64,000 bases of DNA, from NCBI GenBank assembly GCA_004764695.1, contig SMSO01000006.1, positions 848,859-912,858 of the forward strand, in the 5' to 3' direction. This DNA comes from Schizochytrium sp. TIO01 (taxonomy: Eukaryota > Sar > Bigyra > Thraustochytrida > Thraustochytriidae). Position numbers and translations under genes: made by a program. Each line of letters begins with the position of its first letter. Positions within the stretch are counted from its first letter, which is position 1. Of the stretch, positions 1-64,000 are shown one piece after another. The notes under the pieces were generated by a model, which made no database searches, was not told where the DNA came from, and was given only the letters and a program-made list of their open reading frames with translations.

Positions 1-375
1 AGGAGAAAGCAAGAAACAGAAAGACACGTCTCTTTATGGTAGTGAAGAGCAGCTCTAAAGAGAGCGCTTCCTTCCCTCGAACAAAGTTTTGTGGTATTTT
101 TTTAAGCAATCAATCAAAAGAAAACCCCAAAAGAAACAGAGGCAGTTGGATGTACTAAAATCCGACGCATTCCGAGCGTCATCTATTTCTTAAGATTCTT
201 CTCTTAAAAAAGCCTTTTTACCCTTTTAAACATATAAAATATATATGAAACATCACAGTGCTATCTATGTATTTGCTATTCTTAACTCAAGTCATACTGT
301 ATCTACATTTTCCATTTAAACGCCATTCGCTGACTCTTCTTTTCTCCGCCTCTCTCGATCTTGACTCCTCAGAGC

Positions 376-520
376 AATGAATAAGCGTAGAATGAACGAA
401 TGAATAAGCACAGAATGAATGAATAAATAAACAAACAAACAAATAAGCAACTGTATAAATAAGCCAATAATGAATAGAATAAATAAATAATGACTGAATG
501 ACCGAATGAATGAACGAATA
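376..520. repeat. Imperfect GAAT/AAAC/AAAT tetranucleotide array
   Basis: About 145 bases made almost wholly of GAAT, AAAC and AAAT steps with interruptions. It shows the tetranucleotide bias that recurs across the first 14 kb. Confidence 0.85.
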
Positions 521-750
521 TCCAAAACCTAGCTCTCGCAGAGTCCGTGTCAGGACTCCCCGGCATTCCTTGGTTCATCTCCTTCACCCATCCGCCCATC
601 GTCCATCGACCTCGGGCCTCCTTCTGCTCAGGCGTACGCGCCCACTGATTGATTCTGCGGCCTCCTCTCCTTGCCCAGGAAGCCTCGCAGCGCTGGCTCC
701 ACCGCTCCAAGCAGAACCGGTGTCCACAGAGCAGGCATCGCCAACCTCAT

Positions 751-836
751 CTTGAGCTTGCCTCATCTTGAGCGTGGACTTGAGCGTGGACTTGAACTTG
801 AGCGTGAACTTGAACTTGAGCGTGAGCTTGAGCTGA
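751..836. repeat. Degenerate 12-bp tandem repeat, unit CTTGAGCGTGGA
   Basis: Consecutive variants of CTTGAGCGTGGA and CTTGAACTTGAG fill this block. It is a minisatellite with a 6-bp sub-period (CTTGAG/CTTGAA), and it inflates open frames in several phases. Confidence 0.85.
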
Positions 837-1301
837 GTTCGTTGGCGTGAACCTGGGCGTGGATATCATGGTACCTTGCCCAGAGCTTGCTCTTGTTACA
901 AGTGCTGCGGAACAATCAATCAGCACAGCCGTTGTCAGCAATCGCTCCCTCCTTTACAACCAAGCAAGCAACAACGAATACGCGCTGCGGAGTTGAAGAG
1001 CAGACGTGCCGTGTCTCCTGAAGAGCCCTGTCTCGCGTCGAGGGCTGCTGCTCGAGGCCGCTTGGTTGGAAGCCGCCGCTGGAGGCTCGTCGCTTCTTCT
1101 GGTCTCCGCAGTTATCATGGATCCTGGAAAACAAACCTTCTTCGTTTCTTGAGTTACTTGTTGTGTTCGACTTTTACTCTGCTTTTGCAATTCTGGCGCC
1201 TCTTTTTTCTTTTTATTTAATTGTCCCTGCTCTTTTCATTATTATTATTTTTTATGATATTAGTACAATATTGAATTTATTTTCCTATGTTTTAAAAGCG
1301 G

Positions 1302-1335
1302 GAATGAATGAATGAATGAATGAATGAATGAATGA
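1302..1335. repeat. (GAAT)8 microsatellite
   Basis: About eight near-perfect GAAT units. The same unit recurs at 376-520, 3045-3066, 7376-7434 and, as CATT, at 11572-11592. Confidence 0.95.
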
Positions 1336-2428
1336 GTGCGCTTTTAAGACGGCCAGCCCCCTCTCTTTTTAGACAGACACCCCTATCTTCGGTTGGCTAA
1401 AAGGGGGTTTTGCTAAGCGGCGGTGGTTGAATTTTGGTAGGTAGGTTAGGTTTCCAGCTTCCTGCAGGCAACCAAAGACAGACTGCATAATCTTGAAAGA
1501 TGACGTTCCTAAATGTATGTAGCCCGGTTTCTCTCTCTTTGCTTTGTTGCATCGCGGTTTCGTCCTCAAAGTTCGAGCATTCAGCCATCGCTGTTTCCCT
1601 TTTCCAGGCACCAGAACAAACACAACAACATATCTATTGCAATTTATTTATGAATTCATTCTGTAGCAAACAGATGAGCATGTTTTAAAATTAATTATTA
1701 TATATATATATATATTAATACTATCCAGGTAGGAACCACCGCCTATTTTCTCACTTTCAAAATTAAAAGCTTTCCTTTCCATACAAACATACCTTTAAAA
1801 ATAAAAATAAAATAATTAATTAATTAATTAATTAAAAGCTATATTTATACATAGCTGCGTATAAAGCATTCGCAGCACAGACTGCAAAAGAGGGATCTTC
1901 GATTGGCCGCCAGTGCTCGTTCCTTCGCAGGGGAGGGGAAGGCCGCGAGGAGCCTGAGGCCGCGCCTTTCGGGGCCCCTCCAGGTGGGTCCCACCTACCC
2001 TTGGCCAGCTCTGGCGGCCCTTCGGCAGCCTCGTGGCTGTCCTGGCCCAGTTGCTCCTCGACGGGTGGCCTCGAATCGCCATCGCCGCCACTTTCATTTT
2101 GTCTCTCGATCTCTTTATTTCGTTATAAAAGAAACCCTTCTTCAGGAAAATTAATTTTTCATATTATTGATTTATTTCAATTTATATCATTCATTTGAGT
2201 GAAATAAAATACGTGCGATAAAGGTTCAACAAAGGGCAATCCTTGTTTCTGATCGCACATAGATGGAATCTCCTTTTAGAATGAATATACATTTCATGTT
2301 TCTCACTCCAACTGAAGAAGGGGAGAATAAGTTCTTCTACTACCGTGGCGTGTGTATTTTAATGTGGCGATGATAAAAACGTGTTCTCCACTATCCTTAT
2401 TGCAGGAAAGAAAAGAACTAACTTGGGA

Positions 2429-2438
2429 CTACTGACTT

Positions 2439-2472
<34 letters not shown>

Positions 2473-2484
2473 CGACGACCGACT
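2429..2484. repeat. (ACTG)n microsatellite
   Basis: ACTG units, first as ACTGACTT doublets and then pure ACTG, decaying into ACCG at the end. Confidence 0.95.
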
Positions 2485-3309
2485 GTTTCCCAAACAAATG
2501 ATAAACAAATAAACAAATGATAAATAAATAAACAAATAATAAACAGATAAAGAACAACACAATTAAACAAATGAATATCAGGGCATCAAACCTTTCATGC
2601 GAAACAGGCCGTACTATTTTATCTTATGAAGAGCCGCCGGCTGACTGATTGGCGCTTAAGCGTGCTTCCTTTCAGCTCGCCTGGTTGTCGCTGTGGCCCC
2701 TCCCTCTCAGGACCTCAGCTTTCTCCTGAGGCGCCAAGAGTCAGTCAGGAACGAGCTCTGACTGAGTCCGTACCGATCACGCCTTTCGCTTTTTTCATGG
2801 CCATCTACTTTCACTTCACTTCACTTCGCTTCACTTCATCCCGCGTTCCGCCAACGTTCTGCATTCCAGAGACGGCGTGCGTAGGGGACGCTAGGCAGGT
2901 GCTACTACCAGGTGGGCGGGTGTTCCCTACCGCGCGGAACGAGACGGTGTAGAACAGAACAGCAGCGAGCAAACCTAAGGAGAAAGAAACTGTTTTCTGC
3001 AAACGTAGTACGAAGTGATTCAAGCGATAGAGCAATCTCTTACAATGAATGAATGAATGAATGAATGCACCACCAAGAAGGAGAAGAAATAAAAGACGAT
3101 TTAGTTTAGGAGGTCAACAATGTCCACCCATAAGTAAAAGCTTTCTCTCTTTCTCCCTTCTTGCGCAGTGCAACTTACCTCTTCTTTTTCAACATTCTAT
3201 TTTTTATTTTCTATTTTTTCAGTAATTAACTTTTATTAAGTTCTTTCTTTCAATGAAACGTGGCATTCCGACTTGAATGGCCATCGCCGCTGCTGTGGTG
3301 GGAAGCTAG

Positions 3310-3398
3310 CTACCTATCCATCTATCTATCAACATATCTATCTATCTATCCGTCCATCTCTCCCTCCCTCCCTTCCTCCCTCCATCCATCCATCCAAC
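3310..3398. repeat. Compound CTAT / CCTC / CATC pyrimidine-rich repeat
   Basis: CTAT units pass into CCTC and then CATC units, giving a one-strand pyrimidine-rich tract. Confidence 0.9.
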
Positions 3399-3499
3399 TG
3401 CCTGCTTGTTGGGTCTCGATCCCTCTTCGATCGCAATCCCATTCATTCTCCAGCCAATCCGCGCGGCCGCTGCCTTTCTTCTGCAGCCAAGCACACAGA

Positions 3500-3644
3500 A
3501 AGACAGACAGACAGACAAACAAATAAACAAACAAACAAACAAACAAATAAACAAACAAACAAAATAAACAAACAAACAAACAAACAAAATAAACAAACAA
3601 AATAAACAAACAAAATAAACAACCAAATAAACAAACAAACAGTC
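3500..3644. repeat. (CAAA)n microsatellite of about 145 bp
   Basis: GACA units followed by about 30 CAAA/TAAA units. This is the longest microsatellite in the window. It reads as a Phe/Cys/Leu-rich pseudo-membrane peptide on the minus strand, which is an artefact. Confidence 0.95.
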
Positions 3645-5531
3645 ACTATTTATTCCTTCGCACGCGCTCGCACTCTCGCGAGCAGCGCGGCGAGAGAGAA
3701 GAAGAGAAAGAAGAAGAGGGAGAGAGGACACTTGACTTGGTGCGCATTTGTTGTTTTAAAACAGTGGCTGTGTAGAGCATGGGTTGATGGAGTGCTAGGA
3801 GGGGGATAACAATATTTCATTTTATTCCCACTCAGCAGCAAGATGGAGAGGTGCTTAGGAACTATGTACTGTTAAAAAATATATATATATTCTACTTTCA
3901 AAGAAGGTGGAAAGAATTGAAATTAAGATTAAAGAAAGATAGCTGATTGTTTGTTGTCTGTTTAGCTGTTTAGCTGTTTAGGAGAGGGCACTAAAGAGAG
4001 AGAGTAACTGCTTGTTGTCCACTGTATGGATGGACGGGGATAGATTCTGATAACATAGATAGATAGCGCCTATGCAGCGCGATGCGGTGCAGTCTAATTG
4101 TAGAACAAGCGTTGTGAGTGAGGGAAGAGGGAGAAAGACTGCCGTTCAGGTCGATTGTGATGAGCTTTTCGCGAAAATCCGGCAGAAGACACGTTCATCC
4201 ATGAGGACGGGAGACATCTAATGAGGATATACGCGTGGCAAACCTGAAGAGAACTCAGGAAAAACGTGTGCAAATATTTCCACAATACCCCTCTGGTGAT
4301 CGCGCGCCACATTAGTACTGTCAATCTCACTGACCTCCTATGGGGGGTCAGATAGATCTCTTTGATGTGTTTTCTCGCTGGCTATCGCGGCTTTCAAAGC
4401 GGAAAGAAAGACACTGTCCCCTCTCCAAAAAGGATGACCCTGCGGTCTGAAAGGCGCAAATAATTACTTTTGAATAAAACTAATTTTCTCAATACATTTT
4501 CATTTCAATTTAGTTTCCTTTTTATTTAATGCTCAAAAAGCTCCAAAGCTTTAGTTACAAAACATTTACAATTGAAAAAATATATATATATAAATAAACT
4601 TGAAAAAAACAAGAAGAAGAAGAAGACGAATAAAATACTGAGAGAAGCATTTCAATTTTGGACAGAGACAGGCGCGAGGTGTCGCGCCGCTCGGAGGCCA
4701 CCATTGTTCAGAACTAATCCTCTTTTGGCTTATCTCGAAATTGCTGTTGGGGTCTTCTGCCTCCGTCGGCTGCGCATGTTGCCCGGAGCGGTATCGCCTA
4801 TGACTAAAAATGGCCCCGGGTTCAGGCTCGCAACCCGGCGATTGCTGGTTTCTGGCCGAAGGGATTTTCCAAGGTCCTGCTTCTTCTTCACGATCTCAAG
4901 TTCAGGAATGATGGAGATAAACTTCGTTTGACTTTGCTCACAGCTTGCTAGACGACAGTAAGTGACTGCTACATCTCTAGGCTCTTGCGCTTTTCATCGC
5001 TCCAGCCGGCTTGTGCGGCGCGTGCTGCCGGGATTCTCCGCGTAGCCTGACGCATGACACCCCTTACGGATTTATTCCTCCGTCGACCGACGAGCCTGAA
5101 TGCAATGTCCAGCGAGTATGAACAAGCGGCGCTGTGCCGTGGTTGGCTTGTTGTCTTGCCGAAAGCACGCCTGCGCGATGCCATGCCTGTAAATAACCAG
5201 ATCGACAAACAATTGCTTAGGTCTTTGTATTTTATTCCCAGCGAGCAAAAGTTTCCTCTTTTTTCTTCTTTTTTTTCTTCTTCTTCTTCTTTCGAAGTTG
5301 AGTTCTTCAGCTATAGCACAAAAGTAGCGAAATAAAAAGAAGAAGCCGTGTTCTGTTTTAGTGCTCGAGCTCCACAGAAGTTAGTTCGTTGGCGGCGGTA
5401 GCTTTGTAGCACGCACTGCTATTAATTCTTATATGATTACGTCGAGGAAGGGTTTTGTAGAAGAGAAGATTCTCCTCTCCAATGCTATTTTCCGCCTGCA
5501 GAGCGCTCGCCGATCACCCGCTCACTCACTC

Positions 5532-5533
<2 letters not shown>

Positions 5534-5614
<81 letters not shown>
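5534..5614. repeat. (CAAT)20 perfect microsatellite
   Basis: Eighty-one bases of uninterrupted CAAT units, about 20 copies. The lack of interruptions suggests it is young or length-unstable. Confidence 0.97.
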
Positions 5615-5835
5615 TCTTCGACATAAGCGGCCATGACGTAGCGCAGGTAGATTGAGGACCAGCACAGTAGAGGATGTCAAGGCTGTTGAAGCCTTTTAGG
5701 CAGCAGCAGAAGAGTTCTTTGCGACCACAGAAAGGACCAAGAAACGAAGAAACCTCGAAGAATTCACTCATCGTAATGCGGCGATGGCAGGACCAAGTAG
5801 CAGGTGTCTAGGGTGTTCTAGGTGCGGAGCATGAT

Positions 5836-5882
5836 ACCAACCAACCAACCAACCAAACATGCCATGCCATGCCATGACATGC
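5836..5882. repeat. (CCAA)n followed by (CATGC)n
   Basis: Five CCAA units run directly into four CATGC-type pentamers. Confidence 0.9.
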
Positions 5883-7375
5883 AGGAGCGGCGAGCTGGAT
5901 GGACAAGGTACCGCTGTGATTTGTGCCTGCAATGAATGGCAATCCCCGGGTGCATGAATCCACGCTGATGCTGCGTTCGCATCTGAAGCTTGCAGGCAAC
6001 GCTCCCAAAGATTGAGGATCAGCATCCATAGCTGTTCTTTACTTGGAGAATTAATCCTTCATTCACTCTTTCTCTCAGCTCTCTTTCTTCTGTTGTTCTT
6101 ATTTCTTCACTCTTTCCCTAAAATAAAGAAAGAAAGAAAGAAAATAGTAGGCTTTGCAAAAAGAAAAGAAAAGAAGAACAAAACAAACAGGTTAATAATA
6201 ATAAATAAGCCGAGAGAAGAGAGAACTTTGTGGAACATGTGAAAAAAAGTCAGAAACAAGAACTGAGAGCCCCACCGCGGAGTGCGACGGGAAAGATAAT
6301 GCCAAGGCTCCGGACGGCCGCACAATCAATGGGTCGATCGAGCGAGCCGTGGAAAACGCCAAGCTGTGCCAGGCAGTAGGTACTGAGCTAGCATCGCACT
6401 AATCGTTTGTGCGAACTTAGACTGCGATCTCAAGCGTTCGAAGCGCCTGCATTTCAAGGCACATTGAAGGCCCAGCTCGCCTGCACAGCGGCAATGGCTG
6501 AAGGACCCACGTCTGGTTCTACGCAGAGACGCGAGACCAGACCCAACCAAGGGCGCCCAGGCGGTAACGAGGGCCTCGGTCGAGCACGTTCGTCGCATCT
6601 CAAGCTGATTCTCAAACAACGCCTGGTTCTCAAAGAGCGAACGAAAGAAATCCGCGAGGATGCCGTCTCCAAAATCCGAGGCGTAGCAGAATAAAAGTCT
6701 TCGGGTCTTCTCTCCTTCGCAGGTGCAGTGGGAAGTCGCCCGAAAGCAGGAGCAGGAGCAGGAGCAAGCAAGCAAGCAGCTCGCTGTCGTCGCTGTAGCA
6801 GGTGTCACCACGGTGAGGCCCTGCCCATGGCGCCGGTACCGAGGTACACATTCTCTGACGCCACCACGAGAGTATTTGAAAACCATCTGAAGGGCTTCAA
6901 GCCCAGGCGGCAAGTCGAACTCGGGCAGCAGCCTCGGGCGCGAGCAGGTGGCACCCGCTCCTCGAGTGAGGTTTCACGCGCGTACGCGGAAGCCTCCAGA
7001 AGCGCCGCCCGCTCGCCCGAGGTTGCCTACCTTCTTTTCGCTCGCTCGGCCAGGAACTTATTTGCAGCGCAACCCGAGGTCTTCCGCGAGCAGCCTCGTT
7101 GTCCACGTTGCCCAGGTCTCTGGCAAACCCGCGGCGCAACCCGACGATCGAGCGGGACGCGGGCCGGCGCCAGGCGAGCGCCCGCGAGAGCAAGCGCCTC
7201 CGAACCTGTTGCACTCGTTCACGTTCTGCCTACTCTAGGAGCGATTTGAATCACAGCCAACGCGGCGATTTGAATCTTCGTCTTTGTATCTTCGAAGAGT
7301 CAAGTGGGACTGCCGCAACCCCAATTTGGGAAGGCAAATGCGTTGCGCAGGTCAAGAATTTGCAACTTCTGAATG

Positions 7376-7434
7376 CATGAAATGAATAAATGAATGAATC
7401 AATGAATGAATGAAATGAATGAATGAAATGAGTG
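7376..7434. repeat. (GAAT)n microsatellite
   Basis: About a dozen GAAT/AAAT units with slips. Confidence 0.9.
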
Positions 7435-8714
7435 AGTTGATTAATAACTTGGATTTTGGACGGCATGCGCAAGATAAAGAAAGAGACCCTATGGGAGTGC
7501 TGCACAACCCCCTTTGCGGTGGAGAAAGTAGAATAGGTGAGCGATACTCTGCGGTTGCTTGCTACCCTCGACCACGCCTCACTTGCTTGGAGAGAATGCC
7601 GGAGAGGAGTTGGATTCATCCCACTAGTACACCTTTCGCATGAGCGATGTGGAAATTCTTCAACGTGCCATAGCACGAACTCCAAGGTGGTTCGCGACGT
7701 AAAAAGGTACGAAGGTGCTGCCTTCCTACCTACCTGCCACAGCGGCGGTGAAACCAGTGGTGGTTTGTGCAGCGTGAAACAACGGTTCACGGATGAGCCG
7801 TGAATGTCTCAGTGCATGGAAGTATGATGTCCTCGTCGAATCACTGGCGGACGGTAGCTAATTATCTGGGCAAGCGAGCGAGCGAGCACAAGCTTTCACG
7901 ACAGCATCACCGTGACCATCGTAGCGAGGAGGACGACAGGAATTCATTGTGGCCTTCGACGAAGGCCATTCATTCTTGGCAGAGAACATTGGAGAGCCTC
8001 ATGCATTTCTTACCTTCAGTTCTACGATGCAAGCTGCCAGAGAAACGAAAGCTCTCGCTCCAGGGTCACCTGCATCTCCAAAGCCACTGGCTTGGCCTTG
8101 CCCAGTTTCTATGATAGCCTCTGGCCACTGATGCTCTGCTTGGCGGTACACAAAATCTGTAGTCTCATGCTCTCAGAACCAGCTGGTATGAAAATATCAA
8201 CTTCCGCCGCCCAAGGCCTCGCTAGCCAAAGAAAGGTGTTCTCCGTGCCGAATCTCGAAGTCTTGAAGAGCCGTGCGCTCAAGATGGGTTGCGCAGGTTT
8301 ACATTCTCAGAGTAATCGTCGATGATTGATTGATCGATCAATTGATCAATTCCCTTCTTGTTGTAACTTAACTTGAAGTTTTTCCAATCTAATATTGATG
8401 TTCTGTAGTAGGCTAACCTAAATAGAACTAGAATCAAACAGTATTGAACGGAGTGGAGTTTATTTTCGATTTAGGCTCCACTGGGATCCTCAAGATTCCA
8501 CGGAGATTCGCTACGTCAATCGCTCGTAGTGAGAAATCCTGACCTGGCACGGCCATTATAGAGAGGCGGAAGTCGGAAGCGAGAAGCGGAAGGAGAGGAC
8601 ATACGTACTCAAGGATGGCACGAACAAACAGCGATCGATGAGTGACGTGGAGCTGTCTCTCCGGTCTCCGTCTCGCCTATTTTTGCAAGTTTGTCGCAGA
8701 CCTTTCAACCTCCA

Positions 8715-8770
8715 AGCTTTAAAGCTTTTCTTTAAAGCCTTTCTTTAAAGCCTTTCTTTAAAGCTTTTCT
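8715..8770. repeat. 13-bp tandem repeat around TTTAAA
   Basis: About four copies of a unit close to CTTTCTTTAAAGC; each contains the palindrome TTTAAA. Confidence 0.85.
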
Positions 8771-9088
8771 CATTAATTAAAAAAAATATATATATATACA
8801 TTTGAAATATTAATAGAATCTTTTTAATTTTCAAATGAACTAAAGGAAGTCGTCTATTAGTGTTGTCTTCGTTTCTCAAGGTTCCCCTTTTCCTTTTCTG
8901 TCCTTCCTTTGTATTTTATTCTCAAGTCATCTTACTTGGTTTCGTTTAAATGAACTTTCTTTCATTTATCAGTACCTGAGGCTTTCTATCAGTTAGAAAA
9001 TGTTGACTTTAAACAGAGTGTTTGTGTCTCGACAATGATGATTAATTTAAACAAAAAGAAAAAGAAATTGAAACTCTGCATGAAATGG

Positions 9089-9109
9089 TTTTTTTTTTTT
9101 TTTTTTTTT
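9089..9109. repeat. Poly(T) tract of about 21 bases
   Basis: Uninterrupted T run. It could be the tail of an old minus-strand retroposed sequence, but nothing recognisable lies beside it. Confidence 0.9.
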
Positions 9110-9535
9110 AAACTATCTCACCTCATAGCTTATTTGAATAAAATACCGAGTTGGAATCACTGAGTACCAAATCCTAAGCTACTACTACCTCTCCCGTAGG
9201 TTAGTTAGTTGGTCGATGAAGAAAAAGAAAGCACCTTGAAAACAATGTAGTACATAAGTATTTGTTCATACCAAAAGCTGAGATAGTGGTCCCTAAACTC
9301 TTTGCTGATTCTGAATTCGTTTAGAATGATCCTCACTGACACTCACTCACCTCCACTAAGCTTAAGCGTAACTGAGGGCCGAAGTTATTGGAGTTTCAAG
9401 TCTTGACATCTGCCGTCTTGACTTGACTTGACGAGAACGCGTTCCTGAACGAAGCCTCAGGCTCTTCGAGTGTCCCTTTGACTGCTTAGTCTGTATTTAT
9501 TTGACGGCAGCCAGCCATCTCTGCATTTTAAAATT

Positions 9536-9565
9536 GGTATTATTATTATTATTAATTATTATTAT
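9536..9565. repeat. (ATT)n microsatellite
   Basis: TAT/ATT trinucleotide units with one interruption. Confidence 0.85.
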
Positions 9566-11770
9566 GTTTTTATGAATAAGCCGAATGAAGGAATCGCTTT
9601 CTCTTCTTCTGCTCCCTTCAAGTTGTCGCTAAACAAGAATAATAGAGGTACGTGTATGCAAACATATGACCTTTGAATGTGTGCCAAGAATGTAAAACTG
9701 ATGATTGTGTGGATGCACCAGGATTATTTGAGGGAGATGAAGGCTGCGACAACCACCCACCACGTAGGACCAATCATCTTGAGGAGCAAGTATGGCCTGC
9801 TTTGATGGGAAGCAGCTTAGATTTGGGCCCTTGGCAAGCAAGCCATCAGTTAGACACTCCGCCGACGTTGCGAACGATGCCATGTTTCGGCTAGGAACCT
9901 CGTTATTAGGTACCTAGGTCTGTCTGAGCTTTGAAGAAGGACATTTCGGAAACGGGGTTCCTTTTCTACTGCTCCTGGGCTTGCAGAAAATGAAGAGATT
10001 GCGATTCCACACATCGTGAGAATCTCATGTGATGGACATCGTTCGAGCAAACTGCAATTTTACTTTCCGGCGTATGATAACGATTTGGCATTAGTGCAGC
10101 GAATGTCTCTGTTCTAAGGAAATTTCATTGAGGTGCTGCTGGCTAGGCAGGCAGGGAAACGTGCACAGAAGTTGTTATTCTAGTTACCTCTTCCTTAGCT
10201 TCTTCATGGATTGAAGTCCATGAACGCTTTCAGTTCTCAACCAAGATGATCATGATGGTGGTTCGAGATGATCAGGTGCTGGCTTAACAAAAGGCTGACA
10301 TAGTGGAGATTGAGAGATTGCAACGACATGGTCTTTTCTCACGAATTCATGCCAGAATTAACCTGTCAACGCTCGCGAGTTGGAGCACGATGACCGTAAC
10401 ATTCCATTGATGCAGACTTAATCTTGGGCAACTTTTGTTTGTAGCATATTCTTGTGTAAATTCCGCAGATAACGGTGCCACGCTGCAATACCTGCTTGAA
10501 AGACAATTGGCTGGCGTAGCTTCCATGATGACGCTAACTTGATGCCGATTTCTTACAAACCATCGCTGAGCAAATGCTTCTCGTTTGTTCAAGGGCCGAC
10601 TCTGCAAGGCACAAAGCCGCTCCGAAGTGTCATATACGGAAAACCAGACCTACCTTCTTTAAGTTAGGACACTTTTGCTGCCACCGCACGCACGCACGCA
10701 CTAGAAGCAAAGGAATCTCTGCGCGCTAGTGCAGTCTATCATGAGTTGAGGTGCAACATTTTCGTAGAATTGCCGAATATGTCGAGCGGGTTCACTTCAA
10801 AATTGAACCAAATGCAGAAGAAACCTTTATTGATAGACCGGGTTCCAAGGGTGCCGGAATAAATTAAAGGGCGACGTCCGCCACGGGTTCGGACTATTTA
10901 TTTACTTTCGTTCGGGCATTGAATCCCTGCCGAAAGACGAAAACAAAATATCACGCCTGCCGCACTCCAGCTACTGACCATTACTTTTTGTTAGAAATTG
11001 CAATTCTCAAAGCTTCCTCCACCACAACCCCTGCCAACATCAACGTTGATCGTGACAATCGGCGAGGATTCATCATGGATCATGACAACACAACGTTCGC
11101 TCTTCATGGACTAGCTGTCATGCTTGCGTGCGCTCTCAGCCATTGAATGAATGACCTTGATCTCTTCGAATTCGGAGATGACATTACCGTACGTGCCTTC
11201 GTGCCCACAGAAATAACACTAATAGAAAAATATTAGTACAAAATATAAAACGAAGAGAGCTTCGAATAGCTAGCTAGTAGTAGCTACTACTTAGGAAACA
11301 CCCGAACGAGCGTCAAACTGATATCGTGATCGTGAATAATGATCACCATCCGGATTCCGGACGACATGCAGTATCGAAGTCCTCAGGTCACGGATCTGTC
11401 CAAGATGAAAACAAACCGCATCTCGCGTTGCCAGCCAAGGCGCTGATCTTCGCGATGACCATTGCCGACGACAACATGATGCCTGCCAGCGCCACGCTGG
11501 ACCTTCCATGAATCTGAATGGAATTGAGAGTTCCGCAAAGGAGGAAGGAGGCATCCTGCTTTGCATCCATCCATTCATTCATTCATTCATTTACAGAATA
11601 ATGAACTCGGGTCACATCAAGCACATGAGGATCTCGATGTGCTGCCTTTGTTGAGCTTTTTGAGAGTGTTTTGAGAACAGAGTTGCTCTTATTTCAGGCC
11701 TGAGCTGGCCAGCTGCAGGCCCTCGAAATAAATGGCAAGATGACAGATTTGATGAAATCTGGCATCATCG

Positions 11771-11841
11771 TCGATCGATCGATCGATCGAGTGAGTCAGT
11801 GAGCGAGTGAGAGTGAGCGAGTGAGCGAGTGAGTGAGTGAG
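11771..11841. repeat. (ATCG)n plus GAGT/GAGC repeat
   Basis: Five ATCG units pass into GAGT/GAGC units. A second GAGC/GAGT array occurs at 12193-12262. Confidence 0.9.
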
Positions 11842-12192
11842 TGGTTTGCATTTGCGATCTGTGCAGGATGATGCCAAGACAACTTGAATGTCCGGAATCG
11901 GCACGGCCACCGACTCTCCGCGGGTTACAAGTCCGTACTTGTCGTAAAGTGCCGAGGCTACAAGTTCTTCAGCTTCCAATGAAGATCAGAGGATTTTAAG
12001 ACTTGAGCCCGTCAAGAGCAGTAAGTAAGTAAGTAAATGACAGCAGCGCCAAAACTGATTCTCCGCAGTTATGCAGCGCCTTCGTGTCTCGCTAATTTAG
12101 TCTTTTGCACGCCCCATTGCTTTGAAGCAGATGGCCTTGAGGGGATTAAGAAGCAAGTCTGTCTGGCGCTCGAAATTTAATTGGCTGCCTAA

Positions 12193-12262
12193 AAGCGAGC
12201 GAGTGAGCGAGTGAGTCTGTGAATGTGCGAGTGTCTGCGTGAGTGAGTAAGTGAGTGAGTGG
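12193..12262. repeat. GAGC/GAGT tetranucleotide array
   Basis: A copy of the same repeat type as 11796-11841; no shared flanking sequence was seen, so this is probably independent expansion. Confidence 0.85.
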
Positions 12263-14439
12263 CTGCCTGAACCTGGTTTCTCCAAGTTGCCTGTAACCAC
12301 CCAATCTCTTCAACTTCTTGAGTGACCTTGCACTGGAAGTTGGTTTCCTGCAAGGACGATAAATAAACCGTCCGAGTCGTCCCAGAACCAGTGGTAGCAG
12401 GGGAACATCGTGAACATACTAACCATAAAGAGCAGATCGAGTTAGCATCATGAATCTTGAAAACTGTTGTTAGTAGCTTTAGGTACTACGTAGGTAGCAG
12501 ATACTTTTTACTTTTTCACTTTTTGATATTTTATGTATTGAAAGCTCAGCTCTTTTTTCTTCTGAGTTCTTTATTTTTAATTTTAATTTAACATTATTTT
12601 ATTTAAAATAATTAGATAGAAAATTAGATAGCATGAGAAACTTTTATTGCCATGGGAACTACAGCATATATCAGTCAGAGACTATGACACTGCAACATGT
12701 GATTCACGTGGCACTTGTGTACTCGTATACTTGTATCGCAAGATTTTTTAGTTTTGTTTTTGTTTTTCCTATCGTAAGAATATTTGCATTATGGTTTGTA
12801 GTATTATAGCGATGGCCATGCAGGAGTGAATTTTGCTTAGCTGGTATGCATGCGGTTTTGATAATATTCTTTGATTAGACCAAGCATCAACCAGCTGAGT
12901 CGTTTTACTTTTAACATTGTTTCTGACTATTTCCCTCCTCCAACAAAATATAACAAGTAGTATGACATTGTAAAATAGGAATAAATCATACTTGACTCTA
13001 ATTTCAAATATATTGAGAACATCACATATCCTGCCAAGCAGCAACTACCCAACAAAATCTGCCGAAATTTTTTTACCTCTAAAGATTGATTTCGTTCCCG
13101 AGTGTTCATGCAATTAGAAAAAAATCAATTTCTAACAGAATCTTCTCAAAAATGAGATAAATGCATAACAGTTGAAACCTGCTAGACAAATCATCATGTT
13201 TGCACAGTACTTTACCAGAGAACTCTGACCGGAGTTCGGGAACATATCCTAATCATGAACCTCATATGAATATTTATGTTTCATCTTCGAGAGTGCAAGG
13301 TTGTATCGTTTCGTCTTTATCAGCCTACAGTAATAGTTAATATTCGGTTAGCAGCACATCTCAGATTAAGGAACGCCATTCCCTTGCGCTCAATTACACA
13401 CTCTAAATTACAAGAGCTTATAAACTCTAAAGTGCTGGCAATGTGGTCGAACAAATATGGTGGGTTCATAATATGGACAAATCGAGTTAGTTTTTCTAGT
13501 TGATGGCTTTCAGGATTGCATTTATAAACTTTGGTTTCGCTATATACAATATTAAACTATGCAGTGGTAATCTAAGAGGTTCCTTGACTAATTATTGCAA
13601 TACAATGAGTTGTGTGTGCTAAATAAGTTGAAGTGAGAATGCCAATCCCAAATTCTGCGGAGTGAAACGATCAGAACACAAGCCCCTCGCCGTTATGCCA
13701 AGAAATGTACAAGCTTGTTCAGGACCGTATAGCATGTTTCCTTATCCCTTAATGTCCAATACCTCCAGCGACTACTTTCGCTCAAATTAATTTACTAAGT
13801 TGCCAGAATGATGGTTTGCTCGATTTTGACTGAATCTGTAGACCGACATCTATGTAGTTGTTTCGAGCACGCTAACCCGTTAATTGTATTTTTATTTGGT
13901 TAAACCTTTTCACAGGTACTAATGTACAATGAAAATAGCACGAGAATAATGACGAACGACGAAGAACGCATGAGATTGACACTCGTTTTTATTCCTTACT
14001 CTGCAGAAGAAGCCCGTTTTTCTTCGTTGTTGGACCACAGAAGAGCCTAACAATGAAACAAAAACAAATGCCTATTTTATATAACGGTAAGTGGCTAATA
14101 TAGCTACTCGAAGACTATCAGGAGCACGATTTCGCATAATTTGACGATTCCTGATAGATTTATTGACCCAAGGGCGCTTTGCACCATCGCTGCAAGATAA
14201 CTCAACCAGCCCCTCGGGCTGAAACTATATGATCTCGTTGGGGAAGGCTTGCGGACCTAAGACATTTGGGTCTTTGAGTTTTCCTTTCGTCCATTGTTGG
14301 TCTTCAATAAGATCTTATAGGCGATCGAGTCTGAGTCAAGCCGTATCGCTGGAATAGAGCACCTTGTGGAGGCTTTGCAACCTTTAGTACGTTGCAACTG
14401 TGCAATATAAAGAGAAGGTGCTAGTTCTGAGTGGAGTTC

Positions 14440-17400
14440 ATGAGTTGCAATAGAGCAACGAGCTTCCAGACTCAAGATGCTTCTGCCAGGACTAGGAAAA
14501 CCTTCAAAAATGAAGAACTCTGTACACAGACTATCAAAAAGACCAGACAAGTTAGAATAAGACACCCATATGCACCAGTTAGACTGAAAAGAGGCGCTAG
14601 AGGACAAGGACTTTCATTAGGGTGTAGTTTTATCGCATTCACGTTTTTGGTGCAATGCGTTATACTTGCAACTTTCTGCTGCGAGAGAGGATTTGCCACA
14701 GGGTTACCTTCACGAAATAATTCTACAACCTCTGTGAACTCATTGTCAACGCAAGGTACTGTTGAAGGAAGCACCTGGCTACAAGCAACAATGCATAACA
14801 ATAGGACCGACGAACTGGAGAACTTGCGGTCAATTACTGTCCCTCCACGCAAAGTACGTTTGTTATCAAAGTCAACAGTTCAAGCCTTCGTTGGTCCTAG
14901 AATCATATCTGCTAGATATACTTTTGAAGGAACTCAGATTGCGGTAGAATTTGAAGAACCTGCTTTTCACGGTGAAACCCTCCGAGCAGGATGGTTTGAT
15001 TGTGAAAATGTGATAATAATCAAAGAACCTCTAGGTCGTTGCCAATGGTTAAGGCATATGCGAGGCCTGCTTGTCGAGCCCACACTTCGCGCACCAATCC
15101 GCGAACTCGCATTTTTCGAGGGGGCACTAGCATCCGAACCTGAATTATCATCTTTACAGATAATTACAGTCGACCAGCCAGTCTCTCTAGATCTCTCGAC
15201 ACCGTTGCTCCGAGCCTCTTCCTCGATTTCGCGTTCCTGCGACGACATGTCTATGAATTTAGAATACACACCTATCCTGCATCTCGATGCATCGCAAACT
15301 CGCAATACTCCACTACTCACCTCGATCAGCTTTCTATATCGCATTACTCAAAACGAAGAAGCTATTCAAAATTGCCAGTTCCAAAGTGACGAAACAACTC
15401 CCGATCTATCTGATCTCACATGCAACTTTGACGTAAGCATACTAGATAAGAGCGTCTCCCAAATTCAAGTTGCGGTTCGTGTGCAGAATGTATTTGGCCA
15501 TGTATCGCTTACACCTTGGCAATCCGTAACAATATATGAAACAAATATCCCGCGCCTTGTTGTAGATCAGCCTAGTCTCAGTCCTATTGCACTAGCAGAT
15601 ATTCGTCCTGTGCGGGCATCAGTTGAATACTGCAATGGTTCATTAGTCCGAGAACCAGAAATTTATTGGCAAGTCAGAGAAACATCAGGGACACTCGATG
15701 CTGATCTCGAGGATTTAATGGTGCCTACAGCCGATAAATCCGTAGTGCAACTGGCCCCGGCACGTGCGAAACTAGCCAATCTGATCGGTCTCAAAGTTCA
15801 AATCAAAGCGACTGCATCAATAAGTCACTTGTCTGGAACCCTTTCAACAAGTTATATTTTTTATGTCACCATTGAGCCGTCGCAACTCCAGGTCCAAATT
15901 AGTGGAGGAAATCGTACAATTGCTCATGGGGATACGAATAGCTTCATGCTTGATGGAAGCAATTCATTAGATCCAGATCACTGGCGCACGCCAGCTATTC
16001 CCCTCGTGTATGAATGGCGATGCGCCCCTGCACGTGCATGTCTTGCATTCAGTATCCATGTGTGTGATATTGATGATGTTCCACGCCCTGGTTCATGGCA
16101 GGTAACCTCCTGGTCCGGTCATCAAGCTCCTCAAGTCGATGAGTTTGTACACGTTGTGTCTAACTATCCTCGTTTGCAGGTAGCGATGCTTGCTGCAGAA
16201 AAAGAAAGTGTTCGCAACGATGACATGATCCATTTCTGGCTGCAGATTAAGGCTGGAGATGGTCGGATGCGTCTCGTTGAAAACCCTCTGCAGCTCAGAG
16301 TAGTGCCTTCGTCAATGCCAGCAATTGCATATATTAGCCAGGTCCCAGATATTTTATCTCCAGGGTCGACGAGTGAGTTTCACGGAACCTGTGATACAAG
16401 TACAAGCACATCCACCAAAGCGGAGGACCCTGTTCGTCCTGTGTGGGGCTTGAAGCATCCAGAAACAGCTACCCAAGTTTGGTTCCAAGATGACGATACG
16501 CTTCTTCATCGATTTCATCATGTTGTTGCAAATGGTTTAGTGCTCCTTGTGAATACTACTGAACTTTTGCGTAATTTCCCGGATGAGGACCACTTTACAT
16601 TCTTGCTACAATGCCGGCACGAAAGTTTTGCCAACTCGGCTGTCATCACCGCAACTGTACCATTCTACCCGAGGCCCAAGGGATTATATATAGCAGCAGC
16701 CCCTTACAATGGTAATGTACATGGGGTAAAGTTTGACCTTAGTACATGGGGTTGGGTAGATTCTAATCCGCCTTTACGTTTTCACTTTCAATACAACGTT
16801 TTGAACTCTCCAGAAGTAAGCGAATCACTTGTTTTGTCGACCTCAGTCAGACCGCAAGCAAGTCAGCAATTTTCATTCCCAGACCTTGGTGGCAGTCAAA
16901 TTAGAGTATATGCGGTTGGAGTTAACGTAAGGGGGGCCATGCGAAAGATTTCGAGAAGCATTGTCTTGACACTAAGCTCTGCAACTCATGATAATTCGCA
17001 TACTACACTGTTAGGCTTGGAGAACTCTATACCAAGATTCGTGGTGGACTGGGCTCTCTCGGCCGGAACAGGTGACACGCTCCAATCTCTTGTCACTTTC
17101 GTAAATGCTGTTAAAGCTCAGGATGTTCTTGAACATTTCCAGTCAAAAGGTCGACTTGAAGTTGCATGTGCCTTGCAAAGCCTCATGTGGCAACGGTTGC
17201 GCTCAATGGTGACTATGTCATTTGTCTTACCACAGGATTTTCCAGCCTTTGCCATGGAGGTTTCTAGTGTGTATTTGGCCATGCTTGGTGCATTTTCTAA
17301 ACTTTATGCGCCGGCAAGGCTTCACGCTGTTGAATGCCTAGCAGATCTCGTTGAGTTTTGGGCACGATTAAGCCCTCTTCTAAAAACTTTAGACCACGCG

Positions 17401-20400
17401 CTTATTGACCCAGCTGTAGACACCATCCTTGAGTGCCTAAACCAGCTATTTGCTGTTGAACGTGGTTATGTTACAAATGACATACTTTCACTGTGTGAGA
17501 AGCTTGAGCATATAAACGATGATAACTCTGGTGAGATTCCTCCTGAAGAGCGAGCGCTTTTGTACCCACTATGTTCTGTAATTAGTCGAGCTTTATTACA
17601 ACAGTCGAACCGCGACCTAAACAAGGACAATGCGCAGGCCATATTCCAACGCTTGGAGTATGGAATTGGTTCTGCAAGCGTTTTTCTTATGGAGATACTG
17701 TTGCGGCTACAACTTGGAAATCAATCAGAGAATGTGAACGGTGTTACACACGCATCAAAAAGTTTTAATTGTGCAGCTTGGCGTACATCAAGACTCCAGA
17801 AAAGTATTTATTCATATGCTGAAAGTTTTGGTGCACATCTTGCCCCCGAGCTAATCAAGAACCCTTTTCCCAACCTTGCTAGCTGGGCGCCTGAGATTCT
17901 TCTTTGTCAATGGAAAGAAAATGCAACCGACTTTTTCTTCCAACAAGCCGGCGCATTCACGCCTGTTTCGAACACCCTAGTATCTATCTTTGTGAGCTCT
18001 ACTGATGCTCAAAACCTAACGGCGAGTCAGAGACTTCTTGCTGATAACGTGACTGTAGAGGTTCCGGTTTCGGAGAAGTACGCATGTACCCGTGATCTTA
18101 ATTTTGGGAACAATGAAGATCAGAGTGCCGCATTTGTTCGAGTTCAACTTGTCTCTTCAGAGCAAAGGTTATTAGCCTGTGGTGTATGGGATCCTCGTCT
18201 CACGAAAGATGCTAAAGATGTACAAAGCCCGATCGAAGGAGCACGACTCAACATGTGTGCAATCTCTCAAGTCAAAGAAGACAGTAACGGACGAGTTTCT
18301 TCAATAACCTGTTCTTGCTCAAGACAAGGAGTGATTAGCGCGTGGTTCCTGAACCCAGACAGTATGTTTGCCATTTCTATCTTTCGTCAAAGCAATTCAC
18401 AAGAATGGTATTGGGTATTGGTACTAATTGCTGTAATTTCGGCTTCATGGGGTGGGCTTGTACTTGTAGCTCGGCATCGCGACGCCAAGGAAACAGACTT
18501 GCGTGCAAGAGGGTTGTTTTTACTTGCAGTTCGATGTGCTCAGCTTGAAAGAATTGCTATACGAAGCGCTCTACTCGAGCTTCGACGCCTACGAACAGCT
18601 CGTTTACGACTTTGTCACAAGAGTGATGTGCGCAACTTCAGTTCAACACAACTGGCAGATTCTCCTAGTAGGCACACCCAGCGTAGCATATCGCAAGCTT
18701 TCATTCCGGCCGATTCTGATAAGACAAGGTCTCGGGCACTTCGTACCGGGTCTGGGCATAACTACACCGCAGATACAGCTGCTGAAGCCTCACTTAAATC
18801 ATCAACTTCATCCATACGCAAGGGGACCCAATCTCCACGTGCTCATCAAATGAATTCCTCGTTATTTGCAGTGCGCCGACGTAACTCATCCAGTAGCACT
18901 AAAAGCTCGTCAGAGGTATATTCGTCTGGGACATCTCCGTGGGTACCGCTAGTCGAGAGGGTGGATAATTCAGGGAATGGAGGAGATACTTCAGTAGCAG
19001 AAGATAAGTTACAGCATCTAGAATCCAAAAACGGAGGTATACTCTCACAGGTCTTTGTGGAGATTACAAGCACGATATGTCAACACCATTTGTATTTGTC
19101 ACTTTTTAATCGGAAAGCAGACCGCACATTCTCTCGGATGCGACAAGCTGGCCTCATCGGAATTACAACGCATATCATCTTACTTGTCTCTTTGGCAATC
19201 GCTAATAATGTGGAAAATGAAAACCTCGATTACTACATGGCTATTGTTCCGTCCATAGCTGCTCTCCCAATCGGACTTTCACTACGCACGTTGTTACTTT
19301 GTTTGCCTCCTCTATCGTCTGTGCATTGTGCGGTAGCTTGCTTTCAGTATTACTGCTTTGGGCATGCCCGAGGCTACTCCAAGGCTGCTTCTGAAGACGA
19401 GGATTCTGATAGTGATGAAGAGGAATCTGAGGACTATAGGGGTGTTATTGGTGGAAGTGGAGGAGGTTCATCAACAATGCTGAACTGGCAGACATCGACT
19501 CAGGGTCCTCAGATTCGCGAGGATCAGCGTGTTAACATTCGTCGCACTTCTTTGCGCATTAACAATGGTTCGTCGGGTGAGAGTGATAGCTCTGAGACAG
19601 ATTTTGAGAATGAGCATACACAAGAACTTTTGCATAAACTGCTCTATGTAGCAGCCAATATTCGTATTAGTACGCAGAAGAGCTCCTCGCGACGATTGTA
19701 TCCTGTAGAATTTCAACGAGAGTGGCCTCTTGAAGAAGAAATTGATGCGCGGGCATTTTGTGTGAATCCACTTCCATCTCCACGTTACTCAATCAGATCA
19801 TCGTTTCGAGAAGTTTATGCAGCCTGGGGCTGGTTTGCTGTTTTTTGTGTCAAGTCGTGTGTCGTGTTCTCAACTTGGGCATACCCTCTTTCTCATTCTT
19901 CCAGTTTTTCTCATACGAAAATATGGGACGTCCTGTACTTTTTTACAGGTGCTCTATTGATTGACGTTTTTCTATTACAGACAGCGGTAGCTTTGGCTCG
20001 CCGAGGACTGAGCTGGAAGCATCTAAGTCATGATCCTCACAACGCTCGAGATCGCATAGGCCAGGACGAAGACATTCATATTCGTCCCAGAGGATGGAAT
20101 TTCCATGGGTATCAAGGTGTTGCTCAAACCGCCAGAGATGGGGGTGACACAACCCCTTCAGCGTCTCCACGGCATGGCTTGCAAGCCCACCACCAGCCGA
20201 CAATGCATTTTAACAATGGTGAAATTAGCGAAATTGAATTGACGACTATGTCCTCACCAACACGGCCTTCTCAGGATGCGTCAGCATCTCTGCCATCTTC
20301 TAGTAAGTCGAGCTCTGATGCGGAGAGTCGCTTAATCCTTGTCCCAGATCAATTTTGCGTACATTCTCTTCATCCGTCATACAGCAATAATCAAGGAACG

Positions 20401-21099
20401 GGTGATCATAACACGTTACCGGTGCGCAGTAACGAACCGCCCACATCTCTTTTGAGAGGAAGTAGGTTTACTCGAGAAGCAGATCGTTCAATTCCCCCAC
20501 CTCAAGTAGATACCAGCGTGCCAGGCTTTTTTCCTGGAAACGTGGATGTTTCCATATCGCCCTCTTCTGCTGGTGGTCTCCAAGCCTTTGTAGGATTTCA
20601 AGAGGCTTCATGTCTTTCTGACGTGGATGTAGATGAAGGAGTTGATGACGCCACCAATCCAGATATTGGCTTTGATGCTGGTGATCTTAATCGTAGAAAC
20701 GGCGGTCGCTCAGATCATGATGATTGTATAAGCTACGATGGTGTCGAATCAACAGTTTCATCATATGCACAAGTCCCGCGGCATCTTCTTGAGGAGGAGT
20801 CTTGGTCCTTCTTAGGTGTAATGTCCAATATGACGGGTTTTATGGGCCATTCTCATAATGACCAGCAACAATTCGATGATCAGGAGATGGAGATTGAAGA
20901 AGACATTGAACTTGAAGCAGCAGAATACAGTGCCCAACAGGAGGGTTTTCAGCGACAGCGACCGCAGCAGCATCAAGATTTAGATGCTGAGGATAATAGC
21001 GCAGAAGTGTGCAGTCTCTCAACGACATCTTCAATTGGTGATGCCGCTCCGGATACCCCAGTTGACCTTGCTGAAGTAGAACAAGAAACTGATTTTTAA
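14440..21099 (+). CDS. REJ/polycystin-1-like membrane protein without PLAT or channel domain
   Basis: Single-exon gene. The first ATG in the frame is at 14440 (2,219 residues); the frame extends upstream only to a GTG. Residues about 57-82 are a signal peptide or signal anchor. A REJ-type ectodomain follows; its hallmark (ISGG, LDGS, DPD, YEWRC) is at about 482-529. A degenerate GPS motif sits near residue 1290 (conserved Cys and Trp, then CSCS), but the usual HL-T/S cleavage tripeptide reads RQG, so autoproteolysis is unlikely. Helix 1 is at about 1321-1348, helices 2-3 at 1567-1640 and helices 4-5 at 1794-1855, with the spacing of polycystin-1 TM1-TM5. The PLAT domain expected after TM1 is replaced by a Ser-rich linker, and the protein ends in a long acidic disordered tail without the TRP-like channel. 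This suggests a surface adhesion or sensory receptor. It is convergent with the proA-like gene. Confidence 0.85.
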   Translation: MSCNRATSFQTQDASARTRKTFKNEELCTQTIKKTRQVRIRHPYAPVRLKRGARGQGLSLGCSFIAFTFLVQCVILATFCCERGFATGLPSRNNSTTSVNSLSTQGTVEGSTWLQATMHNNRTDELENLRSITVPPRKVRLLSKSTVQAFVGPRIISARYTFEGTQIAVEFEEPAFHGETLRAGWFDCENVIIIKEPLGRCQWLRHMRGLLVEPTLRAPIRELAFFEGALASEPELSSLQIITVDQPVSLDLSTPLLRASSSISRSCDDMSMNLEYTPILHLDASQTRNTPLLTSISFLYRITQNEEAIQNCQFQSDETTPDLSDLTCNFDVSILDKSVSQIQVAVRVQNVFGHVSLTPWQSVTIYETNIPRLVVDQPSLSPIALADIRPVRASVEYCNGSLVREPEIYWQVRETSGTLDADLEDLMVPTADKSVVQLAPARAKLANLIGLKVQIKATASISHLSGTLSTSYIFYVTIEPSQLQVQISGGNRTIAHGDTNSFMLDGSNSLDPDHWRTPAIPLVYEWRCAPARACLAFSIHVCDIDDVPRPGSWQVTSWSGHQAPQVDEFVHVVSNYPRLQVAMLAAEKESVRNDDMIHFWLQIKAGDGRMRLVENPLQLRVVPSSMPAIAYISQVPDILSPGSTSEFHGTCDTSTSTSTKAEDPVRPVWGLKHPETATQVWFQDDDTLLHRFHHVVANGLVLLVNTTELLRNFPDEDHFTFLLQCRHESFANSAVITATVPFYPRPKGLYIAAAPYNGNVHGVKFDLSTWGWVDSNPPLRFHFQYNVLNSPEVSESLVLSTSVRPQASQQFSFPDLGGSQIRVYAVGVNVRGAMRKISRSIVLTLSSATHDNSHTTLLGLENSIPRFVVDWALSAGTGDTLQSLVTFVNAVKAQDVLEHFQSKGRLEVACALQSLMWQRLRSMVTMSFVLPQDFPAFAMEVSSVYLAMLGAFSKLYAPARLHAVECLADLVEFWARLSPLLKTLDHALIDPAVDTILECLNQLFAVERGYVTNDILSLCEKLEHINDDNSGEIPPEERALLYPLCSVISRALLQQSNRDLNKDNAQAIFQRLEYGIGSASVFLMEILLRLQLGNQSENVNGVTHASKSFNCAAWRTSRLQKSIYSYAESFGAHLAPELIKNPFPNLASWAPEILLCQWKENATDFFFQQAGAFTPVSNTLVSIFVSSTDAQNLTASQRLLADNVTVEVPVSEKYACTRDLNFGNNEDQSAAFVRVQLVSSEQRLLACGVWDPRLTKDAKDVQSPIEGARLNMCAISQVKEDSNGRVSSITCSCSRQGVISAWFLNPDSMFAISIFRQSNSQEWYWVLVLIAVISASWGGLVLVARHRDAKETDLRARGLFLLAVRCAQLERIAIRSALLELRRLRTARLRLCHKSDVRNFSSTQLADSPSRHTQRSISQAFIPADSDKTRSRALRTGSGHNYTADTAAEASLKSSTSSIRKGTQSPRAHQMNSSLFAVRRRNSSSSTKSSSEVYSSGTSPWVPLVERVDNSGNGGDTSVAEDKLQHLESKNGGILSQVFVEITSTICQHHLYLSLFNRKADRTFSRMRQAGLIGITTHIILLVSLAIANNVENENLDYYMAIVPSIAALPIGLSLRTLLLCLPPLSSVHCAVACFQYYCFGHARGYSKAASEDEDSDSDEEESEDYRGVIGGSGGGSSTMLNWQTSTQGPQIREDQRVNIRRTSLRINNGSSGESDSSETDFENEHTQELLHKLLYVAANIRISTQKSSSRRLYPVEFQREWPLEEEIDARAFCVNPLPSPRYSIRSSFREVYAAWGWFAVFCVKSCVVFSTWAYPLSHSSSFSHTKIWDVLYFFTGALLIDVFLLQTAVALARRGLSWKHLSHDPHNARDRIGQDEDIHIRPRGWNFHGYQGVAQTARDGGDTTPSASPRHGLQAHHQPTMHFNNGEISEIELTTMSSPTRPSQDASASLPSSSKSSSDAESRLILVPDQFCVHSLHPSYSNNQGTGDHNTLPVRSNEPPTSLLRGSRFTREADRSIPPPQVDTSVPGFFPGNVDVSISPSSAGGLQAFVGFQEASCLSDVDVDEGVDDATNPDIGFDAGDLNRRNGGRSDHDDCISYDGVESTVSSYAQVPRHLLEEESWSFLGVMSNMTGFMGHSHNDQQQFDDQEMEIEEDIELEAAEYSAQQEGFQRQRPQQHQDLDAEDNSAEVCSLSTTSSIGDAAPDTPVDLAEVEQETDF

Positions 21100-21102
21100 T
21101 GT

Positions 21103-21637
21103 ACCATATTCAATTCTTTTGTTTGCTCTTTCTGGTATTTATCTCAAATGTTCACTATTTTGTACCATTCATAAAGCGTTCTTACCACGGAAATGATGAA
21201 CAGTGCAAGGCTCACCAATCACAACATGAGTAGGGCACCAGCAAACACTCAGAACAACCACAGAAGGTGGCATATAGGCCAAAGGTGAGTGGGTAGGCAC
21301 CGTCAAACTGATAGATAGATACATCAAATGGAAAAGGAGCAAAAGAGCAAGTTCCTGCTGGAGATTACGAGTTGACAGACAAGGAGAGTGGTATGTTATC
21401 AAATATTCGCTCTTTTTTATTGTTTTCAAATTTATAAGAAAGGTTGGTGGGAAGAGGGAGAGTAGAAGAAGAAAATTGAGAAGTAGTCCAAACATATGGA
21501 TCAGTTTAGTCGTGCTCATCATAGGTCTACATTGAACGAGATAATGACGCGGTCCGTGGAAGATGCACAGCCAAACAAAACGGTCAAAAACCTAGTATGT
21601 CAAGAAAGACAAAGGCCATCTTTGCTTGCTTACGGGT
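21103..21637. other. Convergent intergenic spacer
   Basis: Lies between the 3' ends of the polycystin-like (+) and gamma-glutamyl phosphate reductase (-) genes. No gene, strong repeat or RNA fold seen; presumably two 3' UTRs. Confidence 0.6.
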
Positions 21638-23107
21638 TTACTTCTGGGAGGAAGAACGTGTGGCAAGCGTAATTCCAACCACAATCGCCGCACCCACGGC
21701 AATCAAAACACCTGGAAGCACCGGCGAAGAAGTCCAGCCAGCCAGCGGAGATGAGACGGCATCCAATCTTGGTGCCCGAGGATCATCTCCCACAAGGCGA
21801 ATCTTGCGGTGCTTGTACGAGCGCAGGCCAGGTCCCATCCCATAATCCTTAACGCACTGTCCGTTGCCGTGAAGTCTGTACTTGTAAATCACAAGTCCTT
21901 CGAGACCCACGGGTCCTCTTGCATGAATTCTGTTCGTGCTGACGCCAACCTCTGCTCCGAAACCAAATCTGAAGCCATCTGCAAACCTCGTAGATGCATT
22001 GTGGAACACATCCGCAGATCCCACGCCCTGCATGAAGAGTTCTGCGGTGGCTCCGTTTTCAGTAACAATCGCATCCGTGTGCTGTGATCCGCACGTGTTA
22101 ATGTGCTCAATCGCAGCTTGAACATCCTGAACTACCTTGACTGCCATCTCGAGGCCAAGGTACTCCATGACAAAGTCATCTTCGGTTGCTGGGGCAGTGC
22201 ACTCCGAGGGCAAGAACGGGAGACTGTCAGCGTCTGCATGGAGCTTGACGCCAGCGGCCTGAAGAGCTTTGCCGATGACAGGAAGCATTGTCTCAACACA
22301 GTCTGCGTGCACAAGAAGAGTTTCCGCTGCATTGCACGCCGCAGTGTATTGGGTCTTAGAGTCAACGACGATGTGAACTGCACGCTCAAGGTCTGCATCC
22401 CGGTCAACGTAGACGGCGCAAATGCCATCTGCGTGGCCCATAACCGGAATTCTCGTGGAGTTCATGACGCTTCGTACAAGTTGGTTGCTGCCACGCGGGA
22501 TAACGAGGTCGATATACTTGTCGAGCTGAAGCAGTTCTTGGATATCCTCGCGCGTAGAGACCAACTGCACAGCGTCGGGGGGGAGCCCTGCGCGGTCCAA
22601 GGCGACGCGGAAGGCTGCGACGAGCGCCATGTTGGATCGGAGGGCCTCCTTACCGCCCTTAAGGATAACTGCGTTGGCGGACTTGATAGCAAGCGAGGCA
22701 ATCTGCACAGCGGCCTCTGGTCTTGACTCAAAGATAATGCACAGCACACCGATGGGGCAAGTGACGCGGTATAGGTCGAGGCCATCGTCAAGCTCCGTAG
22801 CCAGAGTCACACGACCAACAGGGTCTGAGACCTTGACGACATCGTTCAAACCCTGAAGGAGAGTCTCAAACTTGTCGCCTTCGAGGTTGAGCCGCTTCTG
22901 GAGCGAGTTTGAGAGGTTGTTCTCACTGGCAATTCGCTTGTCCTCGCGGTTCGCCTCCAAAATTCGCAGCCTCTGCACCTCCAATTCGCGAGCGATTTCA
23001 ATGAGAGCTGCATCTTTAGCCTCGCGACTGAGGGACCCCAAAATGTGCGAGGCAGCGCGAGCTCGGGCCGCAACCTCTTCAAGATTGTTTCCTTGATGAG
23101 CCTCCAT
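21638..23107 (-). CDS. proA: Gamma-glutamyl phosphate reductase with C-terminal membrane anchor
   Basis: Catalyses NADPH-dependent reduction of gamma-glutamyl phosphate to glutamate semialdehyde, the second step of proline synthesis. I start it at the ATG at 23107 (489 residues); the frame is open 39 codons further, but only to a GTG. The ALDH-superfamily fold is complete: FESRP near residue 126, LKGGKEA near 149, and catalytic Cys258 in QYTAACNAAETLL. The HARGPVGLEGL and YKYRLHGNGQCVKDY blocks lie near 395-421. It is a standalone enzyme with no glutamate 5-kinase domain, unlike animal or plant P5CS. The oddity is a tail of about 60 residues beyond the normal end, finishing in a hydrophobic helix (about 463-483) and a short polar tip RSSSQK. 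That is the layout of a tail-anchored protein of the mitochondrial outer, peroxisomal or ER membrane. Confidence 0.96.
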   Translation of the reverse strand: MEAHQGNNLEEVAARARAASHILGSLSREAKDAALIEIARELEVQRLRILEANREDKRIASENNLSNSLQKRLNLEGDKFETLLQGLNDVVKVSDPVGRVTLATELDDGLDLYRVTCPIGVLCIIFESRPEAAVQIASLAIKSANAVILKGGKEALRSNMALVAAFRVALDRAGLPPDAVQLVSTREDIQELLQLDKYIDLVIPRGSNQLVRSVMNSTRIPVMGHADGICAVYVDRDADLERAVHIVVDSKTQYTAACNAAETLLVHADCVETMLPVIGKALQAAGVKLHADADSLPFLPSECTAPATEDDFVMEYLGLEMAVKVVQDVQAAIEHINTCGSQHTDAIVTENGATAELFMQGVGSADVFHNASTRFADGFRFGFGAEVGVSTNRIHARGPVGLEGLVIYKYRLHGNGQCVKDYGMGPGLRSYKHRKIRLVGDDPRAPRLDAVSSPLAGWTSSPVLPGVLIAVGAAIVVGITLATRSSSQK

Positions 23108-26100
23108 ATTTCTTGTATTGCTTTTCTGTGTTGGTTTGTATGTAGCAAGGTCCTCCCTCGATTTCCACCAATTCCTCGTCCCTTCGCCGCAGATTACAAG
23201 CCTGACCGCTGCGATAGCCCGCACAAGTCTTGCTTGAACCCACCCAACTTATGACCAAAGTCCTTGCGCAACGCCAAGTCCGCCTTGACGCGGTCTCGAG
23301 CGTGGCCACTGGAGTCTGCTGCTGCTCCTTTTGCTGATGCACTCTGCCACTGCACTGCTACCGCCCCTCTAACCACTCCTACACACTGCTTTTCTTATCC
23401 TCCAAGTACTCTGTACTCTACCTCGTCCCTGCACAGTCAACAATCTCTATAACCCACTTTATCAATCCCTATAACCTACTTTATCTCCCCCCCGCAAGTG
23501 AAACTTTCCGCCGCCGCACTACCGCCTAAGGAAGGCGCGGCGCGCGGTGACCTCAGAGAAGGAAGAAAAGAAGACAGAGTGTAATAGCACGAACTACGAA
23601 GAAGCCTTCCTCGAGTTTAGGCTTGAGTCTAGGCCCAAGGTTTGATTGCTCTTGCGGCGATGACTTTGGGTTTGCAGACTCTGTGGGATTGATTGGCGTT
23701 GGAGCGAAAGGCGGTTGAGGATTTGTTTGCCGATTTTGTTTGCTTTGGTTATTACATGATTGATCTCTTTATGCATTGCTTGCGAGTTGTGAACTCTTGA
23801 AGAAAAAGCACTTTCTTTCTTTCTTTCTGTGTCTGTCTCTTCACTTCATGTGAAGTAAGTTCTTCGCAGCGGCCACAGTTGGTTTGGAATGGTCGTTTAT
23901 TCGTTTGCTGATTTGGACTCGGAGTCTGAGGGGGTGCAATGATGAGGAGCAGGCAGGCAGGCAGGGGCTTATAACCTACGCCGCAATGTGATTGATTCTA
24001 CAGTCGGTCGGAACCTTGAAGAAGGGTCTGAGAAAAGAATGTGTTGCCCATTACTGCCCTCCATGTCGTAGCAGGTGCTGCATAGAACAGAAAAGAACAG
24101 TGAGGTTATGTGCTTTAGAACGAATAAACTTTTCTGGTTTTGCCAATTGCGAGAATACGAAGTCGCAGTATCTGGGTAGAATCGTGAATTCCAGAGGGAA
24201 GTGGAGAGATACGGGAGGACAGCAAACAGCCAGTGCCGTAGCACCTAGGTGGGCACCTACCTACCACGCTGTCTGGAGAGACTTGCTAGCCCTCTCCTCT
24301 TCCCTCTCAAGGCAAGAGATCATCGCAAGGTTTGTAACAACTTTACTAATCGAAGAGAGTTCTCCGAATAGTGACGAGCGAAGTAACCGCATCCTACGTA
24401 GGCAAGCATATCGATTCTACCTTGGAGTAGCGCGGGTCGGCATGCATGCACTCGTTCCGAGTCGTTGATGAAGTAGCTGCTTGAGAGGTGATTCGTGTCG
24501 GTGTCTTGTCTTCATGGGTTACATCAATTGAGAATTGCTGAGATTGGAGAGGAAGAAATCGTTCCAGTCCCATATCTTGCTATACACTGCAGCAGTGGAA
24601 CCGCCTCAATGACGGTCGCAGAGCTCAGCTCTTTACGAACTCTGTGATGACCACGTTCATAGCTGGCTGGAAAAAACGCATGCATTCTTGCAGAACCAAG
24701 AACCTCGAGCCGGCATGACACCAATCGACTGGAACCAATTGAAGAACTCTCAAGCATGGCAAACTTAGGTATAGGTATGTGTCTACCGAGACAGAGAGAA
24801 GCATCCGTTGCAAGAGAGTTATTGAGGCGGATCTCCGAAATCAAGTCTGAGATCAGGTTCAGGCTTTAAACCACGATGCTTGAGGTGTCTTGAGCGTATT
24901 CCTCGAAAGCTTGCAGACTTGTCCAACCAGCTGTGAGCGAACAAGGAATCAAGGATTCTTGCGGACCTGATCTTAAGGGGCCCATTGCACAGAGCGTTGA
25001 ACGTGAATTTCCACATATAGCAAAGATCTACCCGAGACAACTGCTGATTTTGCTCAAGAGCAGCGCCTGGGTCCGTGGGCAAACCTGCTTGATGATTACT
25101 TACTTGGCGGGTGTGGAGCTATTTGTGCAGCAATAAATATCGTTTTCAGTCAACTCTTGGATGTGCTATGCAGCTATATATAGAATGGATCTCCGTTCAG
25201 GTCAGTTCACAAATTCACCTCTGGCAATCACTTCTAAGTACTTCTGGGCCCATGCCAGTGACCATAGGAGCTCGACAAACATCGTGCATCATAGTTCAGC
25301 CTTCCGCTCTTACTGATTTGAAGTTCTTTGATTTAATTTAACCTTTATCTGTAATTTTTTTAATGTAATCCTAACGACGACAGACTAAGCAATACTAAGA
25401 GTGCCCTATTATTAACCTCGACTAATCAAATAGCAGAATTTCTATATTTGTTTTTGTTTTTCTATTTAGTTTAGTTTTTTCCCCTCCTCTTCTACTGTGT
25501 CATTCGTGGCCACATCCTTCACAGCTCTGCAGGAGTCTCCATCTCCTCAACCACCATCGTTCTTGTGGCCCCAATCAGCCCAACGCCATCGATCTCTACC
25601 GCTTTTGCCACCGCAGTGCTATCATTGTCCAGCTTTCCGTCCTCCAAAGTCCAATCTTTCAGACTTAGGTCCATAACCCACTCGTGGCTCACCATCCTCT
25701 ATAAACAATCCCCTCTATAACCTATTTAGATTGAGAAAATCAAGTGGAGTATTAAGTCTGTCGCAAGTACGGTATTCACAGGAAACCCAACCTTTAAGCA
25801 TAGACCCTGGGGTTGCCGTCATGTCACGAGTGGGTGGCGGTGAGAGCGTAGGAGACCTTGGCAGAGTTGGAATCGCGGCGGCTGGCTGCGCGCGCGTTGG
25901 GGCGCGACGCTGCGGTGGTCTTGGCGGCGCTCTCTGGTTTGATAAAACCTCCACATCATCCTGCGAGGGTTCTGTGTGTTGTTTTATTCCTGCCCTGCGA
26001 GGCTGTGCGTTGGTGCCGAGCGACATTGAATCGAAGAGACCAGCCAGTCAGGAAGAAGGCCTTACTAGGAAAGAACGAAGAAGGAGCGAGGAAGGGAAAA

Positions 26101-26489
26101 GGGACGCAAAGTCTCACAGCGGGCAAACAAGAAAATCCAAGCTCGCAGATATTTGTAGAATAGGTAGCTTGGATTCTTGCTACTTAGGTGGCTTAGTCTG
26201 AGCTGGTTATTTTTATTTAAACTATTGCTCTGACGGGCCCTTTAGAAGTGAGTGAGGTTGCTTCTTTGGATTTGGGGGAGAATCTGAACAACTTCTGTGC
26301 TAGATCACCACGTGACACAATAGCTCCGCGTGCAAAATTATACACCCTATTGTGGGAAGCGGTAGTATATACAAACAATCGGTGGTAGCTCAAAATTGGT
26401 TTTTTTGGGGGGTAAATTTGTTCTCGTTTTGCACGTGCAAGTGAAATAATCGTCTGTTTTAAAACCGAATCAGAGGTGAGATTTACAAC
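23108..26489. other. Divergent intergenic region between proA-like and BRF1 genes
   Basis: 3.4 kb with no assignable gene. Open frames at 23992-24468 (+, no ATG near its start) and 25715-26026 (-, ATG-started, 103 residues, Pro/Arg-rich) have no recognised domain; the second could be a small gene or a first exon. TAGGTA/TACCTA elements cluster at 24244-24264 and 26160-26195, within 330 bp of the BRF1 start. Confidence 0.5.
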
Positions 26490-28490
26490 ATGTCGCATGT
26501 AGCTATGCCGCCGCCGCCGCCGCCGCCTGCAGCATCAAGCTCATCATCGAGTTCTTTAGGTAACTCGGTGACATTTGCTCCGCAGCCGCCGCGGAGCTCG
26601 AGCGTGAGAAGACAATGTCCGTCTAGTCGATGTGGATCGTTCAACTCTGAAGCGACCAGCGAGGGCATTTTCTGTGCAGATTGTGGTACCGTCATCGAGG
26701 AGAGTTCATTCGATCTTTCTGTATCTTTCACAGATAATCAGGATGGTTCTCGCTCCATGAATGGGCAGTTTGTGAGCAATATGAGCACAACCCCCTACAG
26801 ATTCTCCTCGGGAGGTGGTGTAGGTTACAGTCGCGAGTCTCGCGAGGTAACCATTGCGAATGGAAAGAAACGTATCCAGCATCTTGCGGCAGCACTTAAG
26901 CTCAACCACTTTGTCGATGCAGCACACCGACTTTTCTTGTCTGCTGTACAACGTAACTTCGTTCACGGCCGCAAGACAACCACGGTAGTTGCTGCATGTT
27001 TGTACATAGTCTGCCGCCAGCGTCAGGCGCCGCACTTGCTAATCGATTTTTCTGACGTGCTCCAAACAAATGTTTATGTCCTTGGTAACTGCTTTCTCAA
27101 ATTTCGGCGTCTTCTCAATCTGCAGCTCCCAGCTATTGATCCAGCACATTACATCGATCGCTTTGCCGCTAAATTAGAGTTCGAAGACAAAACGCACGAA
27201 GTTGCAAAAACGGCACACAAACTTGTTGCTCGTATGAAGCGCGACTGGATTCAGACGGGTCGCCGTCCCTCAGGTGTTTGCGGTGCCGCCCTTATTATTG
27301 CTGCTCGCATGCATGGTTTTCATCGTACCCAGCGAGAAGTAGTCAACGTTATGAAGATCTGTGAGGAAACCCTTCGTAAACGTCTTGTTGAGTTCGAGGC
27401 TACACCCTCTGGCAACCTTACTGTTGAAGAGTTCCTACAGGTCGAGCTTCCCGAGGAGGCCAACCCACCATCTTTTACTCGTAACCGTGATCGCGAAGCT
27501 AGGGCAAAGGAGCTCGAAGATCGCCGTCGTCGGCTTGGTCTTGGTAATCTTCGAGGAAGCTATCGCGATCATGGCGTACCTCTAGCATTGCTTGCCGAGG
27601 CCTCTACTTCTCAAGACGATACGCCTAACCCGCCCGAGGATGTTACCATCAGTCCATCGTCAGCGAGTGGTAAGCGGAAGCGGACACGTGCTGAGATCCA
27701 AGAGGAACGTGCTCGCGCACAGGAACAGCTTTACAGCTCTCTTGAGCGCGAATTAGAGCAAAGTCTTAGAAGCTTCGAAGAAGAAGAGGCTGCCAGAGCT
27801 GCAGAGGAAGCTCAGAAGGCATCCGGGCTTGTAACAACTCAAGCCGAGCTTGGAGCACCTGGTACTACACAAGAAGCTGGCAGCAACGCTGCCACGAGTG
27901 TTAGAACAGTCAATAACATTGGAGAGGGCGATAGCAGCCAAGGTGAATTGGCTGGTGAATCGCAAGCTACGCAGGCATTTGCTAGTTCCCAAACGCAAGA
28001 AATCAATGCGGAAGAAAACACTAATGCCAGTGCTAAGGACAAGGATTCTGAAGACTCTGCGGAGGATAATCAAACGCAATCTATTCGTGATAAATCAACA
28101 CCTAAGGAACCCTCGGTGTTTGCAAATAGTAGCCACGACGCTGCACCTCTTCCACCAGCTGTTATTGCGGACAACGAAGATGACCCTGCATCAGCAGAAG
28201 CTGAAGACGATCTTCTTTTTCAGGATGATGTGGACTGTCTTGTGCTTAAACCAGATGAATCACGTGTTAAGAAGGTTCTCTGGCAAGTGCAAAACCGCGC
28301 CTATCTTGAAAAGGAACGTCAGGATCGCAAGGAGGGCAAGGTGAAGCGGAAGCGGAAGCGTAGGCCTCGCCAAGACCAGGATGGGGAAGGTGGATTTGGT
28401 GAATCCTCTCAGCGTACAATTCCGGAAGCAAACAAGCGCATGTCTAGGAAAATCAACTATGAGCATTGGCAGAAACTTTTTCAGAGTTAA
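26490..28490 (+). CDS. BRF1: TFIIIB subunit BRF1 (TFIIB-related factor)
   Basis: Bridges TFIIIC and RNA polymerase III at tRNA and 5S-type promoters and binds TBP in TFIIIB. The protein has 666 residues from an ATG followed by Pro and Ser runs. An N-terminal zinc ribbon uses Cys43, Cys48, Cys62 and Cys65, the first pair spaced CX4C. Two TFIIB-type cyclin repeats follow at about 115-305. The C-terminal half is charged and low-complexity, but keeps the BRF1-specific homology block near residues 585-615 (KKVLWQVQNRAYLE) and ends with a second conserved stretch, SRKINYEHWQKLF. TFIIB lacks these C-terminal blocks, so this is BRF1. The gene is intronless and convergent with the ankyrin gene. The window also holds probable Pol III targets: two tRNA-Arg genes and an SRP RNA gene. 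Confidence 0.94.
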   Translation: MSHVAMPPPPPPPAASSSSSSSLGNSVTFAPQPPRSSSVRRQCPSSRCGSFNSEATSEGIFCADCGTVIEESSFDLSVSFTDNQDGSRSMNGQFVSNMSTTPYRFSSGGGVGYSRESREVTIANGKKRIQHLAAALKLNHFVDAAHRLFLSAVQRNFVHGRKTTTVVAACLYIVCRQRQAPHLLIDFSDVLQTNVYVLGNCFLKFRRLLNLQLPAIDPAHYIDRFAAKLEFEDKTHEVAKTAHKLVARMKRDWIQTGRRPSGVCGAALIIAARMHGFHRTQREVVNVMKICEETLRKRLVEFEATPSGNLTVEEFLQVELPEEANPPSFTRNRDREARAKELEDRRRRLGLGNLRGSYRDHGVPLALLAEASTSQDDTPNPPEDVTISPSSASGKRKRTRAEIQEERARAQEQLYSSLERELEQSLRSFEEEEAARAAEEAQKASGLVTTQAELGAPGTTQEAGSNAATSVRTVNNIGEGDSSQGELAGESQATQAFASSQTQEINAEENTNASAKDKDSEDSAEDNQTQSIRDKSTPKEPSVFANSSHDAAPLPPAVIADNEDDPASAEAEDDLLFQDDVDCLVLKPDESRVKKVLWQVQNRAYLEKERQDRKEGKVKRKRKRRPRQDQDGEGGFGESSQRTIPEANKRMSRKINYEHWQKLFQS

Positions 28491-28837
28491 TTACTTTTGG
28501 GTTTTGCCAAACCGAGTATAATTCCCTGCTGATTGTATGCTCGAATTATTTTCTTTGAACCTCTTGATCTTGACATACAAAAGTACATATAAACACAGTC
28601 GCTTGACATACATGCATAAAATACCTTCATTCATACTTACTTTTAAATCTATTTCTGCTCATTCTTTAGCATTTATTTTTTTCCTATCCCTTGTTTTTCG
28701 GCTCTTTTTCCTACTCACTCTCGCCGAGGTTGGAGCATCACATCTCTTGCTGCTAATAGGAATTACAAACTGTAAAATTATGATTGCAAGACCCTATATG
28801 TATATATCTAGAATCTTCTGATATAGTGAACATAATA
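28491..28837. other. Convergent spacer between BRF1 and ankyrin gene
   Basis: 347 bp, T-rich, probably shared 3' UTR sequence. Nothing else seen. Confidence 0.6.
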
Positions 28838-29731
28838 TTATTTGTGTTTTTGGTATCGGCGCTTTTGAACCCGAAGCTGCTGTGCATTTTCAACCTTGTC
28901 ACCAATGACTCTAGCTTTGGCCAAGCCTTTGCGAAGTTTGAAGTTTGCTGCAGCCTTTATCTTTTCAATATTGGCGTACTCTTTTTCGATGAGGTAAACA
29001 ACACTTTTATTTGCTGCCACGTCGATTGCTTTCCGACCACGATGATTCTCCAGGTCCAAAACCATGCGCGTGCTCCCAGTTTTTGCCTTTTCGGAAAAGT
29101 GTAATAGGTGATGAATCATACTGCCACGCCCTTTACGCGCACACCAGTGAAAAATTGTATCTCCTTGCATATCCTGACAGTCAACACGAGCTCCATCTTG
29201 CAATAGTCGTTTGCAAGCCTCAAGATGCCCTGCACGAGCAGCCTCGGCAAGGGGGGTTGTGCAGCTCAACGACGAATCTATAGCATTGACGTTTGCCCCA
29301 ACTTCCAAAAGAAACTCAAGACAGCATAAAGAACCCCAAAAAGCAGCAATGTGAAGCAAAGTACGACCTCCATCTTCTGGAGCCTTGCTACGTAGCTCGA
29401 GCATATGTTTGCTACCTTCAATGAGAAAGTGAGCTCGCAGAATGTCCGAATCATCCGCCCGCACTGCCTTGAAAGGGCACGGATCTTCAGCTTCAGCGAG
29501 CAGCACACGGGCTACTTGCCGCTCTTGAATCTCTGCAGCAGTGTCGTCATTACCTTGGTCCACACTCGCACGCGCCTCAGTGATACGGCGTTGTCTTTCT
29601 CGCGTTGCTTCCGCAGCGGCTCGCTGTTTTGCCGCTTCACGAGCTTCAAGTTGCTCCAAGGTTTCTCCACCTTCACCTCTAGGCAGGGAAGAAGCCGAGG
29701 TCGGTTCAGGGGTCATGGCCTCCCCCATCAT
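28838..29731 (-). CDS. Ankyrin-repeat protein with N-terminal coiled coil
   Basis: 297 residues from an ATG (two adjacent ATGs at 29731 and 29728). Residues about 20-60 are Glu/Ala/Arg-rich and predicted to be a coiled coil. Three ankyrin repeats follow: about 119-151 (GRTLLHIAAFWGSLCCLEFLL), 155-185 (TTPLAEAARAGHLEACKRLL) and a weaker third at 187-235 with a basic insertion. The C-terminus is Lys/Arg-rich and ends RRYQKHK, possibly nuclear or RNA-binding. Ankyrin repeats only indicate protein binding, so no specific role can be given. Upstream of the start, 29886-29926 carries a 15-bp tandem repeat that may be a promoter element. Confidence 0.85.
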   Translation of the reverse strand: MMGEAMTPEPTSASSLPRGEGGETLEQLEAREAAKQRAAAEATRERQRRITEARASVDQGNDDTAAEIQERQVARVLLAEAEDPCPFKAVRADDSDILRAHFLIEGSKHMLELRSKAPEDGGRTLLHIAAFWGSLCCLEFLLEVGANVNAIDSSLSCTTPLAEAARAGHLEACKRLLQDGARVDCQDMQGDTIFHWCARKGRGSMIHHLLHFSEKAKTGSTRMVLDLENHRGRKAIDVAANKSVVYLIEKEYANIEKIKAAANFKLRKGLAKARVIGDKVENAQQLRVQKRRYQKHK

Positions 29732-30779
29732 ATCTCAGGCACCTCACAATCAGCGTCTCTAACACGTGAGTGCGAATTTGTGCAATGCAATGCAATGGCC
29801 ATGCGAAATGCGCAATGTGGTCTTCGTTCTCGTATATGACAAGAAATCTAAATCACCATAGTAGGTAGTTACTAATCGCCGCAAAGTACTTTCTAGGTGT
29901 GTACTTTCTAGGTGTGTACTTTCTAGCTTTCTCAAAAGGGAGTCTAGGCTCGTCGATTCAAGTCGTGAGTTCAACATATTGTGATGGATGATTGTGAAAC
30001 TTTGTCTTGTCATATGAAGAGTTATCATCAGCATCAAATTCGATTTTACTCTACCAGCCCATATGTTGTTTATTGCATAGAATGTTTTACCTCGCAAATC
30101 CGCAGACTAACATCAGCATTATTGCAATCCAAAATTTGAACGAAAATATATAACTTGAGCCTATAGATATACGCCGATCCCTTTCAAATTGTTTTATAAA
30201 ATGAAGATGTGAAGATATCTAGTAAAACAGAAAGTAAAGTATAGAAAGAAAAAATCAAGTCAGTTCTCAGTAAAAATGCTCAGCACGTAAAGGCAGTCAA
30301 ACAGAAAGACTGTTTAACAACATTCTTGGCTTAAAGCAACCAGATAACGCAACTATGTCATTGACTTTTTGATCTTAAGCAGTAGAAACACGTACTTTTA
30401 GAAATAAGACTGTGTATTGGAAAAGAATCTTCATGTCACTACAGCTTTCAAAGAGCGAAATACACTGCAAAAGACATTGGTAATTATTACACATCAAATG
30501 AGCGCAATAGCTGCACTTCCATGGGCATTGGTGTCATTTGGTCATACAAAACTAGATCTAGAAGCGTATGGCATCTTATAACGATAGTGTGGGCAGTAAA
30601 AGAGGCATAAAGTCGTCAAGTTATATAATTACAAGATTTAGGATTAGCCGTGTTTGCTGAAAGTAACAATGATTCATTCTCAACTATTGCTTATCTATAG
30701 GTCAGGAAATAATGGCAATCATGTGAGCAAATAAGCGGTACTTGTTGTTCTAATAAGGAGAGCTTCGACGAAGTGTATC
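29732..30779. other. Upstream region of the ankyrin gene; no gene
   Basis: About 1 kb of AT-rich DNA with no coding signal. It contains the 15-bp tandem repeat at 29886-29926 and a TAGTAGGTAGTTAC element near 29857. Confidence 0.6.
29886..29926. repeat. 15-bp tandem repeat GTACTTTCTAGGTGT, 2.7 copies
   Basis: Perfect direct repeats 155-195 bp upstream of the ankyrin-gene ATG. Each unit contains TAGGTG, close to the TAGGTA element seen near other gene starts, so a transcription-factor array is possible. Confidence 0.85.
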
Positions 30780-32162
30780 TCAATTTTGAGGCGCCAAACT
30801 AGCATGCCATATCTGCAGATTGACCAATGCCTGCACACACATGAGTGATAACATGGGTAGCAGAGGAAGTCTAGCTGGTCGAACCTCGCAAAAATGATAC
30901 CCATGATTCCACCCTATCGAATCTTTGACTATGTCAGCTATTAAACTTTGAATTAAAAGAAAAAACAACTTAGACAAAGTTAATGAAGGTGTCGACCCTG
31001 GAAGACAAAAGACGAACACTGCGGCTTCTAAAGTTGCAATTTTTTCCGAGATCTCAAGATGCACCATCAGGACCGACACACTTTCCTTTGTTATGCCTTT
31101 GACTTTTCTTCGCAGATACATAAAGGTGTAAAGCTCCAGGATGTCAACTCCGAAATTGCTTAATGCCGCAATAACAAACGCAGTATATGAGGAGCTTGTG
31201 AGTAACACCACACGTGCCGGTACAATGAGCACTGTTTCCAGATTTAAAAATCGATAGATTCGCTGGCTTTGGGAAAGTACGCGTCCATGATGCGCTCTTT
31301 TATTTAAGGCTCTTGCTGTACGTTCAGAAGTCAATCTAACAAGAACCTGGAAGATTGGCATAATAAGGCCTATGACAAAGATCTCTAGAACGCGAAGACC
31401 TTCACGGGTAATAATTGCGTCCAGACTCGTGTAAACTGCTGGATAGCTAAGTAACACAGCAGATATCAACGGAGTTAGGCAGCTTTTAGCGAAGCGCATG
31501 ATGGTAAATTTTTTGCAGTATCGAATCAAAGAAAGACTCCAAGCTATTAAAGAGCATATCAGTATTGCAGGATCCTCAACAAATGATGGATCTCGATAGG
31601 TCTTGATCGTGTATATTAAGCAGCCCCACATGGTACATGCGAGAACGCAACGTATGATGAGCATGCGTTCAATTCGATTTCCCCAGGAAAAGGAGAAGCT
31701 GAGGCTAATGTAATAGATGATTGACAAGGGTGCCAAAATTGCAATGTGTGGTGAGCTTGGTCTTCGTCTCGTAACATATTCAATCAAATTTGCATCTGAG
31801 TTGTTCAGAGTCAGCTCTACGATAAATGAACCAAGGAACCCCAATAATGTACAAACTACTCCGCCTATACATATTTTGATAGCAAAAATGGTAAACTCAA
31901 CCTGACGCCTGAAAAGTATCCCATAGTCCAGTTTACTGCCATCTGGTTTGCCAAATATTTCGTGCAGAGTCCCGCTGGTCAGACCGTGGCTCTGAACGAC
32001 GTCCTCGGCGGTGCCCAAACCCGTAACTAATTCACTGCCACTGGCATCCGACGTAAATGATGATGCTTGTTCTTTATTTTCAATAACATCATCATCCGTG
32101 GCAGCTGTGCCACTTGATGCATTTAATGGTGCCACACTCGCACTTCGACTCAACCAGGTCAT
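30780..32162 (-). CDS. Polytopic membrane protein, unrecognised family, paralogue 1
   Basis: 460 residues from an ATG. A soluble acidic/Ser-rich N-terminus of about 87 residues is followed by roughly eight to ten hydrophobic helices from residue 88 to the end. I do not recognise the family. It is clearly homologous and collinear with the gene at 39136-40530: TM1 starts at the same residue in both; FSFSW at 156-160 matches GLSTSW at 155-160; SLIR occurs at 211-214 in both. The core motif PARVVLLTSSS is at 315-325, then Asp340, and a MVHLEISEK motif at 366-374. The conserved Arg and Ser in a helix start and the following His/Glu suggest a transporter or receptor-like core, but that is guesswork. 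A seven-helix protein gene lies between the two paralogues, all on the minus strand. Confidence 0.78.
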   Translation of the reverse strand: MTWLSRSASVAPLNASSGTAATDDDVIENKEQASSFTSDASGSELVTGLGTAEDVVQSHGLTSGTLHEIFGKPDGSKLDYGILFRRQVEFTIFAIKICIGGVVCTLLGFLGSFIVELTLNNSDANLIEYVTRRRPSSPHIAILAPLSIIYYISLSFSFSWGNRIERMLIIRCVLACTMWGCLIYTIKTYRDPSFVEDPAILICSLIAWSLSLIRYCKKFTIMRFAKSCLTPLISAVLLSYPAVYTSLDAIITREGLRVLEIFVIGLIMPIFQVLVRLTSERTARALNKRAHHGRVLSQSQRIYRFLNLETVLIVPARVVLLTSSSYTAFVIAALSNFGVDILELYTFMYLRRKVKGITKESVSVLMVHLEISEKIATLEAAVFVFCLPGSTPSLTLSKLFFLLIQSLIADIVKDSIGWNHGYHFCEVRPARLPLLPMLSLMCVQALVNLQIWHASLAPQN

Positions 32163-33880
32163 GGCATTGCCAAAGACGCACCGCGCGCTTATCCTTCATG
32201 CGCCACTTCTAGTTGGACATGATTCCAATGAAGAAGTTCTGGTTCATCTATATCGCGTGACTTTATTGCTTTGATGGTGTTTCTTGCCATTTACGGCATC
32301 AACGAGGAGGATATGTAGTAGTGTATTCTGCCCGCTTCCGTACTAAGAGGTTAAAATAATTCTCAGATGGGCACTCAGCCGGTTCCTTTACTACGTAGTT
32401 CAGTTCAATTTGCTTACAAAAAGCTTTTCTAGGGTCGGTCGACAGACCACAACCTTTTCTAATTATTTCCTGTTTCTTGAAAAGGAAAGGACGTTTTATA
32501 TTTAATGACCTGTTTCTATTCCGTTGAGGAGCCTCCCGCTGCTTCTTTTACAGCCTCAATGGTTTTTACCTTTCTTGTTTCTTTCTACCAGTAGTCCTTT
32601 CTATTGGATTATCATGCTGCCTACTACATACTAACGAAAACGCATTTTCTCTCCTTTTATACACAGGCCTTTAAAACAGACAAAAACAAAAACACAAGAA
32701 ACAAAGCAAAACACCACCGTAGTTCTCTACATCACTGTCTGTTGTACTAACACATTGTGCCACATTTTTTTTTTCTCAACTCCAGTGAAACATGGTCTGT
32801 GGTACTTACAACCCTCTCTGGTATAAAATGGGCACTTGTAAGTTTAATTATAACGGAAAGAATACTGATCTAGAATGGAAGAATTCAAGTCTTTTTCAAA
32901 GTATGTACACTAGGCTGCCGCATCCAGATACCGGTCTTTGATTAATTCTATCGAAAGGTTTTACTTTTGTGTCTTGAATGGAGTTGTAGGTAATACCCGG
33001 TTTTTACAATGCTAACCAAAGGTACTTTCTACCTTGTATTGTGCAGAACATAAATTATAGAAAATGCGATATTGGCAAATCGACCCACATATTCTGTTAC
33101 TTCAGAATAATTGCGACAAGAGAACCTGCATGGCGAAGGCCCGGCCACGCGGGCGAGCTCGCAACTAGGGACGGATTGAAACTATCTACATGTTCTCTGT
33201 CTTTAACACAAGAGGAGAAAGTTGGCAGCCACATTCTTTATCATATTTAAAAACGCTTACTCACAGAAGAAAGGATTGAGACAGTAGTGGTACCTACTCA
33301 CATCTTGTAACGATATAAGGTTTACGGCGAACCCGGAGGCTGTAACGCTGAGCCTAAGCTACTTGTGGTAGATTAGAAAGTGCTCTCTAGCGCTAGAATA
33401 ACTCCATTTCAAGATTGTAAGCACCCAGAACCATGTCTCAGTAGCTACCAAAATACTGGCCTTTCAGTTTCATACTAAAGATTGGCTTGCAGCGCTTTAC
33501 TGTGCATAGCCTCGTAAGGTACTACATAAATAGAAGAAGATGTTTGTTGTCTTTTTGACGTTATTATTATTCTTTTTAAAAATCATTTAAAGGATAGTTG
33601 AAATTCAAGAAATGGGAAGGCAAAATTGTATAGGCTTCTAAGCTTAAAATTGCTTGAAATGATTGCATCAGATGATCAGAGCACCCAATACCAGTTTGAA
33701 GCTTCGCTTGTTGAATACGGATAAACTATTAATCCTCAATTATTCATTTACCTGTTTCCTGTTTTATTCTAGTAATACAGTATATTTACACATGCTCAAG
33801 CCTAGATGTAGGTAGATGCTAAGCGACGAATAACTTTGGTCCACCTACCGGTACTAGGCACAGTAAGGGTGGATGTATAT
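32163..33880. other. Intergenic, no gene seen
   Basis: 1.7 kb of AT-rich DNA. GTAGTA/TACGTAG elements occur 150-230 bp upstream of paralogue 1. No RNA fold or repeat of note. Confidence 0.6.
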
Positions 33881-34735
33881 CTATACAACTGCAACTTGGT
33901 CGGCACCCACATCTTGATCATCTGAGAGACTTATGCGTTTGGATGACTGTTTTATAGAGTCATTCCTTGGATGGCTACTTCCCTGTGAATTTCTTGATTT
34001 CTGGCCGCCGCGGTCGTAAGCAACGAAAATACATATCATGTGTATCTGCATGTCAAAATCACCCATATATTTTGCCAGTTCTGGTTGTAAGAAAATTTGG
34101 ATTGTCGTGCAGATTGTGAAGCAAAGAGGTATGAACGCAAGGCGAAGAATGCGCCGAAGCGCGGCATGAGCATCATTATGGGTAGAAAACAAGCTATTGC
34201 GAATATGCTTCACGTAAAAAAAAAGAAGCATAGCAAAAGTTGCCAAGTCTGCCAAGGTGAACATGATCTCATCTAGGTATACCCAAATGCCGCGGCCAAA
34301 ATAGGGGATACAAGTCCCGTTCTCAAGAGAGCTACTGTATACTAGGATAGCTTTTCCAATGTTTACAAGAAAAACCACAAACAGGTAGCATTTGAGAACG
34401 AATGTAATGTGCTTAAACCACGGGTGTTGCAGCGGCCCGTTCAGCAAGAGGTCAACACGTAGGCAGTACAGGTAGCCTGTGAGTACTTTACTCATATAGT
34501 ACGATGCTGCGAGCAGGTTCAGTGCAACTGGGCATATAATGGGCATCAACAGCACAACAAAGGTCATCAAAATATTGAAGAACACAATAAGAGAAAGCAC
34601 GAACGCGAGTCTGCGTCGAAGCCATTTATGAGGCACCGACATAACTGTTGTTATCACGTCTCCGCCCACTGCAAACACGATTGCTAGGCCCAGCAGCCGT
34701 ATCCAAACCTGAACGTTCATGACAATTACAGCCAT
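33881..34735 (-). CDS. Seven-helix membrane protein of unknown function
   Basis: 284 residues from an ATG. About seven hydrophobic helices span residues 6-245: a first helix near 8-28, a long hydrophobic pair at 44-78, then 82-100, 110-135, 150-176, 193-215 and 228-243. A Ser/Asp-rich tail of about 40 residues follows. A loop of two dozen residues between helices carries NGTC, a possible N-glycosylation site. The layout resembles a GPCR-like heptahelical protein, but no DRY, NPxxY or retinal-binding Lys motif is visible, so I do not assign a family. It lies between two membrane-protein paralogues on the same strand but does not share their motifs. Confidence 0.7.
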   Translation of the reverse strand: MAVIVMNVQVWIRLLGLAIVFAVGGDVITTVMSVPHKWLRRRLAFVLSLIVFFNILMTFVVLLMPIICPVALNLLAASYYMSKVLTGYLYCLRVDLLLNGPLQHPWFKHITFVLKCYLFVVFLVNIGKAILVYSSSLENGTCIPYFGRGIWVYLDEIMFTLADLATFAMLLFFYVKHIRNSLFSTHNDAHAALRRILRLAFIPLCFTICTTIQIFLQPELAKYMGDFDMQIHMICIFVAYDRGGQKSRNSQGSSHPRNDSIKQSSKRISLSDDQDVGADQVAVV

Positions 34736-35507
34736 CTTGCAAGTGCGTCTCCAAGCACTCTTTGCTAAACCCCACGGGGGCTCATCTAAGATCTGAGTTC
34801 TGGCTTTGCTTCCAATTCTACAGCACTCACCTGGCCCCCTAAAATGTAATGGGTTCTACCAGCCATTATGCCGACCTTAGTGCTTCTATCGATTCATCAA
34901 CCAACCAAAAGAACGAATTTTCAATTTTCGCTTCACCTCTTAAGGACTTCTCTTACCCAAACTCGCAGTCCCAGGCCTAACAACAGTTGAAAGACCTCTT
35001 TCTTTAGCGTTTGTTGAACTAGCCAAGTAGAAATAAATAAAGGGAGCAAGACTCGAAAGGCTGTCACCTCTGTTGCTCTGCAACAATCATTCGGCCCGAG
35101 CCCAGTGACGTTGATTTCTCTTCGCTTTTCGTTTCCCCGTGCAGTTAACTAACTGACCTCTGTCCTAGGCAGGCAGGTGCCGTCACTGGTTCGTACGGCA
35201 ACTTTTATTTATCGATTGATCTGTTGACTTACTCTTGCGTATTGTTTTGTTTGCTTTTGTTTCTTCAACTAACGCGGCTCTTTCTGTGAGACAAGAAATA
35301 AATCAAAGAAAAACTTTCAGCTTTCGGTGTTGGTGACCTTTCTTGTCACATTTTATTATCATTTCTTTCAATCAATGAAATTAAACCAACTATCATAGTA
35401 GTATAACATTACTTCTAAAATTATTTGACGAGTTCCTGCCAGTGCTAAGTCTGTTTATCGTTAGATAAGAAATAAATAATAATTAATTACTAAATAATAA
35501 TTAAATA

Positions 35508-35509
35508 AC

Positions 35510-35547
<38 letters not shown>

Positions 35548-35553
35548 CAACAA
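35508..35553. repeat. (AAT)n/(AAC)n microsatellite
   Basis: AAT units passing into AAC units. Confidence 0.95.
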
Positions 35554-36286
35554 GGTTTTCAATAAAAAGCCGGCTAGACACAGCTAGGACTCGCTTACCT
35601 TAAACGCCTTAGTCACTTGGCTCTCGTCCTTCTTCTAAGCTGTCTCAGGAACTCCGGACCTGCTGTACTGCTTGCTGATCGTCCTGGCGACGTGGGCAGC
35701 CTGCCCGCGTCGCAGTGCCCGGGTTGCGAAGGGCCGACCGGTTTAGTTTGGTCTGTGATCTCAACGTCTGCATGTCAGCTAGGCATTGATTGCGCTGTGC
35801 ACTGGAGACACTTCGAAGCGCTTTGTTTGGCTGGCCTAAGAACTTGAATGCCGCCATCGCCAAGGTTGCCGCTTTCGAAGCCCTTCTCCGGGGAAATTGA
35901 CGACAGCGGCGATGTCTGCTAGCACAAACCGGCGCCAGCGTGCGCTTGGGGCAGGGCACGTCGGCGACGCACCGATAGATGCTGCCTGCCTGCTCAGCCT
36001 TGCGAGGCTTGAGCCAAGAGCAGGTGCACTGCACAGTGTCTGCGGTTGACCGAAGTGGGCGGGCTGGCTACGGGCGACCAAAGAACCTCAACGCCTCGAG
36101 CAGCTTGAAGTAGCTTCTCCTTGGCAACCCGCCTGAAGGTAGGAGGTAGATGTTGACGAGGCCAGCGCACCTACGCAAGTCAGCTCGAATCAGCGCGGAG
36201 CATTTCATGCGCCAGACCTAGACCGAGCTCAAGGTAGTGCATTTCAAGATGAACTGCCAGAGCAGCATGCTGTTCATTTACATCGT

Positions 36287-36370
36287 GCAGAGCAATGCAA
36301 TGCAATGCAGAGCAATGCAATGCAGAGCAAGGCGATGCAGAGCGGTGCAGCGCAAAGCAATGCAGCGCAA
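36287..36370. repeat. GCAATGCA-based tandem repeat
   Basis: Imperfect units of AGAGCAATGCAATGC, rich in GCA steps and internally near-palindromic (TGCAATGCA), within a GC-rich island. Confidence 0.85.
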
Positions 36371-37363
36371 GCCAGCGAGCGCAGTCTACATGTATGAACG
36401 TAGCATGCGTGGTTGGTTGGCGGGTTAGCACTCTTCAGGAGGTCAGTACCGGCACGGCGAGCTCTGTGGCTTCGTGGAGCCAGGGTCCCGCTCACCTCAC
36501 GCACCATTTGCAAAGTGCGGCGCAGCAGAGCTAGGTGCCTCAGGCAAGCAAGCAAAAAGAGAGCGCGTGACCATGGATGAACACAAGGAGTGTCTATGGC
36601 GAGCCGTCGCCAGCGCTGCACGGGCCCGCAAGTTAGCTCCTGTGCTCCAAGCGAAACGCCTGACCAGACGGGATCTCTGTGACCTTCACAGAGGTCCTGT
36701 CGACCGATGTGGTCGGGCCATGCTCGTGCAGACCAGCTTCAACTGCAAAAGAGCGCCCCATGCCATAATGGCAGAGACCTTCGAGCGGAGTGACCTTCGA
36801 GCGGAGAACCTGCCAGAGAACGAACGTGAACTTATAATTTAACTTTTCATCGCAGTCCTCTGATTCCTGCTACTTTACCGTATTCTACCTCCCTGTGAAT
36901 GTCTTTGGCAGGTCGACAGAAGAGATGCGACGCGTGCACCTTTGAGATAAGCAGAATGCAGCAGCCCCTTCGTCTCTAGAGAAAGTCTCGGACGAAGATT
37001 GGCAGCAGATGGAGAATAAAGAAGAAAAAGAAAACGAAAGAGAAAAGGAGAAACCCTGTCCCATCTCGGCTGCTCGAGAGGCCAACGTGAAAGGGTTATC
37101 GTCGGAGGCCACCGGCATCCCATTTTATCCAGTCGTGCATCCAGTTGTTAAGCTTTCCATGGTCCTTTGGAAGCTGCCTTTGAGCGTGGCCAACAGGTGC
37201 TTTCAAGCCCCAGCATTGGCAGTAGATAAGAACCTGCCAGTACCGAAGATTTTTTACCCAAGTTAATAAATTTTAACTTATTCCCTCTGACAATGAAAGT
37301 GTGAAAGTGCCTGTTTTAGGTAGGTTAGTTGTACCCAACTACTGCTATCTTTCATCAGACTAG

Positions 37364-37419
37364 TTTGATTGATTGATTAATTGTTTGTTTGTTTGTTTGT
37401 TTGTTTGTTTGTTTGTTTG
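37364..37419. repeat. (TTGA)n then (TTGT)n microsatellite
   Basis: Three TTGA/TTAA units followed by about ten perfect TTGT units. Confidence 0.95.
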
Positions 37420-39135
37420 AGGTGTTTTTACTTAGCAATAAATAAACGTTTACTGATAAGGTATCTATATATATAGGTACCACTCGCTCACTTCGAGGGC
37501 ATAAACTCTCCGGGGCTGCGACTGTTGGAGCTTTGCGATTTCACGTTTGGCAATTGAAGCGAAGCCCATAAGTGCGTTTAGATTGTGGAGTAGATCACAA
37601 GTGTACGTAGTTGCGTAGGTAGCTGTGCAAGGCAGTAAGCGTATGAAGAATGATGAGGGTCTAGACATGCATCACGCTGTGCCCTCGGAAGTAATGCAAG
37701 AACAGGCAACACGCAAAAGCAAACTTTCTACTCTAAGAGTAATATCATTACAGTAGGAAAGTACTTGACATCTCAACAACCAAAACCAGAGCATAGATCG
37801 ATGGGCTAAAGTAAGTTTGTTTGCTAAAGCTCGGGGTGCTTGCCTTAGGGAGGAGTGTCACAAACTGAAAGTTTAGGTAGGTACGAATGTGAAAAACGCA
37901 CTAGAGCTATTTCTTGCAGCCATGTATTATCATATGTTTGAAGTAGTAACAACTATAAACTCAATGTTAAATCGGCCGAGGCGTACAGGAATGGAAACCG
38001 TTTACGTTCGCAAATGCATTTCCTCTTGCAAATATGAAGAGGAATGTATACAATACGTCGTGCAGTTCAAAGAATGCCGAGGAGAGACGTGTCACCAGTA
38101 CAGACAAATCGTGATGTACATGTGAGGTGACAAATTGAGTATGTGTAAAGTGAATTAACTCTACAATCCAACCTTCAAACCATTAGGTACTGGAAGTACA
38201 AGCTGCTCACTTCTTTTGCCCAATTGAACAGACAAGTGGGACAAGGTAACTCAGAAACGAATCCAGCATAGCGTCTGTATGCCTGCCAGTACCGTGACAA
38301 TATAACAGACCGGGCTTTTAAAAGTTAGCGCTGAGCCGATTGAAAGAAAGATAAGCAGGCACCTTAGATTCGATTCTTTGCTTCTCTTTTGTGTACGTGG
38401 TTTTCTTATACTATCTAGGCAGTTGTGATGCAATTGATTTTGTTCGTTCTTGAAAAATGATTTTCATGAAGACAAATTTTGCTGTGTTGTGCTTAAGTTA
38501 CTTTATCCATGGCTTGACTCTACCTAATTGAAAAAAGCGTAAATATCATATCAAACAATACTTCAGACACTTAACCTGTTTTGATTTTGTGAAAGTGGTG
38601 TATTGAGGTAGAACTGACTCTATTCCATTAGTGTTCGTTTAATTTAAAAATAAAGCGGCCCCGTTGGAGTACACTTCAGCCTTTTTGAAAAATGTAACGC
38701 TTTGCAAGTTCGTCCCATTTGTGCTGTCAGCAAGAAAATTGCCGGGCTCAATTCATTGTGCTTCTTCAAGATCTCGTATCATGTGCCATAGGTTTGTACA
38801 TTTATATACCCTAGCGTAATATACCTAGATGAAGCATCACAGGGAAGATGATTACAAAATGTGTGACAGAAAATCCACGTCTCAACGGTGTTGTTATATT
38901 TCGAGTAAATAGGTTTTCATACTGCTTTCATGTTATGTCTAATTGTATTTCTTTCTTTTTCTTTAAACTGACGTGTCCGTAAATGTGTGGTGAAATAATT
39001 ATTCGTTACACAGAGATCAAGAGAGCAAATATTTGTATTTTAAAATGATTAACCTAATAGAACAAAAGAACATCAGGCAATAGAGCAAACGCATCTACCA
39101 CATGTATTCTATAGATTGTCAGCCTTGCACATATA

Positions 39136-40530
39136 CTAGCTTACAACAAAGAAGTAATAAATGAAATACATGTGCATGTGGGATATCGCACATACTAAAG
39201 TTAATGCCAACCATGGCCATCGAGGTAAAGTAGGGGGCGATATAACTGTGACTGGATATCCCCTCATGAAGCATATAAATTCTTTCATTATATGTGCAAT
39301 CTGATTAAGGATGAGCATGAAGCAACAACGCAGCAAAATCTCCTGGATACTCCCTGTCCACGCCTGTATAGAAAATGCACAGCAAATAACAAGCGAAAGT
39401 TTTTCACCGATTTCGTTATGCACAACCATTGCTGTCAGATGTTCTTTTGTCATGAAATTAGTCAGTTGACGGAACCGCAATGTAATGATAACTTGGCATA
39501 AATCAAGAGCAAAGCTCACTAGGATAGAACCGATAAAAGAGCTGCGTGATGAAGAAAGAAGAAGGACAACTCGCACTGGAGGCGTCAGAAATATGTCTAG
39601 TGAAAGAATTCGAAAGGCGCGTTGCTCTGAATATAGTTCATCTTCCTTCACATTTCGTGAACTTTTCTGGATCTTGGTGGCGATCATATCTCCTAAATGT
39701 CGCCCGGAGACGTGCAGAGAAGGAACAAAAAAGCCCATAATAAGGATATCAACGAATACTGTGGTACTCTTCCCTACAAACGTTGACAAGAACAGATATA
39801 TTGGACAAAGGAAGCATAGGCCCATCGCACTTGCTGACACAATAAACCTCCTAAGGAGGCTTTTAATCGATGGTATACGATCCATCTTGCGAATCAAAGA
39901 AATGACGAGAAAACTTGCAATATAGAAGCCTGATACAAACCGATATTCAAAAATACGACTATCAGATTGGAATCCAGACACAGCAAGCAGTATAACCCAA
40001 GAAACGACAAGAAGTAAGATTCGTATCGGAAGGATCCAATCAAAGTGATTCCAGGATGTTGAAAGACCGATGGTAAGCATAAGCAGAACAGATTCAAACA
40101 TAAAAAACGCTAAGAGCTCAAAATCCTTTTCGCGAGCATCCAATGCATCCTGAGACAGTGGTGAGCGTTGGGAACCTATCATCAACGTAAACAAAATCAT
40201 CAGCGAGGAAGCCCCTGCCACCCAAAACATACCAATCAAGGATACCTTCAGAGAAAACCATAAAAACTGACGTTGTCTGCGAAATTCATCCTGCCAGGTC
40301 AGTGTATACTTTACAGTATACGATTGCCGTCTCTCTGATTTCCCAACAATGGCCTTCACCACACGAGCAGTTTGGTCAGCAGCAGCGTGCAGCTTCGCTT
40401 TTGAAGTTGATTCTGTTCGAGCACCCACATTCTGCTCCTTGTCATCTACAATACTCTTTATACCGCATGCATCCTCGGCTGCTAAATCGTTGGCAAGATC
40501 GGCTGGGAGAATTAAAGCTCCTCGAGCCAT
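39136..40530 (-). CDS. Polytopic membrane protein, unrecognised family, paralogue 2
   Basis: 464 residues from an ATG, with a soluble N-terminus of about 88 residues and roughly eight to ten helices after it. It is collinear with the gene at 30780-32162. Shared points include SW at 159-160 and an Arg in the next helix, SLIR at 211-214, the core PPVRVVLLLSSS at 317-328 followed by Asp343, and MVVHNEIGEK at 368-377. Identity is low overall and concentrated in residues 300-380, so the duplication is old or has diverged fast. The C-terminus ends inside or just after a helix rich in Met, Tyr and Phe. Function unknown. Confidence 0.78.
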   Translation of the reverse strand: MARGALILPADLANDLAAEDACGIKSIVDDKEQNVGARTESTSKAKLHAAADQTARVVKAIVGKSERRQSYTVKYTLTWQDEFRRQRQFLWFSLKVSLIGMFWVAGASSLMILFTLMIGSQRSPLSQDALDAREKDFELLAFFMFESVLLMLTIGLSTSWNHFDWILPIRILLLVVSWVILLAVSGFQSDSRIFEYRFVSGFYIASFLVISLIRKMDRIPSIKSLLRRFIVSASAMGLCFLCPIYLFLSTFVGKSTTVFVDILIMGFFVPSLHVSGRHLGDMIATKIQKSSRNVKEDELYSEQRAFRILSLDIFLTPPVRVVLLLSSSRSSFIGSILVSFALDLCQVIITLRFRQLTNFMTKEHLTAMVVHNEIGEKLSLVICCAFSIQAWTGSIQEILLRCCFMLILNQIAHIMKEFICFMRGYPVTVISPPTLPRWPWLALTLVCAISHMHMYFIYYFFVVS

Positions 40531-42053
40531 CGTCGAAACCGATAGTCATCTCGTAGATGTCAACGATTTGAGTCTACTACATGTTTAGTTTCTCATTTTT
40601 AAAGCAAACAAGTTCAACAGCGATCAATAATAGGTATGTTCTACCATGGTAGGGAACCAACTATATACAGAGTTAAAGTTGCGAATGAAAGGACGCTTGT
40701 ATTCGTTCCATGACTCATATCGTACAGCGTATATTAATCTATTTGTGACTTTAAAAAATGTATTAGATTCAGTGAAACAGAATAATCAACGGCTCAGTAT
40801 CTAACCAAAAGAATAGTACATGGTAGCATGTGTCCTTTCATCGAAATATGATACTTATATACTAGTAGATGGAAGCTTCAAGTATGTTAAGTATAGGCCC
40901 TACATTATATATTTATCCGCTTGTTGCATTGTGTTGTACTGTACTATGCTTGGCTCCTACGTGTTTTTCCTTTTGTATTTAGCGTCCTTATAATTATATT
41001 CTAGGATTTTATTTTTGGAGCCTCAGCTTTCTTGTTTATATGGTAATTTACCAAATGTCTCACATAAATCCGTTATCTCAATATAAACTACCTATTACTA
41101 TAATACTATAATACTACTTAAGGTAAGCTGAAGCTGACCACCCAAAACGTAGGAGGTGGCAAGCTGTGGTAGTTTGCCAGAAATGCAGTGGAAGAAATCG
41201 CCAGGGCTAATCGGTATTATCAGTAGGTAAATCATATGCATAGAATGAAAATGGGTTTCCTACTATTATCTAACAGAAAAAGCATATTAGAGTTGGAGGA
41301 AGAATTCCACGCATTTGTTTTATATTTGACTGAGTTCCAAACGACGTACGTAAGAGGTGATCTGACCTAAAAATACGATAGCGCATCCGCTATTACAACG
41401 ACAATTCGGTGAATAATAAAGTTAAACATAGGTCCTTATGCAGGGCCACGTCATACAATTGCCTTGGGTCTCCTTCTCGGCTCTCCTTGGTAGATAATTT
41501 TGTTTTGTTTTTTTGAGAATAAAATGATTCCAAGATTATGTGTTATACTTCAGGACTTAATTTAGACTTAAACAAGGTTTATTTGCAAGTTACTCCAGTC
41601 AATATAAAAGGCCCGGCCAGTTCCGCTAAAGCTGAGTGATATTTAAGGTGATATTTAAGACTGAAAGCGAATACAGAGCGCTTCCAGATCTTGGCGCTTA
41701 CAAAATAGTCAGAATTGCCAACTCTTCTTTTAAGCCAACAAAGACTAGCGATTATAAATAGTTGGCTAAATGTATTCGTTTCGCTTGAAAAGATGGATCT
41801 AATCATCTTAATACGTGCGACAAGGAAGTCCACTGCTGCAAGATAAACTTTAAAAGGGGAGAAAGAAAACTTAGTTACATTGGGCCTGAGTGCCAGTAAA
41901 GAAAGCTAAGGCAGTTGAGAAGAGTGATGTTGTAAAATGAAATGGTCCTCTTGCTGGAGATCTTAAATAAAAATCTATTCAAGGAAAGATTCTCGGAACG
42001 GCCTCGGTGTATATTTGAGTTCGTTCCTATGATTTGGTATAACCTCGTGAGAT
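40531..42053. other. Intergenic, no gene seen
   Basis: 1.5 kb AT-rich. A TAGGTA...TACCATGGTA cluster lies near 40630-40650, just upstream of paralogue 2. Nothing else supportable. Confidence 0.6.
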
Positions 42054-42551
42054 TTAAGCCCAGCCAAGAGATTTGCGCACACATTCGTCTGCTTTTGCAT
42101 TAAAAGCATCTCGGTCGGTGCGCCACATTTTTGCAGCATCAATGTTGGCTGGACTCTCATCATTTGGCTCTGCTAACATGCTAATGACTGAGAGGATGAT
42201 TTTTTCAATACTTTGCACAGGTGACCAGCGCTCACAAGACTGTTCATAACCAAACTTGTCTTCTACAGGTTCGTGAAGGATACTGATGCAGACTTTACCG
42301 TCGGGGTAAACATTTGGGTGCCACAAAGGCTGCGTGAAGCGCATGACAGGCGGGTTGAGCGGATAGTCCTTCGGAAAGCTTAATGTGCTGTGAAAGCAGC
42401 CACCATCATAAGGCGTTCCCTCAGGGCCCAGAAAAACACACTCCCACTCGAGCATGTTGCTCTCATCGCCAGCAGGGCCTGCTGCCACGCCGGCTGGAGG
42501 TCGAACAGATAGTTCTTTGTATTCCAAGAGAAGTCTCTTCATGGCCATCAT
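42054..42551 (-). CDS. UBE2G2: E2 ubiquitin-conjugating enzyme, UBC7/UBE2G2 family
   Basis: ER-associated degradation E2 that builds Lys48 chains with membrane RING ligases. The first in-frame ATG is at 42551; a longer frame begins only with TTG. This gives 165 residues, the same length as human UBE2G2. All family marks are present: LSFPKDYPLNPP, HPNVYPDGKVCISIL with the catalytic Cys, and the class-specific acidic-loop insertion after it (HEPVEDKFGYEQSCERWSP). The C-terminal part carries SVISMLAEPNDESPANIDA and KMWR. Intronless. The family usually needs a membrane partner (Cue1/AUP1-like) for ER recruitment; none is encoded nearby. Confidence 0.97.
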   Translation of the reverse strand: MMAMKRLLLEYKELSVRPPAGVAAGPAGDESNMLEWECVFLGPEGTPYDGGCFHSTLSFPKDYPLNPPVMRFTQPLWHPNVYPDGKVCISILHEPVEDKFGYEQSCERWSPVQSIEKIILSVISMLAEPNDESPANIDAAKMWRTDRDAFNAKADECVRKSLGWA

Positions 42552-44006
42552 GGTGTCTAATAATATATTGAAATACAGCAACAGTAAACTATCTCAACCT
42601 GCAAGACCTGCCCTTTCCAAGGCTCTAAACAACTGCTGCGTAGTTAACCGTGTTTAGTCTCCGCGGATTGTCCCTTATACAGAAGACAAGGCTATCGCTC
42701 AGTATGCCCTTGGTTGGCAAGTCTTCTCGCGAAGTTCACCAAATTCGTGAACAATCGAAAGCAGTGACACTTAATATGCACGCGAAGGGGGGCAACTCCT
42801 CGCAGGTGTCTTGGGGGATAGAACTCAACACTATGTAGGTCGCTACCTTCAGTCTCTAGGAATAGAGCTGTGCAAGAGAAATGGAATTGATGCACCGCCC
42901 CGGTGTCGGGTTTTCTTGTGTGATGTGTCCTCCTTAATCTCTTTGAAAATAATCTGAATAAAGAAAATACCGTAAACACCTTAATTCAAACGGAACATTT
43001 TGAACACCTTAAATGTTTATCCTGCTGTACCAGAAATTCATTTCATCAGTTTGTTGCTTGCTATAACGGCACGAGATGACTTCTTTAAAGGCTTTTAAGT
43101 TTGACCTCTTAGAACATTGTGTAGTTTGTGGGGTGTTTATGTGCTTCGCTTTTCATGTGCCCTTTTAGTAGATTTGAGAGGCGATTTAGGGAACTTGAGT
43201 TTGACAAAAATGCAGTAGCAAAATTGCTGCGAGCACTCTTTTAGCGTAAGCATTCATTTCCACAAGGTAGCTAGCTATAGATTCATACAAGCACGAAACT
43301 GCTATATCTTTATGAATGCCGTATAAAGTCGTTGTTAAACGAATCCGGATATCAGCCCTTCTTTAGCTTAAATAAGTATTTTGCAAAGACAGGATTTGAT
43401 GGCAGTCGCGTACCTTAATCCCGCGCTTTCCTTCGTATCTGTCATAATTATCTCTAGGAAAAGAAATAAACCAGACATATCGGGGCAAAGCACCGCCTAT
43501 TTGGTAAACCCGAGTTATGATTCACTACTCTTCACAAGAATCAGTTTGCATAAAAGCTCCGTGCTTGTCAATTCAAGATCGGGCATTGCTTGTTATTTAC
43601 TCTAAGCTACGCAATTTCTTCCATTCCCAGCGAAGTCTCTCTCGGCCAGTCAGGCCAGAACATCTCTTTTCAAGTCTCTCCCACGGCTGGTACTACCTGC
43701 ATCACATATCGAAACCTTCAAATCCTCCAAGACATCGCCCTGTTGCAAAACTCCAAAGCAATAAATAATCCCCACTCATTTCCCAACCTGCGGCAATCCC
43801 ACATCTACCTTCACATATCCCAATCCTCTCTCCACGTTATCCAGCTCGTTTTCCAAGTCCTCCTGCCATTTCAACATACCAATCGATCAATCAGCCTCTT
43901 GAAATTAATCGCCACCAAAATCTCAATCTTCTTCTTCTGTTGGAACCAAAAACACAACGATGGAAAAAAAAAGAAGGCGTAGCCAGTGAGCTTATTAAGG
44001 CCCGTA
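42552..44006. other. Intergenic upstream of UBC7 and downstream of tRNA-Arg copy 1
   Basis: 1.45 kb. No supported gene. The right end carries the oligo-A tract that is the Pol III terminator of the minus-strand tRNA. Confidence 0.55.
43964..43972 (-). terminator. Pol III oligo-T terminator of tRNA-Arg copy 1
   Basis: Nine A on the plus strand, that is nine T on the transcribed strand, 34 nt past the tRNA 3' end. No earlier run of four T lies between. Confidence 0.8.
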
Positions 44007-44078
44007 GTCGCTGAGGAGGGTCGAACTCCTGACTTCTGGATTCGAAGTCCAGCACGCTAACCACTGCGTCACAGCGAC
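44007..44078 (-). tRNA. tRNA-Arg(TCG), copy 1
   Basis: 72-nt cloverleaf with no intron. The 7-bp acceptor GTCGCTG/CAGCGAC, D stem ACGC/GCGT, anticodon stem CTGGA/TCCAG and T stem AGGAG/CTCCT all pair fully. The anticodon loop is CTTCGAA, anticodon TCG, decoding CGA and, with wobble, other CGN codons. The T loop TTCGACC gives a good B box and the D arm a good A box. CCA is not encoded. The gene is identical to copy 2, 640 bp away on the same strand. Confidence 0.98.
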
Positions 44079-44276
44079 GCTATGCATTACCCGCGTTGAA
44101 TACGCGGATGTCTCTGTACGGCGAACAAAGCCTGAAAAACATTCGCTTCGAGATTCACTCCTACTGAGCGCTAGAGTTAGCTAGCAAAGAGCGGAGACGC
44201 CGCAAACTGCTGCGCTGAGCGCAGAAGAGCCTTCGCAGATCCACGGGCGAAAGCTCCAGGGACACCGAAAGAAGGC

Positions 44277-44426
44277 TCAAACATCGTCGTCCTCGTTGTC
44301 GTCGTCGTCGATTTGCACGCACTCTGAGTCTTCGTCAATCGCCTGCGACGCTATCTCCGCAAGGTTTCTCGAGCGGCCGTTAGGCCTCTTTTCGCTACAG
44401 CTCAGATCAAATCGCACACCCTCATA
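44277..44426 (-). other. Short coding-like frame, possible terminal exon
   Basis: A 49-codon open stretch without an ATG, ending in TGA. The reading is protein-like: basic NGRSRNLAEIASQAI, then an acidic end VQIDDDDNEDDDV that fits a SUMO-interacting motif (hydrophobic core plus acidic run). A TAG splice acceptor could open it on its 5' side. No upstream exon was identified, so it may be an exon of an unseen gene, a relic, or chance. Confidence 0.25.
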
Positions 44427-44678
44427 CTACCGCCACTATTAGGTGCTAGGTAGAAACGAAACGAATGAAAAAGAACTTCAACAAGGCAAGTGCATCCCAA
44501 ATCCTCTCCACACCGTGCAAACGGAAAAGGCGAAAGCCTCAGCCATCGCCGCTCGCTGCTTCAAAATCTCCTCCAACCGGTCCTGAGCGGGCAAAAATGA
44601 AGGCGCCAGTCTCAAGAAGCTTCGTTCCTGAGGTTGATGACTGCGAGTCGAGGGCCAAAAGAGGAGGGAAAAGGAGGG

Positions 44679-44686
44679 AAAAAAAA
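44679..44686 (-). terminator. Pol III oligo-T terminator of tRNA-Arg copy 2
   Basis: Eight A on the plus strand, 28 nt beyond the tRNA 3' end. Confidence 0.8.
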
Positions 44687-44714
44687 GTAGCTGATGGGCA
44701 TTTAAGTGCCCTAA

Positions 44715-44786
44715 GTCGCTGAGGAGGGTCGAACTCCTGACTTCTGGATTCGAAGTCCAGCACGCTAACCACTGCGTCACAGCGAC
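44715..44786 (-). tRNA. tRNA-Arg(TCG), copy 2
   Basis: Base-for-base identical to copy 1 over 72 nt, same strand. Flanks beyond two bases differ, so either the duplication is old with conserved RNA sequence, or the copies are homogenised. Confidence 0.98.
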
Positions 44787-45383
44787 GCTGCTGATTGCTA
44801 GCAGGCTACACAGGCTTATAAAGGGTGTGCTCCCGCACGCCCCGCCCAAGGTGGGCGCCAAGCCCGCCTCTCGAGCCGTCACCGGCAGCCTCGACAAGTC
44901 TGCGGGCAAAGGCCAAGGCTTGGGAACGAAGGAGGAACTATGGGAATAGGGTAAACAAGAATTTTGGGGCTCGAAGATGACATGGAAGGGCATCAATGAC
45001 ATGCGTTAAGGTCGTGGTAAAAAATTAAGCTTTGACGCCGAATGTGCGTGGAAAACAGCTCTGGGGATGGCGGCGGAAGTCAAACTTGGATGAAGATGGT
45101 CGAAGCAGAGTTTGGCGTCGCTGTGCCAAATTATAGCTTCGCAGACCACATCGATGGCGCGAATGACCGCCATTTCTGCGCTTGACGGCGATGCTATCGG
45201 AAGGCCTAGCTTTTATCCTAGGATAGACATAATACCTCCATTAAGTCGCAGGAAATCATTGGAATAAATCTACAAAACGTGGTTAAAAAGAAGAAGGCAA
45301 GCAAATCCAAAAGTTGAACTGCGGCTCCTCACGAGCTTAGACCTCAGACCTGGCGCGAGTTTGGCTGCGGGTAGATCGAAAGG
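44787..45383. other. Region between tRNA-Arg copy 2 and MED21-like gene
   Basis: About 600 bp. A plus-strand frame through it looks somewhat protein-like but is broken by several stops. No identity can be given. Confidence 0.5.
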
Positions 45384-45917
45384 ATGTCTGCGCCGGAACC
45401 GTCTCCTGCAGAGGGTGGTGACCTCACGCGAGATGGCGCTGTGCGCCCCACCGACAGCGTGACGGCGCTCCAGAACGAGCTGGTCAAGCTTGGCCAGGGC
45501 ATGGCAACTGTTCTTGAGGACGTTTTACAAATGCACGCACCAGAAAATGTGCCGGCACCTCCTCCAGGTGTGGATCCAGCTGTTTTCTACCCAGAGTACT
45601 GGCGCAAGCAGCGTGAACAGTTTGCCACACGAGGCTTCGAGCAAATTGCCGATTCTGCCGGTGTTGACGGACCTCGCGAAAAACTTCGGGCCAAGGCTCG
45701 CGAGATGGTGGATGTCGTAAGGGCGGTGAATAAGCTGATGGAAGACAATGGAATTGTTCGCAGCGAGGATGATCAGCTCAAGGAACTTCAGGAGCTTAGC
45801 GATGATAATGCCAAGGCTCACGAAGAGCTAGAGAATGCAGTGACGGATGCCAACGAGTTCCTCTCAAGAGTAGCTGAGCTGCAGCGCCGAGTGGCTGCTG
45901 GAGCGCTTGACTTTTAA
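45384..45917 (+). CDS. MED21: Mediator subunit 21-like protein
   Basis: 177 residues from an ATG. MED21 is a small coiled-coil subunit of the Mediator middle module that pairs with MED7. The protein starts with a disordered stretch of about 24 residues. It then has the family-like opening DSVTALQNELVKLGQGM (25-41), a Pro-rich loop holding a diagnostic-looking AP block (52-64), and two predicted helices at 98-122 and 128-172. The second helix contains DDQLKELQELSDDNAKAHEEL, comparable to the E-x-x-L-x-x-L-x-x-x-N pattern of MED21. The fit is by pattern and length (MED21 is about 140-150 residues), not by a single decisive motif. Another small coiled-coil protein such as a prefoldin-type subunit is the main alternative. 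Confidence 0.6.
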   Translation: MSAPEPSPAEGGDLTRDGAVRPTDSVTALQNELVKLGQGMATVLEDVLQMHAPENVPAPPPGVDPAVFYPEYWRKQREQFATRGFEQIADSAGVDGPREKLRAKAREMVDVVRAVNKLMEDNGIVRSEDDQLKELQELSDDNAKAHEELENAVTDANEFLSRVAELQRRVAAGALDF

Positions 45918-47689
45918 AAAATGAAGCTCTCAGTCAGGAAGCTCTCAGTCAGGGAACGCAATCTATCCTTATTTGGTTGTGCAAACTTGCAAGACACGCT
46001 GTAATTTTGAATGTCAAGGGCGAAGCCTTTAGCGCTTATTTTTGGATGGTGTGAAAGGGTAACTTCGGTAGCAGAATCCGCCTCGTTTATGCGTTTATAT
46101 CTGCGTAAGCCGCAAGACTGTCTCACGCGCTCTAAAGAACAGTAGGCAAGATGATCATGTGAGCTGGATGTTTTGGGATGCTCGCTATTTGATTGGATGT
46201 GTATAGCTGAAATGTATGTGTTGTCTAGATCAATTATATACCAAGGCGCATATGAGTAGGGCCGTCTTTTCATTGGTATCACATATCACCACGGCATGTT
46301 GCTCTCTTCGAGGAAAGAAATATGATTTACATGTTTCTGTTGGCCCTGTATGTACATTTATTCTCGTTCGCACTGGCAATAGTGAAATTATCATGTGCCG
46401 TTATAATTCGGGCGACGCCGTACTCTTGATTCTTTTCTTTAAGGATCTTCATCTCTAGTCACAACTTGCTGTCAGTGTCTGATAGTCCCTGAATAGAAGA
46501 AGTGTGCTCTGCAAAAGATAGTTGCACTTTATTTAAAGAATAAATCATGGCATACAACCATTTTTATTTTCCTTTATCTTCTTCCCAATCTCATCACCAG
46601 TAGGTCTCCACTAAATTGCAAACCAGGTGCACCAAACTTACCGTCCTCCTGTGATTCCACGCCTGTAAATTGCTGACCGTAGTACTTACTTCTTCCATGC
46701 CGCACAAACTTGAGAAGTCCTCGACTCATCAGACCCTCTCTTCGATCATCGTGGTTCCAAAAGTTGTAGTACAGCTTAGTAACGGTGCGCTGGTCCCCAA
46801 GAACCAGGCTCCGATTCACCAACCCCTTCTAAAAAACACTCCAAACAAACCAATCTTATCTTCATTTTCTCTGCACTCCCAAAACACATCCCACCGGAGT
46901 TCCTTTTCGGTACTCTTCTGCAGCCGCTGCGAGGTTGCTCTAAACCCTGTCGTGTGGCTCCTTCAGTTCATCCCCAAATATTTGTTCCCCAATTTCTTTC
47001 TTTGTTTCTCCATTGAGCTAGTAAAAAGAAAGAAAGAAAGTATGTTGGTAAGTAAGTAAGTACCTATGCAGGTACTAGTCAGTGCTACCTACGTACCAAC
47101 TAAAAGAACAGGCAAAGGGCTGTTCATCTTTCGTTTTCTGGTGACCTATTCACAAGAAGAAATGCAGCAGAGAAACAACAACTCAGGAAAACCGAGGAGA
47201 GCATCGATCGTCATATTCTGCTGCAGCGAGATTTTCGGACCTGAGGCAGCACAAACGGGCCTTCAGACCTAGCCACCTCGATACGCCTTCACCCCCCAAA
47301 GAGGTAGCTGTAGGTAGGTTGTAAATGCACAAAGAAGAGCGCGCACCCTGAGAGAGAGGACCTCGCTACTGTTACTCCAAAGGTTAAGAGGCTCCTAGCA
47401 GCACAAACAGTAAACAAAAGTTAAAAAGAATAAAATGAAGGGGGGTACGCCTTTAGAGAGTCCACGGAAGAGGGAGTATAAATATATAGGTAGAAAGAGA
47501 AAGCAAATAATGGCACTAAGGAAGAAGTTGAGGAAAAGAACACTTTAAAATCAGAACAGCAACGCAAGTTGAAGAGAAGAAAAAGAAAGCAAAGGCAAAG
47601 AAAGCAGAGCACAACTCGAGCGCCCTCGCTCGGAGAGGAGAAGGCGCGAGCGCAGGAAACGGGAGCTGAGTGGGCCTGGGTGAGCCAGC
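45918..47689. other. Intergenic upstream of the hydrolase gene
   Basis: 1.8 kb. Holds an unidentified minus-strand frame (46574-46828, listed separately) and a GAAA/GTAA microsatellite at 47027-47056. A dense cluster of TACCTA/TAGGTA elements lies at 47056-47100 and 47268-47320, upstream of the hydrolase start. Confidence 0.5.
46574..46828 (-). other. Possible terminal exon or gene fragment, unidentified
   Basis: A good splice acceptor (GTGTTTTTTAG) at 46829-46830 opens an 84-codon frame ending in TAA. The product is protein-like (RTVTKLYYNFWNHDDRREG, then GRSKYYGQQF) but has no domain I know. A frame one base out of register just upstream (about 46850-46940) also looks coding. This could be a last exon of an intron-bearing gene or a pseudogene. 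Confidence 0.3.
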
Positions 47690-50101
47690 ATGGGGTCCCG
47701 CGGCAGCAAGCCATCCCCCAGCTCCAGCCCCAACCCAGACGGCAGCACCAGCAGCGGCAACGCTAATGGATCCTCCTCATCCTCGTCTACCTCGCGCAGG
47801 AGGCTGAGACTCCGCACGGACTCGCAGAATAATGCTCACAATGAAACTAGTAGCGATGACGTCTCGGACAGAAACATTTCACACAGTAATTCTCACAGCA
47901 ACACTGCGAACGCGGGAAGGCGAAGGAGGCGTGGGGCGTCTAATGCGGGCCAGGACGCCTTGAACAGTGGAAATTGCATGAACGATGAAGGTATTATGGA
48001 CCAAGCACCAAAGGTCGGATATTGGCAAATGCTGCGTGGAGGATACGACGAACTTGTGCATGCGATCATTCGACCGCCAAGAGCAGAGTACTCTGAGTCT
48101 GTGCTGGGCCCAACGGTATTCACGGTGGACGGCGTCGTTTTTGAGAGGGAGGACCTCGAGCTGCGGAACAAGAGGGGACAGAAACTGGTTTGCTCGCACT
48201 GGAAACCCAGACATATGAATAGCGAGGATGCACAACCAATGCCCTGCGTCATTTACCTGCACGGAAATGCGAGCTGCAGGGCTGAAGCGCTTGAAACACT
48301 GCCACTGATCTTGTCCAGTGGGATGACGCTCTTTGCACTAGATTTCGCAGGCTCAGGCCACTCAGAGGGCGACTACATCTCGCTTGGGTGGTACGAGCGT
48401 GAAGATCTCGAGGCAGCCATCACGTACCTTCGGGAGTCAGGTAAGACCAGCACAATTGGGTTGTGGGGTCGAAGCATGGGCGCAGCGACAGCTCTCATGT
48501 TCGCAGAAAGGGACCCTAGCATTGCTGCCATGGTGCTCGATAGCCCGTTTGCATCGCTTAAGCAACTGGCCAAGGAACTTAGCGCTGAAGTAAATGTTCC
48601 AAATGTGCTTATGGGCGTGGCATTGCGCATGGTGCGTAGCAGCGTGCGAGCGCGGGCTCATTTTGATATTTTCAAACTTGAACCTATCAAACATGCGGAA
48701 GCTTCCTTCATCCCTGCACTCTTTGGCCATGGCGAGGATGATCACTTCATTTTGCCACACCATTCGCAGCAACTCTTTGATGCATATGGTGGAGACAAAA
48801 ACATCATTCTCTTTGATGGCGATCACTCCTCCACGCGTCCTCAGTTTTTCAATAACTCGGTCGGTATCTTTTTGTATAACACTATGATTTCAACTACACA
48901 GCAAACCTCTGATGTTGTCGGTCATGCAGACCCTCAGAACTTTGACTTCGCTCTCAATTACACGATGCCACCCCCTATGGCGGGCTCATCCGCAGGATCC
49001 ATTGACCGATCCAGCACCGTAGGGGGTCTGCGAACAAACACGAGCGGAAATGGGGATTACTACGAAGAAGCGATGATACGACACGCAATCCAACTCTCAC
49101 TCGCTGAGGCGCAGAACGCGTCATCGTCGGATGTGGACCATCAAGGTGGTGCTGAACATGGTCATGACATCAATGGTAGTAGCGCTCATAATGATCATGC
49201 GAACGAAAACCGGCGCCGCGGTGCTCGAGGAGGCCCTAGCGATAATGATGCCGACGATGATGATGCAACAGATCGTGAGGAGGAAGATGTGCACCTTCAT
49301 ACTGCTGACGACGACGATGATGAGTTTGCTTTGGAAGCTGCTCTTGAGGCATCATATGAAGAACGAGTCTCTGGGCACCCTTCCTCAGCCAGTCCGTTCG
49401 GTGCAGGCGAAGAGGGCTCATCATCTTCATCCTACGAAAATACAACCTCCTCACGCGTACATGGACGCCCCCCCGCTCCTACAGCGGCTTCTCGCGGTAA
49501 GTCTTCGAGCAATCATCACCCACGTCCGCCCGCGCCCACAAGGGCTGCGGTTGGTTCCCATCGACAACGAGTATCTGACAATCCTCTTTTTCAGCAGTCC
49601 GACGAACTTGATGTGAACAATACAGAGTATTCTGACGCCCGCGACGGTATTAGGGCCAGTGAGCTCAATCATGATGACTACAAGAATCCCTCCTCTAGTG
49701 CTGGTCGCTATCTCGCAAACTATGCAGAGCCCCCTCCTGCTCCAAATGCTGCACAACCCTCGCGACGTGGAACCGATGCAAGCATGCGTGCTCGCGCAAG
49801 TAGTGCTGGTGACGATGATAATGATGACAGCAGGAGCAATGATAGTGACGATGTCCAGGATGAGGATTCCGAGCTAGAGGAAGTTCGCGCTAGATCTGCA
49901 TTGGATGAAACTAGCCGACTGGACGACAAGCAAACCCATCTTCATGGCGAGGAGTTTCCAACAATTGATGGGGTACCATTACCCTTGCAAGACAAAGATG
50001 AATCTCTCCGTCGTAAAGCTAGCTATAGCAGTAGCAGTAGCAGTGGCGGCAACGACGGTGCCACACGTTCAAAGACTAATGGTCGTGAACGCCCTGTGTA
50101 A
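47690..50101 (+). CDS. Alpha/beta hydrolase with N-myristoylation signal and two ubiquitin-interacting motifs
   Basis: 803 residues from an ATG. The N-terminus MGSRGSK fits the N-myristoylation rule (Gly2, Ser6, Lys7), followed by a Ser-rich linker. An ABHD17/Bem46-like serine hydrolase domain spans about 145-400: oxyanion-side HGNAS near 190, nucleophile Ser262 in GRSMG, acid Asp351 in HGEDD and His379 in GDHSS. The C-terminal half is disordered and acidic but holds two perfect UIM signatures: residues about 459-477 (HAIQLSLAEA) and about 543-560 (EFALEAALEASYEE). ABHD17 proteins depalmitoylate membrane proteins; a similar thioesterase role at the membrane on ubiquitinated substrates would fit the domains, but that is inference. 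Convergent with the Smr gene. Confidence 0.9.
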   Translation: MGSRGSKPSPSSSPNPDGSTSSGNANGSSSSSSTSRRRLRLRTDSQNNAHNETSSDDVSDRNISHSNSHSNTANAGRRRRRGASNAGQDALNSGNCMNDEGIMDQAPKVGYWQMLRGGYDELVHAIIRPPRAEYSESVLGPTVFTVDGVVFEREDLELRNKRGQKLVCSHWKPRHMNSEDAQPMPCVIYLHGNASCRAEALETLPLILSSGMTLFALDFAGSGHSEGDYISLGWYEREDLEAAITYLRESGKTSTIGLWGRSMGAATALMFAERDPSIAAMVLDSPFASLKQLAKELSAEVNVPNVLMGVALRMVRSSVRARAHFDIFKLEPIKHAEASFIPALFGHGEDDHFILPHHSQQLFDAYGGDKNIILFDGDHSSTRPQFFNNSVGIFLYNTMISTTQQTSDVVGHADPQNFDFALNYTMPPPMAGSSAGSIDRSSTVGGLRTNTSGNGDYYEEAMIRHAIQLSLAEAQNASSSDVDHQGGAEHGHDINGSSAHNDHANENRRRGARGGPSDNDADDDDATDREEEDVHLHTADDDDDEFALEAALEASYEERVSGHPSSASPFGAGEEGSSSSSYENTTSSRVHGRPPAPTAASRGKSSSNHHPRPPAPTRAAVGSHRQRVSDNPLFQQSDELDVNNTEYSDARDGIRASELNHDDYKNPSSSAGRYLANYAEPPPAPNAAQPSRRGTDASMRARASSAGDDDNDDSRSNDSDDVQDEDSELEEVRARSALDETSRLDDKQTHLHGEEFPTIDGVPLPLQDKDESLRRKASYSSSSSSGGNDGATRSKTNGRERPV

Positions 50102-50792
50102 ACCATACGACTTTGTTGTTTTTTGTTTCTCAACTTCTATTTTAAACTCGTTTTCTGCTTAATTCTTTCTTAGTTCTGACACGATCAGGATTTCAAACAA
50201 CTATACATTTTAGAATGAACTTGTTATCGGTGTTTCGTATTTTGCTAAAGGGAACCTATGAATTTAAAATTGGGTTTGTGATTGATCAAGCGGAAGACGA
50301 TTCAGGTAGGCGAGCCCTCCTTAAATTGCACAGCATCCGTGGTCTACGATTTAAAATATTATAATAATAATTATTATTAGTTAACAATAGAGGCGGCAGC
50401 ATCAGCACAAATGATATCAGCCAGTTTATACTTGTTAAATTACCCCAAGATGTATAAACTTATATAGTAGAATATAGGCAAACTATATAAGAATATAGGC
50501 AACGTACTTGAAGTAAAGGAAGTACCATACTGATTTGCAATATAGCTATCTACATGGTATATGACGTGAGATTTGGACAGATAGTTAAGAAAATAGGAGA
50601 GGGAGCCTTGTCAAGCATATCAAAACTGACTAACGCTATTGATTATATTCTTGCATTTATATTATAGTCACACCTTCTCATGTCTACCAGAAATTCTATT
50701 GCAGCAAAATGAGATCGGACAATTGAATTTCTGGACTTGTGGAGCGGTCCCAGGGTACAGTGGTATTTGTTTGAGGAGCTATTTAAGGTTCT
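50102..50792. other. Convergent spacer between hydrolase and Smr genes
   Basis: 690 bp of AT-rich 3' flank sequence with an ATT/AAT tract near 50355-50390. No gene seen. Confidence 0.6.
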
Positions 50793-51986
50793 TCAGTGTT
50801 CACGTTGCAAGATCTCGACTTCAAAGTTACCTTGACCGTGATCTTGAAACCTACGTACGTATATGCGTTGTTTTCGGAGCTCTTCTAAGCGCTGACGGAT
50901 GCAAGGTCCAATCCTTGCACGGTTATTGGTAGAATTGAAACCGGCACCACAGATGATGTCGATTGTGCCCCAGGATAAGGTTGTTGATATCTGTAAAATC
51001 GCCTCGAGGCGATCCAGCGCCTCTCGCAAAATCAAATAATGGAAATCCACTTTAACCTGGCGCAATCCTCGCGAGCGCGTAAGCACTGCTCGTGCAAGCT
51101 CTGCATTGTTATGAGCGAAGACGAGGCTCGCAGCCTCAGACATAGCTTCGTCTGCCTGCGCCTGATGATGCCCGCGTGCACCAGGCTCCATGAGGTGTAA
51201 GCGACTAAACTTGGAGAGTGCTGTAACCCGGAGTGAACGTGCGTGCGCCAAGGATGCCTTTGCGCGTGTAATTCTCAATTCCTCCGTCAATTCCTGTACA
51301 GACATACCCATGGGTTTGCGTGTGGTCAAACTCGACCTTCTTGCGGTCCTCATTTGTCTCGACATTGCCGCTTTGGCGCTGTGGCTATCGACTCCAGATC
51401 CCATATAGGTAATGAGGTCTGGGTTCTCTGCATCGAGCATCTCGTTCTTTCGTTTCACCACATCAGCAAAAGAGTTGGACTCGCGTTTAACGACATTCAG
51501 TTGCTCATGAAGCTTCTTCGCCAGCCAGAGATCTTCGTTTTCTTGTTCACGCTGAGCTGCTTCATCATGAGACGCATTCCATTCGCGATGCAGTCTCTGT
51601 GCCACAGCCTCATCCTCTTCTTGGCGTTGAATTTCCTGTGCAGTCGCTGCATCCTCGAGTTCTTGCTGAAGTCGCGCGCAGAGTCCTTCAAGTGCCTCCG
51701 CATCGTCCTCCATCTCAGAAATCTTGACTTCATTACCGCTGTCTTCGTCATCATTATCATCATTATTATTGTCACTGTCCAAGTTATCGCCACGGGCTTG
51801 ATGATGAGCTTCTGCACCCCATTGCGCCGCTAGTTCGCGGGCTAGTGCCGCGTCCTGCTCCTCGCGGGCAGCCTCTTCGCGAGCCCATGCCTCCGCGAGC
51901 TCCCTAGCCAGCGCCGCGTCGGCGTCCTCCATAGTGGGCTTGCGTTTCCCAATTCCTCGACACCTCAAAGGCAATGCAATTCGCAT
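50793..51986 (-). CDS. DUF1771-Smr domain protein with ALA-type N-terminal repeats
   Basis: 397 residues from the ATG at 51986; the ATG at 51932 (residue 19) is an alternative start directly before the repeats. Four similar short helices, pattern (D/E)xxLAxxLxxxW or close, occur at about 21-34, 45-57, 125-137 and 151-163, separated by an Asp/Asn-rich run. Residues about 235-305 match the DUF1771 helical pair (Arg/Ala-rich, ending VFAHNN), followed by a C-terminal Smr domain at about 313-393 with VDFHYLILREAL and IICGAGFNS. Smr domains bind or cut nucleic acid; the DxH motif (DFH) is kept, while the usual DLHG reads DFHY. DUF1771-Smr pairs occur in N4BP2-like and Cue2-type ribosome-rescue endonucleases, a plausible role here. 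Confidence 0.87.
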   Translation of the reverse strand: MRIALPLRCRGIGKRKPTMEDADAALARELAEAWAREEAAREEQDAALARELAAQWGAEAHHQARGDNLDSDNNNDDNDDEDSGNEVKISEMEDDAEALEGLCARLQQELEDAATAQEIQRQEEDEAVAQRLHREWNASHDEAAQREQENEDLWLAKKLHEQLNVVKRESNSFADVVKRKNEMLDAENPDLITYMGSGVDSHSAKAAMSRQMRTARRSSLTTRKPMGMSVQELTEELRITRAKASLAHARSLRVTALSKFSRLHLMEPGARGHHQAQADEAMSEAASLVFAHNNAELARAVLTRSRGLRQVKVDFHYLILREALDRLEAILQISTTLSWGTIDIICGAGFNSTNNRARIGPCIRQRLEELRKQRIYVRRFQDHGQGNFEVEILQREH

Positions 51987-52570
51987 TTACTTGCTTTCGA
52001 TTTCTCATTCACTCATTTCCCCTCTTCTTCTTCCTCTCTTATTCTTCCCATTTGTGTAGTAAGTACTCCTTTAGGACTGCTAGTGCCTAGGTACCTCCTA
52101 AACAAGTAGCATATTTCTCAACACCAGTTGAGAAAACAACAGTGCATTGCACTACAGCTCTGTCAGTTGCTCTTCTGGCCAATGCTAAAGCTTTGCATGA
52201 CTGACCATCTGAAATGTTATTGGTGGCTGGCTAGCTAGCGCGTGCTGCAATGACTTGGGAAACGCTGCACATCTGCGATTGACTTCGTTTGACGTGTGCA
52301 CTGCACTGCATTTGCTTTGCTTTTGTCCTCAGGACTAGCAAAGCATCCATCGAGTTTTGCAGGCTAGTATGCGCGTATGAAGCTAGTTGTATATAGAAGA
52401 AAAACACAAGAACTCTTTGGTTCTAGTTGGCTATATAATTTGTTGGATATTTTCATACGAATTATCTCCTTCGTTTCTTGCCTATTCAAGAATGAAAATA
52501 AATAAATGAAAACAATGAATCGATTTGGAATGATGACAAAATCGATCCCTACTCCCAGACCCTCTGCGCG
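51987..52570. promoter_or_regulatory. Bidirectional promoter region, Smr gene / NDUFAF7 gene
   Basis: 584 bp separate two divergent starts, so both promoters must lie here. A dense cluster of GTAGTA, AAGTACT and CCTAGGTACC elements sits at 52056-52105. No clear TATA box. Confidence 0.5.
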
Positions 52571-54391
52571 ATGCTGGCGCCCACTGCTCGTTACATGCTT
52601 CGGCCTCGGCCATTGCCTCTGTTCATCCGTTGCCTTTCTGGACTTCCTCCGCGTCCTGGCAGCGGCGGCGGCAGTGTCTTCTCTCGCGATGGCTCCATGA
52701 AAGGTCTTCGTGATCCCGTCTTGGACTCTTCTGGTGACGTCTCGCACTCCGGCACTTCACATGTACGCGCTTCTCCACGCGATGTAATTGGAGAAACTGC
52801 GGAGGAGCGCCTTCGCGAGATCGTCATCGATCGTTCTGGACTCGTGAACCTTCCTGCTCGCGCAGTAGAGTCCGCTCCTGGTGACATGGATCTCATGGCT
52901 GGCGAAAAGGTTGTAAAATCTCCTCTCACGCCACTTGTCAACGAGCTCACAATGCGCATTGCTTCCCGAGGCCCTATATCTGTCAGCGAATTTATGAACC
53001 TTGCTCTTGGTCACCCCCTGTACGGCTACTACATTACTCGTGACGCCTTTGGCGTTGGTGGAGATTTCACGACGTCTCCAGAGATCAGCCAGGTGTTTGG
53101 TGAGCTTATGGGTGTTTGGTGCGTGTCTAATTGGATGGCGATGGGATCGCCTTCGAAAGTAAGGCTCGTGGAGATTGGGCCTGGCAGAGGCACGCTCATG
53201 ATGGATCTTCTCAGAGCGGCTAGTGCATTTCCAGATTTTTGTAGGGCACTTCAAAACGGCGATGGTGTCCGTATGGTCGAGACCAGCCCGGTCCTCCGGC
53301 GCCTACAGCAGAAGACTCTCAAATGTACGTTTATGAGTGGAAGCTCTGTGGCCTCTTACGAAACAGATGAGCCCAGTGGACAAGTTAAGGATCAGGATGG
53401 CCAATCGAAGCATGTCGAGGATGTCTGGGAAAATGCGAAAACTCATGGCAGGCTAGCGATGAGAGCTCCTCTGTCTGGAGTTTCGGCAAGAGCTGGAAGA
53501 ATGGAGGACAGGAGCGTTAAGGTCGAGTGGATGAGAGAATTTTCAGATGTCATGCGACAGGATGACAAGACGCCTCTACTGATTGTTGCTCAAGAACTCT
53601 TTGATGCTCTGCCGATCCATCAGTTCGAGTATAACAGCAGAGGTAGCTGGGTAGAACGTCTTATCGATCTTGAACACCGCGACGCTAATTCAACTGAAGA
53701 AGAGCTCAAGCCGGAAGACACAGTACGTAAATTGCACCATCTTCGCTTTGTCCTATCTAAGAGCACAACTCCGGCCGCTCGCATGCTTTTAGGGCTACAC
53801 CAGCAGACTGCAGAGGCTGAGGGCAAGGAATTTAAGGAGGGTGACTCCATTGAAGTGTGCGCTGTGGGTGCTGCGCTGGTACAGGATATCACAGAATGGC
53901 TTTCTCGTTGCGGTGGTGCTGCCGTGTTTGTTGATTATGGAGACAACGGCCCAGCTCGCAGCAGTTTACGAGGCATTAAGGATCACAAGTTTGTGCATCC
54001 GCTTGCAGAACCTGGCGAGGTCGATCTCTCTGCCGATGTAGACTTTCACTTTTTGCGCTTTGCTTCTGAGCAGGTTTCCAAGAAATTAAAGAACCCAGTC
54101 ACCGTCTCGGAGACCGTGACACAGGGAGAATTTTTGCGTAACATGGGTATCGAGGCTCGCATTGGCGCATTATTGCAAGCAACTCCTGATGAGGAAAAAC
54201 AGATGGAGATCTTTATGGCCTTTAACCGCCTTGTTGAGGGCGACTTCATTGACGAAGATACTGACGAGGTTGTACATGGCATGGGCCAAGCTTACAAAGC
54301 CATGGGGCTTTATGCTGCCCCACCCAATGTCACATCGGCAACACCAGCTGACAAGATTCAAATCGCTGGCTTTGCACCTATTCAACAGTGA
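52571..54391 (+). CDS. NDUFAF7: NDUFAF7/MidA mitochondrial arginine methyltransferase
   Basis: S-adenosylmethionine-dependent methyltransferase that dimethylates NDUFS2 during complex I assembly. 606 residues from an ATG. The first 30-45 residues are Arg/Leu-rich with no acidic residue, typical of mitochondrial import. The family core starts near 120: GPISVSEFMNLALGHPLYGYY, then DFTTSPEISQVFGELMGVW. The SAM motif EIGPGRG is at 201-207, followed by QELFDALPIHQFEY. Near the end is VTQGEFLRNMGIEARIGALL, as in human NDUFAF7. It is longer than the human protein (about 440) because of a longer N-terminus and an insert of about 70 charged residues near 245-315. An AATAAA motif lies right after the stop. 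Confidence 0.96.
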   Translation: MLAPTARYMLRPRPLPLFIRCLSGLPPRPGSGGGSVFSRDGSMKGLRDPVLDSSGDVSHSGTSHVRASPRDVIGETAEERLREIVIDRSGLVNLPARAVESAPGDMDLMAGEKVVKSPLTPLVNELTMRIASRGPISVSEFMNLALGHPLYGYYITRDAFGVGGDFTTSPEISQVFGELMGVWCVSNWMAMGSPSKVRLVEIGPGRGTLMMDLLRAASAFPDFCRALQNGDGVRMVETSPVLRRLQQKTLKCTFMSGSSVASYETDEPSGQVKDQDGQSKHVEDVWENAKTHGRLAMRAPLSGVSARAGRMEDRSVKVEWMREFSDVMRQDDKTPLLIVAQELFDALPIHQFEYNSRGSWVERLIDLEHRDANSTEEELKPEDTVRKLHHLRFVLSKSTTPAARMLLGLHQQTAEAEGKEFKEGDSIEVCAVGAALVQDITEWLSRCGGAAVFVDYGDNGPARSSLRGIKDHKFVHPLAEPGEVDLSADVDFHFLRFASEQVSKKLKNPVTVSETVTQGEFLRNMGIEARIGALLQATPDEEKQMEIFMAFNRLVEGDFIDEDTDEVVHGMGQAYKAMGLYAAPPNVTSATPADKIQIAGFAPIQQ

Positions 54392-55536
54392 ATAAATAGA
54401 AAAAGGTAAGAGATAGCAAAATACAAATCATAGCAACATTAAACATGCATCACAGTCTCTAAAAAGAAACATAATTAAAATAACTCAAAATAGTTGAATA
54501 TTCCTTTATCTCTCATTCATTTCTCAATGTGACGAAAGACACGTTATCTCTTTTGTCCTTGTTGTCTCGATTTGACTTCTAGCATCTTTCTTCGATATTA
54601 TAATTTTTGTCTAGGCAGATCTCCTTTTCTGATTAATTTGTGATTGTATTCACCGGAGTTGTTTGACTCGCTTCGCAAGGGCAGCCGCAAGAAGAACTAT
54701 AGTAGGGATGTGCATCTGGGTGTCCGCATGATACATACATTTGTGAAAGAATGTACACAAGCAGCATACTTGTGGAAAAGTCAAGAGACCATGACCATCT
54801 ATCACTCTTTATACATTCATTTTCTCAAAGTTTACATCGACCTGCAACCTCTGCGAGCTTCAGGTCTGGAGGTAATTTATCACCCAACTCTGTTTGTGAT
54901 GTTAATGACGATGATCATGACAACTCCGATGATGAGGATGAGGATGAGCTTGTACTTTCATTCTGGACTGCACTTGCTTGGTTAGCAGATCCGAGCTCTC
55001 GAAATTCCGCGACAAGTTGTACATAAGGTTAGGCTAAAATCGTAAACTAATAAATTCAATGGCTTTGTTACTTTTTCTTGTCTTTAATTTTGTATATATG
55101 TGGGGATGTGTGATAATGATTGTAAATTTTATTCTCGAGCTGAAAAATTGAACAGATCAGAGACAAATATTATGGGCGACACATCTTAACCTCTCCCTAG
55201 GATTCGAGGTACTTTTGCAAAGCAGTCTTTGGCAAAAGTACAAAGAAAGCACTGTGCATATGAAATTAATTTCCTGAGTGGCACGTATCTAAGCTGGATA
55301 GTATAAGTATCACCGTACTGCGCAGAAGCTAACTTCGACATCCTCATTCAAGTTCTAAGAGATATCCAGAACTCACCCAATCATTACTCTAAGGTTCATT
55401 TTTCTGATTAAAGACTCTGCATGAAAGAAGAGTTTTTTGGTCTAGAAGAAGGAAAGGGTTCATTTAGAGCGTGTGCTTTGACTATATAGTAAAGCAGATA
55501 TTGACTGGGTGTCAATAGTACGAGCAAAGAAGCGTC
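54392..55536. other. Convergent spacer between NDUFAF7 and calreticulin
   Basis: 1.1 kb. An ATG-started plus-strand frame at 54751-55026 encodes 91 residues with a long Asp/Glu run and then a hydrophobic stretch; it has no known domain and I rate it unlikely to be a gene. Otherwise AT-rich flank. Confidence 0.5.
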
Positions 55537-56775
55537 TTAGAGCTCCTTCTCGATAGCAACTTCCTCATCAGGGATGAACTCGATCTCTTCTTCTTCATCC
55601 TCCTCCTCGGCAGCCTCTTCCTCAGCGGCGTCTTCCTCAGCAGCAGCCTCAAGTTTAGCGGCCTCGATAGCCTCCTTGGCCTCGCGCTCGCCCTCCTTGG
55701 TGACCTCGAAGGTCTCCTTGGCAAAGGCCTTGGCCTCCTCAAGATCGTTGCCAATGTAAATGTTGTCAAAGATGGATCCGCTGTCCACAACCCAGAGCTC
55801 AAACCCAACAGATCCAATGTCATCGTAAGCGTATGCCTGGTCGTTGTAGTCCGGGTTCGGGAGCTGCTTGGGCTTCCAAGGTCCCTTGTAGTCTGGGTTC
55901 TTGATCTTCTTCTGCACCCAGGGTCCCTTGAAGTCCGGGTTCGGGATCATGGGGGGCTCCCACTCGCCGTCATCCTCGTCATCCCAGTCCTCAGGCTTAG
56001 CTGCCTCGGGATCGGCAATAGTCTCAGGGATGTCATCGTATCCCTCGGGCTTGACATCCTCCGGGTCGAGCATCATCGGGTCTTCGATCCAGTCCTCAGG
56101 CTTGACATCCTCAGGATCATCGATGGTGGCAGGAGGCATGTTCCAGCCCTCGGGAAGAGAGCCGGAGCTCTTCTCCTGGAGATCCATGTACACAGTGTAG
56201 GTGTTATCAGGGCGGACATGAAGCGTGTAGAGATGGGTGAACTCGTTCTTGTCAGCGTACTCGAGCTTGATATCCTCGTTCTTCAGAAGGTTGTTTCCCT
56301 CATAGTTGAAGATAAGGTGGATCCGAGACACATCGTAGCCACACAGATCAGGGCCAAACATAATCTTGTACGGGGTGTCGCCTCCAAAGTTCTCCTGATC
56401 AATTTCGGAGCCCATGAGCTTGATGTAGCCACCGCCGCAAAAACCTGCGGTGCGTCCCTCATTCTTGACACTAAACTGAAGCACGAGGTCCTGGTCCTTA
56501 TTGGAGAAAGGGGTATCCAACTTGCGAGAAATGCCGTAGAACCGGGCACGATCCTTGGTGCGAATACCCTTATCTTTCACGGCATCGCCAAACCATTCTC
56601 CGGCACTCCACTCCCATGTTCCCATGGCATCTTCGCCCTTCCACTTTGAGTCTACCCACCTGTCACGCCAGGCCTCGTCTTCGAAGGTCTCCTTAAGGTA
56701 CGTCTCGCCCTGAGCAAGACCCAGCACGGTGGCAAAGGCAAGCGCCGAGGCGCAAACACTGGCGGTTAACTGCAT
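55537..56775 (-). CDS. CALR: Calreticulin
   Basis: ER luminal Ca2+-binding lectin chaperone. 412 residues: signal peptide about 1-23, then a lectin domain with the conserved disulfide pair (CGGGYIKLMG and LCGYDVSRIHLIFNYEG) and the sugar-site block DKNEFTHLYTLHVRPDNTY. The P-domain arm has three type-A repeats (DPEDVKPEDW-like) followed by three type-B repeats (NPDYKGPW-like). Three plus three repeats and no transmembrane helix mark calreticulin rather than calnexin (four plus four plus TM). The C-domain is Glu/Ala-rich and acidic, as expected for low-affinity Ca2+ binding. The last four residues are EKEL, not KDEL or HDEL, so ER retrieval may use a variant signal. The codons are skewed to C/G third positions, consistent with high expression. 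Confidence 0.97.
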   Translation of the reverse strand: MQLTASVCASALAFATVLGLAQGETYLKETFEDEAWRDRWVDSKWKGEDAMGTWEWSAGEWFGDAVKDKGIRTKDRARFYGISRKLDTPFSNKDQDLVLQFSVKNEGRTAGFCGGGYIKLMGSEIDQENFGGDTPYKIMFGPDLCGYDVSRIHLIFNYEGNNLLKNEDIKLEYADKNEFTHLYTLHVRPDNTYTVYMDLQEKSSGSLPEGWNMPPATIDDPEDVKPEDWIEDPMMLDPEDVKPEGYDDIPETIADPEAAKPEDWDDEDDGEWEPPMIPNPDFKGPWVQKKIKNPDYKGPWKPKQLPNPDYNDQAYAYDDIGSVGFELWVVDSGSIFDNIYIGNDLEEAKAFAKETFEVTKEGEREAKEAIEAAKLEAAAEEDAAEEEAAEEEDEEEEIEFIPDEEVAIEKEL

Positions 56776-58029
56776 TTTCTCAAGCCGCGCTTCACAAACC
56801 TTCTCTCAAACTCGTTCGCAGCACGACTTCAATTCCGGGTGCACAGAGTTCTTGTCTTGAAGACTTTCGAGGTTTGCAGGGACTTTTGAATATGGATTTG
56901 CAGCTCGCCAGCCTGGCTTTCTGAAGAGCCTCCGAGTCCCTATCCAACGTGGCGCTGCTGTCTATTTTCAGTTTCTTGCATCGCTGTATTAATACAAGTT
57001 TTATATGTGCATCTCGAAGCAGCACTAAACCGAAAGACCTCTGCCCTATTTGCAATATAGCGCTGTGGGAATAAAAGCGAAGCGAGAGCTCTGCCGCACC
57101 AATGTTCGAGAGAAAATCTTTCTACAGTACGGTTAAGGATACTATGTAACCCGTGAGTTGATATAATAAAAACTATCAGAAGGATCCGATGGGGCGTTTT
57201 TGCTAAAAAAGAAATTGCAAGGATTAGCGGAGGTCAAGGTGTACTGAAATGTGGGGCTGTTGGGCTAGACACAGGCTGCAGCACATGCACGCTTGACGCG
57301 TGGCGCATTTACAGACGAGAGAGCAACATATTGGAGACGTGGACTTTCGCAAGTTATTGTCAAGAGAGCCAGGCAAGCTAAGATATGGGTGGCGAAGAGT
57401 TTGGTTTACTTCGGAAGTTTGGACGAGAATAAACATACCTTTGCTAGGGAAACAACAAATGCGTAGGTGGGTATGTGTGTATATGTGCATGTGCATACGA
57501 CTATTTGACTGATGCACTGGGAGATGAGCTCAAGTTACCGTAGTCGAGGTTTACTTTCTCAAGTAACGTACCTACGTACTGCATAATCTTTGCCAACAAT
57601 TTCCTCTGTTTGTGAAGGCGTGCTAATGCATGAAGAGACACAACTGAGGCAAGAAAGAAAAACTTTAAGTGCGAGAGAATTGACTCGTCAGTGAGTAGCT
57701 CAGCTGGCATCGCGCCATATTCAGAATAGGACAGGAGACAATTTTATCGTTTTGAGATGTTTCTTGTAATTTGAAAGGGGAAAAAAGATTTTGCGCAATT
57801 CGCTTGCAGCAGGTAGATAGTATCATGTAAAACTCAATTTTGCATGTTGTGACAGCAGCGAAACCCCTGAGCAGGTGGCAAAAAAGAGAAATGAAAATGA
57901 AAGACGTTGGTGACGTCCTTGCCCCTCCCCGTTAGAGATTGGCTTGAGCGTCTGGCAAGAGTCACTGATTCGGATGGCATCACCATTGTTCTCACCTAGA
58001 GACTGCAACAAAAAGGAGGTAAAAACCGT
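56776..58029. other. Calreticulin upstream region
   Basis: 1.25 kb. The first 250 bp are GC-richer and probably the calreticulin promoter and 5' UTR; I found no complete ERSE (CCAAT-N9-CCACG). An ATG-started minus-strand frame at 57501-57710 (69 residues, helical composition) is unidentified. CGTACCTACGTAC occurs near 57569. Confidence 0.5.
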
Positions 58030-59187
58030 TTACTCGGACTTCTTGTCAGAGGCATCCTGCTTGGTCTTGATGGGCTCGAGGAGATCCTTGAGCTCGCCGG
58101 ACTTGTGCATGTCGGCTGTCAAATTAAAAGGAAGGATAATGAGTTCCATGGAAAATACAATGTTAGCAATGCGGTTCTCATGTAGGTTTAGATGAGCTCT
58201 TCTGGCTTGCATTTGTGCAAGCAGGCCTAATCCTGCTGAGAGCAAAAGGAATAACTTACTGATGATGTCACAGCCGCCAACAAACTCGCCGCTCACGTAG
58301 AGCTGGGGGATGGTGGGCCAGCTGGAGAACTCCTTGATGGCGTTGCGAACCTCGTTGGAGGCAAGAACGTCAGCGCTGCTGAAATCGATGCCCTCGGCCT
58401 GGAGAATAGCAACAGCCTGGGCACTGAAGCCACACTGAGGGGAGGTGGGGGTACCCTTCATGAAGAGGAGAACGTCGTGGTCCTTCACAGCCTACAGAAG
58501 TGAAACACGATTTTTAATGCCATATTATTATTAAAAAAAAACACAATATGCCGCACCGAGAACGTTAGTTTTTGTTAGGTCATTTCCTCGGCGATTTCCT
58601 TTCTTTGTTTGAATCTATAAATGGCGCAGCTTGACCTTCTAAACTCTCAAATATACCCTGTCTAAGTCAAATTTGACTGCATTTGGTAAATTGAAAACAC
58701 GAGCCCGCCTCACGATTGTTGAAGCTTCTAGCTCTGAACGAGCCAAGCATGGCAGAAGCGAGGAACCAATACTCGTCATAGAAATCAGAACAAAAAATAC
58801 GAAGAGCAATTTATGCTTGGCGAGTACATACTCCTCCTCCATGACATAATTCGGGAAGCCCCGAAGTTGCTGCTAAAAAAGAAAGAAAAGAAGAAAAGAA
58901 AATCGCCAATCTCTCGCGCTGTTGAGCAGCACTACTTGCTATTTACTTACCTTGGAGAGGAACTCCATGACGTCGTCGTCCTGCTTGACCTTGGACTGCG
59001 GCGCGAAGTCAGAGTGGCTGTCATCGCCGGAGATTTTGCCAGCGAAGCCGCGTTTCCACACGGCGTTCACAGGTGCTGCAGCAGCCATGGCGCGCATGGC
59101 AAGCGGGCTCATCTGAGCACGGGCGGCGGGGGAGCGCACGGCGGTGCGCTGCACCACGGTGCGGGCGGACTTCAGGGCGAAGTGCAT
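58030..59187 (-). CDS. GRX5: Mitochondrial monothiol (CGFS) glutaredoxin, three exons
   Basis: Fe-S cluster transfer protein of mitochondria. Exon 1 is 58951-59187 (79 codons), intron 1 is 58492-58950, exon 2 is 58260-58491, intron 2 is 58116-58259 and exon 3 is 58030-58115. Both introns begin GTAAGT and end TAG or CAG, and the joins keep frame (phases 0 and 1), giving 184 residues. Residues 1-50 are Arg/Ala-rich with no acidic residue, a mitochondrial import signal. The glutaredoxin domain covers about 67-170 with FMKGTP, the active site CGFS at 99-102, WPTIPQLYV and GGCDII. This is the only gene in the window with clear introns and shows the local splice consensus. Length and motifs match GRX5/GLRX5. 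Confidence 0.96.
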
Positions 59188-60291
59188 CTTGATTGAATTC
59201 GGTTTTCCGTGGACAAGCAAACCTCGCGCTCGAATCGACGGCTCCTGAGTTCGCGATCTGCTGCAAAGACAAACAATCGAAAAGGCTAACAAAAGCAAAA
59301 ATTCAATTTGCTTTTGGGGCTTACTTGAACAGTAGTCACTACTAGCACATACTACCTACTAATAGTGCCAATCACTCGCTTCAAGACCTTTAAATGGAGA
59401 CAGAGAGAACGAACTGATCCTTGTTCTGTTAATATGAAAACAGACACTCTCTAAGCATTGAACCGCAAGCGCCGGCGCTGCCAACAATAGAGAACCACGA
59501 GCTACGAGAAATTGAATCACTCAAAACAAAAGAAGAAAACATACTGCCTAGAACGAAACAAACAAAATAAACCAAATCACTGACCCGCTTTGCTTGTCTC
59601 GCTTGTGTTCGTTCATGTTTATGAAGATGTTGCGGAGAATACATTATGAAACCAGAGCCGCCTGAGCCGATCCATGTCGGCGACCTTAGCTCAAGGGAGC
59701 AAGCAGTTTAGAGGGGTGTTGTCTCTTTCAAGTGCCCTCGAATGTAGTAAGTACGGCGGTCTTTTTCATCCTCACAAATGCCGCATGCAGAGTCTATGTG
59801 CCATATAACGAATACAGTAGTGATACAAGAAAAGGAACAAAAAGAACACCTTTTCCAATGATCTATAGTTTTTACATTAAAAAAAGCGCGCGACTTCAAC
59901 TTCAAGTTCTTTAAAAAGAAAAGAACAGAGTCAAATAGAACAAGAATGGAATGAAATGAAATGCAAACCTCATTCTGCAGAACAGGGCTAATGCAAGATG
60001 GCCAAACAAGCGCTGAGACGCCGATGATGTTTCCGAAAAGTCAGAGAGGTGCGGCTCAGAGAAGGGATTGTTCTGTATTGTGTGAGACTCGGTGAAATTT
60101 ACTTCATCATGGCTTCTCATCTCAATAAACTCGTTGCCAAGGTGGAGGGACTAGCATTTTACATGCGAGTAGCTGGAATTCACTTAGAATTCAACCTATA
60201 AACTTTGCAAAGCTTGCATTCCGTATGGTGACAAAGTGAAGCTAAGGCCCAATTGCGGGTTAAAAACTAACCAACAACTCAGAGACAAGTT
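59188..60291. other. Glutaredoxin upstream region and 3' flank of the Fanzor relic
   Basis: 1.1 kb. A cluster of GTAGT/TACCTACTA elements at 59333-59362 lies 150-175 bp upstream of the glutaredoxin start. The part next to 60291 would hold the guide-RNA-like segment of an intact Fanzor element, but I can see no diagnostic structure. Confidence 0.5.
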
Positions 60292-61419
60292 TTAAATCAT
60301 GTCCTTCGATAGGTACCGCAAATGGATGTATCTGGCAGCGTCGAAATCACGATTAGCTACGTGTTTGCGTATTGAGCATTTGAAAACCATGGATACTCTG
60401 AGCTTGTCTTGGATGGTGGCACATTAGCTGTATGCTTTGGAAGTGTAATCCTCTTAGCAAAGAATAAGTTTACACCAAGGAAAAATCTTGGCTTTGTGAA
60501 TGAGCGCTGGACGGGATCGCAAATGACCCCAACGACACATCATTCGAACTACCTTGCTTTTAATCTAGCTTGTGGACTTGTCGACCATCTGGAAGGTTTC
60601 AAATTAGGGTAAAAGAAGAACACAATAGTTTCCATAGAGTCAAAGTGCAACCTTGTGGTGAATCTCGGTAGTATTGTTCTTGAATTTTTAGGAGTGGGCG
60701 TAGGTATGTGATTGTTAAGGCAGTCTTGCCGTTTTTCTTTTGAGCTGGTTTGCCTTGGATTCTGCGCCGATGCGTCGACAGAGTAGAAACGTGGTCATTG
60801 TGTCTTCCCCTGTGCCCCACGCAATGGCCTGTCGTACATGGTCTGAAACGATTACTTTGTCGGAGAAAGTTTTCTTTGCAAAAACGAAAGCTTTTGAGCA
60901 AAAGTGCGGTTTTGCCTTTCATTCTGCTCCTGTCACGCGACCTGACCTCGAAGAGCCGGGATTTGTCGTTCATTGTACGAGATTTGTAAGAAGATCGAAC
61001 GAGAAGTTCCTTTTTGGCGGCTAATTCATCGCTCTTGATTCGACCAGCATCGAAGGCTTTGATAAAAACCAACGATTTCTAAATTACGCACAGCTTGTGG
61101 CACTTCGAAGACCCGTTCTGGCGCATCCGTACTTTCTTTTCTCCATGGCTACCATCGAAAATTTTAGGATTGCCTTCTTCGTCTTTCAGAACTTGTTTCG
61201 TTTTAGGATGCTTCCTGATGCATTCACCTTGATACAGGGCCACCGTTTCGTCTCTACCTTTGCAAAATTATAATAAAAGGCATAACCAATGTTGTAAGCT
61301 CTTCTGGTTACGCCAAAACATGTTTTGAGTTGAGTGCGCTGGTCTTTGATTGGATAAATATGAATCTTACTAGCACGGACTACATTACACTCCCCCTTGG
61401 TCGCCTTGATCGCCTTCAT
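60292..61419 (-). pseudogene. Decayed Fanzor/TnpB-family RNA-guided nuclease
   Basis: Found by reading all minus-strand frames. The N-terminal frame opens at ATG 61419 and contains IHIYPIKDQRTQLKTCFG and RRAYN, the OrfB/TnpB helix-turn-helix signature. In other phases follow FEVPQAVRN (about 61095-61120), FEVRSRDR (about 60930-60955), and the RuvC-I region VIVSDHVR with its Asp codon at 60841-60843. The last 350 bp are in one phase: EIHHKVAL, YGNYCVLLLP, FET (RuvC-II Glu codon 60598-60600), WGHLRSRPALIHKAKIFPWC, EDYTSKAYS, FKC, and NRDFDAARYIHLRYL with the RuvC-III Asp at 60346-60348. At least four in-frame stops and several frameshifts interrupt it, and zinc-ribbon cysteines are lost (CxxC to YSxC and CSIR). 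The order and spacing match Fanzor1 or eukaryotic TnpB; the gene is dead. Confidence 0.86.
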
Positions 61420-61996
61420 TCCTTGCCTTGCAGGTCAGCAAGAAGGCGGGAACTACGACTTGCGCATCGCTTCCTCGCCCCTTCAGCAGAGTTTCAAGTC
61501 TATGCGCCAGAATGAGACAGATGCCAAGCTCACCTTTAGAGTAACCACTCGCCGTATACATCCCTAATGTGGTTGTCAATGCCAATAGAGGATGCATTTA
61601 AGGAGAGTTTTGCTTCGATGTAATCCCGCATCTGGGTTCAATCGGGCCACAAAAGGGAACCGAATACATTCCCCAAGAAACCCGCAAACCCCATCAAACG
61701 CTTCAAATCAACGTACTCCTCATCAAGCATCATAAACCCCAAACAAGCATTACTCTGCCTTTAATCTGCCTATTCATGCGCTTCCTTCCCCAGGTTCCGC
61801 AGTTCTTCATTTACATCACATTACTCCTCCTGCCACAGCCGCTACCGCTTCGCCTAACTGAGTCTGCAAGCCCCGCTTTTACTGCGCCTTCTACCCCAAT
61901 CCCTAGTCCCATCCACTTTTGTCTCCAGCCGCCTAGCCTCTAGCTACGGTGTATAGGGACCCATTCGGTGGGTACCTTTTACAGAGGAAAAAGCAG

Positions 61997-62040
61997 AATA
62001 GCGCGAAATAGGGCAAAATATGGCGAAATAAGGCGAAGTA
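61997..62040. repeat. 10-bp tandem repeat, unit AATANGGCGA, 4.4 copies
   Basis: Imperfect decamers in register 160-205 bp upstream of the SRP RNA start. Near-helical periodicity could reflect a protein-binding array. Confidence 0.85.
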
Positions 62041-62171
62041 AGCGAGGCCGTCGCTGGCAAAGAGGCCTCCCTCGTGCTCTCTGTGGTTTCTCCTGTCCGT
62101 TTGGGAGGCATGCTTAGGCTCTGCGGCGCGGCGGCTGTCCCGGCGGGCGGTTTTGCGCGAGACCCCCACGC

Positions 62172-62178
62172 ATAAAAG
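62172..62178 (+). promoter_or_regulatory. TATA-like element of the SRP RNA gene
   Basis: ATAAAAG about 30 bp upstream of the inferred RNA 5' end (GCCGGG at 62202), the distance seen in TATA-assisted Pol III genes. Confidence 0.5.
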
Positions 62179-62201
62179 CAGGTTGCGCCCCTTGTGGCAA
62201 T

Positions 62202-62500
62202 GCCGGGAGGTTACTCCTGTTACGCCCAATAGGGCGGGTGTGTTTGGGGAAGCGGTTCGAGTCCCAGGGCGTGCCGTGGGAAAGGCGTCGAGACTGCGCG
62301 CACTCTGAGGCAGTTCCCGACAGGGGCACTTCATGTAGGTGGGGTGTCCTGGTCGATAATGAGCAGCGGAACGCGTGAGGCTGGAAACAGAGCAACGAAA
62401 AGCAGGCCTGAGCTGTCAGCAAGTGTAACACGCGGTTGAGTCCGGAACCGGGTCAACATGCTCTGGAATTCATCTGCAACCCCATTTCTAAATCCTTCTT
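62202..62500 (+). ncRNA. Signal recognition particle RNA (7SL)
   Basis: RNA scaffold of SRP, which targets secretory ribosomes to the ER. The 5' end GCCGGG matches the usual 7SL start and opens two small hairpins (GGAG/CTCC and CGCCC/GGGCG) joined by TGTTA, like the Alu-domain helices 3 and 4. A perfect Pol III B box, GGTTCGAGTCC, is at 62254-62264. A long-range helix 5 pairs 62262-62273 with 62457-62468 (11 of 12 pairs counting GU). In the S domain, 62377-62394 reads GAGG-CTG-GAAA-CAG-AGCA: the GNRA-capped helix 8 tip with the AGG/AGCA symmetric loop bound by SRP54, followed by the conserved A-run (62397-62401). A helix 6-like hairpin with loop GACA lies near 62306-62333. Inferred length is about 299 nt. 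The exact ends are estimates. Confidence 0.86.
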
Positions 62501-62521
62501 TTTATTTTCTTTTTTTTTTTT
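62499..62521 (+). terminator. Pol III oligo-T terminator of the SRP RNA gene
   Basis: The first run of four or more T downstream of the B box is at 62499-62503, followed by T4 and T12 back-ups. The whole RNA body is free of TTTT. Confidence 0.8.
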
Positions 62522-64000
62522 CCCTTTCTATTTCCTTCTTTCGTTTCCTGCTTCTGTGGTTCCTTGCTCTATGCGGAAACCGCATAGCGCTTTCGGATGG
62601 AGAGCCACGGCTTCGTTTTGGTTTTTCTTTGGCTTGCCGACGAAGTTGGCACATCATATGAGGGCATCGGGGTGCTGGCGATGCGAAGGAATTCGAGGCT
62701 CGGGTAGGTGTAGTATCTAAGTGTTTGTTTATCTCTTTTGCAGATGGAAATGGCGTTTGATTGCTTGAGGGTATTGAAAATGAGGGTGTATAGAACATGG
62801 GGAGAAGAAGTGCTGTAGATAGGTGGTGTGCTTTATTTATTTTTCTTTGTAGATTAGCGGAAGGGATGAGAGCAGATGCCTCTCTGTGAACTGATGCCCC
62901 ATATTGGTAGGTATTCACTCAAGGAAAGACACTTCCGATTGAAAAGCTATGTATTATCAACCAGCACAAACCCTTCGGGGGCTCCTGTCTCACCGAATGC
63001 GTTGGTAGTGGGCGTCCTGGAAGCACTTAGATCACGTTGAACAAGATGAATTGATCATAACTCTCCCTTTGTGCACATGAATTTATTTTAGGTTTTACGC
63101 GCAATTCCATCTTGAGAGGCAAGTTTTTAAAAACTGAAAATAAGACATGTATCATGAGGGAGCGAAGTTTTGGAGAAGTGAAGTATCGGCTTTTTCGAAT
63201 GTAAAATTCCCATAGGAAAATCCTGCTTTCCTATGGATAGATGAATTTTTGGCATGTATAATTTGAGGATGATGCCCAAGCCACACGACTTCTGAGAAGT
63301 ATTTGACTTCCAGGCGCTGTTCAACAAAATGCAAGTGTTCGGCAAGTTCCTAATTCTAAACGAAACCTTCAATTTAGTTCTTTGCTTTATAAAGAAGGTT
63401 TTATAAAAGCTTTTCAATATTCTGGTCGTACTGTGGACATCGCATATTTGGAATGAACAGAATTTGGGCATCACGGAAGGCTAATCACTGACCAGCTGGA
63501 GAATGTCTGGGTGGAAAGATCTCCAGTCGAAGGAACATATAGACAAGACATTGCTAGAAATGTTTACGTCCAATTGTAAGTCCTCGAAGAATTAGGACTT
63601 AGGGTTCATATAAAATTAGAACTAGAGAACTAGAGAACTAGATGCGTGGTTGCGAACCCAAGAAAGCCAAGAGCTGAAGGCTGACAGATGCATTCAATTT
63701 GAATATTATGAAATTTGGGTCGACGATGAAGGAGGCAAACTACCACTTCGTATTTATCTAATCTAGACCAAACTTTTCTCAGTCTCCGCGTTATAAAATG
63801 AGCCAGTCTGCTTGCAAGTGTAGCACATCGCTAGCTCTAAAAGCCCAAAGTCAATTAAGCCATCTTCAAGCCTCCCATTCTTGTTTTCGCTATTGATGAG
63901 TTTTATGCTTTAGCACTGGGGAGATGAAGGCAAGGTGTTTGGTGAGCATGGCGCGATGGCGCGATGGCTAAAGTAGGCAATGATAGAGTCTTTTGAAGCT
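62522..64000. other. Right-end flank, no supported gene
   Basis: About 1.5 kb. A plus-strand stretch at 63361-63600 reads like a broken protein remnant in one phase, including LLYKEGFIKAFQYSGRTV, which recalls the uS8 pattern of a mitochondrial ribosomal protein; the frame has several stops. Not strong enough to call as a pseudogene. Confidence 0.4.

Follow-up and report, generated by a model that had tools for sequence, protein, structure and literature searches.

Fanzors, the RNA-guided nucleases of eukaryotes, are under study as genome-editing tools, and their descent from IS607 elements of cyanobacteria is currently being debated. Among the closest described systems are the cyanobacterial pro-Fanzor IS607 elements (Yoon et al. 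2023, PMC10711439), in which a nuclease with DPG and an alternative Glu accompanies an IS607 TnpA; both residues are presented in the main text of that paper as Fanzor2 fingerprints. The family reported here shares these features, with a core identity of 33-44%, and the same +1 overprint on tnpA was found here in the cyanobacterial elements. However, the pro-Fanzors are bacterial and lack the ~40-residue insert of the eukaryotic protein. The elements ACa-1, ACa-2, CRv-1, and ISvMimi (Bao and Jurka 2013, PMC3627910) are also alike, since their main-text description gives Fanzor2 with an IS607-like serine recombinase and no TIR or TSD. The mimivirus Fanzor2 L79 (PDB 9b0l) was the best match in both sequence and fold; it has an SWY motif before its HTH, and the identity is 26-28% over the aligned parts. 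Ordinary IS607 elements have the same gene order, tnpA-tnpB, and their two orfs "often overlap" according to the IS607 passages of PMC6188088, but the overlap was 0-28 bases in all 16 cyanobacterial controls with an identifiable tnpB, and in 24 controls the +1 frame of tnpA had a mean of 16.2 stops past base 99, whereas the frames here are nested.

Overlap of IS607 ORFs is itself already published. Full nested overlap in pro-Fanzor/Fanzor2 elements with dual-coding constraint was not found described: the words "overlap" and "frameshift" occur nowhere in the main texts of PMC3627910 and PMC10711439, and no report of a lineage-specific nested overlap with such constraint was found in the literature searched, with subscription papers and supplements lying mostly outside the search. 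Our main reading, to which we give a probability of about 0.86, is that the genome carries an IS607-type element encoding TnpA, Fanzor2, and a probable 3' guide scaffold, in which the Fanzor2 frame (+1) overlaps all of tnpA and both frames are constrained.

The window is the whole stretch of Schizochytrium sp. TIO01 DNA that was analyzed, 64,000 nucleotides long, and the assembly that holds it comprises 64.06 Mb in 37 contigs. The features found in the window are as follows.

~60179-61418, minus strand: decayed, 5'-truncated Fanzor2 (IS607-type) element, found by DNA homology to genome copies from ~61418 downward
61288..61377, minus strand: HTH_OrfB_IS605 remnant of the Fanzor core (PF12323, E 2.6e-6, 27.2 bits, cut-off 21)
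60325..60474, minus strand: Zn-ribbon/RuvC-III remnant (TNB domain) with two in-frame TAA (PF07282, 27.8 bits, cut-off 26.3; G000:C5:909183-909332 in genome coordinates)
60292..60294, minus strand: stop codon of the ancestral Fanzor frame (TAA, following ...RYLSKDMI), aligned with intact copies
60179..60291, minus strand: 3' non-coding relic, a candidate guide-RNA scaffold, with the right end ...TTCTAAGTG; part of an alignment that includes 34 further 3' regions, and of the hairpin 1 count
62202..62486, plus strand: SRP RNA gene, a neighbour outside the element (RF00017, 92.8 bits, gathering 70)

An earlier note on this DNA had claimed a fossil Fanzor at 60292..61419 next to the SRP RNA gene. 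The fossil was borne out, since the TnpB Zn-ribbon and HTH profiles both scored above their cut-offs in the interval, the latter on the TnpB-type HTH signature that the note had pointed to. The blocks WGHLRSR...KAKIFPWC, EDYTSK, and NRDFDAAR that it had picked out could be aligned by tblastn to an intact relative (E 1e-47), and the same alignment showed the reading frames to be broken, as described there. The limits given in the note missed the 3' end: homology continued to the right end near 60179. Alignment of window 60179-61418 with the Fanzor half of the element gave a score of 295.5, whereas the highest of 60 shuffles reached 19.5; the homologous part corresponds to element bases ~781-2206, and the aligned blocks shared 62% and 66% identity with the L029 element. 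Three RuvC acidic positions had been claimed: two of them, the alternative Glu and the RuvC-III Asp, remain, but the RuvC-I Asp (DPG) belongs to a segment of ~130 bases (element ~1366-1498) that is deleted, so that the two flanking blocks abut. The tnpA half was missing from the remnant (score 13 versus a shuffled maximum of 15), and the nesting of tnpA within the nuclease frame was therefore invisible from the window alone. The remnant is a dead Fanzor2 copy of a eukaryotic IS607-type element. The SRP RNA gene does lie ~780 bases from it, but the adjacency looks coincidental. Elsewhere in the window there were two tRNA matches of equal score, ~700 bases apart (44006-44078 and 44714-44786, minus strand).

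The note had also allowed for intact relatives elsewhere in the genome, and open-frame copies were found. The protein search of the genome returned at least 90 matching stretches, several per copy. A full-length Fanzor frame (661-682 codons) was present in 13 of the 19 near-complete young copies examined (L029, L030, L032-L038, and L040-L043), and tnpA was also open in eight of these. The other five (L032, L033, L035, L037, and L041) had a stop in tnpA at element base 613, which was silent for Fanzor, the changed base being a third position that created no Fanzor-frame stop. The elements were ~2.2 kb long with sharp ends, and the relatives shared 91-99% protein identity; from this identity and the open frames we infer that some of them may be active.

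The elements could instead be dead passengers whose nuclease has no function in the host, a reading that we consider improbable. The many decayed copies fit it: the Fanzor frame was broken in L039, L044, L045, L047, and L048, and L031 was 5'-truncated. However, most young copies kept the full-length frame, and so did five of the six copies with the tnpA stop at 613 (the sixth, L044, had lost the Fanzor C-terminal end). In addition, the silent rate in the Fanzor core was about twice the replacement rate. The copies with the transposase stopped but the nuclease frame retained are natural contrasts that the genome offers.

The family is a Fanzor2 in an IS607-type element with a serine-recombinase TnpA. 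An intact copy contained DPG in RuvC-I (IALDPGVRSF) and the alternative RuvC-II Glu six residues ahead of the Zn finger (E-SYTSKT-CNEC), while the canonical site was Pro, as inspected by eye. The resolvase search of the genome gave 27 places, 25 of them inside Fanzor copies, and the protein encoded there matched the IS607 transposase family NF033518 with 144.9 bits (cut-off 110). Its five matches in the PDB were serine-recombinase catalytic domains, mostly named IS607-type. For the nuclease, the best PDB sequence match was mimivirus L79 (E 2e-18). The fold search ranked the mimivirus Fanzor2 (E 3e-14) ahead of a TnpB (E 4e-13), with SpuFz1 at E 1e-5, on a low-confidence structure model (mean pLDDT 55.7, residues 1-161 below 50). 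The NCBIfam guided_TnpB model gave 94.7 bits, slightly below its cut-off of 100. The note had suggested a Fanzor1 profile, but Fanzor1 was ruled out by the two Fanzor2 fingerprints, the IS607 TnpA, and the poorer SpuFz1 fold match. In a core tree of 31 tips, the eukaryotic and pro-Fanzor proteins were monophyletic with weak support (0.573), and the eukaryotic ones were nested inside (0.908). In the TnpA tree, the pro-Fanzor and eukaryotic TnpAs were not monophyletic. The TnpAs of four cyanobacterial IS607 elements (L119, L125, L133, and L134) fell inside the pro-Fanzor TnpA group despite having no overprint; partner exchange, loss, or a long-branch effect are possible causes.

The ends of the elements were inspected by eye and no TIR was seen; Helitron or TIR transposon ends had been considered by eye as well, and were dropped once the PF00239 matches fell within the element. 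For one insertion compared with two paralogous empty sites, removal of the element left a gapless junction alignment, with no target duplication. Junctions were counted in 16 of the 19 copies (L031, L040, and L044, with a truncated or low-complexity end, were left out): AG was present at all 16 right junctions and at 14 left ones, and CAG at 13 left ones. In both empty sites the crossover dinucleotide was AA instead of AG.

In the intact element, tnpA lies at bases 115-813. The Fanzor frame, which is tnpA +1, stays open over bases 107-2095, so that it spans all of tnpA and ~230 Fanzor2 codons are overprinted on the transposase gene. The probability of an open +1 frame given the TnpA protein was 0.007 when its own codons were shuffled and 0.0011 under host codon usage. 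Variable third positions numbered 61 of 230 in TnpA versus 223 of 426 in the Fanzor core (p 3e-10). Substitutions that are silent for TnpA but change Fanzor occurred at a rate of 0.056, in comparison with 0.111 for silent substitutions in the Fanzor core and 0.116 in the 5' leader. In the most diverged relatives, L052 and L053, divergence in 100-base bins was 30-41% in the leader, 4-15% in tnpA, and 7-35% in the core. The overlap/core divergence ratio was 0.47 in L052, 0.45 in L053, and 0.26-0.58 in the 13 further copies that had 60 or more differences in the core; the value predicted for two constrained frames is 0.53.

The codon phase of the differences was analyzed in nine diverged copies covering most of tnpA. 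TnpA codon positions 1 and 3 differed almost equally, as two-frame constraint predicts, and in every copy a model with constraint on TnpA alone fitted less well, by 2 to 8 log units; all nine share the L029 branch, and the comparison includes neutral decay. A model with no constraint fitted the phase data equally well or better in five to seven of the nine copies. Although the phase shares alone do not separate constraint on both frames from its absence, the reduced rate and the stop counts do. Both frames look to be under purifying selection. A chance open +1 frame was rejected on the synonymous-shuffle probabilities, the cyanobacterial nesting, and the stop counts in 22 of 22 versus 0 of 24 elements that are given below.

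Scanning of 386 cyanobacterial genomes gave pro-Fanzor matches (E <= 1e-20) in 27, and 32 loci were read, 21 of which had a usable tnpA (19 genomes; L078/L103 and L085/L104 are same-genome pairs). Of those dropped, tnpA was broken or short in L072, L073, L084, L092, L101, and L102, no tnpA match was present in L080, L082, L094, and L099, and L090 was a same-frame artefact. In 18 of the 21 loci, the nuclease frame lay in tnpA +1 over 85-100% of tnpA. The remaining three (L077, L083, and L093) had the same open stretch, with +1 stops (single or clustered) near the start only, and a nuclease frame broken downstream. The 21 loci together with one eukaryotic copy (L029) were compared with ordinary IS607 tnpAs of the same phylum, which were 24 of 30 NF033518 loci (L121 was broken, and L126, L127, L129, L131, and L132 were of pro-Fanzor type). 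Past base 99 of tnpA, 22 of 22 Fanzor2/pro-Fanzor elements had zero +1 stops, whereas this was true of 0 of the 24 controls. Two +1 tryptophans were present in 22 of 22 elements, and in one of 24 controls each; the TnpA residue beneath was V in 16, L in 5, and M in 1 at one column, and L throughout at the other. Of the 35 cyanobacterial pairs listed, 34 were less divergent at the third positions of TnpA than at those of the core, the exception being the close pair L095/L097. No nesting was found in the 16 ordinary cyanobacterial IS607 elements with an identifiable tnpB, a count that excludes 14 of the 30 loci (five DPG-type and nine without an identified tnpB) and includes L111, L118, L123, and L125, whose nuclease frames of < 300 codons may be broken, with the stop counts unaffected.

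Each of the 18 nested loci of cyanobacteria had a nuclease ATG in frame, 10-127 bases past the tnpA start as assigned, and in five of them an SD-like stretch preceded this ATG. In the eukaryotic element, the TnpA ATG at base 115 is in strong context (AAAATGG), and the position of the Fanzor-frame ATG varies between copies (ATG239 in 13 of 20, ATG299 in 19 of 20); with these ATGs following the strong TnpA ATG, leaky scanning or internal initiation would be needed. Programmed frameshifting that yields a TnpA-Fanzor2 fusion, in place of separate starts, is an alternative that we regard as rather unlikely. The nuclease core was in tnpA +1 in 20 of the 21 cyanobacterial pro-Fanzor loci (in L093 it was +2 after a break), so that a single shift could fuse the two. 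However, a late shift needs no open frame through the whole of tnpA, the in-frame ATGs are there in every nested cyanobacterial locus, and the tnpA-less viral-contig locus L171 has its own Met before the conserved motif (L174 has none). With separate starts, a single transcript would give both proteins of the element: translation would begin at the first ATG for TnpA and, for Fanzor2, at an internal ATG that is read in the other frame.

Relatives on viral contigs were retrieved only with a pro-Fanzor alignment query (A5); scans of viral contigs with the eukaryotic protein, its L79 alignment, L79 fragments, and TnpA gave no relatives. The genome-contig search gave 12 loci, and the motif search found DPG in none of them. 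Among the non-redundant viral-contig loci with DPG and a tnpA of at least 150 codons, the nuclease frame overlapped at least 50% of tnpA in 27 of 27 and at least 80% in 20, and only 19 of the 27 had no +1 stop after base 99. The motif SW[YF] was present in 44 of 50 viral DPG loci and missing in six. In the viral loci L188, L191, and L193, which are without DPG, the tnpA overlap was 4-8%; the viral non-DPG group includes L150, L155, L157, and L178, missed by the motif pattern, three of which were called DPG by separate scoring. Two viral-contig loci with no tnpA match kept the module, as KSPYWTDK...NSWFT in L171 and VTPYWDDF...GSWFS in L174, with 25 and 17 stops, respectively, in the would-be tnpA frame (counted over a stretch that begins 300 bases upstream and ends 40 codons beyond SWF). 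On these comparisons, the overprint arrangement, with its PYW...SW[FY] module, is ancestral, being common to the cyanobacterial pro-Fanzor IS607 elements and their viral-contig relatives, and the transposase gene appears to carry the N-terminal region of the nuclease as a conserved overprint.

It could be objected that the nuclease starts at the tnpA end, as in ordinary IS607, and that the +1 frame is open as a side effect of the codon usage and protein sequence of the transposase. This is very unlikely. Recognised TnpB homology does begin near the tnpA end, no Pfam family was found in the N-terminal region of 19 members, and some elements have in-frame start codons near the tnpA end. The objection is nevertheless strongly contradicted by the +1 frame that is stop-free past base 99 in all 22 Fanzor2/pro-Fanzor elements compared and in no control, by the +1 Trp that is constant where the TnpA residue varies, and by the halving of the TnpA-silent rate; the motif was also retained in L171 and L174, which have no tnpA match, and mimivirus L79 has SWY ahead of its HTH. 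Equally hard to credit is the idea that silent sites of tnpA are constrained by some DNA or RNA feature within the gene, such as transposase binding sites, a promoter, or RNA structure, and not by protein coding, because, although the passages on IS607 ends in PMC6188088 describe several short internal motifs, the conservation here is ~700 bases long with one frame kept stop-free, W and SW[FY]S in that frame are kept across cyanobacteria and a eukaryote, and the 5' leader itself evolves fast.

If the overprint is true, gene calls that place the Fanzor2 start near the end of tnpA would be truncated, and constructs cut in this way would lack a conserved module. The transposase-nuclease partnership would be hard-wired, and a long same-strand overlap conserved from cyanobacteria to a eukaryote would offer a testable case for the organisation of translation. 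A more tentative proposal, which we hold at somewhat less than even odds, is that overprinting of IS607 tnpA created the PYW...SW[FY] module and locks TnpA and the nuclease inseparably together, with tnpA-less L171 and L174 marking an escape route. Such a lock, if true, would account for the fact that Fanzor2 has remained with IS607, whereas many transposon superfamilies captured Fanzor1, which is free of it.

The earlier note had proposed a search of the 3' flanks of intact copies for a conserved guide-RNA scaffold, and a conserved 3' region was found. In four copies the fold z of the 3' region was -3.5 to -5.5. Hairpin 1 had 88.2% of 365 cells paired, in comparison with 28-47% for slid controls, and its covariation was not above the shuffle control. 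RNAalifold on a gappy alignment of 35 3' regions returned just one 5-bp hairpin. This structured region is a candidate guide-RNA scaffold. In the mechanism that we propose, TnpA would move the double-stranded element by crossover at the AG dinucleotide. Fanzor2, loaded with an RNA that continues from the right end into flanking sequence, would recognise and cut the emptied donor site beside the CAG-like motif, and repair of the cut site would restore the element.

Several other features of the copies were observed. Two old copies, L049 (G000:C30:9282600-9284000) and L050 (G000:C31:7639700-7641100), had the same internal deletion (element ~516-1711) and kept both end regions; they are taken as a MITE-like non-autonomous derivative that may carry the scaffold only. 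In L039, an 11-base direct repeat (AAGAAACAAAT) flanked the copy on both sides and the left end was shortened, unlike in other copies, perhaps through a repair-mediated origin. Older Fanzor-element fragments lay beside younger or other copies at L036, L042, L046, and L048, and insertions may cluster. An insert of ~295 bases with CCTAA-like repeats near the 5' end was common to L033, L035, L037, and L044, all of which have the TnpA stop at 613.
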